Source: Candidatus Jettenia sp. AMX2 (GTDB lineage: Bacteria; Planctomycetota; Brocadiia; Brocadiales; Brocadiaceae). Taken from it: a stretch of DNA of 64,000 bases. Where the stretch lies: positions 1,541,043 to 1,605,042 of the forward strand of contig CP129469.1 in NCBI GenBank assembly GCA_030583665.1. The letters are read 5' to 3'. Below, piece by piece: positions 1 through 64,000 of this stretch. The notes beneath the pieces were generated by a model. It was not told where the DNA came from, made no database searches, and saw only the letters and a program-made list of their open reading frames with translations. A program made the translations under genes and the position numbers. Position 1 is the stretch's first letter. The number at the start of each line of letters is the position of its first letter.

Positions 1-14
1 TATTCGGTACGCAT
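1..14 (-). CDS. brnA: BrnA-type antitoxin, 5' end only (runs off window)
   Basis: On the minus strand a GGTGGAGG ribosome-binding site precedes an ATG at 14, and only the first codons (MRTE) are inside the window. It starts 25 nt after the brnT stop, the usual toxin-then-antitoxin order. The identity is inferred from position; only four codons are visible. Confidence 0.45.
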
Positions 15-39
15 ACCGTTGTCCTCCACCTGTATTATT

Positions 40-324
40 TTAGTTACTGCTTTCTTCATAAAGTTTCCGCTCTGATGGGGTTGCCTTACGGCAACTGATA
101 AGACGTATGTTCGAGCCACGTTCAGTATAAACCACTACCAGCACATGACCCTTATCAGAACTACCAATATCAATATACCGTTGCTCCTCCACTGAATGGT
201 CAGGGTCGGGTATCGTAATTGAAAAAGGATCAATAAAAACTGTTGTGGCTTCATCAAAACTAACTCTGTGCTTTTTGAGATTCGCCTTGGCTTTTTCTTC
301 GTCCCACTCAAAGTTCAGTTTCAT
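40..324 (-). CDS. brnT: BrnT family ribonuclease toxin
   Basis: This 94-residue protein has the BrnT pattern: N-terminal FEWDEEKAKANLKKHRVSF, then the DPDHS segment and a C-terminal ISCRKATPSERKLYEE block. BrnT toxins are RelE-like ribonucleases neutralised by BrnA. The start at 324 was chosen because AAAGGAG lies just upstream; an in-frame upstream extension runs into the attC site at 360-431. It is the cassette furthest from the integrase in this window and is followed at once by a probable brnA. A second, broken brnT lies at 1421-1692. Confidence 0.88.
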   Translation of the reverse strand: MKLNFEWDEEKAKANLKKHRVSFDEATTVFIDPFSITIPDPDHSVEEQRYIDIGSSDKGHVLVVVYTERGSNIRLISCRKATPSERKLYEESSN

Positions 325-359
325 TATGGCTCCTTTGAACCATAGCGTATTGTTTAAGC

Positions 360-431
360 AACTAACGTATCGGGAAATGACCCGCCCGCCCGGCTTCTTT
401 GGGCGGTCGGTGTCCATTTTTCTAGTTGGGC
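360..431 (-). other. attC site
   Basis: On the minus strand GCCCAAC (431-425) opens the site and GTTAGTT (366-360) closes it. Between them is an imperfect hairpin, GACCGCCC pairing with GGGCGGGTC, with one unpaired extra base. It begins 5 nt after the stop of the HNH gene at 437, as expected for the 3' end of an integron cassette. Confidence 0.8.
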
Positions 432-436
432 GCTGT

Positions 437-1150
437 TCATTTTTTGTCCTGTTGGATTTTGCGAATAAGCATTAAGGCTGACCGTATAGTGTCATCATGG
501 ATGCTGAAGAGGGCATCATTCCTATCTGTTTCGGACATGGCGCAAATGGCTCTGCCTGCTATCGCCAAAAGCGTCTGCAAGTCTTCCTTCCCTTTTTTTG
601 AAGAGGTTATGTGCCGGGCCATGATATCCAGCCTTGTGGTGCCAGTTACTGTGGCAGAATCTGGAACAGGTTGGCTGAGAAACGACCATGCATTTTCGAT
701 TTGTTCTCGAAAATCAGGGTCCTTGATTTCGTTCAACAACACGCTCAGAAGCCTAGGCTCATACAGGGCAGACGCGGCGAAAAAGAATAGTGCCACGTTT
801 TCTTCGATAAACTGTCGTTTCAATCGCGCCCTCTCTTCTTCCTCTCCGCTAGCTGAACTTATCCGTCGCCGATGGACTTCATCATAAAGTGCCTGGCGAT
901 ATTTCTTAACCTCGTACTCCGAATAGTTCTTGGTCTGGCTACTCTTACTGTCGTAATCATCGTGATGTGAAAGGCACAACCACGCAAGGTTTTCATATAC
1001 GCTATTCGATGAGTCCTGATCGAGATGAGCTATCTGCCCCTTCTTCTCTGAATAGTCGTGATTCACGCCAAAGCAAATACAACATCGGCGCGCGCTTGAC
1101 TCAAGCACTTTGAACACGGTAAGGTCACTCGGACGTATTCTCTGTGACAT
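437..1150 (-). CDS. HNH endonuclease-like cassette protein
   Basis: The protein is about 237 residues. Its N-terminal third carries an HNH/zinc-ribbon-like nuclease pattern: CCICFG, then GQIAHLDQD, then NLAWLCLSHHDDYD. The C-terminal 130 residues are helical and not recognised. The ATG at 1150 was preferred over one at 1177 because GAGGTC lies about 6 nt before it. Both flanks are attC-like sites, so it is a single-gene cassette. HNH proteins in such arrays are often restriction or phage-defence nucleases, but the target is unknown. Confidence 0.75.
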   Translation of the reverse strand: MSQRIRPSDLTVFKVLESSARRCCICFGVNHDYSEKKGQIAHLDQDSSNSVYENLAWLCLSHHDDYDSKSSQTKNYSEYEVKKYRQALYDEVHRRRISSASGEEEERARLKRQFIEENVALFFFAASALYEPRLLSVLLNEIKDPDFREQIENAWSFLSQPVPDSATVTGTTRLDIMARHITSSKKGKEDLQTLLAIAGRAICAMSETDRNDALFSIHDDTIRSALMLIRKIQQDKK

Positions 1151-1171
1151 GTTTGACCTCTTTTCTTTACA

Positions 1172-1229
1172 AACCAACGATCAATCTCACCTGACGCCAT
1201 AGGCGTTCAGGTGGAGCGCTTTGTTAGAC
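1172..1229 (-). other. attC site
   Basis: GTCTAAC (1229-1223) and GTTGGTT (1178-1172) flank a hairpin CACCTGA-CGCC/GGCG-TCAGGTG on the minus strand. The stop codon of the upstream antitoxin gene (1207-1209) lies inside the site. Confidence 0.8.
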
Positions 1230-1420
1230 CTGTTGCTTGTCGTGCTATTTTTAGCAAATTCCGCAGTGCTTCATTAACTGAGGTATCATTTGGAAATGCT
1301 TTTGCCACATCAGGACTGAGAAGAACAAGATTAGTTCCTTTTTTGTACTCATCAAAATATTTGCCTCTTATTCCTTTTCCTAAATCTTCCCGCTTATACT
1401 CTTTTCGCATTTCTTCGTGT

Positions 1421-1434
<14 letters not shown>
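1207..1434 (-). CDS. BrnT-associated antitoxin (BrnA-like)
   Basis: A 75-residue, lysine-rich protein whose central part (LLSPDVAKAFPNDTSVNEALRNLL) resembles the ribbon-helix-helix DNA-binding domain of small antitoxins. Its ATG lies inside the last codons of the broken brnT at 1421-1692, the overlap typical of a translationally coupled pair. The last residues are encoded by the attC sequence, so the natural C terminus was probably altered on cassette formation. The partner toxin is frameshifted. Confidence 0.6.
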
Positions 1435-1695
<261 letters not shown>

Positions 1696-1715
1696 TTATT
1701 TTATCATTTTTTGTG

Positions 1716-2721
1716 GTACCGGATAGGTCACGGGCATTGCTGCCCGACTCCCTCCTAAGAACCACCAGGACGTGACAGTTTCCCGTCATCCGGCTCAAGC
1801 ATTTCTATAAGCTGCCCTTGTGGGACAACCCGACTGTTTTACCTCGAAGCTATCATTGCCTGATATTGGCGATGTGATAGCGCACCAAGCAGACGTGCTT
1901 CCTTAACGTTTTTCCTTCTCCGGAAATAATTACTGTATTCAGGAAGGTAAGGATTTGCTTCTGCTTTGATCTTTCTCTGTCTTTTTATCCCTATAGAGAA
2001 TACCCGAATTACTTTTAAAATTCGAGTCTTCTTTTTGTGCTTGTGTAAGTCCGCTGTGGTTTCCGCCACAGGAGATAGTGCAAGCTTGTATTGTGCCTGC
2101 ATTGCTCTGTCGAACATTGTTGGAATCGAAAGCGGGCGTTTCTTTCCGTTTTTCTTTGGGATATATATTCTTCTGAGGGGTTGAGGGTTATAACCGTGTC
2201 GTTTTAGACTGAAAGCGGCCTGCATTTTGTCTTTATTGCCTTTCCATTTGCTTTTTCCAACTTCTCAGTAATACCCCTTCATCAGTCTGCCTTACGGTTG
2301 ACCTGCCATATATTGCATTTGGCGAAGTGACAGCATTCCCCCGTTCTGCATAATTGACCAGTGGATAACTTAGGTGGCACCTGAACACCGGCAGTTCTAC
2401 AATTCCGTACAGGCACGTTAGCGACCTGTAAACCTGACTGCACACACAAACGCTGGGAGTGTGTTCTTGACCTGTTAATTCCGGTAGGTCTGTTGCTCGT
2501 TTGCGATGCGTCAACGGTACTTCGATTAATCTCACCCTATTATCCAGACCCTAGCCCTTAACCGGACGGAATTTCCGGATGGGTTTTCACCTCACGGTTT
2601 CTACCCGTTTCGGTACATTGTCGGGAGGGCTCCACACCCCATCATCTGTGCAATGGTAGCATGCCTCCCCACGGTACTGATGGGAATACATCCGGTATAA
2701 CCAAGGTGATAACTTCTTGTT
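1716..2721 (-). mobile_element. Deleted group II (IIC-type) intron, copy 1
   Basis: This 1006-bp block is almost identical to 4130-5135. Its 3' part contains a domain V-like hairpin at 1758-1796 (GAGCCGGATGACGGGAAACT then GTCACG), followed by a domain VI-like hairpin ending near CTATCCGGTAC. The intron-encoded protein has lost its N terminus and the catalytic core of the reverse transcriptase. Domain V carries a 3-bp insertion compared with the fragment at 13279-13314. It lies between an attC (2751-2815) and the frameshifted brnT. A near-consensus intron 5' end (GTGCA) is at about 2739, just beyond the shared block. Confidence 0.8.
1839..2225 (-). pseudogene. ltrA: Group II intron reverse transcriptase/maturase, internally deleted
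   Basis: The 128-residue frame begins at [20 protein letters not shown], the start of the RT palm motifs, and continues through [20 protein letters not shown] to the ETTAD segment. It then jumps to a C-terminal piece ([16 protein letters not shown]) like the end of IIC maturases. The YADD catalytic centre, thumb and HNH region are absent. Codons upstream in another frame (WKGNKDKM) suggest that the N-terminal part is also lost. It cannot be an active reverse transcriptase. Confidence 0.85.
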
Positions 2722-2750
2722 ATACAATCAATTATGCACCATCGGGGCGC

Positions 2751-2815
2751 AAATAACGCTAAAACCACAGGTGCGGCGGTCGTTATGCCGCATCCTGTGG
2801 AGTGATTTGTTATGT
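2751..2815 (-). other. attC site
   Basis: On the minus strand ACATAAC (2815-2809) and GTTATTT (2757-2751) flank the hairpin CCACAGG-TGCGGC/GCCGCA-CCTGTGG with one bulged base. The stop codon of the antitoxin at 2817 is 2 nt upstream. The deleted group II intron copy begins about 30 nt beyond it. Confidence 0.8.
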
Positions 2816-2816
2816 G

Positions 2817-3020
2817 CTACTTCGTTATTGTTTCTACTATAGAAATATCCTTTTTTATCCACTCATTTACTATCGTTGCAACCTCAACACCCTTCTTCTT
2901 TGAAAATTTTCTTAGCACTTCCATCGTGTCAGGGTCGATGTAAATAGGCAGATACGATTCTGCGTCAGGGCGATAAAACTTGCCTCTTTCACCTTCTGAA
3001 AAATTGTATTCTTTTTTCAT
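2817..3020 (-). CDS. Small ribbon-helix-helix-like antitoxin protein
   Basis: A 67-residue protein with FYRPDAESYLPIYIDPDTME then a helix-turn-helix-like segment (VLRKFSKKKGVEVATIVNEW). This is the layout of CopG/BrnA-type antitoxins: a short beta strand for DNA contact followed by two helices. GGGAGG lies 7 nt before the ATG. No toxin gene accompanies it: the 315 bp upstream contain no credible reading frame. It is therefore an orphan cassette antitoxin or one that lost its partner. Confidence 0.6.
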   Translation of the reverse strand: MKKEYNFSEGERGKFYRPDAESYLPIYIDPDTMEVLRKFSKKKGVEVATIVNEWIKKDISIVETITK

Positions 3021-3335
3021 TTATTTTCCTCCCGATTTGGTAGTACAATTTATGCCTGTTTATCTGGTTTTGGTCATTTTTTTTGCCATATTTTATGGTA
3101 TTCGCAAAAATCAATCTGAATAGTTACAAAATAAAGGCAAAAAAAATCGAAACTGAATATTTAAGATGTGCCCTTTTCTTTTCCTTCTGCCAATTAACGT
3201 TTTATTCATTTGCGGTGATTATTTTGGTGGACGGTGCCCACCCTATATTCTGAATATTAAGTAGCCTGAAGCGTTACCCCATCGGGATGTAAATGTAGTC
3301 ACAAGAAAAAAGCTCACTGAACAACGGATAATTCC
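3021..3335. other. Gene-free stretch
   Basis: No credible coding frame is seen on either strand, and I could not identify a convincing attC here although one would be expected between two cassettes. A fragment reading GGTGGACGGTGCCCACCCTA (about 3231-3250) resembles one at about 50991-51010 (GGTGGACAATGCCCACCCTA), a dispersed short repeat. Confidence 0.5.
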
Positions 3336-3689
3336 TTATTTGAAAGGCAGATAGAACACTTGATTTTGCCATTCTTCATACTCGCTGCATTCTACAACGA
3401 GTATGAGGTCCTCAATGATGTGCCTGAAAGGAGTATCCTGGCTCACAATAAAAACACCGGTTACCAATTCTCCTCGATCTATACGATTATAAACAAATTC
3501 GGGGATGGTTTCGACATCGTGGGTAAGCAGAATTCTTTGTTCAGCGGTCGCCCAATCAAGAATTTCGGGATCCGCTTTTCCTGAAAGTCCCACATCTTGA
3601 ATCCGAGCAATATCTAAAGACCGCTTACGCAGCAATAGTCCCCTGATAATATGATTGTTAAAGTTCTCATCCGCGGCAAAGAGAATCAT
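3336..3689 (-). CDS. DUF5615 PIN-like toxin
   Basis: A 117-residue protein with the DUF5615 (Mut7-C-like PIN fold) pattern: N-terminal ILFAADENFNN with the first acidic residues, IQDVGLSGKADPEILDWA, and RILLTHDVETIPEF carrying the second acidic cluster. Members are predicted ribonuclease toxins. It follows the DUF433 gene by 3 nt, the standard antitoxin-toxin pair. The acidic residues appear intact, so it may be active. Confidence 0.85.
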   Translation of the reverse strand: MILFAADENFNNHIIRGLLLRKRSLDIARIQDVGLSGKADPEILDWATAEQRILLTHDVETIPEFVYNRIDRGELVTGVFIVSQDTPFRHIIEDLILVVECSEYEEWQNQVFYLPFK

Positions 3690-3692
3690 AAT

Positions 3693-4025
3693 CTATCCCG
3701 TGGACTTTCGGCGTTTTAACAGTCTTTCGCGGATACCACGGGGATTAAACTGCGCTTCAACCTTCTGGCGAATTGTTGACGCTTTCCTTTTCTGATCTTC
3801 CAGATACGCGTCTACATCTGTTTTATTTCTAAGGTAATAACCGATCACTTCATAAACATCAGCAAGATCTAAGACCGGATATTGATATACAATTTCTTCG
3901 CACGTAGCGCCGCTATTGAAAGCAAAAATAATGCTTTCAAGTGTTACACGAGTTTCACCTATACGGATTACACCACTCGGGTCTTTTTTTAGCGGCAGAG
4001 GATTTGTTTTAATAGCCAGTTCCAT
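3693..4025 (-). CDS. DUF433 domain antitoxin
   Basis: About 110 residues. The DUF433 signature is clear: GVIRIGETRVTLESIIFAFN, then GATCEEIVYQYPVLDLADVYEVIGYYLRN, a helix-turn-helix module. The ATG at 4025 has AGGA 8 nt upstream; an alternative ATG at 4034 has a poorer site. It is presumably co-transcribed with the DUF5615 toxin that follows after 3 nt. The second deleted group II intron copy ends 105 bp upstream, so its original promoter context has been replaced. Confidence 0.88.
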   Translation of the reverse strand: MELAIKTNPLPLKKDPSGVIRIGETRVTLESIIFAFNSGATCEEIVYQYPVLDLADVYEVIGYYLRNKTDVDAYLEDQKRKASTIRQKVEAQFNPRGIRERLLKRRKSTG

Positions 4026-4129
4026 AAAGTCCATCCTGTAATATATTCAGACATAAGATAAACACTTATTCAAGTTTAAACAAACAAAAACAGGGAGGAA
4101 AATTTGATATCAACTACTATTTCCTGCCC

Positions 4130-5135
4130 GTACCGGATAGGTCACGGGCATTGCTGCCCGACTCCCTCCTAAGAACCACCAGGACGTGACAGTTTCCCGT
4201 CATCCGGCTCAAGCATTTCTATAAGCTGCCCTTGTGGGACAACCCGACTGTTTTACCTCGAAGCTATCATTGCCTGATATTGGCGATGTGATAGCGCACC
4301 AAGCAGACGTGCTTCCTTAACGTTTTTCCTTCTCCGGAAATAATTACTGTATTCAGGAAGGTAAGGATTTGCTTCTGCTTTGATCTTTCTCTGTCTTTTT
4401 ATCCCTATAGAGAATACCCGAATTACTTTTAAAATTCGAGTCTTCTTTTTGTGCTTGTGTAAGTCCGCTGTGGTTTCCGCCACAGGAGATAGTGCAAGCT
4501 TGTATTGTGCCTGCATTGCTCTGTCGAACATTGTTGGAATCGAAAGCGGGCGTTTCTTTCCGTTTTTCTTTGGGATATATATTCTTCTGAGGGGTTGAGG
4601 GTTATAACCGTGTCGTTTTAGACTGAAAGCGGCCTGCATTTTGTCTTTATTGCCTTTCCATTTGCTTTTTCCAACTTCTCAGTAATACCCCTTCATCAGT
4701 CTGCCTTACGGTTGACCTGCCATATATTGCATTTGGCGAAGTGACAGCATTCCCCCGTTCTGCATAATTGACCAGTGGATAACTTAGGTGGCACCTGAAC
4801 ACCGGCAGTTCTACAATTCCGTACAGGCACGTTAGCGACCTGTAAACCTGACTGCACACACAAACGCTGGGAGTGTGTTCTTGACCTGTTAATTCCGGTA
4901 GGTCTGTTGCTCGTTTGCGATGCGTCAACGGTACTTCGATTAATCTCACCCTATTATCCAGACCCTAGCCCTTAACCGGACGGAATTTCCGGATGGGTTT
5001 TCACCTCACGGTTTCTACCCGTTTCGGTACATTGTCGGGAGGGCTCCACACCCCATCATCTGTGCAATGGTAGCATGCCTCCCTAGAGTACTGATGTGAA
5101 TACATCTGGTATAATCAAGGTGATAACTTCTTGTT
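4130..5135 (-). mobile_element. Deleted group II (IIC-type) intron, copy 2
   Basis: Same length and nearly the same sequence as 1716-2721, including the same internal deletion of the reverse transcriptase gene. Domain V lies at 4172-4210. The few differences I see between the copies are clustered in the last 60 bp at the intron 5' side (about 5080-5120). On that side it interrupts a small antitoxin-like gene (5136-5300). Confidence 0.82.
4253..4639 (-). pseudogene. ltrA: Group II intron reverse transcriptase/maturase, internally deleted (copy 2)
   Basis: The 128-residue product is identical to that at 1839-2225: RT entry motif ([20 protein letters not shown]), ETTAD, then a jump to the C-terminal [11 protein letters not shown] segment. 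The catalytic YADD region is missing. Identical deletion endpoints in both copies mean the deleted form itself was copied. Confidence 0.85.
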
Positions 5136-5300
5136 CCCTTTTGCTTCCTCATGAGGAATGCATTGCCCTTCATCTGCCTGTTTAATGCCTTTTTCAATTT
5201 TTGCAAGTAAATATAGTCTCTCCATTGCTTCTTCTATTGTAGTTTTTTCTGGTAAATCACGTAAACTGTCAATTATCTTTTTCTTATCTAAAGCAAACAT
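5136..5300 (-). pseudogene. Antitoxin-like gene truncated by group II intron copy 2
   Basis: From ATG 5300 (AAGGTGAG upstream) the product reads MFALDKKKIIDSLRDLPEKT ... GKGIKQADEG-like helices and ends with CIPHEEAK. This is the pattern of small RelB-like addiction-module antitoxins, whose natural C terminus continues past the EEAK motif for a few residues. Here the frame enters the intron (GNKKLSP). The missing end is not recognisable on the other intron flank at 4130, so part of the cassette and its toxin were lost. Confidence 0.6.
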
Positions 5301-5325
5301 TTTCTCACCTTCTCTTTTTTATTTT

Positions 5326-5409
5326 GTTATAACGGGAAGCTCACCTGCGGGCCTCGGTGCAGTCTTTAGCCACCGACTTTCTCCTGTCAGGTGAAGCTTT
5401 TGGTTCGGT
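5326..5409 (-). other. attC-like site
   Basis: Inverted arms AAGCTCACCTG (5337-5347) and CAGGTGAAGCTT (5388-5399) differ by one extra base, as in the extrahelical base of attC sites. The outer boxes (GTTATAAC at 5326, ACCGAAC at 5409) fit the consensus poorly, so the exact limits are uncertain. Confidence 0.55.
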
Positions 5410-5550
5410 TTCGTCCGTCGCCTGCCTGAGCTTCTGCAAATCTGCCATTATCTTAGACAGGAAGTCCTGCTTGATAAATGGCCCAAATTGATTCTTTATC
5501 ACTATTTTCACTTTCTCCTGCCCTGAATAACTCTTTCTTTGTTTCTTCAT
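5341..5550 (-). CDS. Small hypothetical cassette protein
   Basis: Starting at ATG 5550 (GAGGAGGAA 8 nt upstream) this gives a basic protein of about 69 residues beginning MKKQRKSYSGQEKVKIVIKN. The N terminus is reminiscent of small transposase OrfA proteins, but the rest does not continue that pattern. The last 20 residues are encoded by the attC-like hairpin. It could be a genuine short cassette gene or a fragment; I assign no function. Confidence 0.35.
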   Translation of the reverse strand: MKKQRKSYSGQEKVKIVIKNQFGPFIKQDFLSKIMADLQKLRQATDETEPKASPDRRKSVAKDCTEARR

Positions 5551-5632
5551 ATACATTTCCTCCTCTGTTTTTAATCTTTATTATACTAACTTTTTTGAGG
5601 AAATGTCCAATTCCGGCTGAAGCAGAACACCT

Positions 5633-5695
5633 GCTCAACGACCTGCGGTTGCAGCCGACCTCGCTACGCTCGGCGGCTGCAACCGCTTGTTAGGC
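5633..5695 (-). other. attC site
   Basis: GCCTAAC (5695-5689) and GTTGAGC (5639-5633) flank a long hairpin, GCGGTTGCAGCCG pairing with CGGCTGCAACCGC, on the minus strand. The stop codon of the DUF2442 gene (5690-5692) is formed by the first box. Confidence 0.9.
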
Positions 5696-5947
5696 GCTTC
5701 TTACTTTCCCTTCTGGCATATGAACAATACCAAGCAATCCATCAATAGAAAGATCCTCGTCTAGGAGTGGCCAATGTATGCCGTAGCCCGAGGGGGAGAT
5801 TTCAAAAGTGTTCTTTTCTTGTTCAGAAGCATTATGAAGGACAGGTGATATTTCGCTCACTTTAAATCTCTTTTTCTGATCATCGATGGTGAGAATCATA
5901 AAATCCCCTTCAAAGTGAAGTCCTGTTACTTGATAATGTTTTTTCAT
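5690..5947 (-). CDS. DUF2442 domain protein
   Basis: An 85-residue protein with the DUF2442 pattern: YQVTGLHFEGDFMILTIDDQ followed by KRFKVSEISPVL and a C-terminal IHWPLLDEDLSIDGLLG. DUF2442 and DUF4160 genes form a very common pair of unknown biochemical role, often listed as a putative toxin-antitoxin module. The ATG overlaps the stop of the upstream DUF4160 gene (ATGA), indicating translational coupling. Its TAA lies in the attC box. Confidence 0.88.
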   Translation of the reverse strand: MKKHYQVTGLHFEGDFMILTIDDQKKRFKVSEISPVLHNASEQEKNTFEISPSGYGIHWPLLDEDLSIDGLLGIVHMPEGKVRSA

Positions 5948-6201
5948 TTCTGACGCCTCCGCTGAAACTCTTCCCATTGTTGCTCAATATATTCAAAATG
6001 CCCAAAGATTATTTCTCTTATTTCTCTCCTATCGTGTGGAGATATATTATAACCATAGGCTTCTTCGAGATCAAAGGTTTCCCGGTCAAGCCAATATTTA
6101 CATTCCTTCTCTGCTTTTCGGCAGTGGATATGAATGGGTTCGTTTCCTTCATTGGCATAGAAAAATAACCTCCACCCGGAAATCAATAGTATTGTCGGCA
6201 T
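5944..6201 (-). CDS. DUF4160 domain protein
   Basis: An 85-residue protein with the complete DUF4160 signature: WRLFFYANEGNEPIHIHCRK, then ECKYWLD and a C-terminal helical part (DRREIREIIFGHFEYIEQQW). The histidine-rich EPIHIHC segment is family-typical. It is the first gene of a two-gene cassette with DUF2442, with a 4-bp overlap. Function is not established for the family. Confidence 0.88.
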   Translation of the reverse strand: MPTILLISGWRLFFYANEGNEPIHIHCRKAEKECKYWLDRETFDLEEAYGYNISPHDRREIREIIFGHFEYIEQQWEEFQRRRQK

Positions 6202-6223
6202 ATCTTTCTTCTTTTTTCAACGC

Positions 6224-6289
6224 AACTAACGACGCCCTTGAGCCGCGGCCGACGAAGGAGGCCGTCGGATCTCGAAGGGCTTGTTATGT
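6224..6289 (-). other. attC site
   Basis: ACATAAC (6289-6283) and GTTAGTT (6230-6224) bracket an imperfect hairpin with arms AGCCCTT and AAGGGCG and inner arms GACGGCC/GGCCG. The stop of the HNH gene (6296) is 7 nt upstream. Confidence 0.82.
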
Positions 6290-6295
6290 TTCGAT

Positions 6296-7012
6296 CTACT
6301 CTCCATTTTGCGTGAGCACTGCCTGTAACTCTTCGATTTTTAGCACTGGGGAAGTGCGATGTATCATAGCATGGCAGTTTGGACAAACTGGGCGAAGATC
6401 GTTTACAGGGTCTAGTTCGTATTCTTTACCAATTTCGGCAATGGGCTTTAGATGGTGGACATGGATAAATCCCTTACCTAAATCTCCATAACGGGCTGAG
6501 AAATCAATGCCGCAAACGGAGCAAGAACAGCCCCAGTGTTCTATACATTTTTTTCTCGCGGCAGGATCTCTCTCGTAGGCATTTACTACTACCGTTTTTT
6601 TTGCGCCTTCTACAATCCTTTCAGGTTGAGGAATTTCATCAGGAAGCACTGAGTCATTTGCTGACTCCGCATTGCCAGACTTACTTATTTCAACTTCTAT
6701 TGCTGAGTTTCTTCGATTTACCTTCAAGCCAACTTTGTCTTTATTCTTGAAGCCATGCCTTACTAAAAATTCCCCTAGTTTTTCTTGGCCCCGCTTCAAC
6801 GGAGGATTAGAAATCCAACATGGGTAGTGCAACTTAGACCTTGCTCGAATCTGAGCAGTTGGATATTGATCTGCGCCACAAATCAACGAAACTGGTATCG
6901 CAATGTTATTTTCGAATGGAAAATTTTCTGTTAGCACTATGTCAACACGAACAAAGAGTCTGTCTTTGTCTAGTTTTCTGTGGAGTAATGCGATTGTGCC
7001 TCTAGCATCCAT
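6296..7012 (-). CDS. HNH endonuclease (McrA-like)
   Basis: A 238-residue protein whose C-terminal 80 residues form a textbook HNH domain: CSVCGIDFSARYG, GFIHVHHLKPIAEIG with the catalytic His pair, then DPVNDLRPVCPNCHAMIHR with two zinc-binding CxxC motifs. The N-terminal 120 residues are unassigned and probably a recognition domain. This arrangement is seen in modification-dependent restriction enzymes. It is a single-gene cassette between two attC sites. Confidence 0.85.
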   Translation of the reverse strand: MDARGTIALLHRKLDKDRLFVRVDIVLTENFPFENNIAIPVSLICGADQYPTAQIRARSKLHYPCWISNPPLKRGQEKLGEFLVRHGFKNKDKVGLKVNRRNSAIEVEISKSGNAESANDSVLPDEIPQPERIVEGAKKTVVVNAYERDPAARKKCIEHWGCSCSVCGIDFSARYGDLGKGFIHVHHLKPIAEIGKEYELDPVNDLRPVCPNCHAMIHRTSPVLKIEELQAVLTQNGE

Positions 7013-7032
7013 ATCTGTATCTGCTCATCGAA

Positions 7033-7089
7033 ACATAACGTGTGCTTCAGCGGGAGCGGTACGCGATCCGCTGCAAGCAATGGTTGGAC
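7033..7089 (-). other. attC site
   Basis: GTCCAAC (7089-7083) and GTTATGT (7039-7033) flank arms TTGCTTGCAGCGG and CCGCTGAAGCAC on the minus strand. It ends the cassette carrying the split STAND NTPase gene, whose stop is at 7170. Confidence 0.82.
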
Positions 7090-9595
7090 GCCTCTCTTCT
7101 TCAGTCTTACCGGTTCGGCTCCGGCCAAGAATTTGATGATTCAAAAAGTCTTCACTCCCCTTCTGCCCATTACTCAAAAGTCTCATTCCGTTTACGTTCC
7201 CGGGCCTCTTCCCATTCTCGCTCTTGTTTTATTGATTCCTGCAATGCCGAATACTGGCTTTTGGCCCAGGCCCGGATTTCAGCGTTATGATGATCATACA
7301 GGCTTTGAAATAGTACGAGCCGCTTTTCGAGAATAGCCGCAAGCGATCCGCTCCAACCTGACGGCCTTATGGACCGCGAAAGATATACTAGAACTGCTTC
7401 CAGCCTCGGTGCTTTTTCAAAGATGGAAAGAACAATCCTTTTCCATTCCGGCTTATCTTCCTTCTCCCCTTTTGAAAAAGGCTGGATCATAGACGCGATT
7501 AGCGGATAACGAGATTCTGGGTCTCTGTCGCACCACGTAATAAGGTCATTATCAGAAATGGCATCGATTGGATTGCTGCGCCTCTCGAAACCGTCCACAA
7601 ACATCCTCCTGCGCTGATAATCTTTTATATCGCTATTTCCAACGATCTCTTCCAGGAAAACCATGGGTTGGGTCCGAGCAAGGGCGCTTGATAGGCCGGG
7701 GTAATCAAAAACGAAAATGGCGTTTTCGGTAATCGCCTGGGAAAGATGTCGACATAGCTGTGTGGTAGCCTCTACGCCTTCTTTTCCATTGAGGCAAATA
7801 TTTGCTATTTGTTCCAGATCGAAATCTGCGCCCCCATGCCTCTTGCTTCCGCCAGGGAAAGAATACTCAGAAAGAGCTTCACGCGCTACCGTAAGTAAAT
7901 TCTCCGAGTAATTCCGAGATTCTTTTTTGGATATAAAGAACCTCATCTTAAGAATTTCAATCACTACGCCGATTCCTTCTTCTTTGGAAAGGATTTTTTC
8001 TAATAGATCAGCCAGTTCATCATCGCTTATTGGTTCATGATTGCCTCCCCAAGCGAGGTACTGGAATGTCTGTATTCTTGGCTTTCCGGTATCTAAGGAC
8101 TCATGCAGGCGTTCGATGCCTCTGTGGTCTATTGGTGAAGTCATTTGGAAAATCGGAAACCACTCGCCAAGTACACCCTCATGGATGAGACTATCGAGCG
8201 CCGAGTCATAGAACGCTCGATCGCTTTCCGAACACAAGGAGAGAAATCCCGTAAGAAGATTAAACTGACGTTTCTCGGGAGGAGCGTTCTTGAATTGAAC
8301 GCACAGCAATTCCCAGACTTTCTTCTTATCATCGCAACCATATGCCAGTCCTCTGCCGAAACTGTAAATCCGCGAATTGTGGGTAATTACAAGCTCAGGC
8401 ATCAAGCTATTGAACAGCTCTGCGTCTTGCACAACCTGAGCGGCAATTTCTTGGGTAGTCTCTTGCATTTTTTTCCAGCCGGACATTGGGTCTTCTTCTG
8501 TCTCATAATCGTCTTCCAAGGTGAAAGCCGAGTTCTCGTCTGATAATGCGAAAGTCCTCGCGCGTTCCAGCAGATCATTGGGCCTCAGCAGTCTTTCCAA
8601 AGCTTGGATTCTTTCCGAGATTTCTTTCTCAAAACCCTTGCTGTCGTACTTAATTATCTCGCGAACTGCGATCCACGCCTCGTTCCAAGCCTGTTGCTGA
8701 TGGATCTGTTTAATTGAGTCTTCCAACGCGTCAAATATGCCGGCGTTTGTCCACAGACCGCGAAGATGCTCGCAGAGGATTCGTTTTGCTTCTTGGGAAA
8801 TCGGTTCTCCTGAGAGGACCAGATGCGTACAGATCCCTACAAATGTCTCGAACCAGCGCACTACCTCCTCGCCTGTTTCCGGGTAATACCCAAAATCCCT
8901 TGGTCTTGCTCCGAACGTAAAATCATGAGACGAGCTGAAATGCCATGTCTCTAAAGCGGATGACAAAAGAACGATGGCTAATTCCTGTTTGTCCTGATCT
9001 CCTGATTCGGATAGCTCCGTGATTATCTCCGCTCTCATATCCATGGGCGCCTGAGTGCCGGATAGTTGGATGTAAAAAAGCGATTTGAGGACATCGCGTA
9101 TGGAATTACGATTTTCGTTCCGATCTTCTGAAAGGGCGAAGCGGCATATCAACTCCGCGCTACTTTTGAAAAGTTCGGGTTCATAGGCCAATTGCCTCAG
9201 AAGTCGAACGAACTCGTTGTATTGTGGATTCTGTCTCGAAGCGAAGACTTCCCCGTTTTCTCCATTTGCGGCTCGGTCTATTGCCTCTAGTGTCTTTTCC
9301 GGCGATACCGGAGCAATGTTCGTAAATACTTCCAATCCGAACGGATTGAAATTGCAGTTCGCCTTGCCGATCCAGCCGTCGGGCTTCAGCCAGTCGTTCA
9401 CAATTTCGACCGCAGGACCGCAATCGTGAAGATACGCCAGGCGGCGGGTGAAGGACTTTATTAACCGTTCCGAGTCGCTTTCAAGGAAAGACTGCACAAT
9501 AGTGTTTCTTGGTATCGATGCGAGGGCTCTTTTTGCAAGCCTATTAGCGACCGCGTGCGGCAAAACAGCTCTCCAGACATCGCGAGATTGTACCA

Positions 9596-9602
9596 GGTCC
9601 CG
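9596..9602. repeat. 7-bp direct repeat, left side of IS
   Basis: GGTCCCG here and at 11198-11204 directly flanks the IS. Each repeat is separated by 3 bp from the TGTGTC terminal sequence. Removing the IS and one repeat restores the interrupted frame, as expected of a target duplication. Confidence 0.75.
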
Positions 9603-9648
9603 GAATGTGTCAATGAAAATTAGACATTTTTTTAAAGAATTTAGACTC

Positions 9649-10644
9649 TCACGATAGTGTATTTTCCCGTTTTGGTTGATTAATCCATGCAGCCTGTGGT
9701 AAACGTGGAGGTTCAGGTACTTTTCCCTTGAACCGTTCCGGATGTTTTTCAAAAGCGGTCTTTAACACACGGCTTCGTTCTTTCACAATATGATCTGTAC
9801 GTCCATAATGAACAGATTCGGGAGTAAAGAGTCCGATGCCTGAATGATAGTGTTCCGTATTGTACCAGAGAAAGAAATTCTTACAGAATATTCTGGAAGA
9901 TTCAATAGAGGTAAAAAATCCAGGGAATTCAGGATGATACTTAAGGGTTTTAAACTGTGATTCAGAATAGGGATTATCATTACTGACGTAAGGCCTGGAG
10001 TGGCTTTTTGTAATCCCCAGGTCAGAGAGCAGAAAGGCAACTGGTTTAGAAGTCATACTTGATCCCCGGTCAGCATGAATAATCAGTTGTCCAGGTTGAA
10101 TACCCTGTTTGTTGGCAGTCTCACGTATCAACCTTTCAGCCAGAGCCGCTTGTTCCCTGTGTGCAACCATCCAGCCGACCACATAGCGACTGAAGATGTC
10201 AAGGATCACATAGAGATAAAAATAACTCCATTTTGTTGGCCCTTTCAGTTTTGTGATATCCCAGGACCATACCTGATTGGGGGCAGTTGCCAGGAGTTCA
10301 GGTTTCTGATATACGGGGTGACGTAACAGGTTTCTTCGTTCCCTTACCTCGTGGTGTTTTTCCAGGAGACGATACAGAGTTCTTACAGAACACAGATAGA
10401 CCCCTTCATCCAGGAGGGTTGTATATACTTGCCGGGGAGACTTATCACAAAAACGCTCAGAGTGTAAGGTATCAAGTATGATGTGTTCCTCCGTGGGAGA
10501 CAATGCCAGAGGTGGTTTTACCGTGATACGCCTTTGCTGAATATTTTTCTGGTAGTAGTAATAACTTGCCCGTGGGATGCCCAACGTTTCACAGGCATTT
10601 TTCATACGAATCTCTTTGGCAAGTGATTCAACGGCAAGCATCAT
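9649..10644 (-). CDS. IS3-family transposase OrfB
   Basis: A 331-residue integrase-core transposase. Its DDE catalytic residues are visible in the motifs VWSWDITKL, IIHADRGSSM and YSESQFKTLKY. An HTH_21-like N-terminal region (TLGIPRASYYYYQK) precedes the core. Its ATG overlaps the end of orfA (ATGA), so it may be made by coupled re-initiation rather than the frameshift common in this family. The C-terminal tail (KHPERFKGKVPEPPRLPQAA) is typical of one IS3 subgroup. Confidence 0.9.
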   Translation of the reverse strand: MMLAVESLAKEIRMKNACETLGIPRASYYYYQKNIQQRRITVKPPLALSPTEEHIILDTLHSERFCDKSPRQVYTTLLDEGVYLCSVRTLYRLLEKHHEVRERRNLLRHPVYQKPELLATAPNQVWSWDITKLKGPTKWSYFYLYVILDIFSRYVVGWMVAHREQAALAERLIRETANKQGIQPGQLIIHADRGSSMTSKPVAFLLSDLGITKSHSRPYVSNDNPYSESQFKTLKYHPEFPGFFTSIESSRIFCKNFFLWYNTEHYHSGIGLFTPESVHYGRTDHIVKERSRVLKTAFEKHPERFKGKVPEPPRLPQAAWINQPKRENTLS

Positions 10645-11129
10645 CTGTTTTCTCCTATCAGAGTGGAATGGATATTCAACATTTCTGAGATTTTTTTTTG
10701 AATCTCGATAATGGTTTCAGCCTGTTTGAGCCTTTGCTGAAGAGAATTAATTTCGCATTCAAGTTCTTTGATACGTCGTGCTGCCGGATCAGATTTTTTC
10801 TCCTTTGGTCCGCGTCGTTTTGGAGAAAGCGCCTCCAGGGTGCCACGTTCCAGTTGACGGCGCCAGGTAGTGAGATTAGACGAATAAAGACCTTCCCTTC
10901 TCAAGAGTGCTCCAATCTGCCCGAGATTTGTGCAGGCATCGGCCTCCCGAAGGATGCGAATCTTATACTGTGCAGTAAACTTACGTCTTGCTGCTTTTTC
11001 TGACACCTCTGGGTCGGGGACACAATTGCCAGCAGGAGCGTTGGTGGAACCTCCGTTCGCCCTACGGGCTCTCTCCGGTTCCACCAACGCTTGTAAAGTA
11101 TTTTCTTTGCTTTTCTCATTATTTTTCAT
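10641..11129 (-). CDS. IS3-family transposase OrfA
   Basis: A 162-residue DNA-binding protein. Residues 48-100 form the helix-turn-helix (RRKFTAQYKIRILREADACT ... GQIGALLRREGLYSSNLTTW), followed by a basic stretch and a leucine-zipper coiled coil (ARRIKELECEINSLQQRLKQ) for multimerisation. The N-terminal 45 residues are low-complexity and may be dispensable. It overlaps orfB by 4 bp. Confidence 0.88.
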   Translation of the reverse strand: MKNNEKSKENTLQALVEPERARRANGGSTNAPAGNCVPDPEVSEKAARRKFTAQYKIRILREADACTNLGQIGALLRREGLYSSNLTTWRRQLERGTLEALSPKRRGPKEKKSDPAARRIKELECEINSLQQRLKQAETIIEIQKKISEMLNIHSTLIGENR

Positions 11130-12706
11130 AGTTGTTTTCCTCCTCGCCCTACACTAAACTATTACAAGGAAAATGTCCAACTATTATAGACACAGAGGGT
11201 CCCGTTGTTTCAGCGTCTCGATATCGCGGTATAGATCGGAACCGGACTTGCCGACCAGGGATGCCAGGAATTTGAGCTCCGATTTCTCCGATGTTGCGTC
11301 TGTCCCCTCGAATGAATAAACGAGCGAGCAGGCTTCAGCGGAAATCAGGAGATTTTCATTGGGATTATGACGCTGATAAAAAAGCCGTTCAAACAATTCC
11401 TCATCGCGAAAGCCAGACAGGGTTTCGCCTTGTTCTACAGTATTGGCAAGCGCAATCGCCACGCGAGCATTGCCCCCGGAAAACTCCGCAATCGTCCGGG
11501 CGTCGATCTGCCCAATATGGGTGAATCTCTTTTGTATTAGCTTTTCTATGACCCCTTCGCTGGCCGGTTCCAGACTGAACACATTGGTCTCTTCGGGAAC
11601 GTGGTCCCGAACGTCATACTCAACCGTGAGAAGGTCTACCGTACTGGTTGCTCCCGAACAGATTTTCGTGAGTTTGCGGTGAAGGTCAGGAGGACAATTG
11701 TCGACGATAAGGATGGCCCTCGCTCTATCGGAGATGAGCTGTTCGGCCAAAACCGTCGGATCGGGTTCCGGACCATAAGACATATCGGTGTATAGTACTT
11801 GGGTTCTGTTAAGGGCACCTTCTCCTACTCTTTCGTCAAACAGCGCTTGGACAAGCCGGGTCTTGCCTACTCCCGATAAGCCGGTCAGCCGGATAGATGT
11901 GCCAGGTCCGGAAAGAAGCGATCTCAGTTTTTGTAAGCCGTCTTTAGCGGACATGCCTTTATCTCTTACATTTCCGCCATCATGCAATCTTAAGCCGTCA
12001 TCCAGGAGATATTCTTCCTCGATCCCTTCGGGGGCATCTGCCCAGTTCTCGTAAGGCCGCCAACCTTTTAGCTGTCGGCCGATTCTCTTACGCGTCCACA
12101 AGATTAAGGAAGGGTGCGAACGCAACCAGGTCGCGATACGGCCACGATCAAAAAAGTCCAGACTCAAGTTGGCGTAATTGGTTTCGCTTTGGACGGCTTC
12201 TTTCATAGCATCCAATCGGTTCTTTAACGCCGTGTTCGCCGTAGATCCATTAGAGCTAACAATTATGTACGCGCCATTTTCTTCAATAAGGTTCTTGATT
12301 TCCTCTCTTAGCACGCCATCCGGCTTCATTTCCTTGAGTATCTCCGCCCTGGGCATGTCAGGTTTTTTCACTTGAAATCCGGTAGTCTTCCTCGGGACAA
12401 AACTGTTTGAAGGAGGTTCTATGTCGCCTCGAACAACAACATCAAGACCGCCGTCGCGAGCGTCTTGATTGCCGCCCCATATTATTCCTTTAGTGGAGAG
12501 AAGCGCCATCCGAAAATCAGCTTCGCAAAGCAAGCCTACTAGTGCTCGTAGGTCCGTATCGTTAAGCTGCGCTATATCGTCCCCCGTTATTTCAAGTAAG
12601 CTATACATTTGAGATGTGTTCCCTTGTACGTCCAATATCATCCCTCACTTTTCAGCGTTCAAAAAGGCTTTTAGGAGTCCCGGTTTTGTTTCATGGATCA
12701 CTTTCT

Positions 12707-12766
12707 GCCCAACGGCCTAAATCAGCGGTGGCGTCTTTTGCCGTCCGCTGGATTGATTCGTTAGGC
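12707..12766 (-). other. attC site
   Basis: GCCTAAC (12766-12760) and GTTGGGC (12713-12707) match the core-site consensus fully. The inner arms ATCCAGCGGACGGC and CCACCGCTGAT form an imperfect hairpin. Confidence 0.88.
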
Positions 12767-12772
12767 AATGTT

Positions 12773-12945
12773 TTAAATAAAAGTTATTTTTATTTTGCCC
12801 TTAACTTTATTAAAATCCTTATCCATTGTAATTATTTCTAATCCATATTCTTCAGCAATTTTAAACTGGTAAACATCATCAAAATATCTTTTTTTTCTTG
12901 AGATCATAATATCTCTAAAAATATATTTGTATCAATAAGGCACAT
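12773..12945 (-). pseudogene. vapC: VapC-type PIN toxin remnant
   Basis: The start (MCLIDTNIFLEIL) is the canonical PIN N terminus with its first catalytic Asp, and it overlaps the antitoxin stop (TAATG). TGA follows after 13 codons. In another frame a PIN C terminus is readable (DDVYQFKIAEEYGLEIITMD, KDFNKVKGKIKITFI). Roughly 70 central residues, including the middle acidic residues, are deleted, so the toxin is dead. Confidence 0.82.
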
Positions 12946-13154
12946 TATCTCCACTCCATCGCTTTATGTTGCAATTCTACGGATGTATATTTTTCTTTTA
13001 AATCTGATAACCCACCTTCCCAATCAAATTTTAGTTTCCCTTTTTTTTCTTCTTTAGAATATTTCATAATTAAAAAATCGATATAGTCTAATACCTCTTT
13101 TTTTAAATCTTCTGATAATTCATCTAATTTAGTTTGAATCAATTTTGTATCCAT
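12945..13154 (-). CDS. DUF2281 (VapB-type) antitoxin
   Basis: About 69 residues: LIQTKLDELSEDLKKEVLDY, IDFLIMKYSKEEKKG, then a C-terminal toxin-binding tail (KFDWEGGLSDLKEKY). This is the DUF2281 pattern of antitoxins paired with PIN toxins. ATG 13154 has GGAGGTGA 8 nt upstream. Its toxin partner (12773-12945) is deleted internally, leaving an intact antitoxin. Confidence 0.82.
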   Translation of the reverse strand: MDTKLIQTKLDELSEDLKKEVLDYIDFLIMKYSKEEKKGKLKFDWEGGLSDLKEKYTSVELQHKAMEWR

Positions 13155-13239
13155 CTTTATCACCTCCAGTTTTTATTTAAAGAGTGCTAGGGCCACCTCT
13201 TAAATATTAAATCAAAGCAGTACGATTATTTAACTTTTA

Positions 13240-13367
13240 ACCGGATAGGCCACGGGCATGCTGCCCGATTCCCTCCTAAGAACCAGGACGTGACAGTTTC
13301 CCGTCATCCGGCTCAAGCATTTCTATAAGCTGCCCTTGTGGGACAACCCGACTGTTTTACCTCGAAG
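13240..13367 (-). mobile_element. Group II intron 3'-end fragment
   Basis: 128 bp matching the 3' end of the two larger intron copies: the stop-proximal region, domain V (13279-13314) and domain VI. Here domain V lacks the 3-bp insertion of the other copies and so has normal geometry. The similarity ends exactly where the RayT-associated repeats begin (13368). Confidence 0.8.
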
Positions 13368-13436
13368 AAAAGTCATGGGGTCATGAAAAGTCATGGGGTC
13401 AAACCTTCAAAGAAAAGTCATGGGGTCAAACCTTCA
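13368..13436. repeat. REP-like direct repeats beside RayT
   Basis: Three tandem copies of a unit containing AAAGTCATGGGGTC, two of which continue with AAACCTTCA (13368-13382, 13385-13408, 13412-13436). An inverted copy (ATGAAGGTTTGACCCCATG) is at 14427-14445, on the far side of the transposase gene. RayT proteins act on such paired REP sequences. Confidence 0.8.
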
Positions 13437-14383
13437 TTATTTAATACTTCGATTTCTTTCCTGAATTTACCTTCTCTTTTTATCCTGGTCTCCACTCTCT
13501 TAAGAGCTTCACTTACTGTTGACCCCTGTATACCAAAATACCTCCCAATTTCTGTATTCTTCGCATTACTCATGATTTTTGATACATATATCGCTGCTTG
13601 TCTTTCCCTTTTTCCCTTCCCTTTTCTCAATAACTCCTCTTCCTTTTTGCCGTAATACTTACAACAACCTTTGATAACTTTCTCTACAGGAATTATTTCC
13701 CGGAGTTTTTTCAACTGAGGAATCTCTTCATCGGGTTTTCGTCTCTGTAACATCCTCCTTATTTGTGCTACGAACATTTCACTACCGAGGAGAACTCCAG
13801 CTACCATATCGTCCATGGGATTATTTCTTTCCCCTATACCTTCCATGACAAACTCTTTGTATGCCTTCATTGCAGCATATTTTGTCTTTGAAAAGTATGA
13901 AAGAGTTTCTGCGATATCTACCATTGATTCTTTTCCCTTACAAGCGCCTATGTATTCCCTGTAGCTTGTCCATCTATAATCCTCAGGGCTTTCCACCATC
14001 CTGGCTCGTACCGGATTTAAGTGAATGTATCTGGATAGGACAATTAAATATGTTTCCTTGTCCACAATTATTCCCTTAAATCTCCCTTGAAAGAGATGAC
14101 CAAATCTCTTATGCCTTTTATTTATATAAACTGTATAACTTGTGTTAATATTTTGCATGATCTGAGAGATATTTGCCTTTGGTGTTTCAAGAAAAAGGTG
14201 GTAGTGATTTTCCATCAAGGCATATGCATGGAGGAGGTATCCATATCTCTCCTTTGTTCTTCTTAAGATATCCAAAAACTTTTCCCTGTCTTTATCATCA
14301 AAGAATATTCTGTCTCTCAGATTGCCCCTTGATGTAATATGATAAAAAGCACCTTCAAATTCCAATCGTAATGATCTTGCCAT
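13418..14383 (-). CDS. REP-associated Y1 transposase (RayT) with DnaA-like C terminus
   Basis: A 321-residue HUH-type single-strand transposase. MARSLRLEFEGAFYHITSRG is the family start, MENHYHLFLETP carries the metal-binding HUH motif, and FGHLFQGRFKGIIVDKETYL the conserved region after it. The C-terminal third (VIKGCCKYYGKKEEELL ... NTEIGRYFGIQGSTVSEALK) is a DnaA domain IV-like helix-turn-helix. The last residues (NNEGLTP) are encoded by the adjacent REP repeat. It appears intact. Confidence 0.9.
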   Translation of the reverse strand: MARSLRLEFEGAFYHITSRGNLRDRIFFDDKDREKFLDILRRTKERYGYLLHAYALMENHYHLFLETPKANISQIMQNINTSYTVYINKRHKRFGHLFQGRFKGIIVDKETYLIVLSRYIHLNPVRARMVESPEDYRWTSYREYIGACKGKESMVDIAETLSYFSKTKYAAMKAYKEFVMEGIGERNNPMDDMVAGVLLGSEMFVAQIRRMLQRRKPDEEIPQLKKLREIIPVEKVIKGCCKYYGKKEEELLRKGKGKRERQAAIYVSKIMSNAKNTEIGRYFGIQGSTVSEALKRVETRIKREGKFRKEIEVLNNEGLTP

Positions 14384-14426
14384 AACGCATCATTTTATCC
14401 ATTACCCAGAGTTTGTCAATTGAATT

Positions 14427-14445
14427 ATGAAGGTTTGACCCCATG
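14427..14445. repeat. Inverted REP copy at the RayT 5' flank
   Basis: ATGAAGGTTTGACCCCATG, the reverse complement of the direct repeats at 13368-13436. It marks the upstream limit of the RayT/REP unit and the point where the gene at 14446-14721 is cut. Confidence 0.8.
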
Positions 14446-14721
14446 TTTGTCAGAGTCGGCCTTGCTGTCTCCACCTCCCTCCGGGCCTGTCTGGGGTCTT
14501 AGATTGGGACAGATTGTGCGCTCACACAGTTTCCGGCAGAATATTCCAAAATCATGTGTTTGATTGCGCTGTGTAATGGATTCCAGATGGTATTCTAACG
14601 TTGCCGCCTCTAATATATATGCTACTTGATCTTCGGTATCCGAGTAATATTCAGGCCGAAGCTCTCTCATAAACTGAGAGGGTGAGATTTTCTCAACGTT
14701 CGGCCCATTAATTGCTGTCAT
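14446..14721 (-). pseudogene. N-terminal fragment of a nuclease-like cassette protein
   Basis: From ATG 14721 about 92 residues are readable (SPSQFMRELRPEYYSDTEDQ, LEYHLESITQRNQTHDFGIF, CERTICPNL, then GPEGGGDSKAD) before the frame runs into the REP repeat and stops. The GGGDSKAD motif looks like the first acidic strand of a PD-(D/E)XK nuclease in large defence proteins I recall with a similar start. That assignment is from memory and unverified. No continuation is found beyond the RayT unit. Confidence 0.5.
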
Positions 14722-14801
14722 CTTTGCTTAACCTTAAATCCAATGTTTGCTTTGGGCCGTAACCGGCCCGTCAGGATAGTACGAAGTGTAGTATTCGTGC
14801 C

Positions 14802-14988
14802 GCATAACGGTGTTGCAACTAAGCCGCCGCCCAGAACAGATGGCTAAATTAGAACGATAATTAAATAATTACTAAAATTTTTCATAGCAGTAGAAACTTG
14901 AACAACAAACTAAACACGGAACGATTACCCAGAGAAACTACAAATGCCGAATGCGAATAAAGCGGTCGGCTTGAGTTGCTTGTTATAC
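14802..14988 (-). other. Long attC site (187 bp)
   Basis: GTATAAC (14988-14982) and GTTATGC (14808-14802) enclose matching arms GCAACTCAAGCCG and CGGCTTAGTTGC, which differ by a single extra base. The central 120 bp are AT-rich and variable. The stop of the SLATT C-terminal part (14983) is within the first box. The length is like that of long attC sites in large chromosomal integrons. Confidence 0.75.
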
Positions 14989-15330
14989 ATTTTTCTCATC
15001 TGCAGTAAAATTATAATCACCTTTTTTAATTTTTTTCTGCGCTTTTATGAAATATCTTTCAGGTGCAGTTAAACTAACAGATTTTAATTCTTCCAGATTT
15101 TCAATTGCTTTATTAAAATCTTCTTCAAACGAATCATTATAAATGGTTATTGTCCTTAATCTTCTAAATCTACCTTGCATTATTTTATATTTACTAGCAG
15201 CATTATCTAAAATTTCAATCTTTGCTTCAATCTTTAGTGCAGAAAATATGCTTGGGAGAACTCCGGCTATAAAAGCAGAAAGAGCGATTAAATATTTTAC
15301 AATTAAAGTGGATGGGTTTGTCAAGACCAT
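14983..15330 (-). pseudogene. SLATT-domain effector, 3' part
   Basis: The frame gives a second transmembrane helix (LIVKYLIALSAFIAGVLPSI) and a helical C terminus (MQGRFRRLRTITIYND ... SVSLTAPERYFIKAQKKI). This completes the SLATT two-TM effector whose first half lies at 16670-16851. The apparent ATG at 15330 is probably an internal codon of the original gene. An IS3 element separates the halves. Joining them at a shared AATGG leaves the frame off by one, so there is either a second lesion or an ill-defined IS end. Confidence 0.7.
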
Positions 15331-15336
15331 TTATTA

Positions 15337-16665
15337 CTAATTTTTAGATGCATTAATGAATGAATTACCAGGCCCAGAAGGATAACGGAAGGAACCTGTA
15401 GGGTGACTGGAGTTACCCTTCTGGGCCTCCGCGAAAACTCCACCACTTTTCCTCCCTTTACTCATTCTTACGACAAAATCCCATAATGAACCTCAGAGGG
15501 TGTTCTATATCCAAGCGATTGATGGTACCTCCGATTATTATAAAATGAAAAATACTTCTCCAACCCCTCTCGGGCATCTTTGCATACCTGATAATCTTTT
15601 ATATATACCTCCTCATATTTCACACTCCTCCAAAGCCTTTCCGTAAAAATATTATCAAATACTCTGCCCCGACCATCCATACTGATCGCTATCCCTTTAT
15701 CCAAGAGAATCCCGGTAAAATCTTTACTGGTAAACTGGGAACCCTGATCACTGTTAAATATCTCTGGACATCCTTTCCCCAAGGCATCCTCCAATGCCTC
15801 TCTACAAAAATAAACGTCCAAACTATTACTCAAACGCCATGATAACACATAACGGCTAAACCAATCGATTATCGCTGCAAGGTATAAAAACCCTTGCCTC
15901 AGCCGAATGTATGTAATATCGCTCGCCCATACCTGATTGGGATACTGGATCTTCACATCACTCAGTAAGTAGGGATATATTTTGTGATCGGGATGTTTCT
16001 TACTGAAATTCCCTCTCGGATATATCGCTCGCAATCCCATCTGTCTCATGAGGGATTGCACTCTTTCCCTACTTATACAAATGCCCTCCCGTCTCAATGC
16101 CTCTCTTATCCTGCGACTCCCATAGAATGGACATTCAGTAAACATTCCATCTATTCGGTGCATGACCTCTATTGTCTCATCTGATACCCCTACTGGCTCA
16201 TAATATATGTTCGATCTATGCAGACCTAAAAGTTCACACTACTTTCGTATGCTTAATCCCTTATGATCTCCTTCTATTAACCGCCTCTTCTCATCAACGC
16301 TCAAACTGTGCAGATTTTTTTTAAGCCATTCGTTCTCCACCTTCAACTGGCCTATCTGCCGGTAAAGCTCATCTATCATCTTCTCCTTCTCTTCTCGTAA
16401 TTTCACCCCCTTCCCCTGAAATATCTCCACCAGTCCTTCTAATGCTCGTTTCCGCCAATTTGTTATCTGTGTCCTGTGAACTTCATATTCTGACGACAAC
16501 TCTGCTATCGTCTTTTCACCTTTTATTGCCTCCAGGGCAACTTTTGCCATAAACGCTGAATTAAAACTCTTTCTCATCCTTATTTCTTTCGGACCTCCTT
16601 TCGTCATTTATTTTACCAAAAATGACTCTTGATTACTGGTCCGAAAAACCCAGTCCATTATAAAT
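15337..16665 (-). mobile_element. IS3-family insertion sequence 2 (ends approximate)
   Basis: Contains an IS3 transposase gene with an internal amber codon. The upstream end is probably near TGGACTGGG at about 16660, but I could not find a matching inverted repeat on the other side. There, a hairpin with arms AGGCCCAGAAGG and CCTTCTGGGCCT occupies 15369-15429. The left end may be truncated. It interrupts the SLATT gene. Confidence 0.65.
15468..16607 (-). pseudogene. IS3-family transposase with in-frame TAG
   Basis: Two segments in the same frame, 16607-16242 (HTH and coiled coil: FNSAFMAKVALEAIKGEKTI ... GQLKVENEWLKK) and 16238-15468 (integrase core: VWASDITYIRL, IFNSDQGSQF, FTERLWRSVKYEE), are separated by one TAG at 16239-16241. 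The codon sits in SIRK-stop-CELLGLHRSNIYYEP, where relatives usually have Gln, consistent with a CAG to TAG change. The transposase is therefore probably inactive unless the codon is read through. Confidence 0.82.
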
Positions 16666-16851
16666 GCCATTTTCAGATTCTGATAGAATTTGAATACTTG
16701 CAATTCCGCCAAGCAAAAGAGGTATTGAGATAAAAAATGTTTTTACTTTCCTTAAAAAGGAAAGCCAAAAGAAAAAGGTAGTTGAAGTATACAAACAATT
16801 TTCTTCTTCTCGTTTACATTCTTGGATTATTGTTTCATACTTCTGTTCCAT
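16666..16851 (-). pseudogene. SLATT-domain effector, 5' part
   Basis: From ATG 16851 (overlapping the CD-NTase stop): MEQKYETIIQECKREEENCL, YTSTTFFFWLSFLRKVK, then the first transmembrane helix (FFISIPLLLGGIASIQIL). The ECKREEENCLYTST segment is the recognisable SLATT start. SLATT proteins are two-TM effectors paired with SMODS/CD-NTase enzymes and are predicted to form membrane pores on second-messenger binding. IS3 element 2 cuts the gene after about 60 residues. Confidence 0.75.
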
Positions 16852-18106
16852 CTTCTTCCTCACGGTTAGTGATTGCAACTGTTATATTATCATATGCTAC
16901 ACATACATTGTCTTTTATGATGTAGCATTCAACGTAATGAGAACCAGTGTATTTTGAGTTTTCCACTCTTGACCTTTTCCCAGTGTCAGCCCATATTTGC
17001 CCCCGAAGATCATTACTTCGAAGTGCTTCTTCACCAAAGTTTCGAACTTTCCATTTTACACTGAATGGTTCAGGTATGTTGGTAGATTCTATAAAAAATT
17101 CTAAACGTTTCCTTTTTAATAAAAACTTCATATGTTTTAACAATTTTGTCCGCCAACCTTTTTGACTAACGTAACAATTAATTTTTACAAAATAGTTTTC
17201 ATTAAAATCAACCGGATGAAATTGTTCGATATATTGTTCTTTCTCTGAAAAATATCTGTCTTCCTTTTTTTCAGCCTTAACAGTTCCTTGACTTGGAAAA
17301 TCATTGCCAAAAATTTTTTTCCATTCTGCAACGGCTTTGAGTTCTTTTTCTTCATTAAAATATTCTATTGCTTTTTTAGCTCTTTTTTGTGCCGTTTCAG
17401 CATAACTTTTTTGTGACTCATCTATTTCGTCAACTAAAAAAGAAAAGAAATCATAAATAAGAGTTTGTGTATCTGAGAATGTATATTCATTATCATCTAA
17501 AAACTTTATTACGGCTTCTTCTATTTTATACGATTTTATTTTAACACCACATTTTTCTTCCCACTTTTTTATCATTCGAACCAGTTTTCTTGTTAGTCCA
17601 GAATTGTTTGAGTCTGATTCATCAATTTTTTTAATTTCACTTCTTGGATCCCAAATCTCCCAACTTCCTCCATTAGCACTATTTAGAATTTTGAATTTAC
17701 CATCAGTTTCTTCAAAAGAGGGAAGAACTTCAACATTATGGCGAGGATCAGAAAATTCTACAACGACAACTTTACCAAATACTTTTATATTAGAGCTAGA
17801 ATATTTTTCTTCAAGAATAGATTTAATTTCATTCAACAAATTAGATTGACCATTTGAAGTTTGATTATCATATTGTTCGAATTTTTCTTCAGGCATTTTA
17901 AATATTACGTCAATATCCCTTGCAGGTCTAATATTTGTTTTCTTCCCATAGGAACCAATTAATAGCTTTGTCGATCCGCTATAATTCGTTTCATAGTAAT
18001 GGTTATGAAGCTTTTCACAAACACCGGAATACTTTGTTTTTGCATCTTCCCTTTGTTTTGCAGTTAGCTTAATATTATCTAAAAACTTATCAAAATAATT
18101 TTCCAC
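16835..18106 (-). CDS. CD-NTase (SMODS) with AGS-C sensor-like domain, CBASS synthase
   Basis: A 423-residue nucleotidyltransferase of the cGAS/DncV-like fold. Residues 51-66 contain the catalytic GSYGKKTNIRPARDID motif (GS, then D64 and D66), and the third acidic residue is E126 in HNVEVLP. The C-terminal 85 residues (VKWKVRNFGEEALRSNDLRG ... SHYVECYIIKDN) resemble the AGS-C domain found on such synthases. Members make cyclic oligonucleotide signals on phage infection. The start is a GTG. It overlaps the SLATT effector gene, so this was a two-gene CBASS cassette; the synthase looks intact while the effector is broken. Confidence 0.85.
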   Translation of the reverse strand: MENYFDKFLDNIKLTAKQREDAKTKYSGVCEKLHNHYYETNYSGSTKLLIGSYGKKTNIRPARDIDVIFKMPEEKFEQYDNQTSNGQSNLLNEIKSILEEKYSSSNIKVFGKVVVVEFSDPRHNVEVLPSFEETDGKFKILNSANGGSWEIWDPRSEIKKIDESDSNNSGLTRKLVRMIKKWEEKCGVKIKSYKIEEAVIKFLDDNEYTFSDTQTLIYDFFSFLVDEIDESQKSYAETAQKRAKKAIEYFNEEKELKAVAEWKKIFGNDFPSQGTVKAEKKEDRYFSEKEQYIEQFHPVDFNENYFVKINCYVSQKGWRTKLLKHMKFLLKRKRLEFFIESTNIPEPFSVKWKVRNFGEEALRSNDLRGQIWADTGKRSRVENSKYTGSHYVECYIIKDNVCVAYDNITVAITNREEEDGTEV

Positions 18107-18123
18107 GATAACCTATTAAAAAT

Positions 18124-18195
18124 GTATAACGCCGCCCATAAGCCGCGCGAACGAAGCGCAGCGGAGCGAGCGTCGGCTTGATGGGCTGGTTATGC
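18124..18195 (-). other. attC site
   Basis: GCATAAC (18195-18189) and GTTATAC (18130-18124) with long complementary arms, CAGCCCATCAAGCCG and CGGCTTATGGGCGG, and a GC-rich palindromic centre. A textbook attC hairpin. Confidence 0.92.
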
Positions 18196-18201
18196 GGTAA
18201 C

Positions 18202-19032
18202 TCAGAAATGCCTACAAGCATCTAAATCAACCTCTATTGGCCAATTCTTGTTCTCCACTCTATTGCCATGATCGTTTAAATTCTTGATTCTCTGGATTTG
18301 TTGAGTAACAGATGAGGCATTGTCTTGTTGCGCTTTGTTTTTAACATCCAATGATGGGTAAATGATCATGGCAAACCACCCGTCAAGAGGGATAAGGTAC
18401 TTCAGCTTTTTCTGCTGCTCTGGTTGTAACGTCTGATAATAGGAGTGTGCGGATTCATTTTTCGGGTCTCTAGGATCGATAATTAGATTTTTGTTTAGTA
18501 ATTCCTGCAAAAATACTATTCGCCATTCTGATTCGCTGTAAAAATCGTAGTTTAGGGTGCGCGAGCTATTCATTGGCTTAAAAAAATTGAGAAGATCTTT
18601 ATTGCCAATCTCCTTAGCACAAGTTTGCAAAAATACGTCGTTATTTATTTTTTCGTGAAATCCATAGTAGATCAAGGGCCTGCCAGAGCGGCTAAATACA
18701 AATGGTCTCTTAACGCCAATTCCCAGTCGCCCATATTGTCGAGCATGTTTCCTGGACTCGGAAACCTTTAGTTCAGTAAAACAAGTTTTTGGTGTTTCTG
18801 GAACGGTGATCTGGGCGCCTTCAAACTCTAAGGAACTCTCAGATTCCGATGTCATCCATAGCCCGTGCGTAAGAATGTCGCGTAACCTGTTTATATATTG
18901 ATCCGTTACATTGGCATTCTTTCTAGTAGACGATTTATCTGATTCATGCCAATTTTTGTCATATTCACGATCAATGTCTTTACCAGTCCAATGAATTAGG
19001 AAATCAGAATGTATGGCGTAATCGTAGTTCAT
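18202..19032 (-). CDS. AbiGi-like abortive infection protein
   Basis: A 276-residue protein with the AbiGi family pattern: SDFLIHWTGKDIDREYD near the N terminus, INRLRDILTHGLWMT, TCFTELKVSESRKHARQYGR and LGIGVKRPFVFSRSGRPLIY. AbiGi is the antitoxin-side component of the AbiG phage abortive infection system; AbiGii is its partner. No AbiGii-like gene is next to it: the cassette holds this gene alone between two attC sites. It may act independently or with a partner elsewhere. Confidence 0.78.
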   Translation of the reverse strand: MNYDYAIHSDFLIHWTGKDIDREYDKNWHESDKSSTRKNANVTDQYINRLRDILTHGLWMTSESESSLEFEGAQITVPETPKTCFTELKVSESRKHARQYGRLGIGVKRPFVFSRSGRPLIYYGFHEKINNDVFLQTCAKEIGNKDLLNFFKPMNSSRTLNYDFYSESEWRIVFLQELLNKNLIIDPRDPKNESAHSYYQTLQPEQQKKLKYLIPLDGWFAMIIYPSLDVKNKAQQDNASSVTQQIQRIKNLNDHGNRVENKNWPIEVDLDACRHF

Positions 19033-19056
19033 GCGTTACCTATCTCTAACTTTCCC

Positions 19057-19126
19057 GCATAACGTTCAAGGTCAGGGGCGCTGCGCGGCTTTATCGCGGA
19101 GCGTCCCCTGCACCACAGTGTTAGCC
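19057..19126 (-). other. attC site
   Basis: GGCTAAC (19126-19120) and GTTATGC (19063-19057) enclose arms GTGCAGGGGACGCTCCGCG and CGCGCAGCGCCCCTGAC. The stop codon of the gene at 19121 lies in the first box. Confidence 0.9.
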
Positions 19127-19990
19127 CTCATAGCCGATGAGAAGCTGGACATTGCACACAAACTGAAATGCATAGATTTTCGCCAGCGACTTTGCCAGCT
19201 TGCTGTTTGCTTCTTGGAAGAGCATTGCCGCCAACGAAGAGTAGGTTTCACGCAAATCACCAAGCTGTTCCGAGGCGCTGACTATGGCCTCAGCAGTCTC
19301 AGCGAGAAATGCCGAATTACTTTGGCGAGGCGATTGGTCTTGGAGAGCCTCAAGTGCCTGCTCAAAAGACCGACTCTCAATCGGTGTTGGCTCGGAGTGA
19401 GCAATGCCGCAGTTTCCGGGAGATACGAAGCTATATCGATCATGGCCGTTCAGCTTCGCGATCTCGCAGAAATTGGATTCCTTTACGAGTTTTCCGGAGT
19501 TGATTGTGGCCCACAGCTCACCATACGTATGAAATGCTGGGCAGGCGTAAACGACAATTGCCTTTCCAGAAGTCTTCTGTGCGAGTGATTCAAGGGCCTG
19601 TTGCTGGCTCGCGAACGTGTCGTAACGAAAGTACGGCTTTTTCCACGACCCGAACTCAGCAGCATCGGAGCGGACCATCCTATTGGGACGCTTGGCCTGA
19701 ATGAAGCAGTTGAACTTGAACCGGGGGAAATGTTCGATTTCGTGTTCGAGTTCCTTCCACCACTCATGTCTCAAATGCGTTGCCGGAGGATGCATGAAGA
19801 ACATCCGGCGCCACCACGGGTACATATGAGGGAACAAATTCCAGAAGTGATGATTGGATGTTCGTAGGGCCACATCGAAGCCGACGATATCTTCAAGAAC
19901 TTGACCCGGAGGAAAGAAAAGCCGGCGACTATGCACAAGCTCAGACGTGAGGTGCTGCTCGTAGGTCTTTTCTTCAAATTCAGCGTACAT
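19121..19990 (-). CDS. Predicted PD-(D/E)XK nuclease-like cassette protein
   Basis: A 289-residue protein that I do not recognise by name. The N-terminal 105 residues suggest a restriction-endonuclease-like fold: E33 and D39 in GQVLEDIVGFDVAL, then FKFNCFIQAKRP with Q98 and K100. The rest is alpha-helical. It is noticeably more GC-rich than the neighbouring AbiGi and CD-NTase cassettes, indicating a separate origin. Being second from the integrase, it is among the more recently acquired cassettes. A defence nuclease role is inference from motif and context. Confidence 0.55.
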   Translation of the reverse strand: MYAEFEEKTYEQHLTSELVHSRRLFFPPGQVLEDIVGFDVALRTSNHHFWNLFPHMYPWWRRMFFMHPPATHLRHEWWKELEHEIEHFPRFKFNCFIQAKRPNRMVRSDAAEFGSWKKPYFRYDTFASQQQALESLAQKTSGKAIVVYACPAFHTYGELWATINSGKLVKESNFCEIAKLNGHDRYSFVSPGNCGIAHSEPTPIESRSFEQALEALQDQSPRQSNSAFLAETAEAIVSASEQLGDLRETYSSLAAMLFQEANSKLAKSLAKIYAFQFVCNVQLLIGYEG

Positions 19991-20005
19991 GATGAATGCC
20001 TTGAG

Positions 20006-20095
20006 GGCTAACGTCCACGTCCACCGGCGCGCGGCGGCGATGGTTGCTCAAGCCACAGTGCTTCCCGCGCGTCCGCGTGCGGCGTGCTGTTAGCG
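20006..20095 (-). other. attC site
   Basis: CGCTAAC (20095-20089) and GTTAGCC (20012-20006) on the minus strand enclose a GC-rich imperfect hairpin with arms CACGCCGCACGCGG and CCGGTGGACGTG. Confidence 0.82.
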
Positions 20096-20106
20096 TGCAT
20101 ACACAA

Positions 20107-20880
20107 TTACAGGACTCTCGACGGTTCAAATGAACGCAGCGTCCTTTCCGCGGTCGGGTTGCGATCCACGATCATGCGATACAGGTCAGGCCAATACTCG
20201 GTTGCACGGTAACGACCTCGCATTTGGCCTCGGACGAAGCCAGCGTTCCGGAGAACCCGATGGTCTCTGAATTGGCTTAAATGTAGAGGAGCCTTCAACG
20301 TACTGACGCGGCGGATCGGCGCCATCCAATCCTTTCCCGCTTTCCAGCCGGCTCGTACGTGTTTGACTGGCGCTGCCACCCGAAACACATCCCGTACAAA
20401 ACTGTCTGGGGCGGTGCGGTAGAAGAGAATTAGATCGCCTTCCATGGCTTTGCTCGGCACGCTCCACAATTCGCTGTACCTGCAGGTGGAAAGATGATCG
20501 CGAAACTGGCCAGCGACAGGTTGGAACCAGACCCCAAAACCTAGACCAAACTCCTTCCGCAATTCAATGACTCGAATTCGCTCCGGTACCGCTGGCCAAT
20601 CATGAATCCAGCAAACGATGCAATCACATTGTTTGGGATCATGCCGATGCTGAACGAAGTTTCGCGATCGATACTCAAATTCTATTCTGACGCGCTTTCC
20701 ATCGCGGTACGCTGTGCAGTCTGGGTACCCCGCCTGGACCCTTTCAACATGAAGCCCAAACTTTCTTGCGAGATGTGAGAACAGGAACACTACGCCCTGT
20801 TCGTTCTCTGGAGCGTAGTCGAGCGGAGCGCCGTCCGGCAGGCGATCGGGTCGAGTTTCACCGAGGTTTCGAGAAGCCAT
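20107..20880 (-). CDS. Predicted PD-(D/E)XK nuclease with EVE/PUA-like C-terminal domain
   Basis: A 257-residue protein. AGYPDCTAYRDGKRVRIEFE (D54, E67, E69), then FEYRSRNF and the CDCIVCWIHDW strand, match a compact PD-(D/E)XK nuclease core. From about residue 135 the sequence (GDLILFYRTAPDSFVRDVFR) looks like an EVE/PUA-like domain that binds modified bases. Such a fusion would suit a modification-dependent nuclease. AGAGGAAATC precedes ATG 20880. It is the first cassette after the integrase, so it should be the best expressed and most recently inserted one. GC content is high. Confidence 0.6.
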   Translation of the reverse strand: MASRNLGETRPDRLPDGAPLDYAPENEQGVVFLFSHLARKFGLHVERVQAGYPDCTAYRDGKRVRIEFEYRSRNFVQHRHDPKQCDCIVCWIHDWPAVPERIRVIELRKEFGLGFGVWFQPVAGQFRDHLSTCRYSELWSVPSKAMEGDLILFYRTAPDSFVRDVFRVAAPVKHVRAGWKAGKDWMAPIRRVSTLKAPLHLSQFRDHRVLRNAGFVRGQMRGRYRATEYWPDLYRMIVDRNPTAERTLRSFEPSRVL

Positions 20881-20908
20881 GATTTCCTCTAGGGCCCTCC
20901 AATTTGCA

Positions 20909-21025
20909 CGCTAACATATTATTGAAGGGACGAAATCCGTCCCGTTAACCCCCTAAAAAGGGTGTTAGTCATAGAGCAAAAATCGTGCCCTATCTTTCAT
21001 CGTTGGTTGTGTGATTCAAAAAAGT
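20909..21025 (-). other. Putative attI recombination site
   Basis: The GTTAGCG core (20915-20909) marks the junction with the first cassette. The 110 bp between it and the intI stop (21026) have no coding frame and contain the inverted repeat GGGACGAAATCCGTCCC. In integrons with intI oriented like the cassettes, attI lies in this interval. The exact limits cannot be defined by eye. Confidence 0.6.
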
Positions 21026-22189
21026 TCAGAAGTCCAGTGGACTTTTTGCCTCTTTCACGGTTTTACTCGGCACGCAATGGGTATAAATCATCGTCGTTTT
21101 CACATCGGCGTGGCCCAGCATTGTCTGGATCGTGCGAATATCGTAATTCGCCTGCAAAAGATGCGTGGCGAAACTATGCCGAAAGGTATGTGAAGTGACG
21201 CGTTTGGTGAGCTTTGCACGCCTTACCACTTTTTTTAACGCCTCCTGGACTTGCGATTCATGAAGATGATATCGCCGACGTTCTTTTATGCCAGGAACCG
21301 GCGTAAGCTCTTTTTGTGGAAAAAACCACTGCCAGATGAAATCCTTGGCAGCGGCAGGATACTTCTTTTCAAGTGAATCAACGAGAAATACACCCGCATA
21401 GCCTGCCGCGAGGTCCTTGTCATGAAGTTCACTCACAGTTTCCAACTGGGTTTTTAACTCAGGTATTATAGTCTGAGGGAGAGGAACTGTCCGGTCCTTG
21501 TCGCCTTTGCCGTGCACCGTGAGAATTCCGTCCTCGAAATTGAAATTCTGCACTCGTAGGCTGAGGCACTCAAAGAGACGAAGCCCGCAACCGTAGAGCA
21601 GATTGACAACAGTATCGCATGGATATTCGAGATGTTTCAAAATTGCATCAATTTCCGGGCGAGAAAGAACGACAGGAATATATTTCGATTTCTTAGCGCG
21701 GGGGACATCGCGTTGATCGCCAAAGTCTTTCTGGAGGACATGTCGAAAAAGAAACAGCAATGCATTGAAGGCCTGGTTCTGGGTTGAGGAGGCAACGCGG
21801 CACTCAACCGCCAGATAGGTGAGATATTCCTTCACGTCAACAGAGGAAAGCTTATCCGGTGGTTTGTCGCGCAGATAGCGTTGAAATTTGCGAGCCCAAT
21901 CCGCGTATGTTTTAAGCGTTTTTCGAGAATAGTGCCTGGTTTTGATCTCGGCGACGAGTTTTTCGATGGTCTGATCCCATGCCAGTGATTTGGATTTTTC
22001 CAGACAACGCCATTCGTTATAGCGCTTTCCCCCCGGTGAGCTGAATAAAGTGGACGGCTCTGCAACGGCTGCCGCTGATATCGTGGCTGAGATTTCAACG
22101 CCTGTGACAAGGGCGCCTTTTGCATCTCGTGCCTTTGATGGCGGTTGCGCGGTACGAGCATTTGTGGGAGGTTTCGCCTCAACCGGCAC
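21026..22189 (-). CDS. intI: Integron integrase IntI
   Basis: A tyrosine recombinase of 387 residues if translated from the GTG at 22189. The core-binding domain is at about 70-155 (RHYSRKTLKTYADWARKFQR). Catalytic residues are R204 (CGLRLFE), H334 and R337 (HTFRHSF), H360 (GHADVKTT) and Y369. Residues 282-312 (KDFIWQWFFPQKEL ... RRRYHLHE) are the extra patch that distinguishes IntI from other tyrosine recombinases. It points the same way as the cassettes, as reported for some planctomycete, spirochaete and Chlorobium integrons. Sequence further upstream encodes a second, now broken N-terminal domain. Confidence 0.9.
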   Translation of the reverse strand: MPVEAKPPTNARTAQPPSKARDAKGALVTGVEISATISAAAVAEPSTLFSSPGGKRYNEWRCLEKSKSLAWDQTIEKLVAEIKTRHYSRKTLKTYADWARKFQRYLRDKPPDKLSSVDVKEYLTYLAVECRVASSTQNQAFNALLFLFRHVLQKDFGDQRDVPRAKKSKYIPVVLSRPEIDAILKHLEYPCDTVVNLLYGCGLRLFECLSLRVQNFNFEDGILTVHGKGDKDRTVPLPQTIIPELKTQLETVSELHDKDLAAGYAGVFLVDSLEKKYPAAAKDFIWQWFFPQKELTPVPGIKERRRYHLHESQVQEALKKVVRRAKLTKRVTSHTFRHSFATHLLQANYDIRTIQTMLGHADVKTTMIYTHCVPSKTVKEAKSPLDF

Positions 22190-22487
22190 TGAACCAAGGT
22201 GTTCTTTCGGCTGCTGCGATTCGAAAAATAGAAAAATCGTGTGTGCGGCCTGCGTGCATTGTTGGGAGGTTTGTTTTTTGCTCCGCAGTTTTTCGATGAA
22301 TAAGCGAATCTGTTCCAGTTTGGCGTTGGGAGGAGGATACTTTTTGCAAAAATCGAGGAAATAACGAAGCTATTTCCTGTAATAACCGCGGAAGGACTCA
22401 GGAACTGCACGTTGTTGTAAGACTTCGTTGAACTGGGTTAAAACATTCTGTGGAATCGGAAGCATGACCTTGATCTCATATCTCATA
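22190..22487 (-). pseudogene. intI: Broken N-terminal extension of intI
   Basis: From ATG 22487 one reads MRYEIKVMLPIPQNV, then a frame change at a run of five T, then VLQQRAVPESFRGYYRK, a TAG at 22370-22372, and LRYFLDFCKKYPPPNAKLEQ continuing in phase into the IntI frame. This extension looks like an additional core-binding (SAM-like) domain. One extra base and one nonsense codon (perhaps TGG to TAG) separate it from the present integrase. Confidence 0.7.
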
Positions 22488-22577
22488 ACATTACTTTTTT
22501 AACAAAGTACTGTGATTAAAAAGTTTTTTTCTTTTAACAAATAGTACCGCGTAAGTCAAGAAATATTTACATAAATC

Positions 22578-22606
22578 TTGACATATAAATTTCCCACTAC
22601 TATTAT
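22578..22606 (+). promoter_or_regulatory. Sigma-70-type promoter toward the integrase remnant
   Basis: TTGACA (22578-22583), a 17-bp spacer and TATTAT (22601-22606) form a near-consensus promoter in the divergent space between intI (minus) and the integrase remnant (plus). It may once have driven that integrase. Confidence 0.65.
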
Positions 22607-22739
22607 TTTAATTTTTTAACGTTACAAATTGAGTGATATTAAGAAAACAGGATAAGTATTCATGCTCAATTTTATTCACTAAATACAGCAGATTGTTGAA
22701 TAAACGGTACCCGTTTCCGTTCATAATAGTTATAAGAGG

Positions 22740-23022
22740 ACAGTTCCGCTTCTTTAACTTCTCCCGCCCCATTCTCCTGGAAAGAAGTGGCGACGAAATC
22801 GGGGGCGTTGTCAGGGAAAGAGTGGGACAAGGTTTACTCAGACCTGTATGCGGAGATTAAGGTAAGACATTATTCCCTGAAGACATTGAGATCGTATTCT
22901 ACATGGGTACGGAAGTTCCAAGCCTTTACAAAAGGCAAGAAACCTTCTGATTTGAATCCATCCGATGTGAAGGATTTCATATGCTTTCTGGCTGTGCAAT
23001 GCCGCGTCTCGGCTTCTTCCCA
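22740..23022 (+). pseudogene. Second integron-integrase remnant
   Basis: The plus-strand frame reads SWKEVATKSGALSGKEWDKV, YSDLYAEIKVRHYSLKTLRS, then PSDVKDFICFLAVQCRVSAS. This parallels the core-binding region of the intact IntI (residues 60-137). It stops being integrase-like at SASSQ, where an attC-like sequence of the hicBA cassette begins. No catalytic domain remains. It faces away from the main integrase. Confidence 0.75.
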
Positions 23023-23025
23023 GAC

Positions 23026-23086
23026 CCCCACACCTGCCGTTTTTGAGCGCAGCGAGAAAACGGTCAAGTGCAGCGTCTTGTTAGCG
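23026..23086 (-). other. attC-like site of the hicBA cassette
   Basis: CGCTAAC (23086-23080) is followed on the minus strand by arms CACTTGACCGTTTT and AAAACGGCAGGTG, which differ by one base. A clear closing GTTRRRY box is missing, so the site is partial; it abuts the integrase remnant. Confidence 0.6.
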
Positions 23087-23087
23087 G

Positions 23088-23276
23088 CTATTTTACGGGC
23101 TCTATACCAAGGTCTTTGCATATCTTCCTCGCCAAGATGTCCTTGATTTCGGAATGCCGAGGGATCGCCGACCGTTTATTTTGAGCTGGATTATGCCACC
23201 AAGAATGCTTACCACCTTCTCGTAAAAGATCACATCCTTGGCTGCGCAGATACTTGAGAAGTTCATTTCTCTTCAT
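23088..23276 (-). CDS. hicA: HicA family mRNA interferase toxin
   Basis: A 62-residue dsRNA-binding-fold toxin. MKRNELLKYLRSQGCDLLRE, GGKHSWWHNP with the catalytic histidine region, and the C-terminal IPRHSEIKDILARKICKDLG match HicA throughout. It overlaps hicB by 4 bp. It appears complete. Its stop is 2 nt before an attC-like box, consistent with capture as a cassette. Confidence 0.92.
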   Translation of the reverse strand: MKRNELLKYLRSQGCDLLREGGKHSWWHNPAQNKRSAIPRHSEIKDILARKICKDLGIEPVK

Positions 23277-23485
23277 ATGGCGATTTTTTCTTCCTTGTAG
23301 CCGCTGCCAGCAGCGGCCAACGCGTCCTGGCGGTTGAATTCCAATGCCTCTTTTAGAGTCACTTCCAAAGTCTCTTTCAATTCCTCATAAGTTCTTTCCT
23401 GGCAATTTACGCCGGGGATTTCCCCGATCCATCCGACCCACCAGTCGCCTTCCTGTTTTACAACCGCTGTATATTCGTTTTTCAT
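23273..23485 (-). CDS. hicB: HicB family antitoxin
   Basis: About 70 residues with the HicB partial RNase H-like fold: YTAVVKQEGDWWVGWIGEIP, GVNCQERTYEELKETLEVTL. ATG 23485 has GGAGG 8 nt upstream; longer frames are not supported. It lacks a C-terminal DNA-binding domain. It is translated ahead of, and coupled to, hicA, the less common order. Confidence 0.9.
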   Translation of the reverse strand: MKNEYTAVVKQEGDWWVGWIGEIPGVNCQERTYEELKETLEVTLKEALEFNRQDALAAAGSGYKEEKIAI

Positions 23486-23818
23486 AATCATTACCTCCTT
23501 ACTGAATATTTGATGCCGCCTAGCCATATAATTATATAGAATTAATTGAAATGAATAGAATTGGTATAACACCAACAATACCTTAATTTTCAAGGTAAAA
23601 CAGGAAACCAACCCAATATCAAGGACTTAAGAATTTTCAATATTCCACCCTTTCAGGGTTATTTGTTCATGGCTGCCATTAATAATAATTATTTTCATTT
23701 CTTAGGGTTATTCTTCTGCGGTTATTCATTGATCTTAATCCCGAAGGGATGTCATGATTATAGCAAAAAGTACAAATAGGTCTTTAACCCCGAAGGGGTG
23801 ACATAAGGGAGGCGATGA
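23486..23818. repeat. Intergenic region with CCCGAAGGG palindromes
   Basis: No gene is seen. At 23736-23804 is a copy of a dispersed repeat: ATCCCGAAGGGAT, GTCATGATTATAG, about 25 variable bases, then AACCCCGAAGGGGT. Related copies are at 36652-36720, 36948-37019 and 45460-46130. Confidence 0.75.
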
Positions 23819-24130
23819 TCATTTCATAAGTGAATGGATTCTTTTGGTATCCAGGAGGGCTTTTTCCATAGAAACAAGCGGAGTAATCTCTATATCGGTA
23901 AAAAACGGAAAGAGCGGCAGTTTAGAAACAATTTCATCCATCTCCTCGCTGGATTCAGCATCTATTATAGCAGCAGCCCCCCTCTTCCCGGATAACTTTC
24001 CTCCGGCCAGAATTTTTCCCCGACGTTGAAAACGCGAAAAATATTCCCATTCCTTTATAACATACCCTAAAAAATCCTTTACCGGTAATTCCGGCATTTT
24101 TTTTATCTCTACTTTTAACAAAAACAGCAT
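23819..24130 (-). CDS. Muconolactone isomerase-like small protein
   Basis: A 103-residue protein with a dimeric alpha/beta-barrel-like pattern: LLKVEIKKMPELPVKDFLGY, EYFSRFQRRGKILAGGKLSG, AAAIIDAESSEEMDEIVSKL. This is the layout of muconolactone delta-isomerase-like and related YCII-like proteins. The true function is not clear from sequence. It lies just downstream of fabG on the same strand and could be the last gene of that transcription unit. Confidence 0.5.
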   Translation of the reverse strand: MLFLLKVEIKKMPELPVKDFLGYVIKEWEYFSRFQRRGKILAGGKLSGKRGAAAIIDAESSEEMDEIVSKLPLFPFFTDIEITPLVSMEKALLDTKRIHSLMK

Positions 24131-24169
24131 ATTCTCTCCCCGCAGGCCTCGTTTCTGTTCACTTTCACT

Positions 24170-24916
24170 TTACATTGCCAAACCACCGTCTACATTGACC
24201 ACATGGCCTGTTATATATCTGGCATTATCTGATAAGAGGAAGATAGCTGTTTTGGCAACATCCTCCGGTTTACCAAATCTTTTTACAGGAACCATTTCAA
24301 TCATCTTATCCTTATATTCCTGTGGCAGGACAGCGGTCATGTCCGTTTCAATAAAACCACATGCAATAGCATTTACGGTAATATTTGCCTTCCCTACCTC
24401 TTTGGCAAGGGCCTTTGTGAATCCAATCATACCAGCCTTGGAAGAAGAATAGTTTACCTGCCCTGCTATTCCCATTATGCCGCTAACTGAAGTTATATTC
24501 AGAATACTGCCGGATTTTTGCTTGATCATGTGGGTAATAACTGATTTGGAAAAATTATAAACACTCTTCAGATTTGTATTGATAACATCATCCCAATCGT
24601 TCTCTCCCATTAAAGCAAGGAGTTTATCACGTGTGATGCCTGCATTGTTTACCAGGAAATCAATCCTTCCGAATGTATTCTTTACCTCTTTTACCATATT
24701 TCTGGCGCCTTCGAAACTGGCAACATCTACCTGAAAGGGAATAGCCTTCGTGCCCATTGTTTCGATTTCCTTTGTCAGGAGACCGGCAGCTTCAGTATTT
24801 TTCTGGTAGTTGAAGGCAACAATACAGCCATTCTTCGCCAATTCCAGAGCAATTGACCTGCCAATACCCCGGGTACCACCGGTAACGATTGCTACTTTAT
24901 CTTTAAATTCCGTCAT
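24170..24916 (-). CDS. fabG: 3-oxoacyl-ACP reductase (SDR family)
   Basis: A 248-residue classical short-chain dehydrogenase. The NADPH-binding TGGTRGIG is near residue 12, NNAG near 90, a catalytic Ser in ITSVSG, and YxxxK in NYSSSKAG. The C-terminal GGLAM is FabG-like. The reaction is reduction of 3-oxoacyl-ACP (or CoA) to the 3-hydroxy form. With the enoyl-CoA hydratase and dienoyl reductase-like genes upstream on the same strand it may serve fatty-acid modification rather than basal synthesis; this is inference. Confidence 0.88.
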   Translation of the reverse strand: MTEFKDKVAIVTGGTRGIGRSIALELAKNGCIVAFNYQKNTEAAGLLTKEIETMGTKAIPFQVDVASFEGARNMVKEVKNTFGRIDFLVNNAGITRDKLLALMGENDWDDVINTNLKSVYNFSKSVITHMIKQKSGSILNITSVSGIMGIAGQVNYSSSKAGMIGFTKALAKEVGKANITVNAIACGFIETDMTAVLPQEYKDKMIEMVPVKRFGKPEDVAKTAIFLLSDNARYITGHVVNVDGGLAM

Positions 24917-25019
24917 AAATCCTCCTCATTGTTGAATAATTTTTCCATTCGGAAACCGCAAGCTCCTGTGCCCTCGTTGTATTAAAAGAGTTTCTGTCAC
25001 ATCTATAGAATATGTCAAA

Positions 25020-25826
25020 TTAACTTTGTTTCTTCAGGAGTTTTAACCGCATTATTTCTGAAAAAAGACCTACTTCATACTCAATTCCTTTTGAGATGTC
25101 ATTTTCTGTAGCAAAGTTAATGCATTTTTTTATCTCTTTCAGCGCCCTCGCATCCCGTTCCAGAAGGATTTTTGTGAGGGTAATGGTATGCTCCATTACC
25201 CCTTTATGCGGTACAATTTGGTTAATCAGCCCCCATTCCATGGCTGTTCCGGCACGTATCATTTTACCAAAAAACAGCATCTCCTTCGCGCGGGTTGCCC
25301 CAATAAGACGAGGAAGCCGCTGGGTGCCGCCCAAACCCGGAATAATGCTCAATTCCGGTTTTGCCTCCGGCATGCTAAAAAATGCAATATCAGAGGCAAT
25401 GCGTAAATCACATAACATCGCCAGCTCCAGGCCGGCACCAATGGTAACACCGTTAATGGCAGCAATAACAGGTTTTTTACAGTTCTCAATTTCTGTAAAC
25501 ATCTCATGTGCCCTGCGGAATCGCTCATAATTCTTTTCCGCGACAAGACCGGATATCCATGAACCAAACAGTTCGTCGCGGTCGGCGCCATCGCTGAAGA
25601 CACCTCTCAGTTTACTGGCAAGAATAATGGCGCCAATCTTGTCGTCGCCTTCATATTGGTCCATTTTGTCGTAGACGGCATCAAGAAGCCATGAACCTAT
25701 AGAATTTCTGGGAGGTTTTTTCAGGTAAATAATGCCAATGGCCTTGCCGGCATCGATATCAATTTCTTCAAATTCTATGTGGTTATACCCGGAGGTATCG
25801 CCACGATTCATGCGTATGTCTTTCAT
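25020..25826 (-). CDS. Enoyl-CoA hydratase/isomerase family protein
   Basis: A 268-residue crotonase-fold protein. Oxyanion-hole and active-site segments are visible: FSDGADRDELFG, AAINGVTIGAGLELAMLCDL, and PEAKPELSIIPGLGGTQRLP with the catalytic glutamate pair retained. The ATG at 25826 is 2 nt after the stop of the flavin oxidoreductase, so the two are surely co-transcribed. Substrate cannot be deduced from the sequence. Confidence 0.85.
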   Translation of the reverse strand: MKDIRMNRGDTSGYNHIEFEEIDIDAGKAIGIIYLKKPPRNSIGSWLLDAVYDKMDQYEGDDKIGAIILASKLRGVFSDGADRDELFGSWISGLVAEKNYERFRRAHEMFTEIENCKKPVIAAINGVTIGAGLELAMLCDLRIASDIAFFSMPEAKPELSIIPGLGGTQRLPRLIGATRAKEMLFFGKMIRAGTAMEWGLINQIVPHKGVMEHTITLTKILLERDARALKEIKKCINFATENDISKGIEYEVGLFSEIMRLKLLKKQS

Positions 25827-25827
25827 G

Positions 25828-27840
25828 TTAAATTTTCAAAGCAACCTGAAAACCTTCGTGAATAGCTTCCAATGCGGTACGCACCTTAACACAATCACCA
25901 ATGCAGTAGGTCTCCGGAAATTTTCCTTCTATTTGTTTTTGAAGATCGTTATTGGAACTGTATCCCGCAGCAATAATAATAGCATCGGCCCTAATGAAAT
26001 GATCCTGACCGTCCTTCTCATAAGTCACGCCCCTGTTTTCATCCCCGGAATTTACAATCTCTTTTACCCTTACTCCTGTTAACTCGTTTACTCCGGCATC
26101 CCTCAATTCCTGCCGGATAATCCACCGGGTAGAAATGCCGAACCCCCCCCCGGTCTTTGCCTTCATTTCCAGGATCGTAACATTCCGGTTCCCTTTTGCA
26201 GTATATCTGATTGCATCATCAGCATCAATCACTTTATGTTTGAGGAGGAAACAAACGACATCCGGCCTCATAGTTCCTAATTTAGCCACATACAAAGCCA
26301 CCTCGCACCCTACCGTTCCGCCACCGATGATAACAACGTCCTTCCCCACAGAAATATTTCCTTCCAGTATACTACTGGCAGTATATACATTCTTCCCGTT
26401 TACACCGGGAATACCGGGTAGTACAGGATGTCCGCCTGTAGCCACAACTACCACATCCGGAGATTCTTCCTGTAAGGTTTGTAAGTCAGCTTCTTTTCCT
26501 GTTTTTATCGTTACATTGTTTTTTGAAATTTGCTTTTCCAGATACGTTATAATGTTTTGTATTTCCTCACGGCCAGGAGGAAGAAAGGCATAGCGTAACT
26601 GGCCGCCAAGCTGATTTGCCCGCTCATAGAGCGTTACGTTGTGCCCGCGCAATGCCAACACCCGTGCAGTCTCCATGCCGGCAGGACCTCCCCCTACAAC
26701 AACAACCTTTTTAGGCCTCACGGTTCTGGTTATCTTATATTCATCCTCATGTCCTGCCATTGCGTTATACGTGCAGGAAACAGCCTTGAAATTCAAAAGA
26801 GAATCAAAACACCCCTGGTTACAGGCAATACACATCCTGATATCATCGAACTGTCCGTTTTTGTATTTCTCCGGTAACTCAGGGTCTGCAATGAGAGGCC
26901 TGCCAATGGAGATTAAGTCAGCTTGTTCATTAATCAGAATTTCATCTGCAAGTCTGAGATCGTTTATCCTGACCGAGGCAATCACCGGTACCTTTACCTG
27001 CGACCTGATTTTTTCTGCAAGAAATACATAGGCCATACGTGGAATGATCATGATCATAATAGGCGTTTTACTTTCATGCCACCCAGGCGATACGTTGAAG
27101 GCATCTGCACCCGCCTGCTCTAACATCCTGGCAATTTCCGTGCATTCCCCGATCTTAAGCCCTTCTTCAACAAAATCATCTCCTGACAACCTGAAAATAA
27201 CGGGATAATCCTTCCCGGCTTCCTCTTTTATAGCAATGATTAATTCCCTGGCAAAACGGGTTCTGTTTTCCAGACTGCCGCCATATTCGTCGGTGCGTTT
27301 ATTCGTAGCTTTTGAAAGGAACTGGTTAATAAGGTATCCCATTCCGCCGTGGAGTTCAACAGCGTCAAAACCGGCCTTCTTCGCTCTTATGGTTGCGCCG
27401 GCATACCCGTCAATGACCTTTTTGATTTCTGGAACTGTAAGGGCATGAGGTTCCTGTTTGATATTCCGGTGCGTTAAAGGAGACGGCGAAACAGGCCGCA
27501 TCTTGGTAAAAAGAGACGATGCACTCCGTCCGCCATGTAGAAGCTGTGCTGCTACCCGCACGTCATAGGCATGAATTGCATCTGTTAGCCTTTTCAGCCC
27601 CGGAATCAACTCATCTTTGTCGAGGCCAATGATACTTTTCCAAACCTTGCCGCCTATCTCCGGATAACACCCGCCTACAACGATGAATCCGACACCGCCC
27701 TTCGCCCTTTCTGCGTAAAAATGGATGATCTTGTCATTAATAGCACCATCTGAGGTAAATCCCAGGTCCATGGCTGACATAATTAACCTGTTTTTCAGGG
27801 TCATGTTCCCGATAGGTATTTTGTCGAATAATTTGCTCAT
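25828..27840 (-). CDS. NADH:flavin oxidoreductase/2,4-dienoyl-CoA reductase-like
   Basis: About 670 residues in the three-part layout of FadH and related enzymes. An FMN-binding TIM barrel is at 1-340 (GGVGFIVVGGCYPEIGGK, AELHGGMGYLINQFLS-like active site). A 4Fe-4S motif CIACNQGCFDSLLNFKAVSC follows, and then FAD and NAD(P) domains with VVVGGGPAGMETA and VVIIGGGTVGCEVA. It would reduce an enoyl double bond with NAD(P)H. ATG 27840 was taken as start; a TTG five codons upstream is possible. It leads a short operon with the enoyl-CoA hydratase. Confidence 0.87.
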   Translation of the reverse strand: MSKLFDKIPIGNMTLKNRLIMSAMDLGFTSDGAINDKIIHFYAERAKGGVGFIVVGGCYPEIGGKVWKSIIGLDKDELIPGLKRLTDAIHAYDVRVAAQLLHGGRSASSLFTKMRPVSPSPLTHRNIKQEPHALTVPEIKKVIDGYAGATIRAKKAGFDAVELHGGMGYLINQFLSKATNKRTDEYGGSLENRTRFARELIIAIKEEAGKDYPVIFRLSGDDFVEEGLKIGECTEIARMLEQAGADAFNVSPGWHESKTPIMIMIIPRMAYVFLAEKIRSQVKVPVIASVRINDLRLADEILINEQADLISIGRPLIADPELPEKYKNGQFDDIRMCIACNQGCFDSLLNFKAVSCTYNAMAGHEDEYKITRTVRPKKVVVVGGGPAGMETARVLALRGHNVTLYERANQLGGQLRYAFLPPGREEIQNIITYLEKQISKNNVTIKTGKEADLQTLQEESPDVVVVATGGHPVLPGIPGVNGKNVYTASSILEGNISVGKDVVIIGGGTVGCEVALYVAKLGTMRPDVVCFLLKHKVIDADDAIRYTAKGNRNVTILEMKAKTGGGFGISTRWIIRQELRDAGVNELTGVRVKEIVNSGDENRGVTYEKDGQDHFIRADAIIIAAGYSSNNDLQKQIEGKFPETYCIGDCVKVRTALEAIHEGFQVALKI

Positions 27841-28437
27841 AATCTGTTTATTCAATCAGGTGTTTAAGATTGTATGCTGGGCGGTGCCCCCTGGATAAGG
27901 ACAATTTTTACATTATGTCTTTCTTCGTACTGCTATTCATCAACTTCTTGTTTTTTGTGCGTGTTTCAAGAGACGCAATATATTGCGTCTCTACTTCTCC
28001 ATTGATAAGCGAGAATTCCGGAAGTTGTGTTTCCCCTCGCGTTTCAACAACCCCCTTACCCCCTTTTCTAAGGGGGAATTATGACTGCCAAGCCCCCTTT
28101 TAATAATAAATAATTTTGCACTTGCTAAGTATCCCTTAACAAAGGGGGATTTAGGGGGTTGTCGTAAAAACTGCGTGGTTAAATCTTTTTGGTTGTGGCT
28201 ATGCCACGCCAGGATGTGAAAATTATAGGTATCGTTGTTGTCTTTGTCAAGTTTATCCTTAGAAACAACGAAAAAGAGAAGAAACTTGACGTTTCTCCTG
28301 TTTAAGGGTAGATTATTTTCATGTCCCCGCAATGCATTTTTCTTGCATGCACATTTTACTGAAACGTTAAAATAATTACGGCTTCTCTGGAAAAACAGTA
28401 GACTTCAACAGCCTCATCTTAAAGGAGATGATTTATT
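27841..28437. repeat. Intergenic region with dispersed palindromes
   Basis: No gene is seen. It holds a perfect 24-bp palindrome AGAGACGCAATATATTGCGT... (27969-27992), related to one at 57341-57370. A block at 28045-28100 has AACCCCC, CCCCTTTTCTAAGGGGG and ATGACTGCCAAGC, similar to 37222-37275, and the inverse motif (AAAGGGGGATTTAGGGGGTT) is at 28140-28160. Confidence 0.7.
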
Positions 28438-29109
28438 ATGAAAATCACCTATCATGGCCATTCCTGCTTTTTGATCGAAGGAAACAAACAAAGCGTTATT
28501 TTTGATCCATTTCTTAAGGATAATCCGCTCGCAAAAATCAAACCCGGCGACATAAAAACAGATGCGATTCTTGTAAGCCACGGCCACTCCGACCATGTCG
28601 GAGATGCGGTAGAAATCAGTAAAAATAACGATGCCGTTATTATTGCACCTTTTGAACTGGCAAATTACCTTCAGGGCAAAGGGGCAAAAAGCCATCCGAT
28701 GCACATCGGCGGCAGTTACCATTTCCCCTTTGGAACCGTAAAGCTGACGATTGCACATCACGGCTCCACAACAGAAGCGGGCGCTACGGGGAATCCGTGC
28801 GGTTTTATTCTGAATATGGACGGCAAGGTTGTATATCATGCCGGTGATACAGGCCTCTTCCTGGATATGAAGCTTATTGGTGAAATGAATAGCATAGACG
28901 TAGCATTACTCCCGATAGGCGATAATTTTACTATGGGAATTCCGGACGCATTAAAGGCGGTTGAATTCCTCCGGCCAAAGATTGTAATCCCCATGCATTA
29001 CAATACCTTTGATATGATAAAACAGGATCCAAAACAATTTATTGACGGTCTGAAGGGTTCTCCAACAAAAGGCGTATTGCTGCTGCCGGGGGAAAGTATG
29101 GATATTTAA
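28438..29109 (+). CDS. UPF0173 metal-dependent hydrolase
   Basis: A 223-residue metallo-beta-lactamase-fold protein of the UPF0173 family. MKITYHGHSCFLIEG, SHGHSDHVGDAVEI (HxHxDH metal ligands), HHGSTTEAG, YHAGDTGLFLDM and a final IPMHYNTF histidine are all present. AAAGGAG lies upstream of the ATG. The physiological substrate of the family is unknown. It is separated by repeats from its neighbours and probably has its own promoter. Confidence 0.9.
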   Translation: MKITYHGHSCFLIEGNKQSVIFDPFLKDNPLAKIKPGDIKTDAILVSHGHSDHVGDAVEISKNNDAVIIAPFELANYLQGKGAKSHPMHIGGSYHFPFGTVKLTIAHHGSTTEAGATGNPCGFILNMDGKVVYHAGDTGLFLDMKLIGEMNSIDVALLPIGDNFTMGIPDALKAVEFLRPKIVIPMHYNTFDMIKQDPKQFIDGLKGSPTKGVLLLPGESMDI

Positions 29110-29281
29110 AGTAAAGAAACCCATGGCGGGAAGCAAAACAAAGACACGGACATTGCGAGGAGCAGAGTGATGAAGCAATCTCCGTGGGAAAAGCCCTTGC
29201 AACCAAATTCCATGAAGGGCGGCACCGCCCCATGAAAAAGGCAATACTATCATTTCATTTTTAATTTTAAAAGGAAGCCAT

Positions 29282-30223
29282 ATGAAGTATAGGAAAATAC
29301 CTGATACAAATCTTGAAATATCAACTATTGGTTTGGGAACATGGGTATTCGGTTCCACCCATTGGAGCGGTGCGGAAAAGAAGGACTGCATGAATGCCGC
29401 CAGGACTGCTCTTGACAGTGGTATCAATTTCATCGATACTGCACCCATTTATGGCGATGGACTCTCAGAGGAAATTGTCGGTGAATTACTGAAAACCTGT
29501 CGTAACAAGGTTATTGTAGCTACGAAATGCGGCTTAAAGAAGGAAGGCAGGAAGATTGTGATTGATTTAAGTCCGGAATCCATAAGGAATGAAATTGAGG
29601 CTTCTCTGAGACGTTTACACACCGATTGTATTGATCTGTATCAATGCCACTGGCCTGACCCGAATACAGAGATTGGAAAAACGATGTCCGTACTGTTAAA
29701 AGCGCAATCGGAAGGTAAAATACGGTACATTGGCGTATCAAATTTTGGTTTGGAATTATTAGAACAGGCGTTATCGATTGCCCCTGTCGTTTCACAGCAG
29801 GTTCAGTATTCACTGCTGGACAGGTCTATTGAAAAAGACCTGCTTCCCTTTTGCCTCCGGAAGCAGATCGGTGTGCTGGCTTACGGCCCTCTTGGTGGCG
29901 GTATCTTATCAGGAAAATATCAGGAACAGCCCTTCTTTGATCCTGGCGATGCCCGGAGTTTTTTTTACAAATTTTACCAGGGAAAGCAGTTCGGAAAAAT
30001 TCGTGACGGGCTGGAAAAACTGAAAGAGATAAAACGTCCTTTGAACCAGATTGCGATTAATTATGTCCGCCAAAAGGCTGGCGTGACCAGTGTTCTGGTT
30101 GGATGCCGTACCGTTGAACAAGCATTGTCAAATAGTGAATCGGCAGATTGGGACCTTTCTCGTGAGCAACTGGAGTCTCTTGAAAACACATTTTCCCGGG
30201 AATATTTGAAGACGGCCGAATGA
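29282..30223 (+). CDS. Aldo/keto reductase
   Basis: A 313-residue TIM-barrel NAD(P)H-dependent reductase. Signature elements: INFIDTAPIYGDGLSEEIVG with catalytic Asp and Tyr, VATKCG with the catalytic Lys, DLYQCHWPDPNTEIG with the catalytic His, and a C-terminal VLVGCRTVEQ nucleotide-binding loop. AAAAGGAAG precedes the ATG. It overlaps the downstream SPL-like radical SAM gene by 4 bp, so the two are translationally coupled. Confidence 0.9.
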   Translation: MKYRKIPDTNLEISTIGLGTWVFGSTHWSGAEKKDCMNAARTALDSGINFIDTAPIYGDGLSEEIVGELLKTCRNKVIVATKCGLKKEGRKIVIDLSPESIRNEIEASLRRLHTDCIDLYQCHWPDPNTEIGKTMSVLLKAQSEGKIRYIGVSNFGLELLEQALSIAPVVSQQVQYSLLDRSIEKDLLPFCLRKQIGVLAYGPLGGGILSGKYQEQPFFDPGDARSFFYKFYQGKQFGKIRDGLEKLKEIKRPLNQIAINYVRQKAGVTSVLVGCRTVEQALSNSESADWDLSREQLESLENTFSREYLKTAE

Positions 30224-31533
30224 TGCTGAATCCTGAAGAAATTAAGACATTTGTAAATAGCACCTATCCCTATCTCGGGAAAAATAAGCGGCAGGAAATT
30301 TCCAGGCTTTTATACGAAATTGCCAAACGGGAACGCACCGATTATACGAAGATTACAGGGCTCTTGCCGCAACCTCCTGGCCGTTTTAACCATATCAAGG
30401 ATTACCTCCTGAAACGGCGTTACCCTTCCCTGACAAAAAAAGGGATAAGAGTAAGACCGTCTTTCGGTAGTATTGCTATTCATCCGGAATTAAAAGCAAG
30501 TACCTCCGGGAAATCAGAAATCAGACCGAAAAAACTCTTTATTGAGGAATCGGTCTTAGCAAGCGGTATGACCAGAAGGATAATGAATCAATTTCCGGAA
30601 AGTAGTGTTGAAGTAATTACCACCTATAAGGATCATATCGGGAGAAGACGTTTTGGCATTGATGATTACAACAAGAGACTGGAATGCTTTTATCTTATAC
30701 GGGAGAGATACGATTTTTATAAACCGTGTCCCTGTTCACATGCGTCTTTGTCCTGTAATTATTTTATTGTTAACTTAGGAAGCGGGTGTCCGTATGAGTG
30801 TGCCTATTGTGTTCTTCAGGATTATATCAATTCTCCCGGCATTATACTGCCGGCAAATATTGAAGATTTTTTTACCGCTTTAGAAGCCCGGAAACAAGAC
30901 ATTCGCTGTGGTTCCGGTGAATTAACCGATTCGCTCGCATTCGATTATATCACAGGATATTCACCGCAGATCGTGGAATTTTTCCGTCAACATCCGAAAA
31001 GTATCTTTGAATTCAAGACAAAAAGTGACAACATTGGTCTTTTGACCTCAGTGCCAGGAACAAAAAACGTCGTAGTCTCATGGTCAATGAATCCTCAACA
31101 GGTTGTAGACACCGTTGAATATGCTACCGCCTCATTAGTACAACGGCTGGAGGCTGCACGGACGTGCATCGACTGTGGATATAGCGTAGCCTTTCACTTT
31201 GATCCTATTGTCTATTATCAGGGATGGGAGGCCGGTTATGAGGCATTGATCCATACGATCTTTAACACAATCGATAGAAGATCTATTGTCTGGTTAAGTT
31301 TGGGAACGTTGCGTATGACACCCCGGTTAAAAAAGATTATAGAAAACCGTTTTCCGGAAAATACGATACTCGATGAAGAATTTCTGGTTGGTTATGATGG
31401 CAAACTTCGGTATCCGCAGGATGTGAGGATTTCCATGTATAAGGGCATGACATCCTGGATCCGCAAATATAGTAAAGACGTTCCTGTTTATTTATGTATG
31501 GAAGAAGGATCGATGCGGTCTGCAATGTTCTGA
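30220..31533 (+). CDS. SPL-family radical SAM protein (spore photoproduct lyase-like)
   Basis: A 437-residue radical SAM enzyme with the cluster-binding CxxxCxxC in GSGCPYECAYCVLQDYINSP, the spacing and context of spore photoproduct lyase. A further cysteine-rich segment, CPCSHASLSCNYF, precedes it. An N-terminal region of about 140 residues contains a helix-turn-helix-like segment. SPL repairs thymine dimers in spores, but non-sporulating bacteria carry relatives of unknown substrate. The coupling to an aldo/keto reductase gives no clear clue. Confidence 0.82.
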   Translation: MMLNPEEIKTFVNSTYPYLGKNKRQEISRLLYEIAKRERTDYTKITGLLPQPPGRFNHIKDYLLKRRYPSLTKKGIRVRPSFGSIAIHPELKASTSGKSEIRPKKLFIEESVLASGMTRRIMNQFPESSVEVITTYKDHIGRRRFGIDDYNKRLECFYLIRERYDFYKPCPCSHASLSCNYFIVNLGSGCPYECAYCVLQDYINSPGIILPANIEDFFTALEARKQDIRCGSGELTDSLAFDYITGYSPQIVEFFRQHPKSIFEFKTKSDNIGLLTSVPGTKNVVVSWSMNPQQVVDTVEYATASLVQRLEAARTCIDCGYSVAFHFDPIVYYQGWEAGYEALIHTIFNTIDRRSIVWLSLGTLRMTPRLKKIIENRFPENTILDEEFLVGYDGKLRYPQDVRISMYKGMTSWIRKYSKDVPVYLCMEEGSMRSAMF

Positions 31534-32035
31534 TATAAACGGTAAAAGTGATTATTGAAGAAATATCCTCTTTTCTGTATCCATTTAATTACCACACGCA
31601 TATAATTTCATAATCTTCTTTTTAATTTTTCTCTTCTCTGAGTTTAATTGAGCTGAATATATTAAAAAAGCTTGCAATTTTCTTCGTTTTTGTATTAGAT
31701 TGTTTGTAACAATTTAGTTTTTTTGAAAAATGTCAATAATAGCGATGTTTTCCGCACAGTGTAGGGGCGAAGCATTTGCTATAAATTGGTATACATGTGT
31801 TCATATCCAAACCGGCAAAATGCTTCGCCCCTACTTTTTCAAAGAACTAAATTGTTACGATTGTTTTTAAATACACACGTAATAATTTGGTTTTTTGAAA
31901 AATTTCCAACAATACGTGACAAGAAGGCACGGCAACTTCTTATATATACTGAAACAGTCTGTGTTTACCGTTTTATACAGACTGTATAATCATTGTTAGG
32001 CCACGAAGTTTATGTTGCAACAAAAGGAGATACGT
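31534..32035. other. AT-rich intergenic region containing a MITE-like repeat
   Basis: No coding frame is supported. The only structure I recognise is the 153-bp repeat at 31706-31858, listed separately. The rest is AT-rich. Confidence 0.6.
31706..31858. repeat. MITE-like repeat, copy 1
   Basis: Bounded by terminal inverted repeats GTAACAATTTAG and CTAAATTGTTAC-like arms, with internal inverted segments GTAGGGGCGAAGCATTT and AAATGCTTCGCCCCTAC-like. A near-identical copy is at 49239-49390. It has no coding capacity. Confidence 0.82.
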
Positions 32036-33325
32036 ATGAAAAATATGAAAACTCCCCAAGGACTTCAGGACATGCTAACCTTCCCCCTCATGGAGGCTCT
32101 TTTGGGCCGTCGGTCCCGGCGGTTTTTTATGGGTTCAGAAATTCCAGATGGCGTTTTCGCATATAAGTCAAGTCAGGAGCCATTGGCCCTGACCGATCTG
32201 GAAAAAATGCTGGTGGTATCTGCCTGCGGTGGCAATACCTCCTGGCATCACATGATTTACCGGGCAGCCCGCTATGCCCCTCACCTTTCCAACTACGCCG
32301 GATCTGCAGGAGGGAGGGTATTCCCATCAGCAGCTGGATTTCACACAAGCCAAATTTTTTTCACAGATGACGAGGGTGTTTATGTGCTGGATATGCGTGA
32401 CGCACCAGCTTTTGATGAAAGAGCTGATGACGGGTCATTGAGCTTGGAAGCATTTGTGGACGATGTCAGAAAACGTGTTCTCAAGATTCAAGATGGACGC
32501 CTTAAAATTCCTTCTGAGGTGCCTTACACTGAGCCGCATAACACCTGGGTGGCTAACAAACCGTCTACTTTGGTCGTTATCCCTGTTGGAGATCTTTCGC
32601 AGCATGTTTTGCTCAATATTTGTTACATGCTTCAAAACGGCCTGGTACTTTACGATGACATCAATAAATGTCCTGTTCCAGGAATCAAGCAGTTTGGAGA
32701 TATTGTGAATGTTGACAATGTCTGGCCCATTACCTTTGTGGAACAATGGTCGCTATCAGAGTTAACCGTCGAACTGGGGACAAGCTGCTATGCCGGTGTC
32801 TTGATGCTCCAGGCCATGGGGTTAGGGGGGTGGATGTTCAACGGAATCGACCCTTTTGCCATGCTGGGTGCCAGCGGTAAGCCGGAAGTGCCGGGTCTGG
32901 GATTTCGTTATGACACAAATGATCGGTGGCCCTACCCGAATCCCACTGGACTGGAGGGTGTTATGGAAGGTTACTGTCCACCCCATCACCAGGATATGCG
33001 AGCCGCTGTGGATGCGCTTTGTGAGCGCAAGTTTGGCCCCGGAGGGCCGTTCCATCCTGAAACACCCGGTCCGTGGAAGGACAGTCGTAAGGTTCGTTCG
33101 GCTGCGCAGATCCATGACGAACGGTTCAGGGAGTGCGTTTCCTTACAGGCCCAGTACATATACGACACTTTTGGTAAATTTCCTGGTACGGTGCCTTCCA
33201 TGTTCCTTATCATGTATCTGCAGGCGCATCATCTGGATCTGGATTTTTATGACCAGTTCTACAAGCCTGGGTCTTATTTGAAGACGCATGCCATGCATAT
33301 GGCAAATTGGCACTCTGACGACTAA
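32036..33325 (+). CDS. Nitroreductase-like flavoprotein, hypothetical
   Basis: About 429 residues from ATG 32036 (AAGGAG 6 nt upstream). The first 110 residues contain RRSRRFFMGSEIPDG and NTSWHHMIYRAARYAPHLSN, the kind of Arg-rich FMN-phosphate contact seen in the nitroreductase fold. A later segment (LGTSCYAGVLMLQAMGLGGW) resembles the nitroreductase C-terminal region. Family-level identification is uncertain and I give no substrate. It lies immediately upstream of an attC on the plus strand (33385), so it may mark the original insertion point of that cluster. Confidence 0.5.
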   Translation: MKNMKTPQGLQDMLTFPLMEALLGRRSRRFFMGSEIPDGVFAYKSSQEPLALTDLEKMLVVSACGGNTSWHHMIYRAARYAPHLSNYAGSAGGRVFPSAAGFHTSQIFFTDDEGVYVLDMRDAPAFDERADDGSLSLEAFVDDVRKRVLKIQDGRLKIPSEVPYTEPHNTWVANKPSTLVVIPVGDLSQHVLLNICYMLQNGLVLYDDINKCPVPGIKQFGDIVNVDNVWPITFVEQWSLSELTVELGTSCYAGVLMLQAMGLGGWMFNGIDPFAMLGASGKPEVPGLGFRYDTNDRWPYPNPTGLEGVMEGYCPPHHQDMRAAVDALCERKFGPGGPFHPETPGPWKDSRKVRSAAQIHDERFRECVSLQAQYIYDTFGKFPGTVPSMFLIMYLQAHHLDLDFYDQFYKPGSYLKTHAMHMANWHSDD

Positions 33326-33384
33326 GCCCGAATTTAAGAGGATAATCTAATACCAGATCTTGCCAGATGAAAAGAGATAGAAAG

Positions 33385-33449
33385 GCCTAACAAGGCGCTT
33401 CCAATCGGACGCGCAAAAGGCCGTGCGCCGTTGAAGCGCAGCGTTAGTT
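33385..33449 (+). other. attC site (plus strand)
   Basis: GCCTAAC (33385-33391) and GTTAGTT (33443-33449) enclose arms AAGGCGCTTCCAA and TTGAAGCGC, which differ by one extra base. This is a complete attC about 10 kb from the integrase and in the opposite orientation to the main array. Confidence 0.85.
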
Positions 33450-33521
33450 GCACAATACAGCAAGAGACTGGAACAATCAGACACGCATACACCTCGCAAA
33501 TCAAACGAAAGGAGCCCAACC

Positions 33522-34940
33522 ATGAGAGTGATAACGACACAGGGTCGCGAGATCGACCTGAAGCAGGACATATTCGACGGTTTAAAGATGCGTCTCCGGG
33601 GGCCAGTGTTCCTACCTGGCGACACCGGCTATGAGGAGTCCCGAACGGTCTGGAACGCCATGATCGATAGAAAGCCCGCCGCCGTTGCGCGCTGCCTCGG
33701 CAGTGCCGACGTCATCGCGTGCGTGCAATTCGCGCGCGAAAACGACATTCTGCTCTGCATCAAAGGCGGAGGACACAACATCGCGGGCCTCGCTACGGCC
33801 GACGGCGCGCTGATGCTCGACATGTCGCTTATGCGCGGCGTATGGGTGGACCCACATCGAAAGGTCGCCCACGCGCAGGCTGGTTGCCTGCTCGGTGACG
33901 TGGATCTCGAAACGCAGGTGCACGGGCTCGCTACCGTCCTCGGCTTCATCTCGCTCACCGGTATCGCAGGACTCACCCTGGGAGGTGGCTTCGGCTACCT
34001 AACAAAGCGTTGGGGCTGGACGTCTGACACCGTAGTCGGGATGAACGTTGTGACCGCCAACGCACGACTGGTGCGGGCGAGCAGCAACGAGAACGCGGAC
34101 CTCTTCTGGGGGCTGCGGGGTGGTGGCGGGAACTTCGGCGTCGTGACTGGCATCGAGTACGGGCTGTTCCCGGTCGGTCCTGAGATCGTCGGTGGTGTCG
34201 TAGCCTGGCCTGCAAGCGAGGCACCCAAGGTACTCGAGCTGTACCGAACGCTCGCCCAGACAGCCCCACACGAACTCACGCTCGTCGCGTTCATGCGCCC
34301 GGCGCCCCCTGCACCGTGGCTTCCGAAAGAGATGCATGGGAAGCCAATCGTGGCTGTGCTTGCCTGCTACAGCGGGAGACCCGAGGAGGGCGAGAAGGCC
34401 GTTGCCTCCATCAAGGCGTTCGGCAAGCCCATCGGTGATGTGCTCGTCCGCCGGCCGTACATGCAGATGCAGTCGCTGCTCGACGCTACACAGCCGAAGG
34501 GCCGGCGTTACTACTGGAAGAGCGAGTACCTCTCGCGTATCGAGCCCACCCTTTGTGAGAAGGTCATCGAGCATGCGAGCAGAATTCGGTCGCCTCACTC
34601 GGCTGTGATCCTGTTCCAGATCGAAGGGGCTCTGAACCGTCTCGAAGAGGACCACTCTCCCGTCGGCAACCGCGACGCGCGGTATGTACTCAACATAGCG
34701 GGTTCGTGGGAACAAGCGGACGAGGACCGAGCGAACATCGAGTGGGCACGCGAGGCATGGACCGACATGCGGCCGTTCTCGAACGGCGGCACGTACATCA
34801 ATTTCCTGACAGAGGACGAAGATCACGAACGCATCGAGGCGGCGCTCGGCAAGGGAGGACTCGAGCGGCTCGCTGAGGTTAAGGCGAAATGGGATCCGCA
34901 GAACGTGTTCCGCACGAACCGAAACATCAAACCGGCCTGA
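33522..34940 (+). CDS. FAD-linked oxidoreductase (berberine bridge enzyme-like)
   Basis: A 472-residue BBE-type flavoprotein. CIKGGGHNIAGLA contains the histidine used for covalent FAD attachment, GIAGLTLGGGFGYLTKRWGW is the second FAD-binding loop (without the cysteine of bicovalent members), and WDPQNVFRTNRNIKP is the C-terminal BBE motif. Members oxidise alcohols, sugars or alkaloid-like substrates with O2. The gene is strikingly GC-rich compared with everything around it and is bounded by two attC sites, so it is a laterally acquired integron cassette. Confidence 0.88.
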   Translation: MRVITTQGREIDLKQDIFDGLKMRLRGPVFLPGDTGYEESRTVWNAMIDRKPAAVARCLGSADVIACVQFARENDILLCIKGGGHNIAGLATADGALMLDMSLMRGVWVDPHRKVAHAQAGCLLGDVDLETQVHGLATVLGFISLTGIAGLTLGGGFGYLTKRWGWTSDTVVGMNVVTANARLVRASSNENADLFWGLRGGGGNFGVVTGIEYGLFPVGPEIVGGVVAWPASEAPKVLELYRTLAQTAPHELTLVAFMRPAPPAPWLPKEMHGKPIVAVLACYSGRPEEGEKAVASIKAFGKPIGDVLVRRPYMQMQSLLDATQPKGRRYYWKSEYLSRIEPTLCEKVIEHASRIRSPHSAVILFQIEGALNRLEEDHSPVGNRDARYVLNIAGSWEQADEDRANIEWAREAWTDMRPFSNGGTYINFLTEDEDHERIEAALGKGGLERLAEVKAKWDPQNVFRTNRNIKPA

Positions 34941-34953
34941 GAGATGGCAGTGC

Positions 34954-34980
34954 GCCTAACAACCGGTTGCAGCGTTAGCG
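34954..34980 (+). other. Minimal attC-like site (27 bp)
   Basis: GCCTAAC and GTTAGCG are separated by only 13 bases (AACCGGTTGCAGC), which contain the palindrome AACCGGTT. It follows the FAD oxidoreductase stop by 14 nt. It looks like an attC that lost its variable centre. Confidence 0.65.
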
Positions 34981-35025
34981 GTTCTCGATCAGCAAAAAAA
35001 GATTAAAAGACAGAAATCAAAAGAG

Positions 35026-35274
35026 ATGGATAATGTCAGGAAGCAGATGCCAGCCGATGATCGTGAGTTGATATACAAATTCGAAAAGACTCTTTCCTCA
35101 AGAGAAGCTTCTCATAAGGAGGGAATTGTTCTGCTTCAGTTACGTCAGGAAAACATTGATTACTTCAATGCCAACCTCGAGCAGATAATTTTCCCGGCAA
35201 GGAAGGCGCTCTCGGAAAACGACTATCAGAATGAAAGACAGCGCGAAATACGCAAAAATTGTCGGGTGGTCTGA
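35026..35274 (+). CDS. Small hypothetical protein upstream of HicB
   Basis: An 82-residue charged helical protein: DDRELIYKFEKTLSSREASH, KEGIVLLQLRQENIDYFNAN, LEQIIFPARKALSENDYQNE. No family is recognised. Its end overlaps the start of the HicB-like gene by 44 nt, suggesting a coupled two-gene cassette. It does not resemble HicA. Confidence 0.5.
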   Translation: MDNVRKQMPADDRELIYKFEKTLSSREASHKEGIVLLQLRQENIDYFNANLEQIIFPARKALSENDYQNERQREIRKNCRVV

Positions 35275-35470
35275 AGAAGATCAATGTTATGTCGGGAGTG
35301 CGCCGGGGCTGATTCCCGGCGGTTGCCATGGCGACGACGAGAAACAAGTCTTTGAGGAGTTGTGCCAAATCGTTGAAGAAGCCATAGAGTTGTACCGGAA
35401 GAACACTATGCCTCTACCGCCCGCAACCTCAGGCCACGACCTCGCGAATCGCCTGCAGAACATCGCATAA
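35231..35470 (+). CDS. HicB-like protein
   Basis: A 79-residue protein with the HicB fold pattern (YAKIVGWSEEDQCYVGSAPG, then DDEKQVFEELCQIVEEAIEL). No HicA toxin is adjacent. The stop codon lies in the GCATAAC box of the following attC, which shows that it is part of an integron cassette. It may serve as an orphan antitoxin or regulate something else. Confidence 0.65.
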   Translation: MKDSAKYAKIVGWSEEDQCYVGSAPGLIPGGCHGDDEKQVFEELCQIVEEAIELYRKNTMPLPPATSGHDLANRLQNIA

Positions 35471-35541
35471 CACGTTGCGCACCCGAATCACCATGTCGGC
35501 ACTTCGCGCCTTGTAGTTCACAGGTTAGCTCTGCGTTAGAC
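35465..35541 (+). other. attC-like site (plus strand)
   Basis: GCATAAC (35465-35471) and GTTAGAC (35535-35541) match core boxes, and the HicB-like stop lies in the first box. The internal arms (ACACGTTGCGCAC and GCGCCTTGTAGTT) pair only partly. Confidence 0.6.
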
Positions 35542-35681
35542 GGAGAAGTACGACCTCATATTCATTGGAAATAAGGATGGTTTTACTATATCAATTATTT
35601 GCGAAAAAATGTTTGCCATACAGTATAGGGGCGAAGCATTTGTTAGTGTGAAATAAATTTCATCTTAAGAGCAAGAATATT

Positions 35682-36510
35682 ATGTCAGATTTGAAATCCT
35701 ATGAGAAGCTAAAATTCGAAAAATTATTAGGTATGGATTCAGGTTATGTCCTTGATTTTTCAAATAGCACATTTCATGATTTCATTTTAGAAAGCACGGG
35801 TATTGACATTTATAACGAAAAGTATAATTGGAGTAGTGGGTCGAAAGCTAATCGTCTTAGAGCCTTCTGGCAAGAAGAATCAAACAATCAGGTTACAAAA
35901 CTAAATTCTGATTTGTTGGAGCACTGGAAGACACTAAGGCTTATAAATAAATCGGAGATAGGTAAAAGAGAACAACAATTATATGTATATGAGGAATGCA
36001 TTCAAATAAATGAAAGACTTAGACAGGAATCGATAGAAAATCATATTGAGGTTATTAAACCGTATTATGATGAAAAAGGTTTTTCGTTGTTAGCTAAATC
36101 GATACGAGAAAGCATTCAAAAAAAATGAACCCGAAGCTGCTATTGATCGATTACACACATATGTTGTTAAGTATATTAGAAATCTTTGCGATAAACATGA
36201 AATTGAATATGATAAGGATAAACCTCTGCATAGCTTCTTCGGAGAGTATGTTAAACATCTGAAAGATAAAAAAAAGATTGAGTCTCAGATGACTGAAAGG
36301 ATATTGAAATCTTCTATCTCTGTTTTTGAGGCATTTAACAAAGTAAGAAATAGTCAGAGTTTTGCTCATGACAACGCGATATTGAACTATAACGAAAGTA
36401 TGCTAATTTTTAAAAATATCTCCAGCATAATTGAATCCATAGCATCTATTGAAGAAGATCAGAAAAATGACGAAAAAACGGGAGAGAACAAAATATACAA
36501 AACGTTTTAA
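35682..36510 (+). pseudogene. Abortive infection (Abi C-terminal domain) family protein, frameshifted at an A8 run
   Basis: The first frame (MSDLKSYEKLKFEKLLGMDS ... LAKSIRESIQKK) ends at 36128. In another frame the sequence continues as NEPEAAIDRLHTYVVKYIRN, PLHSFFGEYVKHLKDKKKIE and AFNKVRNSQSFAHDNAILNY to 36510. That second half is the recognisable Abi C-terminal domain. The break is at eight consecutive A (about 36117-36124); one base fewer restores a continuous protein of about 276 residues. It could be a sequencing error, a real mutation or a phase-variable switch. Confidence 0.75.
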
Positions 36511-37323
36511 ATAATTACACGTATTGTGTTGGTTCAGCGTAAATTGGACAAACCCAAAACTGTACAATTACATGAGGTTTCTTCGGCAGCATTATGTAAT
36601 TTTTATCTATTAGCCCCATAGTGAAACCATGATTATGGTTTTAACTTTTTTTAATCCTGAAGGGATGTCATGATTATAGTAAAAGATACAAATCATGGAT
36701 AAACCCCGAAGGGGTGACAGAGAATACAGATTCTTCATGCTACCCCTTCGGAACTACCGTTGTTTTATGCCACCCCTTCGGGGTTGTTGGTTTTTGCTTG
36801 TTCATTTACTATAATCATGTCAGCCCTTCGGGCTTGGCGCGGCCTTTGGCCGCAACCAAATTAGAAATTTGAATTTCGAAATACGAAACAATTTCAAATG
36901 CGTTCTTTGCACCTTTTCGATGAACTATTACGATTTATTTTTTTTTCTAATCCCGAAGGGATGTCATGATTATAGTAAAAGATACAAAACATAGGATAAA
37001 CCCCGAAGGGGTGACAGAGAATACTCCGTAGAAGAAACATATTTTTATTATCGCGGTAGCTCACCAACGCCGTAAGCCGGACTACTGTATTGGTAGAAAT
37101 GAAACATAACCAGATCATCCAGCCTACATCACAAAATGGCGTGGGCAAATAGGTAGTGTTAGATGGGGACCTCATATTCATTGGAAAGAAGCTTGTAGCT
37201 ATGTTTCTTTTGCGCGTTTCTACAACCCCCTTTACCCCCCTTTGCTAAGGAGAAATTATGACTGCCAAGCCCGTTAGACACACATGACATGTACCGGCGG
37301 TGACCGTCCGACAGAGGGATCTT
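36511..37323. repeat. Repeat-rich intergenic region
   Basis: Contains at least two direct CCCGAAGGG-type units (36652-36720, 36948-37019) and inverted copies (36741-36830). A segment with CAGCCCTTCGGGCTTGGCG and CCTTTGGCCGCAACC (36810-36860) recurs at 45687-45726. A block at 37222-37275 (CCCCCTTTGCTAAGG, ATGACTGCCAAGC) recurs at 28045-28100. No gene is supported. Confidence 0.78.
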
Positions 37324-38061
37324 TCAGTGTGCGGACATTGCCCCATGCGACGAAGGCATGTTTTTCCCTGCATCATATTTCCTGAATTCATTAAAAGCGG
37401 CCTCGGCTTCGGCATTCATTCCTTTCAGAAGATAAGCAACACCTAAATAGTTATGTGCTGTTCCCAGATTTGGATCTAACTCAAGGGCCTTTTTGTGCGC
37501 TGCAATGGCTTCGTCCAGCCTTTTCTGTTTACAAAAGGTCAAACCCAGTTCATTATAGGCCGAAGCAAATTTGGGGTCCAGAGACAAGGCCCTCTGCTGC
37601 ATCTTAACGGCATCGTCGAATTGTTCATTCATACGATAAACCACCCCCATGTTGAAGTAGACCTTTGGGTCATTTGGGTTTAATTTCACCTCTTTTTTGT
37701 ATATCTCTATCGCCTTGTCAAATCTCCCCTGGGTATAATATGCCATTCCAAGTTTTTCATATGCTTTCACCATTGCAGGGTCAAGTTCCAATGCCCTTTC
37801 CCATGCTGCGGTCGCCTCATCAAACCCGCCCTTTTTAATATGTTCCACTCCGTAATCGTAATATTCTGCTGCCGACATTTTTCCCGGAAGTTTCACTTCT
37901 TTTTTCGCCTCCTGAACATTTACATACTCTCCTTTTGCGGCCTCTCCGCCTGATTGTGCGACTCTGTATGTTTCTTCCCTGCCGCACCCCCCTGTTAGCG
38001 ATAGAAGCGCTATTGCACCAACAGCAGTTATCAGTGATACGTTCTTTACAACTATACCCAT
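37324..38061 (-). CDS. TPR-repeat lipoprotein
   Basis: A 245-residue secreted lipoprotein. A signal peptide of about 25 residues ends in the lipobox LTGGC. After a linker, residues 65-235 form about five tetratricopeptide repeats (MVKAYEKLGMAYYTQGRFDK, PKVYFNMGVVYRMNEQFDDA, ASAYNELGLTFCKQKRLDEA). TPR lipoproteins commonly scaffold envelope complexes, for example pilus or secretion assembly. It stands alone between a repeat region and the isoprenoid gene. Confidence 0.88.
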   Translation of the reverse strand: MGIVVKNVSLITAVGAIALLSLTGGCGREETYRVAQSGGEAAKGEYVNVQEAKKEVKLPGKMSAAEYYDYGVEHIKKGGFDEATAAWERALELDPAMVKAYEKLGMAYYTQGRFDKAIEIYKKEVKLNPNDPKVYFNMGVVYRMNEQFDDAVKMQQRALSLDPKFASAYNELGLTFCKQKRLDEAIAAHKKALELDPNLGTAHNYLGVAYLLKGMNAEAEAAFNEFRKYDAGKNMPSSHGAMSAH

Positions 38062-38199
38062 AGTATCCTCCAGATTAATTAAGTCTCACGAACACATTTA
38101 TTGGCAGGACAAGTGTCTCCACTTGCCGTATTTACAATTCTCATGCATAAACCGAACCTGTGAATGGCAGGGGAAACGGAACAAAACCGGAATGGGTTA

Positions 38200-39183
38200 T
38201 CAGGACATCCTTTGAGCCATAAAAGATGCGATTTCCTTAAACACGGCCTTGTTTTCAACAGGAATCTCATCAATTATTTCATAAGCCTGTTGTACAAGAT
38301 TTTGAGCGTAGTTTTGTGCATATTCTATAGCATGATACTTTTTATAAATATCCAGTACTACTGCAACATCACTATCGGTCGTTTCATCCCGCGATTTTAC
38401 CATAATATCGCACAAATGCCTCTTGTCGTCTGTTGAGGCGGTCTCTAATGTATAAGAGTAAAGAAAACTTGCCTTACCCTCTTTCACATCAGAACCAACC
38501 ACCCCTCCACGGCCTTTACCGTGCGTTAAGTCGATCAGATCATCACGGATCTGAAATGCAGGGCCCATTGTCTTCCCAAGCATCCATATTTTTTCTACAA
38601 CCTTTTCAGAAACACCTGATATAATAGCTCCGCCAACCATACCACAGGCAAGATAATACCCTGTCTTTAGTTCCACCATTTTCATGTACTTATCAACAGT
38701 AAAGTCCTCTGCCCCTCTTGCAGCTATATCAATCGCCTGACCTTCCACGGTCTTTCCGTAAGTTAAGGTTAAAACCTCCAAAAGCTTTATTTTTATTTCC
38801 AATGCTACCGGACTTGCCAAAATACTTTTATATGCACATGCAAGTAGATAGTCACCGGCATTAATCGCATGGGCTATGCCGTATTTTACCCAAACGGTAG
38901 GCTGATCACGCCTGACTGTATCACCATCCTCAATATCATCGTGCATGAGGAACATATTATGCATGGCTTCCACGGCAAGTGCGAAATGTATTGCATCGCC
39001 TGGTTTTCCACCCAAGGCCTCACAGGTAATCAGACAGATTGCTGGTCTTACCCGCTTCCCGCCGGTATTCATGTGATGCCATACAGGCTCGCTCAGGTAA
39101 TCTTTTCTATCCGGAGGAATAAGCTCTTTCAGGAGATGATTTATTCTCGCACCATACGTTTTTATCGATTCGTCAATAGACAT
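38200..39183 (-). CDS. Polyprenyl diphosphate synthase
   Basis: A 327-residue trans-prenyltransferase. The first aspartate-rich motif is in FLMHDDIEDGD and the second in FQIRDDLIDLTHGKGRGG, with the GGKRVRP entry motif at residues 35-41. It condenses isopentenyl diphosphate with allylic diphosphates; the chain length (C15, C20 or longer) cannot be assigned by eye. It is on the same strand as efp and hemW, and the IspH-UbiA fusion gene is nearby. Confidence 0.9.
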   Translation of the reverse strand: MSIDESIKTYGARINHLLKELIPPDRKDYLSEPVWHHMNTGGKRVRPAICLITCEALGGKPGDAIHFALAVEAMHNMFLMHDDIEDGDTVRRDQPTVWVKYGIAHAINAGDYLLACAYKSILASPVALEIKIKLLEVLTLTYGKTVEGQAIDIAARGAEDFTVDKYMKMVELKTGYYLACGMVGGAIISGVSEKVVEKIWMLGKTMGPAFQIRDDLIDLTHGKGRGGVVGSDVKEGKASFLYSYTLETASTDDKRHLCDIMVKSRDETTDSDVAVVLDIYKKYHAIEYAQNYAQNLVQQAYEIIDEIPVENKAVFKEIASFMAQRMS

Positions 39184-39214
39184 CCCGGGTCCTTTTCCTT
39201 AATTAGCTTATACA

Positions 39215-39772
39215 CTATTCCCGGCTAATAAACTCACCGGTCCTTGTGTCTACCTTGATTACCTCGCCATTATTGATAAACAACGGTACCTTTACAATAA
39301 GGCCTGTCTCTAACTTTGCAGGTTTATAGACATTTACTACCGTATCACCCTTCATGCCAGGATCCGTTTCCACAATCTTTAATGCTACAGATGGCGGCAA
39401 TTCTATGGAAATTGCCTTATCTTCATAAAAAGCAATTTTTGCCTGACTATTTAAGGTCATATAAAGAATAGCATCTCCGACTACTTCTTCCGGCAGCAAT
39501 ACCTGCTCATAATTTTCCGTATCCATAAAACAATAATTGCTGCCATCTTTATACAAATACTCCATAACACGATGCTCCAGAAATACATCTTCTATTTTAT
39601 CGGTAGACCGGAATCGTTTCTGAACGATATTACCTTGTTTCAGGTTCCTCAATTTTGCCTGCACCATCCCTCTCCAGTTACCCGGGGTTACGTGCTGGTA
39701 ATCAACTACAAGGTACAACTCGCCGTCGAGTTTAATCATTAACCCCTTTTTGATTTCTGTGGCGCTTACCAA
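39215..39772 (-). CDS. efp: Elongation factor P
   Basis: A 185-residue protein with the three OB/KOW-like domains of EF-P. It relieves ribosome stalling at polyproline stretches. The domain I loop that normally presents a modifiable Lys or Arg after HV-PG reads HVTPGNWRG, with Asn at the position aligned to Lys34 of E. coli EF-P and an Arg two residues later. The C-terminal signature (GLIVKVPLFINNGEVIKVDT) is canonical. 38 nt separate it from hemW. Confidence 0.93.
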   Translation of the reverse strand: MVSATEIKKGLMIKLDGELYLVVDYQHVTPGNWRGMVQAKLRNLKQGNIVQKRFRSTDKIEDVFLEHRVMEYLYKDGSNYCFMDTENYEQVLLPEEVVGDAILYMTLNSQAKIAFYEDKAISIELPPSVALKIVETDPGMKGDTVVNVYKPAKLETGLIVKVPLFINNGEVIKVDTRTGEFISRE

Positions 39773-39809
39773 TCTCTTAACTCCTTCATAAAATAAACCG
39801 AATGAATAT

Positions 39810-40952
39810 TTATAAAAATTCTGCCATTACACTATCCGCTACAAACAGCCCCTTTTCCGTAAGTTTTAGCCTCTCATTATCGTAATTGATAAACCCGTCA
39901 TGTATCAGTTTGTGTATCGTGTCTCCAAACCGGTCATCCAGGGTATATCCGAAACGTTCGATAAAATCAGTATTTGATATCCCCTGCCGCAATCGCAGAG
40001 ACATAATAACCGTTTCTGATGCAAGCCGGTCAGGAGGTAAGGATTCACGAAAGGATTTTATATCTGCCGGCGATCCCTTACTATAGCAAAATATATCTCT
40101 TTCATTCATGGTACGGATACCATCGATAAAAGAAAATGCACCGGCACCAATTCCTGCATAACCGGTGTTTTCCCAATAGACGCGATTGTGTGAACATTCA
40201 TATCCGTTCTTTGCAAAATTAGAAATTTCATAATGATCGTAACCATTGCTGCTCAGGTAACGGATCGCTGCTTTATACATCTCCAGTTCAATTTCTTCAT
40301 CAAGTTTGTTTATCATGCCGCCCTTCAAATCCACGGTAAGTGGCGTCCCTTCTTCATAGGTGAGCGAGTAGGTTGATATGTGTTCAGGATTCAGCTCGAC
40401 CAGATTTGTTAAATCACTCTTCCATTCATCAAGGGATTGATCCGGACATCCGAACAGCAAGTCAACTGCAATATTTGTAAAGCCTGCTTCTCTCAGCAGG
40501 GAAAAGGTCTTCCTCGCATCATCGCATGAATGAACACGCCCAAGGAATGTTAATTGTTTATCCTGAAATGACTGTACACCTAAACTTACACGGTTCACCT
40601 GGTATTCCTTTAACAACCTTGCCTTGCCCATTGTCAGCGAACCGGGATTGGCTTCAAAGGTAAATTCCTTAATTCCGGAAACGGGAATATACGAGACAAC
40701 AGATCTCAGCAACTTTTCCAGATAGTATTCGGATAACAGACTCGGGGTCCCACCCCCTATATAGACCGTAGTAAACGTGTACCAGGGCATCAAGGTCAAG
40801 GTACGTAGTTCTACATCGACAGCTTCAAGATAGTGCTCGATTGTTTTTGAATCAGAGACTATAGAATTAAAATCACAATAATAACACTTTTTCTCACAAA
40901 AAGGGATATGCAAGTAAAGTGCTTTCGGGGGGATATTATTTCCTGAAATCAT
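39810..40952 (-). CDS. hemW: HemW, radical SAM heme chaperone
   Basis: A 380-residue radical SAM protein. The N-terminal LYLHIPFCEKKCYYCDFNS carries the CxxxCxxC cluster motif, YIGGGTPSLL and VNRVSLGVQSFQ follow, and SHNRVYWENTGYAGIGAGA is the HNxxYW motif that separates HemW from HemN. HemW inserts or delivers heme to respiratory proteins. The start overlaps the glycosyltransferase stop by 4 bp. Confidence 0.9.
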   Translation of the reverse strand: MISGNNIPPKALYLHIPFCEKKCYYCDFNSIVSDSKTIEHYLEAVDVELRTLTLMPWYTFTTVYIGGGTPSLLSEYYLEKLLRSVVSYIPVSGIKEFTFEANPGSLTMGKARLLKEYQVNRVSLGVQSFQDKQLTFLGRVHSCDDARKTFSLLREAGFTNIAVDLLFGCPDQSLDEWKSDLTNLVELNPEHISTYSLTYEEGTPLTVDLKGGMINKLDEEIELEMYKAAIRYLSSNGYDHYEISNFAKNGYECSHNRVYWENTGYAGIGAGAFSFIDGIRTMNERDIFCYSKGSPADIKSFRESLPPDRLASETVIMSLRLRQGISNTDFIERFGYTLDDRFGDTIHKLIHDGFINYDNERLKLTEKGLFVADSVMAEFL

Positions 40953-41710
40953 CGTATACTGTTAAAACTGATTTTTTTCTTTATTGCCTGTTCCTGGATA
41001 CTAACCTGCCGTGTACAGGCAAGCGCTTTCTCAATGATGTTTTTATAGTAACACAGTCGCGTTTCCGGATCTTCCAGAATGCCTTTAAATCGTTTTGTAA
41101 GGTCTTTATAGATAAGTGTAACAGGAATCTCTTTCACCCGCAAGCCTATCCGCCATGCCTGTATCCAGAACTGCAGCGGCATACCGTATCCATGTTCCGT
41201 CAAATGCAATAATTTTAACTGTTTAACCTTATATGCCTTAAAACCACAAAATGCATCGGTGAGATTGTATCCTGTTATACGATTTAGAATGCCGGTAATC
41301 TCTTTGTTAATCCTGTATCTGTCAGGCGGAACACCTTGGTTTACCCTTGTATTGGGAAAATACCTGGAACCAGATAAAATATCGTAGTCATATGACGGGA
41401 TTTCATTTAAGAATAATGATATTTCTTCCGGTTCATGTTGTCCATCACCGTCTATTGTCAAAAGATATTCGTACCCGTGCTGAATGGCAAATCTGAACGC
41501 ATCGATAATTGTCTTACCATAACCAAGGTTTCGTTTGTGGGTGATTACATGAATACCATTAATATCTATTAACTGTTCGCAAAGGTCATTCGTAGATCCA
41601 TCGTCTATTACTAAAATATCCAGAGGAAATTTCCTAACCTTCCGGATGATAGTATACACATCAATCTCATTAAAGACAGGTATAGCAACGAGAATTCCCT
41701 GTTTACTCAT
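40949..41710 (-). CDS. Family 2 glycosyltransferase (polyprenyl-phosphate mannose/glucose synthase-like)
   Basis: A 253-residue GT-A protein: ILVAIPVFNEIDVYTIIRKV, DILVIDDGSTNDLCE (nucleotide-sugar DDGS motif), LTIDGDGQHEPEEI (DxD-like metal site) and ILSGSRYFPNTRVN. It lacks C-terminal membrane helices, like DPM1-type synthases that transfer a sugar to a polyprenyl phosphate. It precedes hemW in the same transcription unit; the pairing is probably not functional. Confidence 0.87.
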   Translation of the reverse strand: MSKQGILVAIPVFNEIDVYTIIRKVRKFPLDILVIDDGSTNDLCEQLIDINGIHVITHKRNLGYGKTIIDAFRFAIQHGYEYLLTIDGDGQHEPEEISLFLNEIPSYDYDILSGSRYFPNTRVNQGVPPDRYRINKEITGILNRITGYNLTDAFCGFKAYKVKQLKLLHLTEHGYGMPLQFWIQAWRIGLRVKEIPVTLIYKDLTKRFKGILEDPETRLCYYKNIIEKALACTRQVSIQEQAIKKKISFNSIR

Positions 41711-42053
41711 AGTCAGTCATTCAAAAAAAATCTCTAAATACATCACCATTAACCGGTATAATAACGTTTTTTTTGATCACGGTGATTACAGAATATCTAC
41801 CGGTTATTATAGAAAAATGGTTGTTTGTATTACAAGCAGTATTTTCCAGTATTTTCAATGACATGAAATATTTGACTTATTCTATCATTGCTGATACAAT
41901 TTATGCGCATTTAAGGGATGGCAGGGATAGTGTTAAGCGTGCAGGGATAAGGTATTTTGTCTAACGGAATATATGGCAGTATGTAAGCATGATGTATGCA
42001 AATACTTAATCTGCTGCATGCAAACAATAGGGAAAGTCGCCGGAGGAAAAACA

Positions 42054-43796
42054 TTGAGGGTAAAAGTCGCGAAAACAGCAGGATTTTGCATGGGTGTCCG
42101 GAGGGCAATGGATACCCTTTTGGACGCCGCAAATGAAAAAAACGGCGATGGCAAGGTTTATACCGATGGACCTTTAATCCACAATCCCCAGGTACTCGAG
42201 TATTTGGAAAAACGGGGCATCCAGATTATTAAAGGGCAAACCGACCTTTCAAAAAGTACTGTCATTATACGGGCGCATGGAGTTACCCCTGCCCGTAAAA
42301 AAGAGATTGAAAGTACGGGTGCAAAGATTTGCGATGCTACATGCCCGCACGTAATGAGGGTCCAGTCAATCATAAAAAAATACGCCGCGCAGGATTACTC
42401 AACAATAATTGTGGGCGATAAAGGACATGCAGAGGTTATAGGACTGCTTGGTTATGCCGAGGGGAAAGGATACGTCGTACAAGAGGTAGAAGAGATTGAA
42501 CACCTGCCACCCATGGACAAGGTGTGTGTTGTTGCGCAAACAACACAGGACCGGCGTATGTTTAAAGAGGCCATAGAGAGGATTAAAAAACGTTTCCCGA
42601 ATTCAGAGTCTTTTGAGACTATCTGCAGTTCTACCTATAAACGCCAGGACGAGGTTATTAGCCTTAGCAAGGCTGTAGATGCCATGATTGTTGTTGGTGG
42701 AAGGGGAAGTGCGAATACCACGCGTCTTGTTAAGATATGTGAATCCCAGGGAACCCCGACTATTCATGTGGAAACAGATGCCGAGCTTGACTTGGAAAAA
42801 CTCAAAGGATATGATACTATCGGTGTTACCGCCGGTGCTTCCACCCCTAATTGGATGATCAAGCGGGTTGTTGAAAAGGTACATTCCTATAAAGTTAATA
42901 AATATGAAAATTTTTTATTCAGCATAAAAAGCATTGCCAGTTTTTTTGTTGGAAGTTACACCTATCTGGGACTGGGAGCCGCAAGCCTGAGCTATGCAAG
43001 CGCCGCCTTATTTGGGATGCAACCACGGTTAAGCCTCAGTTTAATTGCCGCCCTCTTTATATTTTCGATGCAGGTGCTGAACCACTTTTCGAATAAAGAT
43101 GCCATAGCACTGAATGAACCTGTAAGAGCAAAGATATACGAGAGCAAATATAGCCTTTTTGTTAGCCTGGGAATTGCCGGGGCAATTGCATCTTTTGTCT
43201 TAGGTTTTCTTATCAACAAGTCTATCTTTTTCTGCATCTTTCTGGCTAGCCTTTTTGGTATTTTTTACCGGTTGGAAATAATGCCAAAAGGTTTATCCCG
43301 TCTCATCAGGTATAGAAGCCTTGAACAAATACCTGGTTCAAAGGAAATATTTTATGGAATAGCATGGGCCGTAAGTACGGCATTTATCCCTTTCCTCGCA
43401 TCAAGGAAAACTTTCACACCGTCGCTTACCATCGCCTTGGCTTTTACCTTCAGCCTTGCATTTATCAGGGCAGTTGTTCTCGATATTCGTGATATCCAGG
43501 GAGACCGCATCCTCGGAAAAGAAACGATCCCGATTGCCATTGGCAAGCAGCGGGCAAAATTAATCCTTACTATCATAACTGCATTAGTTGCAGTTCTTTT
43601 AACGGTAAGCCCGCTTTTAGGGTGGACAACTACCTTAGGATATTACTTACTGCCATGTGTCGCTTATGCGTACGGTTATCAGTATCTGTTTTACAAGGGA
43701 ATCGTGTCGGAAGGTCTCCTGCTTGAGACACTTGCCGATTTTAACTTTATCCTGGCCGGTATTATTGCCTTTCTATGGAAAGCAAGCCTGTTTTAA
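42054..43796 (+). CDS. ispH: IspH-UbiA fusion: HMBPP reductase joined to a UbiA-type prenyltransferase
   Basis: About 580 residues from a TTG start at 42054 with CGGAGG 7 nt upstream. The N-terminal 280 residues are IspH (LytB), with cluster cysteines in GFCMGVRRA, DATCPHVMRV and FETICSSTYKRQ and the active-site TTQD. Residues 290-580 are a multi-pass UbiA-family domain with the second aspartate motif in LDIRDIQGDRILGKETIPI; the first is degenerate (NHFSNKDAIALNEP). IspH makes IPP and DMAPP; UbiA enzymes prenylate aromatic or lipid acceptors. The polypeptide would link precursor supply to membrane prenyl transfer. Confidence 0.9.
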   Translation: MRVKVAKTAGFCMGVRRAMDTLLDAANEKNGDGKVYTDGPLIHNPQVLEYLEKRGIQIIKGQTDLSKSTVIIRAHGVTPARKKEIESTGAKICDATCPHVMRVQSIIKKYAAQDYSTIIVGDKGHAEVIGLLGYAEGKGYVVQEVEEIEHLPPMDKVCVVAQTTQDRRMFKEAIERIKKRFPNSESFETICSSTYKRQDEVISLSKAVDAMIVVGGRGSANTTRLVKICESQGTPTIHVETDAELDLEKLKGYDTIGVTAGASTPNWMIKRVVEKVHSYKVNKYENFLFSIKSIASFFVGSYTYLGLGAASLSYASAALFGMQPRLSLSLIAALFIFSMQVLNHFSNKDAIALNEPVRAKIYESKYSLFVSLGIAGAIASFVLGFLINKSIFFCIFLASLFGIFYRLEIMPKGLSRLIRYRSLEQIPGSKEIFYGIAWAVSTAFIPFLASRKTFTPSLTIALAFTFSLAFIRAVVLDIRDIQGDRILGKETIPIAIGKQRAKLILTIITALVAVLLTVSPLLGWTTTLGYYLLPCVAYAYGYQYLFYKGIVSEGLLLETLADFNFILAGIIAFLWKASLF

Positions 43797-43826
43797 CCTT
43801 TCATTAACAATTAATTACTATTTACT

Positions 43827-44510
43827 ATGGAAGAAAACCAATTAGGGGTATTTGAACAATTTAAAAAAGACATAAGAAAAAGGATGCTGACAGGGCTGTT
43901 ACTCATTCTGCCAATATATGTTACCTTTTTTGTCGTAAAATTTTTGTTCAGTTTCATAGGTGGTATACTTTCACCTATTATAAAGAGAATATTCCTGTTC
44001 TATGGCATTTCTCCGAGGACCCATTTTGATGAATTTGCTATTACGGTTATCGGTATTATCCTTACTTTTATAGCACTCTACTTTCTTGGTATTTTTGCAA
44101 CTAATTTTATCGGTAAGGCAATTATTCATTATTTTGAGAATCTTTTAACAAGGACTCCTATAATTAAAAATATCTATTCCTCGGTAAAACAGATCATTCA
44201 TTCGGTAAGCCTGCCCGGAAAACAGGCATTTAAACGTGTTGTCCTTGTAGATTTTCCTAAAGAAGGAACTAAGTCCGTCGGGTTCGTTACCGGCACTACT
44301 GAATATAAAGACGGGAAGAAGATGATAAATGTATTTATTCCAACAACGCCAAATCCAACGTCAGGGTTTTTAGTATTCACAACAGAAGATTCGGTTACGG
44401 ATACCAGGCTTACCGTAGAAGATGCATTTAAAACACTCTTTTCAGGTGGCGTATTGACCCCGCGTGATATAGCAGTGTCCTTCAGAAAAGATATGGATAC
44501 CCATACCTAA
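43827..44510 (+). CDS. DUF502 family membrane protein
   Basis: A 227-residue protein with two N-terminal transmembrane helices (MLTGLLLILPIYVTFFVVKF, FAITVIGIILTFIALYFLGI) and the DUF502 core: LLTRTPIIKNIYSSVKQIIH, then FVTGTTEY and IPTTPNPTSGFLVF. The family is widespread in bacteria without an assigned role. It follows the IspH-UbiA gene after 30 nt and is probably co-transcribed with it. Confidence 0.9.
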   Translation: MEENQLGVFEQFKKDIRKRMLTGLLLILPIYVTFFVVKFLFSFIGGILSPIIKRIFLFYGISPRTHFDEFAITVIGIILTFIALYFLGIFATNFIGKAIIHYFENLLTRTPIIKNIYSSVKQIIHSVSLPGKQAFKRVVLVDFPKEGTKSVGFVTGTTEYKDGKKMINVFIPTTPNPTSGFLVFTTEDSVTDTRLTVEDAFKTLFSGGVLTPRDIAVSFRKDMDTHT

Positions 44511-44523
44511 AAAACCTTTATGC

Positions 44524-44621
44524 GGGAGTGCATGTCGGCTGGTGTCGGCGACGGACTTCAAATCCGGTCTGTCCCGCTTTTCAGCGGGATAGGTGGGTTC
44601 GATTCCCACACGCTCCCGCCA
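44524..44621 (+). tRNA. selC: tRNA-Sec (anticodon TCA)
   Basis: A 98-nt tRNA with an extended acceptor stem (GGGAGTG at the 5' end, CGCTCCC before G-CCA), anticodon loop ACTTCAAAT giving UCA, a long variable arm (TCCCGCTTTTCAGCGGGA) and a TGGGTTCGATTCCCA T arm. CCA is encoded. These are the defining traits of selenocysteine tRNA. No selA, selB or selD gene is in the window. Confidence 0.92.
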
Positions 44622-44914
44622 AAACATCCTTACATATCAAGTGCTTATGACTTTTTACCCCCTAAAAAACCGTCCATTTCCTCTGTTTTATCCCATCGTC
44701 TTATGCGCACATTGGCCTGTATGTGTATTTTGGGGATGATGAATAGCATACCGAATCCATTCATCCTTAACGAATGGTCGGTCTTTAAATATTTCGTTGT
44801 ATTCACTGCTATTGTCCCTTTTCGGTATAACGCTAAATTGGATGTGATTAGTCATTCAAAATGTTTCTTTTTTAATAGAGACGGGGACAAATATTTATTC
44901 CTGTTGATAAAATG

Positions 44915-45430
44915 TCATTTATAAAGATTTGATTCCATTTTTCCCATTAGAATACAACACACCGTTTTTGCATCCCTGATTATGCCTTTTTTCACCATCT
45001 TTAGCGCTTCGTCCAGTTTAACCTGAATAATATTTTCAATTAACTCGTCTTCCTTATGATCCGTCTTTGTCTTCGTGAGTCCCGTTGCTTTAAAGAGATG
45101 GATATTTTCGTTCAGTATGCCAGGAGAGGGGCAAATCGTTATGAGCGGCTCAATTTTTGAAGCCTTATAGCCTGTCTCCTCCTCCAGTTCACGTCCTGCA
45201 CAGGTATAAGATGTCTCGCCTTCATCGAGCGTACCAGCAGGGACTTCATAGATCATTTCATCGATAGCATACCGGTATTGCCGGATAAGAATTATTTCGT
45301 CCTCCGAAATAAACGGAATAATGGCCGCCGAACCGGGATGATCTACAACCTCCCTTATTACCTTTTTCCCGTCATCAAGGATAACCTCGTCCTTTCTGAC
45401 ACGTATTATCTTTCCTGAATAAACAATCAT
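44915..45430 (-). CDS. NUDIX hydrolase (ADP-ribose pyrophosphatase-like)
   Basis: About 171 residues. The NUDIX box is complete: GTLDEGETSYTCAGRELEEE-TG with REL-EE-TG. Upstream, IPFISEDEIILIRQYRYAID and YEVPAG match ADP-ribose pyrophosphatases. ATG 45430 has GGAG 7 nt upstream; the longer frame runs through repeat DNA. It would hydrolyse ADP-ribose or a similar nucleoside diphosphate derivative. Confidence 0.88.
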   Translation of the reverse strand: MIVYSGKIIRVRKDEVILDDGKKVIREVVDHPGSAAIIPFISEDEIILIRQYRYAIDEMIYEVPAGTLDEGETSYTCAGRELEEETGYKASKIEPLITICPSPGILNENIHLFKATGLTKTKTDHKEDELIENIIQVKLDEALKMVKKGIIRDAKTVCCILMGKMESNLYK

Positions 45431-46292
45431 AATATGTCTCCATATTTCACCCCTTCGGGGTTTAAAATTGTTCTTTGGTCTTTTGCTATAATCATACCAT
45501 CCCTTCGGGATTAAAATCAATAAACGATCATAAACAAATAATCCCGAAGGGATGGTATGATTATAGCAAAAGCCATACAAAAGATTTCTAACCCCGAAGG
45601 GGTGACATAGGAAACCCACGATCATCTTACCATCATGCCACCCCTTCGGGGTTGTTGGTTTTTGTTTGTTCATTTACTATAATCATGTCAGCCCTTCGGG
45701 CTTGGCGCGGCCTTTGGCCGCAACCAAATTAAAAATACTAAAATTTCCTCCCCCCTGTCTGCGTGCGGTGACGCACAGCACAGGCAGGGAGGCCAGGTGG
45801 GGGTGAATAAGAATTGAAAAAAGAACTACGGCATAGAGCAAAAATTCTCAGAAAAAGACCCACCGATGCAGAAAAAAGGCTGTGGAGATATTTGAGAGGA
45901 AAATAGTTAGAAGGTTTTACATTCAGAAGACAAGAGCCTATTGGTAATTGCGTGGCGGATCTTGAAAAAGGAGCACAAAAAACAAGAAATTGATGGATAG
46001 TAGTATGGATTTGGCCGGTATTTTTCGAAAAGCAGAAGCTTTTGGCTATAGATCAATAACCCCGAAGGGGTGGTATGATTATAGTTACGAATAACCATGA
46101 ACAAACAACCCCGAAGGGGTGACATAAGAAGCCCATAATCTTTTCACCTTTTCAGGATTACGCACAAACCTCAGATACGGTTTCAATAAAAGGAATTACT
46201 ATTAAGACAACCGGGGCGGTTGTCCTGCCAGAAAAGGAATCCACATTTATAAGAGGTGGTAACGCTTGTCCTGTTTATCAGGGTTAGGCGCG
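45431..46292. repeat. Repeat-rich intergenic region
   Basis: Dominated by CCCGAAGGG/CCCTTCGGG palindromes at 45445-45515, 45540-45607, 45636-45660 and 46055-46125. A GC-rich repeat at 45748-45806 starts CCCCCCTGTCTGCGTGCGGT and ends GGTGGGGGTG; it recurs in expanded form at 49061-49210. One decayed gene fragment (45811-45985) is listed separately. Confidence 0.75.
45811..45985 (+). pseudogene. DUF559 (endonuclease-like) protein remnant
   Basis: The frame gives KKELRHRAKILRKRPTDAEK-RLWRYLRGK, a TAG, then LEGFTFRRQEPIGNCVADLE before similarity fades. This is the N-terminal half of DUF559 proteins (Vsr-like fold). The catalytic C-terminal part is missing, so it is a dead fragment amid repeats. 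Confidence 0.7.
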
Positions 46293-48920
46293 TTACCATT
46301 CCGTTACCCACCGAAAATACCGTATTTTTACCGGCGTAACAGACCGGTCAACAATTGCCACCAGTTTTTTCTCTGCCAGCGTACGGGATGCACTGGCATT
46401 GGTAATGCGTGCAGTAACGTATACAGCAAACACGTTGCTGCGTGTCGTAATAAGATTGGAAATACTCCGGATAATTAGATCTTTTTCATCCTTATCATCG
46501 GTAATACCATCACCATCGTTATCAATTCCATCGGCACCAAACCAGTCCATACCGGGAACCTGTAAAATATCATAGATTGTTGTGAAGGGGTTTGTTTGCC
46601 GGTAATTAACGATATTCTGTGTTAGCGTTCCACAATCACCTAATGATTCAAAGCCTGGAACAGGAAAAGGAACGGAAAGAGGAAGACTATTAAGTACAGG
46701 CAAAGGAGCGGTATTAATATTAATACGTCCCGGCACCTGTATCTCGGGACCGTCAATATCACCGGCCTGGCTACCGGTATCTGCTAAATCCACGGCGCCG
46801 TCACCGTCGTCATCAATCCCGTTATTCCTTGGGTCCACTACGGTAAAATATTCAGGTATGGTAGTAAAGGTACCGGTAAACAGGTTCAACTTTGCATTGT
46901 CAACATGGTTATCAGGATCGTTATAGATTGGATTTATTGTATAAGAATATCTGGTATTATAGCCAACGCTCAATATATGTCCCAATTCACCCAATGAAAT
47001 AAAATCATTATTTGCAATTACCAGTTGCCTATTATTATATAGGTTAAAAGTGGGATAGGGACCGCCTATTGTTTGATCATTACGTTCACCGAACCAATTA
47101 TCCGACCGCTCGATGATAGGTACTCTCCTTTGGCCAATAGAAGCCCGTGCTGAGGGATTGCTGGTACAAAGATTAAGAATGGTTTGTGCACGATTAATAA
47201 AATCTTCGGCATTGGCATTAAGGCATGCCCTCCACTCAGGGGTTGTAACCCCGCGCAACCCGTCAACCTGTAAGATGAATGCCTGCAAATTTGGCCTTGC
47301 TCTGTCACAGTCAGGTGGGTCTCTCTCCAAATCTCCTTTTGCATCGTATAATTTAGCTAAAAGACCGGGACCTGGAGGTATGCCACAGTCTATTACCTTT
47401 TGTATAAGTTCATCAATGAGAGTAAGAATATTAAATTTGTTGATATAGGCATTCGGATGCGCTTCGTCAACAATTACCCCATACAAGGATTCTCTCAAGT
47501 AAATATCAACTGGTATTGGAAAATCATTCTCATCAAAATCGTAAATACTAAGTGGATACGGATTGTCCACGATAAGATGTGTTACAAGAGTTTTACCTTC
47601 TTCGTATTCACCTGTTGCGTTATCACCCAAAACAAAATATTTGGGATTGCCAGGAGAATTTGCAGGTTCAATTGTTGCCGTACCCAACAGATAAGTTGTA
47701 ACAGTACCCCCCCTGTCAACATCAAGTTTCCAACCCCCAATATCAATAACACGGTCAAAAGGATTGATAAGTTCTATTCTGTGATATGCTGTTTTGGTGC
47801 CATAAAAGAGTTCGTTGATATAGGGATGGGCCTCCAAACCATACCTTCCTTTATATTCAGTAATCACATCATCTTCATCCCTGTAATCTTTAATATTCAC
47901 GGCAATTTGATCTGCCAATGCGTTATCTTCACCAAACACACAATGTCTAAGCTGCGCGGAAAGTTCATCCATATATGCATTATTATCGAGGTTGTTTATG
48001 TTATTAATATTAAGACGATAGTAATTATCGCCCAGTTGTAAAGAAGTAAGGGTACCAACAGGCGTTAAGAGGGTGTCAAAGGAATATGTGGTAAGATTAT
48101 TCCTGACATTCTGAAAAAGGGATTCGTTGTTTATGATATTACGTAACCGTGATTTAAATACCGTAGACGGTGTATAGGTACCAAAGCAAAAATCAGCGGC
48201 ATCAAGCACATCGAAAGGACGGTCGTCACCTTCAGGATTTCTTAGCTGAAACTGGGATGCGGTCGTACCCGCATTGCCGGGAACGCCATTAGGGCCGCAG
48301 CGCCCCATACCTGAATTGACAACGTTTCTTGCCACGTTCTCGTCGATGAGAATGTTCTGTAGTCTTATATCAAAGGTAGTTGAGCCGGTACCATACACAA
48401 AAGTACCTGTTAGCGGATCAACATTTCCGGTTGCATTTACATTAATCCGTGATGCCCCGGCGTCTTCAATAAGGATAGCGTATTGTGCCTTTAAACCCCT
48501 GTCCAGGGAAAAAGGGGCATCGATCCATTTGGAATCAGGAATCCCGTCTCCATTGTTATCAACATCGTTATTACCTGCCAATGCATTACTGAATATTTTA
48601 CCAGTCCCTGTCCCCAGCCATTCTTCTGTATAGGCATCGTAATTTTCATCATAGCCCGGGGTTGCTGTTCCGGCATAACGGTAACTGTTATTATTGTAAG
48701 CAATACCATCCGTACCGTACTTGTCCATTGTCAACGTGTAAATGGCATATTCGAGACCGGCGCGTGCAGCCTTTTCAGCCTGCACAGCGTTAACGTAGTT
48801 ATCGGTAGCGGTAAAATCAATACTGGTAAGGTTCAGAAATGTTGTCCCCAGAACGGTAAGGGCTACCAAAATAACTGCAACTACTATAATGATATAACCT
48901 GCATTTTTTTTCGTATCCAT
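46293..48920 (-). CDS. PilX/GspK-like pseudopilin-type protein with lamin-tail and EF-hand-like loops
   Basis: An 875-residue protein. It has a short basic N terminus and one transmembrane helix (AGYIIIVVAVILVALTVLGT), then a PilX-like alanine-rich helix (VQAEKAARAGLEYAIYTL). Around residue 390 the sequence RIELINPFDRVIDIGGWKLD looks like a lamin-tail domain. Three calcium-loop-type stretches are seen (VDNNGDGIPD, IDDDGDGAVD, IDNDGDGITDD). The C terminus has the GspK-like helix-hairpin region (GRININTAPLPVLNSLP). It is the distal gene of the pseudopilin cluster and could form the pilus tip complex; that role is inferred. Confidence 0.72.
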   Translation of the reverse strand: MDTKKNAGYIIIVVAVILVALTVLGTTFLNLTSIDFTATDNYVNAVQAEKAARAGLEYAIYTLTMDKYGTDGIAYNNNSYRYAGTATPGYDENYDAYTEEWLGTGTGKIFSNALAGNNDVDNNGDGIPDSKWIDAPFSLDRGLKAQYAILIEDAGASRINVNATGNVDPLTGTFVYGTGSTTFDIRLQNILIDENVARNVVNSGMGRCGPNGVPGNAGTTASQFQLRNPEGDDRPFDVLDAADFCFGTYTPSTVFKSRLRNIINNESLFQNVRNNLTTYSFDTLLTPVGTLTSLQLGDNYYRLNINNINNLDNNAYMDELSAQLRHCVFGEDNALADQIAVNIKDYRDEDDVITEYKGRYGLEAHPYINELFYGTKTAYHRIELINPFDRVIDIGGWKLDVDRGGTVTTYLLGTATIEPANSPGNPKYFVLGDNATGEYEEGKTLVTHLIVDNPYPLSIYDFDENDFPIPVDIYLRESLYGVIVDEAHPNAYINKFNILTLIDELIQKVIDCGIPPGPGLLAKLYDAKGDLERDPPDCDRARPNLQAFILQVDGLRGVTTPEWRACLNANAEDFINRAQTILNLCTSNPSARASIGQRRVPIIERSDNWFGERNDQTIGGPYPTFNLYNNRQLVIANNDFISLGELGHILSVGYNTRYSYTINPIYNDPDNHVDNAKLNLFTGTFTTIPEYFTVVDPRNNGIDDDGDGAVDLADTGSQAGDIDGPEIQVPGRININTAPLPVLNSLPLSVPFPVPGFESLGDCGTLTQNIVNYRQTNPFTTIYDILQVPGMDWFGADGIDNDGDGITDDKDEKDLIIRSISNLITTRSNVFAVYVTARITNASASRTLAEKKLVAIVDRSVTPVKIRYFRWVTEW

Positions 48921-49456
48921 AGTATTTATACCTGTTTTAGTTTTTAGTGTACAATAATAATGTAAAGTATAGGAATTTTAATGTTTTTTGTAGGGGCGAA
49001 AACATAAACAAAGTCACCGAAGGCTTAATTTAATGTATAGGAATTTCAAACTGTCAGTTCCTCCCCCCTGTCTGCGTGCGGTGACGTGCCTGCCGCGCTG
49101 CGGCGCAGGCAGCACGGCGCACAGACAGGCTGTCTGCGTGCTGTCGCCTGCCTTGAGCGAGTCCGCTCGCAGTCAGGCACAGCACAGGCAGGGAGGTTAG
49201 GTGGGGGTGAAAGGAACAATCTGTGATCACCCTCCCTTGTAACAATTTAGTTTTTTGAAAAATGCCAATAATAGCGATGTTTTCCGCACAGTGTAGGGGC
49301 GAAGCATTTGCTATAAATTGGTATACATGCGTTGATATCCAAACCGGCAAAATGCTTCGCCCCTACTTTTTCAAAGAGCTAAATTGTTACCCTCCCTTAA
49401 TCCCTCCCGTCAAGGGAGGGAAAATGTGTTTTTTAGTCGCCGAAGGCTTAATTTAT
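48921..49456. repeat. Intergenic region with MITE and GC-rich repeat
   Basis: Contains the expanded GC-rich repeat (49061-49210) and MITE-like copy 2 (49239-49390). A GGGAGGG/CCCTCCC inverted pair flanks the MITE. No gene is supported. It separates the PilX/GspK-like gene from the GspJ-like gene although they are on the same strand. Confidence 0.72.
49239..49390. repeat. MITE-like repeat, copy 2
   Basis: 152 bp with ends GTAACAATTTAG and CTAAATTGTTAC and the internal GTAGGGGCGAAGCATTTGCT inverted pair. It differs from copy 1 (31706-31858) at only a few positions. It lies inside a GGGAGGG-rich segment. Confidence 0.82.
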
Positions 49457-50125
49457 TTAAGGAAGCTTGATTTTTGCGGTAAAAGTACCTGTTTCCAATA
49501 CATTCCCAGTGCCTATGCCATATATCTGCAATACCACTTTAACGGCCTGCGGCAGGCGCCCTGCAGTATCACCGTTCGTACTGTCCCAGTCGTTTCTTAC
49601 CCTTACCTCACTTACCCCGCTATTTTTATAGATATAGATAAATGAAAGATTAAAATAATCTATATTTGACGCAAGTTTATAAAATACCGCATCAGCGGGA
49701 TTGAAACCGGTTACCGTTCCATAGATATAAGAGACGTCGTTATATTCTGCACGCATTAATTCGTCTGCATCATTTACATAATACGTAACGAGAGTCACAG
49801 GCGTAGATGAACCGTTCGGTGTAAGTGACAAAAAAGTAAGGATGCTGCTGTTATCACGGGGAGTTGGGGTTAGCCCTGCTGCTTCTGCTTTCGTAAACGA
49901 TTTAAAATAATCTGTCGTATCCTTTAATGTTGCACCTTTTAAATCACGTGAAATGCCGTCCATAGCCATCCTTGCATACTGGTATTTCTCCAGTTTGTTT
50001 CTTGAGAAGGAAAATACCTTTCCCGATTGGTAGAACATGGTATAAGCAACACCCCACAGGATAGCCATGAGCGCTATCACGATCAACAACTCCAGTAAGG
50101 TAAAACCGTCCTGTTTTTTTCCCAT
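49457..50125 (-). CDS. GspJ-like type II secretion pseudopilin
   Basis: About 222 residues from ATG 50125. The prepilin signature is clear: KKQDGFTLLELLIVIALMAI with the G/F cleavage site and Glu at +5 of the mature protein. The C-terminal part has a beta-rich domain (YFNLSFIYIYKNSGVSEVRV) and PQAVKVVLQIYG like GspJ minor pseudopilins. The gene start overlaps nothing, but the PilV-like gene ends 17 nt upstream, so the two are co-transcribed. Confidence 0.8.
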   Translation of the reverse strand: MGKKQDGFTLLELLIVIALMAILWGVAYTMFYQSGKVFSFSRNKLEKYQYARMAMDGISRDLKGATLKDTTDYFKSFTKAEAAGLTPTPRDNSSILTFLSLTPNGSSTPVTLVTYYVNDADELMRAEYNDVSYIYGTVTGFNPADAVFYKLASNIDYFNLSFIYIYKNSGVSEVRVRNDWDSTNGDTAGRLPQAVKVVLQIYGIGTGNVLETGTFTAKIKLP

Positions 50126-50141
50126 AATATTACTGGTATTT

Positions 50142-50855
50142 TTATTGGTAATGCGAAGTATGGAGTGTATTGTAGAGACCAACAAGAGTGTTTGTCGTAT
50201 AATAAGGAGCTGAATTTACTGTTTCATACTCATAAGGGTGTTGAATTTTCACACTATTTGCAGATCTGTTAACGCCTGTTATACGGTACCAGATGCGGTT
50301 CTGCGCATTACATATAAAATCATTGACTGAAATCTCATCAATGTTTGATACACCTGATATCGTGGTACTATTATACTCAAAATGAGCGGTGCCTGAATTT
50401 ATCTTGTAATCTTTATAAATAGCGGTTTGTCGCCTGAACAGGTAAGACTCCAGTATGGATGTTGCAGTTCCTGGCGTATTTGTATCAACATCAACAGGTA
50501 CGATGGCTACATTCCATCCATATTGGGGGTTGCCTGTTAAGGCAATACTGCCATTGTCGGGATAGAAATAACAGGCAGGTGTATCAGTTCCGGATAGTAA
50601 CTGAATAACGTCACGAATACTGTAGTCAGGCCCTCCCGTATCTTCCGGCGGATACTTATAGAACAGATATGCATTCGGTATTTCTGCCGAAATGCCACTT
50701 ATTGTTGTCCTGGCAATCTTGCCTGTAGTACGCACCCCTACCGGAAATAATGCCATCACGCCAAAGATACCAATCGCAAGGACAAAAATTGCCACGAGGA
50801 CCTCGATTAAGGTAAATCCTTCTTTGTTTTCTTTCGAGCCATAAAACATAAGCAT
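50142..50855 (-). CDS. PilV/GspI-like prepilin-type protein
   Basis: A 237-residue protein with the prepilin peptidase motif KEGFTLIEVLVAIFVLAIGI (cleavage after Gly, Glu at +5), followed by a hydrophobic helix. The rest is a beta-rich pilin-like domain with no close relative that I recognise. The start codon region has only a weak ribosome-binding site. It is the first gene downstream of the predicted c-di-GMP riboswitch, about 490 nt after the terminator. Confidence 0.8.
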   Translation of the reverse strand: MLMFYGSKENKEGFTLIEVLVAIFVLAIGIFGVMALFPVGVRTTGKIARTTISGISAEIPNAYLFYKYPPEDTGGPDYSIRDVIQLLSGTDTPACYFYPDNGSIALTGNPQYGWNVAIVPVDVDTNTPGTATSILESYLFRRQTAIYKDYKINSGTAHFEYNSTTISGVSNIDEISVNDFICNAQNRIWYRITGVNRSANSVKIQHPYEYETVNSAPYYTTNTLVGLYNTLHTSHYQ

Positions 50856-51250
50856 ACACCATTAATTGGAAATGCCAGAAACGACAAACCTGTTATAGTA
50901 CTCAAAGTATCAAACCGAACATGTTCTCAACTGATACCGGTCATTAGAGATTGCTTCGCTTACGCTCGTAATGACAGAAACGGTCTTATTTGGTGGACAA
51001 TGCCCACCCTACATTGAAATTGTTTTTAAAATGAAGCACGCGAGGTTTACAAAGAACATGAAATAATATTTTTTAAAAAATCTTTTGACTATATCCTTCT
51101 TCGTGTTTTTTTCGCTTCGCACTACAATCCATCAACTTCTTGTTTTTTTGTGCTTATTTTTCAAAATGCATAATCGTAAGACATTAATTAGATAAGGTTT
51201 ATGTATAGTTTTGAGCTTTGAGCTTTTATCATTTGAAATTGTTTCAAAAT

Positions 51251-51287
51251 CCAAAAACCCAGACAGGGTTGAGAACCCTGTCTGGGT
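51251..51287 (-). terminator. Intrinsic terminator-like hairpin
   Basis: Arms ACCCAGACAGGGTT and AACCCTGTCTGGGT with a 3-nt loop, followed on the minus strand by TTTTTGG. It would act on transcripts coming from the riboswitch toward the PilV-like gene. Related palindromes occur elsewhere (62342-62374), so it may instead be a dispersed repeat. Confidence 0.6.
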
Positions 51288-51342
51288 AATTACTAATAAT
51301 AGGGATTACAATGGAAACGACACTAACATGTCCCCCCTCAAA

Positions 51343-51393
51343 ACAAAAAAACCTTACTACGAAAATAATCTGTATATATTTCCGACAGTAAGG
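51343..51393 (-). terminator. Riboswitch-associated terminator
   Basis: On the minus strand CCTTACTGTCGG (51393-51382) pairs with CGTAGTAAGG (51361-51352), then TTTTTTTGTTTT follows. Another copy of the 5' arm, CCTTACTACCG (51439-51429), lies between the aptamer and the hairpin and could pair with the same 3' arm, giving alternative structures. Confidence 0.65.
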
Positions 51394-51446
51394 CTTTATC
51401 AATTTTGTTTATTTTTGTATACATTGTTCGGTAGTAAGGCTATCTC

Positions 51447-51530
51447 TCTAACCGTTACCTGTTTCCGGGCTTGAAAGATCCTTTCCTTTGCGTCCCCTGA
51501 TCACTCAGGGTTTGCCTTTATCGTAACGTA
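51447..51530 (-). promoter_or_regulatory. Cyclic di-GMP-I (GEMM-I) riboswitch aptamer
   Basis: On the minus strand the sequence contains AAAGGCAAACC, a stem CCCTGA-GTGA-TCAGGG with a GNRA loop, the invariant GGGACGCAAAG, a second stem region with AAGCCCGG, and AGGTAACGG near the 3' end. These elements, in order and spacing, are those of GEMM-I aptamers. It lies downstream of a GGDEF-EAL gene and a GspH-like gene and upstream of the PilV- and GspJ-like genes. Confidence 0.8.
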
Positions 51531-51595
51531 TTTTTTCAAACTTTTGCCTGTATACCATACACAATAGTCCCTGTCAACGAAAAATTACAAAATAT

Positions 51596-52093
51596 TTATT
51601 CTTTCATTTGACAGGTGCTGCCAATAATCGTCCGGCTGGTCGTCCTGCCGGTCTTTGCATTTTTTACTGTAATGATAATATCCTGAGGAAAACTTACGTT
51701 TTGCGTAGCATGTAAAATACCGTGAGGTTCAAAATAAATAACCTTTGTTCCGCTGGTAAAACTCACCGGACCGTTGCCTGCTACTTCATAGCGCCAGAAT
51801 CTTATATATTTAGGCATCCGGTACTCTTTTTTGAAAGTTCCTTCCACGTCTTCCACCGTAAGGGTACATGGCAGGTAGCGGGGAGTTTTATAATAATCTG
51901 CATTCAAGGTTAGTGTGCATCGTTTTCGTTTTGTCACCGCAAACGTTTTCGCATTAAATATACTGCTTCGCAGTGTACTAACACCCTCATCGAGTCCTCC
52001 GTGTAAGAAAACAGGAAGAATCATGCCGGTAAGAATACCAATAATAGCTATAAAAACAATTAATTCAATGAGGGTAAAACCTTTCCTTTTCAT
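51596..52093 (-). CDS. GspH/FimT-like pseudopilin
   Basis: A 165-residue pseudopilin. RKGFTLIELIVFIAIIGILT holds the cleavage site and hydrophobic helix. The central part (STLRSSIFNAKTFAVTKRKR) and beta-strands after it follow the GspH/FimT pattern. It starts 12 nt after the GGDEF-EAL gene stop, so it is in the same transcript as the regulators. The predicted riboswitch begins about 65 nt beyond its stop. Confidence 0.82.
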   Translation of the reverse strand: MKRKGFTLIELIVFIAIIGILTGMILPVFLHGGLDEGVSTLRSSIFNAKTFAVTKRKRCTLTLNADYYKTPRYLPCTLTVEDVEGTFKKEYRMPKYIRFWRYEVAGNGPVSFTSGTKVIYFEPHGILHATQNVSFPQDIIITVKNAKTGRTTSRTIIGSTCQMKE

Positions 52094-52105
52094 CGGATAC
52101 CTTTT

Positions 52106-54151
52106 TTATTTTCGGGGAAATGCATCCACAATCTTTTCTGACGGCATAGGTTTAAAAAACAAATAACCCTGTATTTCATCGCATCCTAATAAACGCAGGA
52201 TTTTCAGTTGATCTTCTGTTTCGACTCCTTCGGCAATCACTTTTATTTGTAAACTGTGCGCCATAGTAATAATTGCTTCCGAAATCGCCCTGTCGTTAGG
52301 ATTCCTTGCTATATCATCAATAAATGATTTGTCAATTTTTAACTTATGTATGGGAAGACGTTTAAGATATCTCATCGATGAATATCCTATGCCAAAATCA
52401 TCTATTGCGAGTTTTATACCTTTTGCAGAAAGCACCTCCAGTCTTGTCAGTGCCAGAACCTCATCGTGCATAAGAATACTCTCGGTAAGTTCTATCTCAA
52501 GAAAGTGAGGATCCAACCCCGTTTCTTCCAATATATGAATAACAATCTCTACAAAGTTTGGCTGTTTAAACTGACGTCCTGATACATTCACAGAAACTGG
52601 CAGGGAAGGAAGGCCCATGCCCTGCCATGCCTTGTTTTGCCTGCACGCTGTGCGTAAAACCCATTCACCAATAGGTATAATGAGTCCTGTTTCCTCTGAT
52701 ATGGATATAAATTTATCCGGGGATATCATTTGGCTGCCCGGAGGCTGCCACCGGATCATTGCCTCAATTCCAATGATATTCTCCGCCTTCATATCCACCT
52801 GCGGCTGGTAATGTAACAGAAACTCCTCCTGCCTTATTGCCTCCCGAAGTTTATTTTCCATATTAAACTGTCTCAGATTGGCAGCGTTCATATCTTTATC
52901 ATAATATTTATATGCATTCCTGCCGCTTCCCTTCGCATGATACATTGCAGTATCCGCGTTTTTAATAAGGGTGTCCGCATCATCGCCATCGTGGGGATAA
53001 AGTGTGATACCGATACTTACGCCGATGGTGCATTCATTTTTTTTAATACGGAACGGATTTTCAAGGCAGGTTATTATCCTCCGGGCAACGGTTGCTGCAT
53101 TCTGATGCTCATTTATATTCGTGAGAATAACGGCGAATTCATCCCCCCCTAACCGTGCCAGCATATCTTCTTCCCGCACACATTGCAATAATCTCCTGGC
53201 TATTATCTTTAACAAGGAATCCCCGATTGTGTGTCCGAGGGTATCATTAACAATTTTAAATCTGTCTAAATCCAAAAACAAAACAGCAAAAGGCCTGCTA
53301 TCGCTCTTTGTCCGCAGCAGCAATTTGTTTAAACGGTCGTAAAACAAAGCACGGTTGGGAAGACCGGTGAGATCATCAAAATGAGCCATATGCTTAAGAC
53401 GCTGCTCAATAGCCTTTTTTTCAGTAATATCACGCACGATATTAACGATGCCCAGTTCCCTTTCCTTTTCGTCTTTTATAACAGATCTTGAAAGGTAGAC
53501 CGGAAACCGGTTCCCTTTCTTATTCCTATGATAAATCTCACCGCACCAGGATCCTTTACTGACCTCTGTCAGATTACCATCTGAATTATCACGGGTTGCA
53601 ATACCTTCCAGAAAAATATCACAATATTTCCCGATAATGTCTTCATTGGTATATCCATAAGTTTTATAGAACGCATTGTTCACAAAGAGTATCCTGTTTC
53701 CCATATCGGTAAAATATACGCTGTCGTTTATGCTCATAAGAGCATATGATACCAGTTTGAAATGATCTTCTTTTTTCTTATTCAGAATTGCCTTTTCCAA
53801 AACTACCGGCAGCATCTTCAGGTAATTCCGTTCAATGTCTTTAATCAAATAATCATAGGCGCCGGCCCTCATTGCCCTGACTGCAACCTCTTCATCACCT
53901 GTACCGGTTATAATAATAAAGGGAATGCCGGTAATCAGATCAAGGATATCAAATGCTACACCATCATTCAATTTGTAGTCCAGAACGACCGCATCAAACG
54001 TTTCTGAATGTAAAATCTTCCTTGCATCTGAAACAGAACCAACCAGAGCATAGTCGTATTGTAACCCCTCGTTTCTGACAAGACGTTTAAAAGCAGCCTG
54101 ATCGATTTCATCATCTTCAATGAATAATATTTTTTGCATTATGGTTTCCAT
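52106..54151 (-). CDS. Response regulator with PAS, GGDEF and EAL domains
   Basis: A 681-residue c-di-GMP enzyme. Residues 5-120 form a receiver domain (ILFIEDDEIDQ, AVVLDYKL with phospho-Asp, IIITGTGDEE). Residues 130-245 are a PAS domain (INDSVYFTDMGNRILFVNNA). The GGDEF domain holds an intact RLGGDEFAVIL active site. The EAL domain starts LLHYQPQVDMKAENIIGIEAMIRW, so the EAL motif is EAM, and continues with the TESILMHDE and IDDFGIGYSS motifs. It may make and degrade c-di-GMP. It follows the small receiver gene after 2 nt. Confidence 0.9.
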   Translation of the reverse strand: METIMQKILFIEDDEIDQAAFKRLVRNEGLQYDYALVGSVSDARKILHSETFDAVVLDYKLNDGVAFDILDLITGIPFIIITGTGDEEVAVRAMRAGAYDYLIKDIERNYLKMLPVVLEKAILNKKKEDHFKLVSYALMSINDSVYFTDMGNRILFVNNAFYKTYGYTNEDIIGKYCDIFLEGIATRDNSDGNLTEVSKGSWCGEIYHRNKKGNRFPVYLSRSVIKDEKERELGIVNIVRDITEKKAIEQRLKHMAHFDDLTGLPNRALFYDRLNKLLLRTKSDSRPFAVLFLDLDRFKIVNDTLGHTIGDSLLKIIARRLLQCVREEDMLARLGGDEFAVILTNINEHQNAATVARRIITCLENPFRIKKNECTIGVSIGITLYPHDGDDADTLIKNADTAMYHAKGSGRNAYKYYDKDMNAANLRQFNMENKLREAIRQEEFLLHYQPQVDMKAENIIGIEAMIRWQPPGSQMISPDKFISISEETGLIIPIGEWVLRTACRQNKAWQGMGLPSLPVSVNVSGRQFKQPNFVEIVIHILEETGLDPHFLEIELTESILMHDEVLALTRLEVLSAKGIKLAIDDFGIGYSSMRYLKRLPIHKLKIDKSFIDDIARNPNDRAISEAIITMAHSLQIKVIAEGVETEDQLKILRLLGCDEIQGYLFFKPMPSEKIVDAFPRK

Positions 54152-54153
54152 GT

Positions 54154-54567
54154 CTATTCTGCTGATTCACTCAGCGTCCAGTATAAATTTATTGTCTTAA
54201 TCAACTCAACAAACTGCAGATAGTCAACAGGTTTCACCATATAACCGGCAATTCCCAGATCAAAGGTACGTATTCTGTCCTGCTCCTCCCTCGATGTCGT
54301 CAAAACCACGACAGGTATTCTTTTTATGCTGTTATCATCTTTTATTATTTTTAATAATTCAATACCGTTCATCCTGGGCATATTCAGATCCAGGAGAATA
54401 ATGCCCGGCAACTCATGCTCTTTATCCATTAAATATTCCAGAGCCTTTTCTCCGTTATTGGCTATTTTCAATGGATTAGTCACATTGATATCTTTTAGTG
54501 CACGCTTTACTGTCATCTGATCTACAATATCATCCTCAACAAGAAGAATTGTTTGTTTATTTTTCAT
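54154..54567 (-). CDS. Single-domain response regulator (Rcp1/CheY-like)
   Basis: A 137-residue receiver domain: ILLVEDDIVDQMTVKRALKD with the acidic pair, GIILLDLNMPRMNGIELLK with phospho-Asp, PVVVLTTSREEQDRIRTFDL, and the conserved Lys in GYMVKPVDYLQFVELI. No output domain. The Rcp1-like insert (LEYLMDKE) is typical of regulators paired with PAS/phytochrome-type kinases. It overlaps the histidine kinase by 4 bp, so the kinase is the likely partner. Confidence 0.9.
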   Translation of the reverse strand: MKNKQTILLVEDDIVDQMTVKRALKDINVTNPLKIANNGEKALEYLMDKEHELPGIILLDLNMPRMNGIELLKIIKDDNSIKRIPVVVLTTSREEQDRIRTFDLGIAGYMVKPVDYLQFVELIKTINLYWTLSESAE

Positions 54568-55979
54568 GTATTTGCCTTTTTTACCTGACCCGAATGAACC
54601 GGAAGCGTAAAAAAGAAAGTGCTTCCATAACCAACTTTTGATTCCAGCCAGACTTTTCCTCCGTACATCCCGACAATCTTTTTTACGATAGAAAGACCGA
54701 TACCTGTACCTTCAACTTCGTCGCGTGATTTCAGTTTTTGAAATATTTGAAATATTTTTTCAAAATATTTTTCTTCTATACCGGGGCCATTATCCGCGAT
54801 ACTAAATCTCCAATAGCTGCCTTCCCTGCAGCAGGCAATCTGAATTTTTCCTTCAGGTTTATCGGTATATTTTACAGCATTGCTAAGTAAATTTTGAAAA
54901 ACCTGCTCAATACATATTGATTCACAGGAAATCACAGGAAGTTCATTTTGAATCGTTATTTCAATATTTTTTGGGGGATTGATTAAGTCAATGACATTCT
55001 TCACAATGGTATTTAAATTCATTTCACCCTTTTCCTCCTTCACACGGCCAGCCCGCGAGTATTGCAGAATGCCTTCAATAAGGGCATTCATGCGATGTAC
55101 CCTGTTGATCAGCAAATCCATCTGCTTTTTTCCCTCATCATCAAACCGGTCTCCATAATCGCTTACAATCCAACCGGCAAGTGAACTGATTGAACGCAGC
55201 GGCGCTTTCAGGTCATGTGATACCACATACGCAAAATCATTCAATTCACGGTTAGCGCTCTTTAACTCGCTGAGAAGCTGAATTTGTTTTGCTCCTATCC
55301 GTTTCTGTTCTGTAATATCAAGGACTACAAATACCATTCCGCTGACAGTACCTGAATTATGCATTACCGAACCTGAAAACAAAACAGGTATATGTCCGCC
55401 ATCTTTTGAGAGAAAAACACCTTCAGCATTTTTAACAAAACCATTATCGGTTAAATCCTTCATTCCTTCCCGCTTGAATTTAGAGACCTCAGCAAGAATT
55501 TTATCTATTGATGTCCCAATCAGTTCATTTTCTTCATACCCTAACATTTCACAGGTGGCATTATTAACATCTTTGATATTCCAATCAGGAGAAAGGATTA
55601 TAAGGCCGCCGATAATCGATTGAATAATGCTGTCAGAATAATCCCTTGAAATTGTCGTTTTTTGTAAACTTTCTGTCATTTTGTTAAAAGATAATGCCAG
55701 TTGTCCCAATTCATCCTTTGATTGAAGTCTTATCCTGTAGTTCAAATTACCATTTCCAATAATTTCTGTTCCCTTTTTAAGTTCACGAATGGATTTTGCC
55801 GTACTTCGGAGCATTCCGTGAGAAAGAAAAAGCACGAGTATCGATATACCGGCAAGTATCTGAATAAAGAGTCCAGGCTGAGTATCATTGACATGGTTCC
55901 ATACAAGAAATCCCGTAATTGACAGCAGGATAGAACAGATCAAAAACAAAACCATCTGTAATCTTGTATTTATGCGCAT
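54564..55979 (-). CDS. Sensor histidine kinase (TM-HAMP-PAS-HisKA-HATPase)
   Basis: A 471-residue membrane kinase. Two N-terminal transmembrane helices (MVLFLICSILLSITGFLVWN, LFIQILAGISILVLFLSHGM) are followed by a HAMP region (NGNLNYRIRLQSKDELGQLA), a PAS domain (IIGGLIILSPDWNIKDVNNA), the phospho-acceptor H in FAYVVSHDLKAPLRSISSLA, and ATPase boxes (NLLSNAVKYTD, FSIADNGPGIEEKYFEKIF, GTGIGLSIVKKIV). It has almost no periplasmic loop, so the signal is probably cytoplasmic or membrane-borne. It sits inside the pilus/secretion cluster. Confidence 0.9.
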   Translation of the reverse strand: MRINTRLQMVLFLICSILLSITGFLVWNHVNDTQPGLFIQILAGISILVLFLSHGMLRSTAKSIRELKKGTEIIGNGNLNYRIRLQSKDELGQLALSFNKMTESLQKTTISRDYSDSIIQSIIGGLIILSPDWNIKDVNNATCEMLGYEENELIGTSIDKILAEVSKFKREGMKDLTDNGFVKNAEGVFLSKDGGHIPVLFSGSVMHNSGTVSGMVFVVLDITEQKRIGAKQIQLLSELKSANRELNDFAYVVSHDLKAPLRSISSLAGWIVSDYGDRFDDEGKKQMDLLINRVHRMNALIEGILQYSRAGRVKEEKGEMNLNTIVKNVIDLINPPKNIEITIQNELPVISCESICIEQVFQNLLSNAVKYTDKPEGKIQIACCREGSYWRFSIADNGPGIEEKYFEKIFQIFQKLKSRDEVEGTGIGLSIVKKIVGMYGGKVWLESKVGYGSTFFFTLPVHSGQVKKANT

Positions 55980-56010
55980 CTCAGCCTTTCCTGGATGTTA
56001 CCATGAATGG

Positions 56011-57276
56011 TTAACCAATACCCTGCATTAATTTTATTAAAGGCACAAACATGGCAATGACAATAAAACCAACCGAGCCTCCCAGAAAAACAATCATTAC
56101 AGGCTCTATAAGACTGACCATCGCTTCCACTGCCCTATCCACCTCATCATCATAGTTATCCGACACTTTTATAAGCATTTGGTCCAGCTTTCCTGTTTCT
56201 TCTCCTACCTCTATCATATTCACCACGATTTCATCACATATTTTCGACTCGCCGAGTGGTTTCGTAATACTTTCCCCCCCCCTTACACTATCATGAATTT
56301 GCTGGACGGCTTTTGCCACGGCAGCATTTCCTGATGCCTCCTTAACATTCATAAGGGCATCCAGGATTGGTACGCCGCTGGACAATAATGTCGCAAGAGT
56401 GCGGGTAAGCCTTGAAATGGCAGACTTGTTGATAATTGGTCCTATTACCGGCAACTTAAATTTCGTCTTATCGATCAATAACCGTATCTTCTTTATTTTT
56501 CCCAGGGTTTTATAAAGAACGAACGTGCCCGCAGGAACAGAAGGGATGAGCATCCATTGTGCCTTTAACATAGCACTAAACGTGATGAGCATTCTTGTAG
56601 GGGCGGGTAAATCAAGGTTTAGCTCTTCAAATATTGCTGCAAAATTCGGGATAATAAAAATCATAAGCCCTACGAGAATTCCTGCAGCAACAAGCATAAC
56701 AACACATGGATATATCATGGCACTGATTATCTTCCTGATAAGCCGTTCCATTTTTTCACGGAAATCAGCCAATCTTTTCAGGATAATATCCAGGGTCCCG
56801 CTTACTTCCCCTGCCCTTACTATGCTAACATATAATTTGTCGAAAACCTTCGGATGTCTGGCAAACGCACCGGAAAGTGTACTACCCCCTTCGATATCAT
56901 CAATTACCTTCAGGATTGTTTTTTTCAGTAGTCCCTTCTTCATTTGTGATGAAAGTATTTTTAAACCGCGTATGATAGGCAGTCCTGCATCCTGGAGTGT
57001 TGACAGTTGCCGTGTGAACAGGGTGAGATATTTTGATTTAACCCCTCCAAAGGAGATGTCCAGAATACTTGCTTTCTCAGTGGCTTTACCGGGAACGGCA
57101 GCAATGGCTGCGGATTTCTTCCTCCCTTTCCGGTGTGGTATGACCTCCCTGATGTCGGTCGGGAAATACCCGAGCGCACGGATCTTTACAACGGCATCAT
57201 CAGAACCGGATGCCTCAATTTTGTCTTTAACCGTCTTTCCCTTTGCATTAACAGCATTGTATTGAAAAACTGGCAT
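56011..57276 (-). CDS. GspF/PilC inner-membrane platform protein
   Basis: About 421 residues from ATG 57276 (MPVFQYNAVNAKGKTV, the usual GspF/PilC start). Two GspF repeats are seen (FTRQLSTLQDAGLPIIRGLK and LTRTLATLLSSGVPILDALM), each followed by transmembrane helices, and the C terminus is typical (VEAMVSLIEPVMIVFLGGSV). It anchors the assembly ATPase at the inner membrane. It lies 42 nt or more from the GspE gene on the same strand. Confidence 0.9.
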   Translation of the reverse strand: MPVFQYNAVNAKGKTVKDKIEASGSDDAVVKIRALGYFPTDIREVIPHRKGRKKSAAIAAVPGKATEKASILDISFGGVKSKYLTLFTRQLSTLQDAGLPIIRGLKILSSQMKKGLLKKTILKVIDDIEGGSTLSGAFARHPKVFDKLYVSIVRAGEVSGTLDIILKRLADFREKMERLIRKIISAMIYPCVVMLVAAGILVGLMIFIIPNFAAIFEELNLDLPAPTRMLITFSAMLKAQWMLIPSVPAGTFVLYKTLGKIKKIRLLIDKTKFKLPVIGPIINKSAISRLTRTLATLLSSGVPILDALMNVKEASGNAAVAKAVQQIHDSVRGGESITKPLGESKICDEIVVNMIEVGEETGKLDQMLIKVSDNYDDEVDRAVEAMVSLIEPVMIVFLGGSVGFIVIAMFVPLIKLMQGIG

Positions 57277-57340
57277 TGAGAAGCACCAATTAGTTAACGT
57301 TTCATAAAAATAAAAGCACAATAAACAATCAGGCAATTCA

Positions 57341-57370
57341 GGTAGAGACGCAAGATTTTGCGTCTCTACC
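57341..57370. repeat. Palindromic repeat
   Basis: GGTAGAGACGCAA and TTGCGTCTCTACC arms with a 4-nt centre. It is related to the palindrome at 27969-27992. It lies in the gap between the GspE- and GspF-like genes, where it could also act as a transcript hairpin. Confidence 0.7.
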
Positions 57371-57377
57371 GGTGATG

Positions 57378-59117
57378 TTACGCCAGTATGGTTTCCCTTA
57401 CAACCTCTTCAATGGTTGTCAAGCCATTGTTTATCGCTGTTAACCCGCTCTCTCTTAATGTGTTCATCCCGTTTCTTTTTGCCACAGTTCTTATTACGTT
57501 TGCACTTGCCTGTTCAGTTATCAATCGTCTTATTTCTTCATCAAGAGCCATAATTTCGAATATACCCATACGTCCTTTGTATCCTGTATTATGGCAGCAG
57601 TCGCAACCTTTGCCACGAAAAAACCTTATTCCCTCAACCTCTGATTTTTTTAAATCCAGTTCCAACAAAGACTCTTCTGCAGGTTCGTATTCTTCCTTAC
57701 AAGATGAACATATCCTGCGTATTAAACGTTGACTGATAACAGCTTCCACGGTAGCAGCGATAAGGTACGGTTTAATATCAAGGTCTATTAACCGGGTAAT
57801 TGTAGAGGGGGCATCGTTGGTGTGCAAGGTACTGAAAACAAGATGCCCGGTTAACGAAGCCTGTATGGCAATCTTTGCAGTTTCTTCGTCACGTATTTCA
57901 CCGATGAGGATAATATCGGGATCCTGTCTTAAAATTGACCTTAAGCAGGTCGCGAAAGTTACACCTATAGCCGGGTTTATTGGCACCTGGATAATACCAT
58001 CAATATCATATTCAACCGGGTCTTCTGTTGTAATGATCTTTGTGCCGATATCGTTTAAATGATTCAATGCAGCATACAGGGTAGTTGTTTTCCCTGATCC
58101 CGTGGGACCGGTTACAAGGATTATCCCATTAGGTTTGCTCAAAAACTGATGAACAAGCTTTAGCTCTTCAGAGGAAAAACCTATTGTATCAATTTTCAAT
58201 GATACAACGGATTTATTCAGCAAACGCATAACAATGCTTTCACCACATTTGGTAGGAAGAGTGGATACACGCAAATCAACTGGTGTTCCACCAACATTTA
58301 ACTGAATACGTCCATCCTGTGGCAATCTCCGTTCGGAAATATCCATACCCGAAATAAGTTTTATTCGTGATGCTATAGGTATTCCAAGTTGTTTTGGAGG
58401 AGAAATCTTTTCGTGAAGTATGCCATCAATGCGATATCGGATCTTGAATTCATCCTGGAGCGGTTCCAAATGTATATCGCTCGCCTTGTCAAGCAAGGCA
58501 TCGAGAAACATAAGGTTAACCCATTTTTTTACCGGTGTAGTAGCAGCCATCTTCCTGAGTTCTTCGATATCAATATACTCACCTTTTGTAAACTCATCGT
58601 AGGAGCGATCCTCTTCAAACTCCAGCAGCAGTTGTTCTACGGATTCATGCTTTTTCGGATAATATTTCTCGAGGGCGCAGGTAACCTCGTCCTTATAACA
58701 AAGAACAGGTTTTACAGGCCGTTTCAGTACCAAACGCAGGTCATCCAGGGTCTCAAAATTCAAGGCATCCGCCTGGGCAATGACGAGGGCATCATCTTTG
58801 TAACGTATGGGAATTATCCTGTATAATTGTGCAATAGCAGCAGGAACCATACTGATAATTTCATGTGACAGATCCATGTTTTCAATTGAAACGATCTCCA
58901 GCCCCAGATATTCACTTAAAGCCACCATAATTTGTTCCGGTGTAACATAACGGAGGCTTATCAGGATATCGCCAAGTATACCACCTTTTTGTTTCTGAAT
59001 AGCCAAAGCCTCCTGAATCTGGGTTTCCGTAATGAGACCTTTATCCTTCAGTATTTGTCCGAAGAGTTTTCTCTTTGCCTCTTTTCTGAAACTTGTTTTT
59101 TCTTTTTTTATTTCCAT
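57378..59117 (-). CDS. GspE/PilB-type assembly ATPase (second copy)
   Basis: A 579-residue hexameric ATPase. N-terminal MshEN domains (LITETQIQEALAIQKQKGGI) are followed by Walker A (LVTGPTGSGKTTTLYAAL), Asp box (ITTEDPVEYDIDGI), Walker B (LRQDPDIILIGEIRDEETAK), His box (GHLVFSTLHTNDAPSTITRL) and a CxxC zinc motif pair (CSSCKEEY, CDCCHN). It powers pseudopilus assembly. It lies 25 nt after the paralogous ATPase gene. Confidence 0.92.
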   Translation of the reverse strand: MEIKKEKTSFRKEAKRKLFGQILKDKGLITETQIQEALAIQKQKGGILGDILISLRYVTPEQIMVALSEYLGLEIVSIENMDLSHEIISMVPAAIAQLYRIIPIRYKDDALVIAQADALNFETLDDLRLVLKRPVKPVLCYKDEVTCALEKYYPKKHESVEQLLLEFEEDRSYDEFTKGEYIDIEELRKMAATTPVKKWVNLMFLDALLDKASDIHLEPLQDEFKIRYRIDGILHEKISPPKQLGIPIASRIKLISGMDISERRLPQDGRIQLNVGGTPVDLRVSTLPTKCGESIVMRLLNKSVVSLKIDTIGFSSEELKLVHQFLSKPNGIILVTGPTGSGKTTTLYAALNHLNDIGTKIITTEDPVEYDIDGIIQVPINPAIGVTFATCLRSILRQDPDIILIGEIRDEETAKIAIQASLTGHLVFSTLHTNDAPSTITRLIDLDIKPYLIAATVEAVISQRLIRRICSSCKEEYEPAEESLLELDLKKSEVEGIRFFRGKGCDCCHNTGYKGRMGIFEIMALDEEIRRLITEQASANVIRTVAKRNGMNTLRESGLTAINNGLTTIEEVVRETILA

Positions 59118-59142
59118 ACGTAAGTATAATGTGCGTTTTTAC

Positions 59143-60861
59143 TTAGTTATCTATTCCCGTTACGATAAATACTTCTTCTAATGTCGTTATACCGTCCTTT
59201 GCCCTCCTGAGGCCATCTTCTTTTAATGTTGACATTCCCATCCCCCTGGCAGCTTTTCTTATATCATCGGCAGGAGCCATCCGGTATGCCATATCGCGTA
59301 AGGTTTCATTCATGTCTATCAGTTCGTAAATTCCAACCCTCCCCCGGTATCCCGTATTGTTGCAATTTTTACACCCCCTTCCCTTAAAAAAGCTGAAGTC
59401 CTTCAGATTTGTTACATCAAATCCCATTTCTGTCAGGCGATCACGGGAATAGGTAACAGGTTCCTTACAATGCAGGCATATTCTTCGCACCAGCCGCTGA
59501 GCCATTACGCCCTGTAGTGAAGTAGCGATAAGGAAGGGCTTTACCCCCATGTCAATTAATCTGGTGATAGCAGAAGGGGCATCGTTCGTATGAAGGGTGC
59601 TCAGAACAAGATGTCCTGTCAAGGCTGCAGCAATGGCGGTATCTGCCGTCTCCAGGTCCCGGATTTCCCCGACAAGGATAACGTTGGGATCCTGCCGAAG
59701 CATGGTTCTCAATATCCTGGAAAAGGTAAATCCGATCTTTTCGTTTACCTCACTCTGGTTAATTCCTTTGATGGTATACTCCACGGGGTCTTCTGCTGTG
59801 ATAATCTTGGTGTCGGTTTTATTCAGATTATTAATAACTGCATATAACGTTGTTGTTTTTCCGCTGCCAGTGGGACCGGTAACCAGCAATATACCGTTTG
59901 GCCTCCTGACGATGGAATAAAAACGCTTATAATCGGCCCCGTAGAATCCAAGACTCTTAAGGTCCATAAGAACGGCTGATTTCTCAAGCAGGCGCATAAC
60001 GATACTTTCCCCATACATCGAAGGTAAACAGGAAACCCTGATATCAAATTCCTTGCCGGCGTATTTGATATTGATACGTCCGTCCTGAGGCCTTCTCTTC
60101 TCAGAAATATCTATATTGGCCAGTATTTTGATTCTGGAAATAATGGAATCCTGGAGCCGTTTCGGTAATACGTCTGCTTCCTGACATACACCGTCAATCC
60201 GGTACCTTATCCGCAGCCGGTTGGAAAGGGGTTCGACGTGAATGTCACTCGTACGTGATGCAATCGCTTTGTTGATAATTAACGAAACTAACTGGATGAC
60301 AGGACCTTCGTCTTCTATGGATTTTACCCCGCCGGATAATTCTTCCTGCTTCTCAACTTCTGTTTCACCCGTAAAGGTCTTGCGGTTGGTAAGCTCTTTC
60401 AACAGGACATCTACCGTTTCGGTAGATGCCGACTCATAATACGTATGAATAGCCTTTCTTATATCTTCTGGTACAACTACTACGTATCTGATATCTGCAT
60501 TTAACATAAACCGTAAATTATCCTGAAGTCCAAGGTCAGGGATATTGCTCACAGCCAGGGTGACAGTGCCATTCATTTTTGTTGCTGGTACGATTTGATG
60601 TTTTTTAACAAATTGCAGCGAGAGTAAATTGATTACATCGGGTGGAATAGCAACCTTGGCAAGATCAATTACCGATAAACCAACATGAAGGGCAAGGGTA
60701 TGAAAGATTTCAGGATAGGTTGCATAGCCAAGTTTGACAATCGCGTCGTCTAATGTAATAGATTCATTTTTCTGAACTTCTCTGGCTTTGTCTAATTGCG
60801 TTTGGCTGATTAAACCGGTATTTAATAAGATCTCTTCCATCATATGGGATGAAGTTCTCAT
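59143..60861 (-). CDS. GspE/PilB-type assembly ATPase (first copy)
   Basis: A 572-residue paralogue of the next gene with all ATPase motifs: GPTGSGKTTTLYAVI, ITAEDPVEYTIKGI, LRQDPNVILVGEIRDLETAD, GHLVLSTLHTNDAPSAITRL, and zinc cysteines CLHCKEP and CKNCNN. The N-terminal MshEN domain is somewhat degenerate (VRYVVVVPEDIRKAIHTYYE-like). ATG 60861 or internal ATGs at 60843/60840 are possible starts. In MshEN-type ATPases the N-terminal domain can bind c-di-GMP; whether these do cannot be read by eye. It is the first gene of the cluster. Confidence 0.92.
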   Translation of the reverse strand: MRTSSHMMEEILLNTGLISQTQLDKAREVQKNESITLDDAIVKLGYATYPEIFHTLALHVGLSVIDLAKVAIPPDVINLLSLQFVKKHQIVPATKMNGTVTLAVSNIPDLGLQDNLRFMLNADIRYVVVVPEDIRKAIHTYYESASTETVDVLLKELTNRKTFTGETEVEKQEELSGGVKSIEDEGPVIQLVSLIINKAIASRTSDIHVEPLSNRLRIRYRIDGVCQEADVLPKRLQDSIISRIKILANIDISEKRRPQDGRINIKYAGKEFDIRVSCLPSMYGESIVMRLLEKSAVLMDLKSLGFYGADYKRFYSIVRRPNGILLVTGPTGSGKTTTLYAVINNLNKTDTKIITAEDPVEYTIKGINQSEVNEKIGFTFSRILRTMLRQDPNVILVGEIRDLETADTAIAAALTGHLVLSTLHTNDAPSAITRLIDMGVKPFLIATSLQGVMAQRLVRRICLHCKEPVTYSRDRLTEMGFDVTNLKDFSFFKGRGCKNCNNTGYRGRVGIYELIDMNETLRDMAYRMAPADDIRKAARGMGMSTLKEDGLRRAKDGITTLEEVFIVTGIDN

Positions 60862-60988
60862 ATTAAATTTGCTTGAATTAGCCTGTCAGGATATATTAGA
60901 ATCTCACATCGCTTTATACGCATATTCTTTGCAGCGGACATACTATAGTAAAATTTATCCTCTTTTGCAAGACTATAACCAATTAAAC

Positions 60989-62053
60989 ATGAAATTATTA
61001 AAACATACCCTGGAGCATATAGATGAGGTCATAATTGATCCGTATGGAAAGATTAAGGCAAAATTTAAATCGCTTGCTATACCGGACGGCAGTTTGGGAA
61101 GGCTGGAAGAGCTGGCAACGGTTTATGCCTCTGTAAAAGGCGACATAACATACCCGATAAAGTATAAGAAAATATTTACCCTGGCTGGAGACCATGGCGT
61201 TGCAGAAGAAGGGGTAAGCGCCTTTCCGCAACAGGTAACAACCCAAATGGTTAAAAATTTCCTGGAAGGAGGGGCGGCGATTAATGTGCTTGCACGGCAT
61301 GTTGGAGCAAAGGTTATTGTGGTTGACTGCGGAGTTGCCTCGCATCTGGAAACGATGCCCTGTCTGAAGATCAAAAAAACAGGACAGGGCACAAAAAACA
61401 TGACTTCAGGCCCCGCTATGTCCTGGGATGAAGCCATCCGTTCAATTGAGGCCGGTATTGAACTCATAGAGGAAGAACTGGAAGAAGGACTTGACATCGC
61501 CGGCGCAGGGGATATGGGGATTGCCAACACTACTCCCAGCAGCGCCATCCTTGCTGTTTTGGGAGGGCTGGATGCTGAATTGGTCACGGGAAGGGGAACA
61601 GGCGTAGATGAAGAGGCGCTCCGGAGAAAAATCAATACGGTAAAAAAGGCCATTGCAGTGAACCAACCCGACGCCAGGGATCCGATCGATGTATTATCAA
61701 AGGTTGGCGGTTATGAAATCGGAGGTATTGCCGGCCTGTGTCTTGGCGCTGCGCGTTATCACGTGCCGGTAGTTTTAGATGGATTTATTTCGACGGCAGG
61801 CGCCCTGATTGCCGCTGCAATTGAACCGAAAGTAAAAAACTATCTCATTGCCTCCCATGTTTCTTCTGAAAAAGGGCATAAACTGATGTTGAATCTCCTT
61901 GGGAAAACCCCGCTCCTGGATCTTCATTTACGATTGGGGGAAGGAACTGGAGCTGCATTGGGCATAAACCTTGTTGAGGCAGGGCTAAGACTGCTGCACA
62001 AAATGGCCACCTTTGATGAAGCAGGGGTTTCGGAACCGGAGAATAAATGTTAG
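60989..62053 (+). CDS. cobT: Nicotinate-nucleotide-dimethylbenzimidazole phosphoribosyltransferase
   Basis: About 354 residues from ATG 60989 (MKLLKHTLEHIDEVI); the open frame extends into the divergent GspE gene but those residues are not CobT-like. KSLAIPDGSLGRLEELA, FTLAGDHGVAEEGVSAFPQQ, VTTQMVKNFLEGGAAINVLA, GAGDMGIANTTPSSAI and the C-terminal LRLGEGTGAALGINLVEAGL with catalytic Glu are all canonical. It activates the lower ligand base of cobalamin. Divergent from the secretion cluster, with 127 bp for both promoters. Confidence 0.95.
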   Translation: MKLLKHTLEHIDEVIIDPYGKIKAKFKSLAIPDGSLGRLEELATVYASVKGDITYPIKYKKIFTLAGDHGVAEEGVSAFPQQVTTQMVKNFLEGGAAINVLARHVGAKVIVVDCGVASHLETMPCLKIKKTGQGTKNMTSGPAMSWDEAIRSIEAGIELIEEELEEGLDIAGAGDMGIANTTPSSAILAVLGGLDAELVTGRGTGVDEEALRRKINTVKKAIAVNQPDARDPIDVLSKVGGYEIGGIAGLCLGAARYHVPVVLDGFISTAGALIAAAIEPKVKNYLIASHVSSEKGHKLMLNLLGKTPLLDLHLRLGEGTGAALGINLVEAGLRLLHKMATFDEAGVSEPENKC

Positions 62054-62701
62054 TTTGCAATGAAGGCAGGATGCAGGTAAACACAGATTAACAGGATTTA
62101 AAAAACAAGGAGGTCTGTCAAAAACACTTGCATTTCTTAAGTCATGGATTATAAGGTTTGAAACATAGTAGTCTGTAAAAAATTCCAGTCTTCTCAATCT
62201 GACACCTCAGATTCAGATAGCTCACGCACATAATCCAGACATTCAGTAATTTGTTTTTTTGTTAGGCCTGGAAGATTCTCAAGTATCTCCTAACCCGAAC
62301 AAGTCGGAAAGGACAAATCCGAAGCGAGAAATCTGAGAGTCAACCCTGTAAGGGTTTTAAACCCTTACAGGGTTAATGTTATTAATATTTTTGCTGAAAA
62401 TGCCAAAATATTTTTTATTAGATACTAGGTTGCCCTTCCGATTCATAGTAAAATTTATTTGCGGTGAGCATACTCATTTCTGGTTCTTAAATTCCTTTTT
62501 TCACATACAAAATTTCTTTGTTGAACAGGGTTTTACTGCTACAATATTTATTATAAGAATTGGTTCTTTTCATGTGTTTTGATATTTGCTGTATGTCGTT
62601 CCAGGCGTTTGTCAACCAGGCTTACATTGAAATGTTCCCGGCAAACTATGGGTGTTTCTAATAAATAAACGGAAATAAGTTTTACCTTAAAGGAGGGGAA
62701 A
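62054..62701. other. Intergenic region with a DUF433 remnant and a palindrome
   Basis: No intact gene. It contains a DUF433-like fragment (62194-62289) and a palindrome AACCCTGTAAGGGTT/AACCCTTACAGGGTT at 62342-62374. AAAGGAGGGG lies before the start of the next gene at 62702. The remaining AT-rich sequence shows nothing recognisable. Confidence 0.65.
62194..62289 (-). pseudogene. DUF433-like antitoxin C-terminal fragment
   Basis: On the minus strand the frame reads EILENLPGLTKKQITECLDY-VRELSESEVSD then TGA. This matches the end of DUF433 proteins, the helical part around LT-EQI-ALDY. The N-terminal part is missing and no toxin follows. Confidence 0.55.
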
Positions 62702-63925
62702 ATGATAAAACAGTTCATTGCCGGTAGTTGTTACTCATATGTATTAAGCTCGGATAAAGAAGCATTCATAATTGATCCTCATATAAGCTTGCTGGATGAA
62801 TATAACGACTATTTGAAAAAAAATAAGCTTACGCTTAAGTTTGTTATAGATACGCATACGCATGCCGACCATTTTTCCCTGGCAGCGGTGTTAAAGAAAA
62901 AACATGGCGCTTCAGTCCTCATGCACGAAAACGCAATTTCAAGTGTAGCGGATAAACGGTTAAAAGAAAATGATCAGGTTGCTATCGGTTCCATCAGTTT
63001 TAAGGTAATCTATACACCAGGGCATACGGACGATGCAATGAGTTTATATGGTGAAAAAAGGCTGTTTACCGGTGATATTCTCTTGATTGGCAGCGTTGGC
63101 CGCACCGATTTCCAGAATGGTTCTCCCGAATCTATGTTTGATACCTTGCAGAAATTAAAGTCGCTGCCTGATGAAACCATAATTTGTCCGGGACATGACT
63201 ATCATGAAGTTCGTTCATCAACTCTTAAGAAAGAAAAAGAAACAAATCCCTTTCTGAAAGAAACCGATAAAGAGGCATTTGTCAAAAACATGCGTTCGAA
63301 GGTCATCCCAAAGCCTTTTAATATCGAAAATATAATCCGTGTAAACCAGAAAGGCGAGGCTGCGGCATTAGAGATGATCTCTCCCAAAGAGGCTTTATCG
63401 GAAATTGAGAAAAACCCTCAGACTAAATTATTGGACGTGCGGTCAGTCTTAGAATTCGACCAGGCGCATATTAAAGATGCAGTCAACGTGCCTATAGATA
63501 TGATTCATGCTAAAATTAATGAGCTGAGTCAATCCGGGAAAAGTTACATTGTTCTTTGCCGTACCGGTAATCGTTCTCCTATGGCTGCCGATATGCTAAT
63601 ACAGTCAGGTATCCATGGTGTTAAGGTAATGCACGGTGGGGTAACACGCTGGCAAAAAGAAGGATTGCCTGTTATTAAGGGCGAAGGTGGTGTATCATTG
63701 GAACGCCAGGTGAGGACAATTGCAGGAAGCCTGATATTATCAGGGATACTTCTTTCATGGTTCGTACATCGGGGGTTTATTGCCATACCGCTCTTTGTAA
63801 GCTGCGGGCTTATTTTTGCCGGCCTTACTGATAACTGCCTTATGGGGATGTTGTTGATGAAGTTGCCTTACAATAAGAAATTATATAAAACAAAGCATGG
63901 TGGTGGAACCTGTGCCGCAGGGTAA
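62702..63925 (+). CDS. Metallo-beta-lactamase hydrolase-rhodanese-DUF2892 fusion
   Basis: A 407-residue protein with three modules. Residues 1-215 are a persulfide dioxygenase/glyoxalase II-like hydrolase (DTHTHADHFSLAAVL, YTPGHTDDAM, FTGDILLIGSVGRTDFQNG, CPGHDYHE). Residues 230-330 are a rhodanese domain with active-site Cys in IVLCRTGNRSPMAAD. Residues 335-400 are a two-helix DUF2892 membrane domain (IAGSLILSGILLSWFVHRGF, GLTDNCLMGMLLM). Together this suggests membrane-associated sulfane-sulfur handling. AAAGGAGGGG precedes the ATG. Confidence 0.9.
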   Translation: MIKQFIAGSCYSYVLSSDKEAFIIDPHISLLDEYNDYLKKNKLTLKFVIDTHTHADHFSLAAVLKKKHGASVLMHENAISSVADKRLKENDQVAIGSISFKVIYTPGHTDDAMSLYGEKRLFTGDILLIGSVGRTDFQNGSPESMFDTLQKLKSLPDETIICPGHDYHEVRSSTLKKEKETNPFLKETDKEAFVKNMRSKVIPKPFNIENIIRVNQKGEAAALEMISPKEALSEIEKNPQTKLLDVRSVLEFDQAHIKDAVNVPIDMIHAKINELSQSGKSYIVLCRTGNRSPMAADMLIQSGIHGVKVMHGGVTRWQKEGLPVIKGEGGVSLERQVRTIAGSLILSGILLSWFVHRGFIAIPLFVSCGLIFAGLTDNCLMGMLLMKLPYNKKLYKTKHGGGTCAAG

Positions 63926-63989
63926 TAGGAAAGCGGGAAAGGATAGCATGGCAGAAATATTATAGGTCATTCTGAGAGAGGTATACCAC

Positions 63990-64000
63990 ATGAGCGGCGG
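63990..64000 (+). CDS. Possible gene start at window end
   Basis: ATGAGCGGCGG follows GAGAGAGG with reasonable spacing. Only the first three codons are visible, so nothing can be said about the product. Confidence 0.2.

Follow-up and report, generated by a model that had tools for sequence, protein, structure and literature searches.

Two candidate single-gene nuclease cassettes beside the integron integrase of an anammox bacterium

A short integron array in an anammox genome

The stretch of DNA analysed here (the window) comprises 64,000 nucleotides, bases 1541043-1605042 of the 3.46 Mb single-contig genome of Candidatus Jettenia sp. AMX2. Two hydrazine synthase alpha domains (PF18582) are encoded in this genome, which identifies the host as an anammox bacterium; the same domain had no match in 14 control genomes. 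An integron integrase gene, intI, is located on the minus strand at window positions 21026-22189 and encodes a protein of 387 aa (TIGR02249, 363.5 bits against a cut-off of 265). It is co-oriented with the cassettes, and its 3' end is directed towards the array, whereas integrons are usually laid out the other way round. The same atypical orientation was previously described in the integrons of Treponema, whose integrases group with those of Kuenenia, Chlorobium and Blastopirellula (PMC3607928). A probable attI region (minus strand, approximate limits 20905-20990; folded z -3.39) lies between intI and the first cassette and contains a GTTAGCG insertion point adjoining this cassette. The start of the first cassette gene is separated from the integrase stop codon by 146 bases.

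The first cassette encodes protein A (257 aa, 20107-20880) and the second protein B (289 aa, 19121-19990), both on the minus strand, as are all the cassette features that follow. These frames agree in position with those of the preliminary description of this DNA, which had also placed them next to the integrase: they are indeed the first two cassettes after the integrase gene, and both are bounded by attC sites. The attC belonging to cassette A, which lies between the two genes (20006-20095, 90 bases), has R''/R' arms that pair and forms a long bottom-strand hairpin of -26.0 kcal/mol (DNA parameters; z -2.75), and that of cassette B measures 70 bases (19057-19126; -20.0 kcal/mol, z -4.26). 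The third cassette (18202-19032) encodes an AbiGi-like protein (Pfam PF10899, 26.6 bits against a cut-off of 22.4; PADLOC AbiGi, 6e-8) and is followed by its own attC (18124-18195; -16.9 kcal/mol, z -2.67). The fourth (16835-18106) encodes a CBASS-type CD-NTase with SMODS and AGS_C domains (PF18134, 1.8e-38; PF18144, 6.8e-33; PADLOC cyclase, 8.4e-119). Overall, the bottom strands of the attC sites fold with z values of -2.7 to -4.3 relative to shuffles, and the attC search was positive for just 3 when applied to 300 pieces of 250 bases drawn at random from the window. A and B thus have the hallmarks of integron cassettes, attC borders with a foldable bottom strand beside an integron integrase. 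All four gene cassettes after the integrase look like defence genes. No Rfam match was found at 18000-24000.

As had been noticed earlier, A and B are richer in GC (55.0% and 51.1%) than the next two cassettes (39.5% and 30.8%) and than the window as a whole (43.0%), with the integrase gene itself, at 49.5%, just slightly below them. It had also been assumed that cassettes closest to attI are the best expressed. This does not follow automatically at this locus because the integrase points towards the array. A promoter scan gave no excess over shuffles, and the cassette promoter was not located.

Several other features of the window and genome deserve mention. In the region of 14983-15330, 15468-16607 and 16633-16878, directly downstream of the CD-NTase gene, an IS3-type transposase pair is flanked by short open reading frames. 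By eye, these frames look as if they once formed a single membrane effector gene, one half on each side of the pair, and neither half has a Pfam match; since this effector-like gene is apparently split by the IS3-type pair, the CBASS cassette may be broken. Another region (22787-23146, plus strand, and 23088-23611, minus strand) has a second integron integrase gene of which an N-terminal fragment is left (TIGR02249, 42 bits); the fragment runs into an attC-like end beside HicA toxin and HicB-like genes, and the fragment and this end are the remnant of another integron end. Genome-wide, intI is one of two intact integron integrase genes, to which many decayed and scattered integrase fragments must be added. 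The coexistence of intact and decayed copies suggests that integrons have been repeatedly gained and lost in this anammox genome. A protein of 485 aa (11184-12641, minus strand) that starts just past an attC-like site (12707-12766) has an N-terminal DGGLD...GFQVKKP motif and, by eye, resembles a further D...QxK nuclease fused to a P-loop ATPase (AAA_16, sub-threshold); it is possibly a further defence cassette. Finally, a gene resembling FAD-linked oxidases by eye (33522-34940, plus strand) has a GC content of about 60-65%, against 43% for the window, from which we conclude that it is likely a recent import.

Protein A, a predicted nuclease module joined to an EVE-like domain

The N-terminal part of protein A (residues 18-112; 20545-20829, minus strand) was delimited by alignment, fold model and Foldseek comparison as a module that recurs as a stand-alone unit and carries the catalytic-type residues E27, D54, E67 and E69. 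P24, E27, D54, E67 and W91 are invariant in all 31 aligned sequences of this module, and E69 is found in 30 of them; the exception, L049, is the most divergent relative and has a lysine at position 69, that is, the canonical D...ExK signature. D54, E67 and E69, on which the nuclease assignment had originally been based, are therefore both present where they had been indicated and conserved among homologues in the manner of PD-(D/E)XK enzymes. The ExE form of A resembles that of BamHI.

The AlphaFold model of A is confident in the nuclease module only, where most of residues 27-110 have a pLDDT of about 90. It comprises a helix (27-37) and strands at 44-48, 55-59, 62-72, 87-93 and 103-106 (pLDDT about 70-93), corresponding to a predicted alpha-beta-beta-beta-alpha-beta core in which the helix is followed by the core strands in the expected order. 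Fold prediction and comparison with restriction endonucleases, the check proposed in the preliminary description, thus yielded a PD-(D/E)XK-type core for A. The top 20 Foldseek matches in the PDB are nearly all proteins of PD-(D/E)XK or related endonuclease folds, including EcoT38I, BbvCI, Bax1, Hjc, MGME1, SfsA, I-Ssp6803I and VRR-NUC, with a best E of 0.07 and none below 0.001, so that none is individually significant. Against a viral library, the module retrieved restriction endonucleases, Holliday resolvases and VRR-NUC proteins; phmmer of A against solved structures gave no match. Neither the catalytic domain of A nor that of B has a Pfam, NCBIfam, PADLOC or PHROG model above its curated cut-off, in line with their initial designation as unclassified, and the NCBIfam matches of both proteins were discarded as chance (scores of 11-12 bits, where the cut-offs are 288-850). 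Taken together, the invariant catalytic residues, the fold and the partner domains make the assignment of residues 18-112 as a predicted PD-(D/E)XK-type nuclease module well supported.

The C-terminal part of A (residues 117-257; 20110-20532, minus strand) had been described as an EVE/PUA-like domain. In A itself the Pfam EVE match is sub-threshold (E 0.21, 12 bits against a cut-off of 23). It exceeds the cut-off in the full-length relative L017 (23.9 bits, E 4.6e-5), and three further relatives match with E values of 0.03-0.08. When a profile of the A family was compared with 177,635 PDB sequences, the best two matches were 1zce and 2gbs (E 0.25-0.6), which we take to be EVE structures. W139, D149, Y154 and W230 do not vary within this part of A and its relatives, and the C-terminal half is modelled at a pLDDT of about 40. 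These data lend moderate support to an EVE-like domain.

The module of A has been combined with different partners. It is joined to an EVE-like domain, as in A, in L016, L017, L018, L043, L059 and L061, to HNH_repeat (PF18780) in L019, L020, L025 (1.5e-27), L027 (2.7e-32) and L046, and to Mrr_N (PF14338, 2.5e-13) in L029. The association of the same module with EVE, HNH_repeat or Mrr_N would fit a single cutter with swappable DNA-reading domains. A 559-aa protein (L047, 1429-3108) contains two tandem A modules, both of which have kept the D and ExE residues. The anammox genome itself harbours a second copy of the module at about 759 kb (L024, 5949-6443), with a different helical C-terminus and, nearby, a gene resembling DUF262/GmrS by eye.

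An attC search of their loci found none of the other A-type EVE relatives in cassettes; they occur in varied genomic places and lack a conserved defence operon. No homologue of A was detected in phage genome records. Loci of the module in IMG/VR include contigs without obvious phage context, for which reason we do not claim these genes as phage genes; one of them (L059) has HNH and recombinase-like genes. No copy of the module was detected in 349 genomes from the phylum to which the Gallionellaceae genome with a close relative of B (see below) belongs, a limited sample screened without a positive control.

Protein B, its motif and its spread

The residues E33, D39 and Q98-A-K100, previously pointed out in protein B, are at the positions named. 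Comparison of six B-type proteins, down to about 30% identity, showed no substitution of E17, D39, Q98 or K100 in any of them. They share E17, G37-F38-D39, Q98-x-K100-R-P, P119-Y120-x-R122-Y123, Q129-Q130 and Y148-A-x-P, and B therefore displays the D...(D/E/Q)xK pattern. In its D...QxK form, this signature is reminiscent of Mrr-like nucleases. A distant protein, L083, led to a related, plasmid-borne family (A9) with the pattern E...G[YF]D-x(12 or 14)-Q[FY]K...R...Q...Y, where the signature recurs as GYD-x(12)-QxK. In hhalign, B and this family align over 172 columns (probability 99.0%, P 8.4e-18), and the alignment pairs D39 of B with the family's D, and Q98-x-K100 with its QxK. B-type proteins have about 45 extra residues between D39 and Q98-x-K100 compared with the plasmid-borne family. 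Members of the wider B family turn up, in a scattered way, on plasmids from numerous bacteria and from an archaeon.

The spacing and order of these residues fit a PD-(D/E)XK core, and B is probably a PD-(D/E)XK protein with an insert of about 45 residues. The nuclease reading, which stands firmly for A, is good in the case of B, where it is drawn from motif conservation and profile-profile comparison; the AlphaFold model of B, built from four sequences, has a pLDDT of 33, and none of the solved or curated nucleases is matched significantly by B. phmmer of B against solved structures retrieved just RecA fusions, which align with the helices at its C-terminus, and coiled-coil proteins matched by chance. 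Weak Pfam matches to T2SSF, SLIDE and FliS were likewise rejected, being sub-threshold, located in the helical tail or insert and absent from distant relatives. Profile comparison gave no sign that the A and B families are related. To judge from their sequences, both catalytic families look new and unrelated to each other.

Relatives of B that are 86% and 84% identical to it are found in a Gallionellaceae genome and a Desulfoprunum genome, respectively, each with its own integron integrase. The Gallionellaceae gene (L011) has attC on both sides, and the Desulfoprunum gene is flanked on both sides by attC-like sequence recognized by eye and cut by the contig end. Between B and these two relatives, synonymous sites are saturated (pS about 0.76-0.80) and protein differences are few (pN about 0.09), which indicates strong purifying selection on B and an old cross-phylum exchange of the cassette. 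Another relative, in Vibrio coralliilyticus, lies inside an array of ten VCR-like repeat ends and has no match in phage genome records, and a Pseudovibrio relative is situated in a defence island, beside AbiH, a C5 methylase, Vsr and a McrB-like AAA gene.

Proposed functions and their significance

The reading that we favour, and hold to be fairly probable, is that A is a modification-dependent, type IV-like nuclease and B a PD-(D/E)XK nuclease of the D...QxK type, two unrelated proteins that each act as a single gene against foreign DNA or nucleic acid. For A, the evidence for a reader domain is complemented by the precedents of EVE-PD(D/E)XK proteins, to which Bell et al. 2020 (PMC7641849) give a putative role as type IV restriction endonucleases, and of EVE-HNH enzymes such as VcaM4I, which flips and senses 5mC/5hmC and was tested by T4gt restriction (PMC7897488). 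The C-terminal EVE-like domain of A would bind DNA containing modified bases, probably via base flipping, and would position the N-terminal domain on invading modified DNA, which would then be cut. In the active site, D54, E67 and E69 would hold Mg2+, with E27 contributed by the first helix. Such an enzyme would not need a methyltransferase, which suits a one-gene cassette. B would be built around D39, Q98 and K100; the insert would separate its metal-binding strands, its C-terminal part would be helical, and it would most likely cut foreign nucleic acid as well. We infer catalysis, substrate, sensing of modified bases and phage defence for these proteins; single-gene defence and the targeting of modified phage DNA are suggested by the EVE-PD(D/E)XK precedent (PMC7641849), by the defence-like neighbouring cassettes and by the B relative in a defence island. 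In this analysis, A and B are good candidates for single-gene virus defences.

Different functions can be envisaged. The module of A could be a homing or mobility endonuclease that cuts a specific or vacant site and thereby spreads its gene, the partner domain providing the target site. Several relatives of A indeed carry a 'homing endonuclease associated repeat', and they are solo genes in unrelated places, so that their varied settings would also fit a mobile or homing-type nuclease. However, A resides in an integron cassette and is mobile already, partners such as EVE and Mrr_N typically go with modification-dependent restriction, and HNH_repeat is a DNA-binding repeat that by itself is no proof of homing, all of which makes this possibility improbable. 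It also seems unlikely that A and/or B are abortive-infection or toxin-like nucleases acting on RNA or host DNA and released upon phage sensing, in place of a direct attack on phage DNA. The AbiGi-like and CD-NTase genes next to them are of abortive-infection types and the PUA superfamily, to which EVE belongs, is generally RNA-binding (PMC7641849), but the other partners of the A module, HNH_repeat and Mrr_N, are DNA-binding types, and neither cassette encodes an antitoxin-like partner.

In the case of B, one could also think of a catalytically dead protein with a PD-(D/E)XK fold, or of a repair or housekeeping nuclease that is carried on a cassette for some other benefit. The lack of a solved relative, the unusual length of the insert between D39 and Q98 and the scatter of the wider family over plasmids of bacteria and an archaeon would be compatible with such a role. 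Its probability nevertheless appears low to us, as the four motif residues do not vary down to about 30% identity, selection against protein change is strong and one relative belongs to a defence island.

The EVE-PD(D/E)XK architecture predicted for A is already known; its catalytic family is its own. A would share with the EVE-PD(D/E)XK proteins (PMC7641849) the two-part organization of nuclease and EVE modified-base reader in a single protein, but its module has no curated family model and has ExE instead of ExK. Like the VcaM4I-type EVE-HNH enzymes, A would couple an EVE sensor to a nuclease in a single gene and dispense with a methyltransferase; however, it would combine PD-(D/E)XK with a C-terminal EVE, whereas VcaM4I combines HNH with an N-terminal one. 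A relative of A has the Mrr_N winged-helix domain, a link to Mrr-family and other PD-(D/E)XK restriction enzymes, yet neither the catalytic domain of A nor that of B matches Mrr_cat or another Pfam nuclease model.

Experiments have established that integrons serve as reservoirs of antiphage genes (PMC12409362), and the defence systems they carry tend to be streamlined, according to Darracq 2025 and Kieffer 2025 as cited there. As far as that account goes, A and B are likewise small, single-gene, attC-bounded candidates, and differ from the antiphage cassettes of Vibrio and mobile integrons in their anammox host, the co-oriented integrase, the lack of a PADLOC match for their families and in being known from sequence alone. 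More tentatively, one may speculate that the A module serves bacteria as a general-purpose cutter, which gives single-gene restriction systems of differing specificity when joined to EVE, HNH_repeat or Mrr_N, and that B founds a 'GYD...QxKR' family of phage-protective nucleases spread across phyla by integrons and plasmids, the two being undescribed families. Recent work has shown how rich integron cassettes are in compact antiphage genes, and most cassette proteins have no assignment. A and B offer clear catalytic residues for mutation and would lend themselves to rapid testing. If active, A would add to the type IV enzymes a cutter with interchangeable readers that could be a useful tool for modified DNA, and B would add a nuclease family that currently has no annotation.
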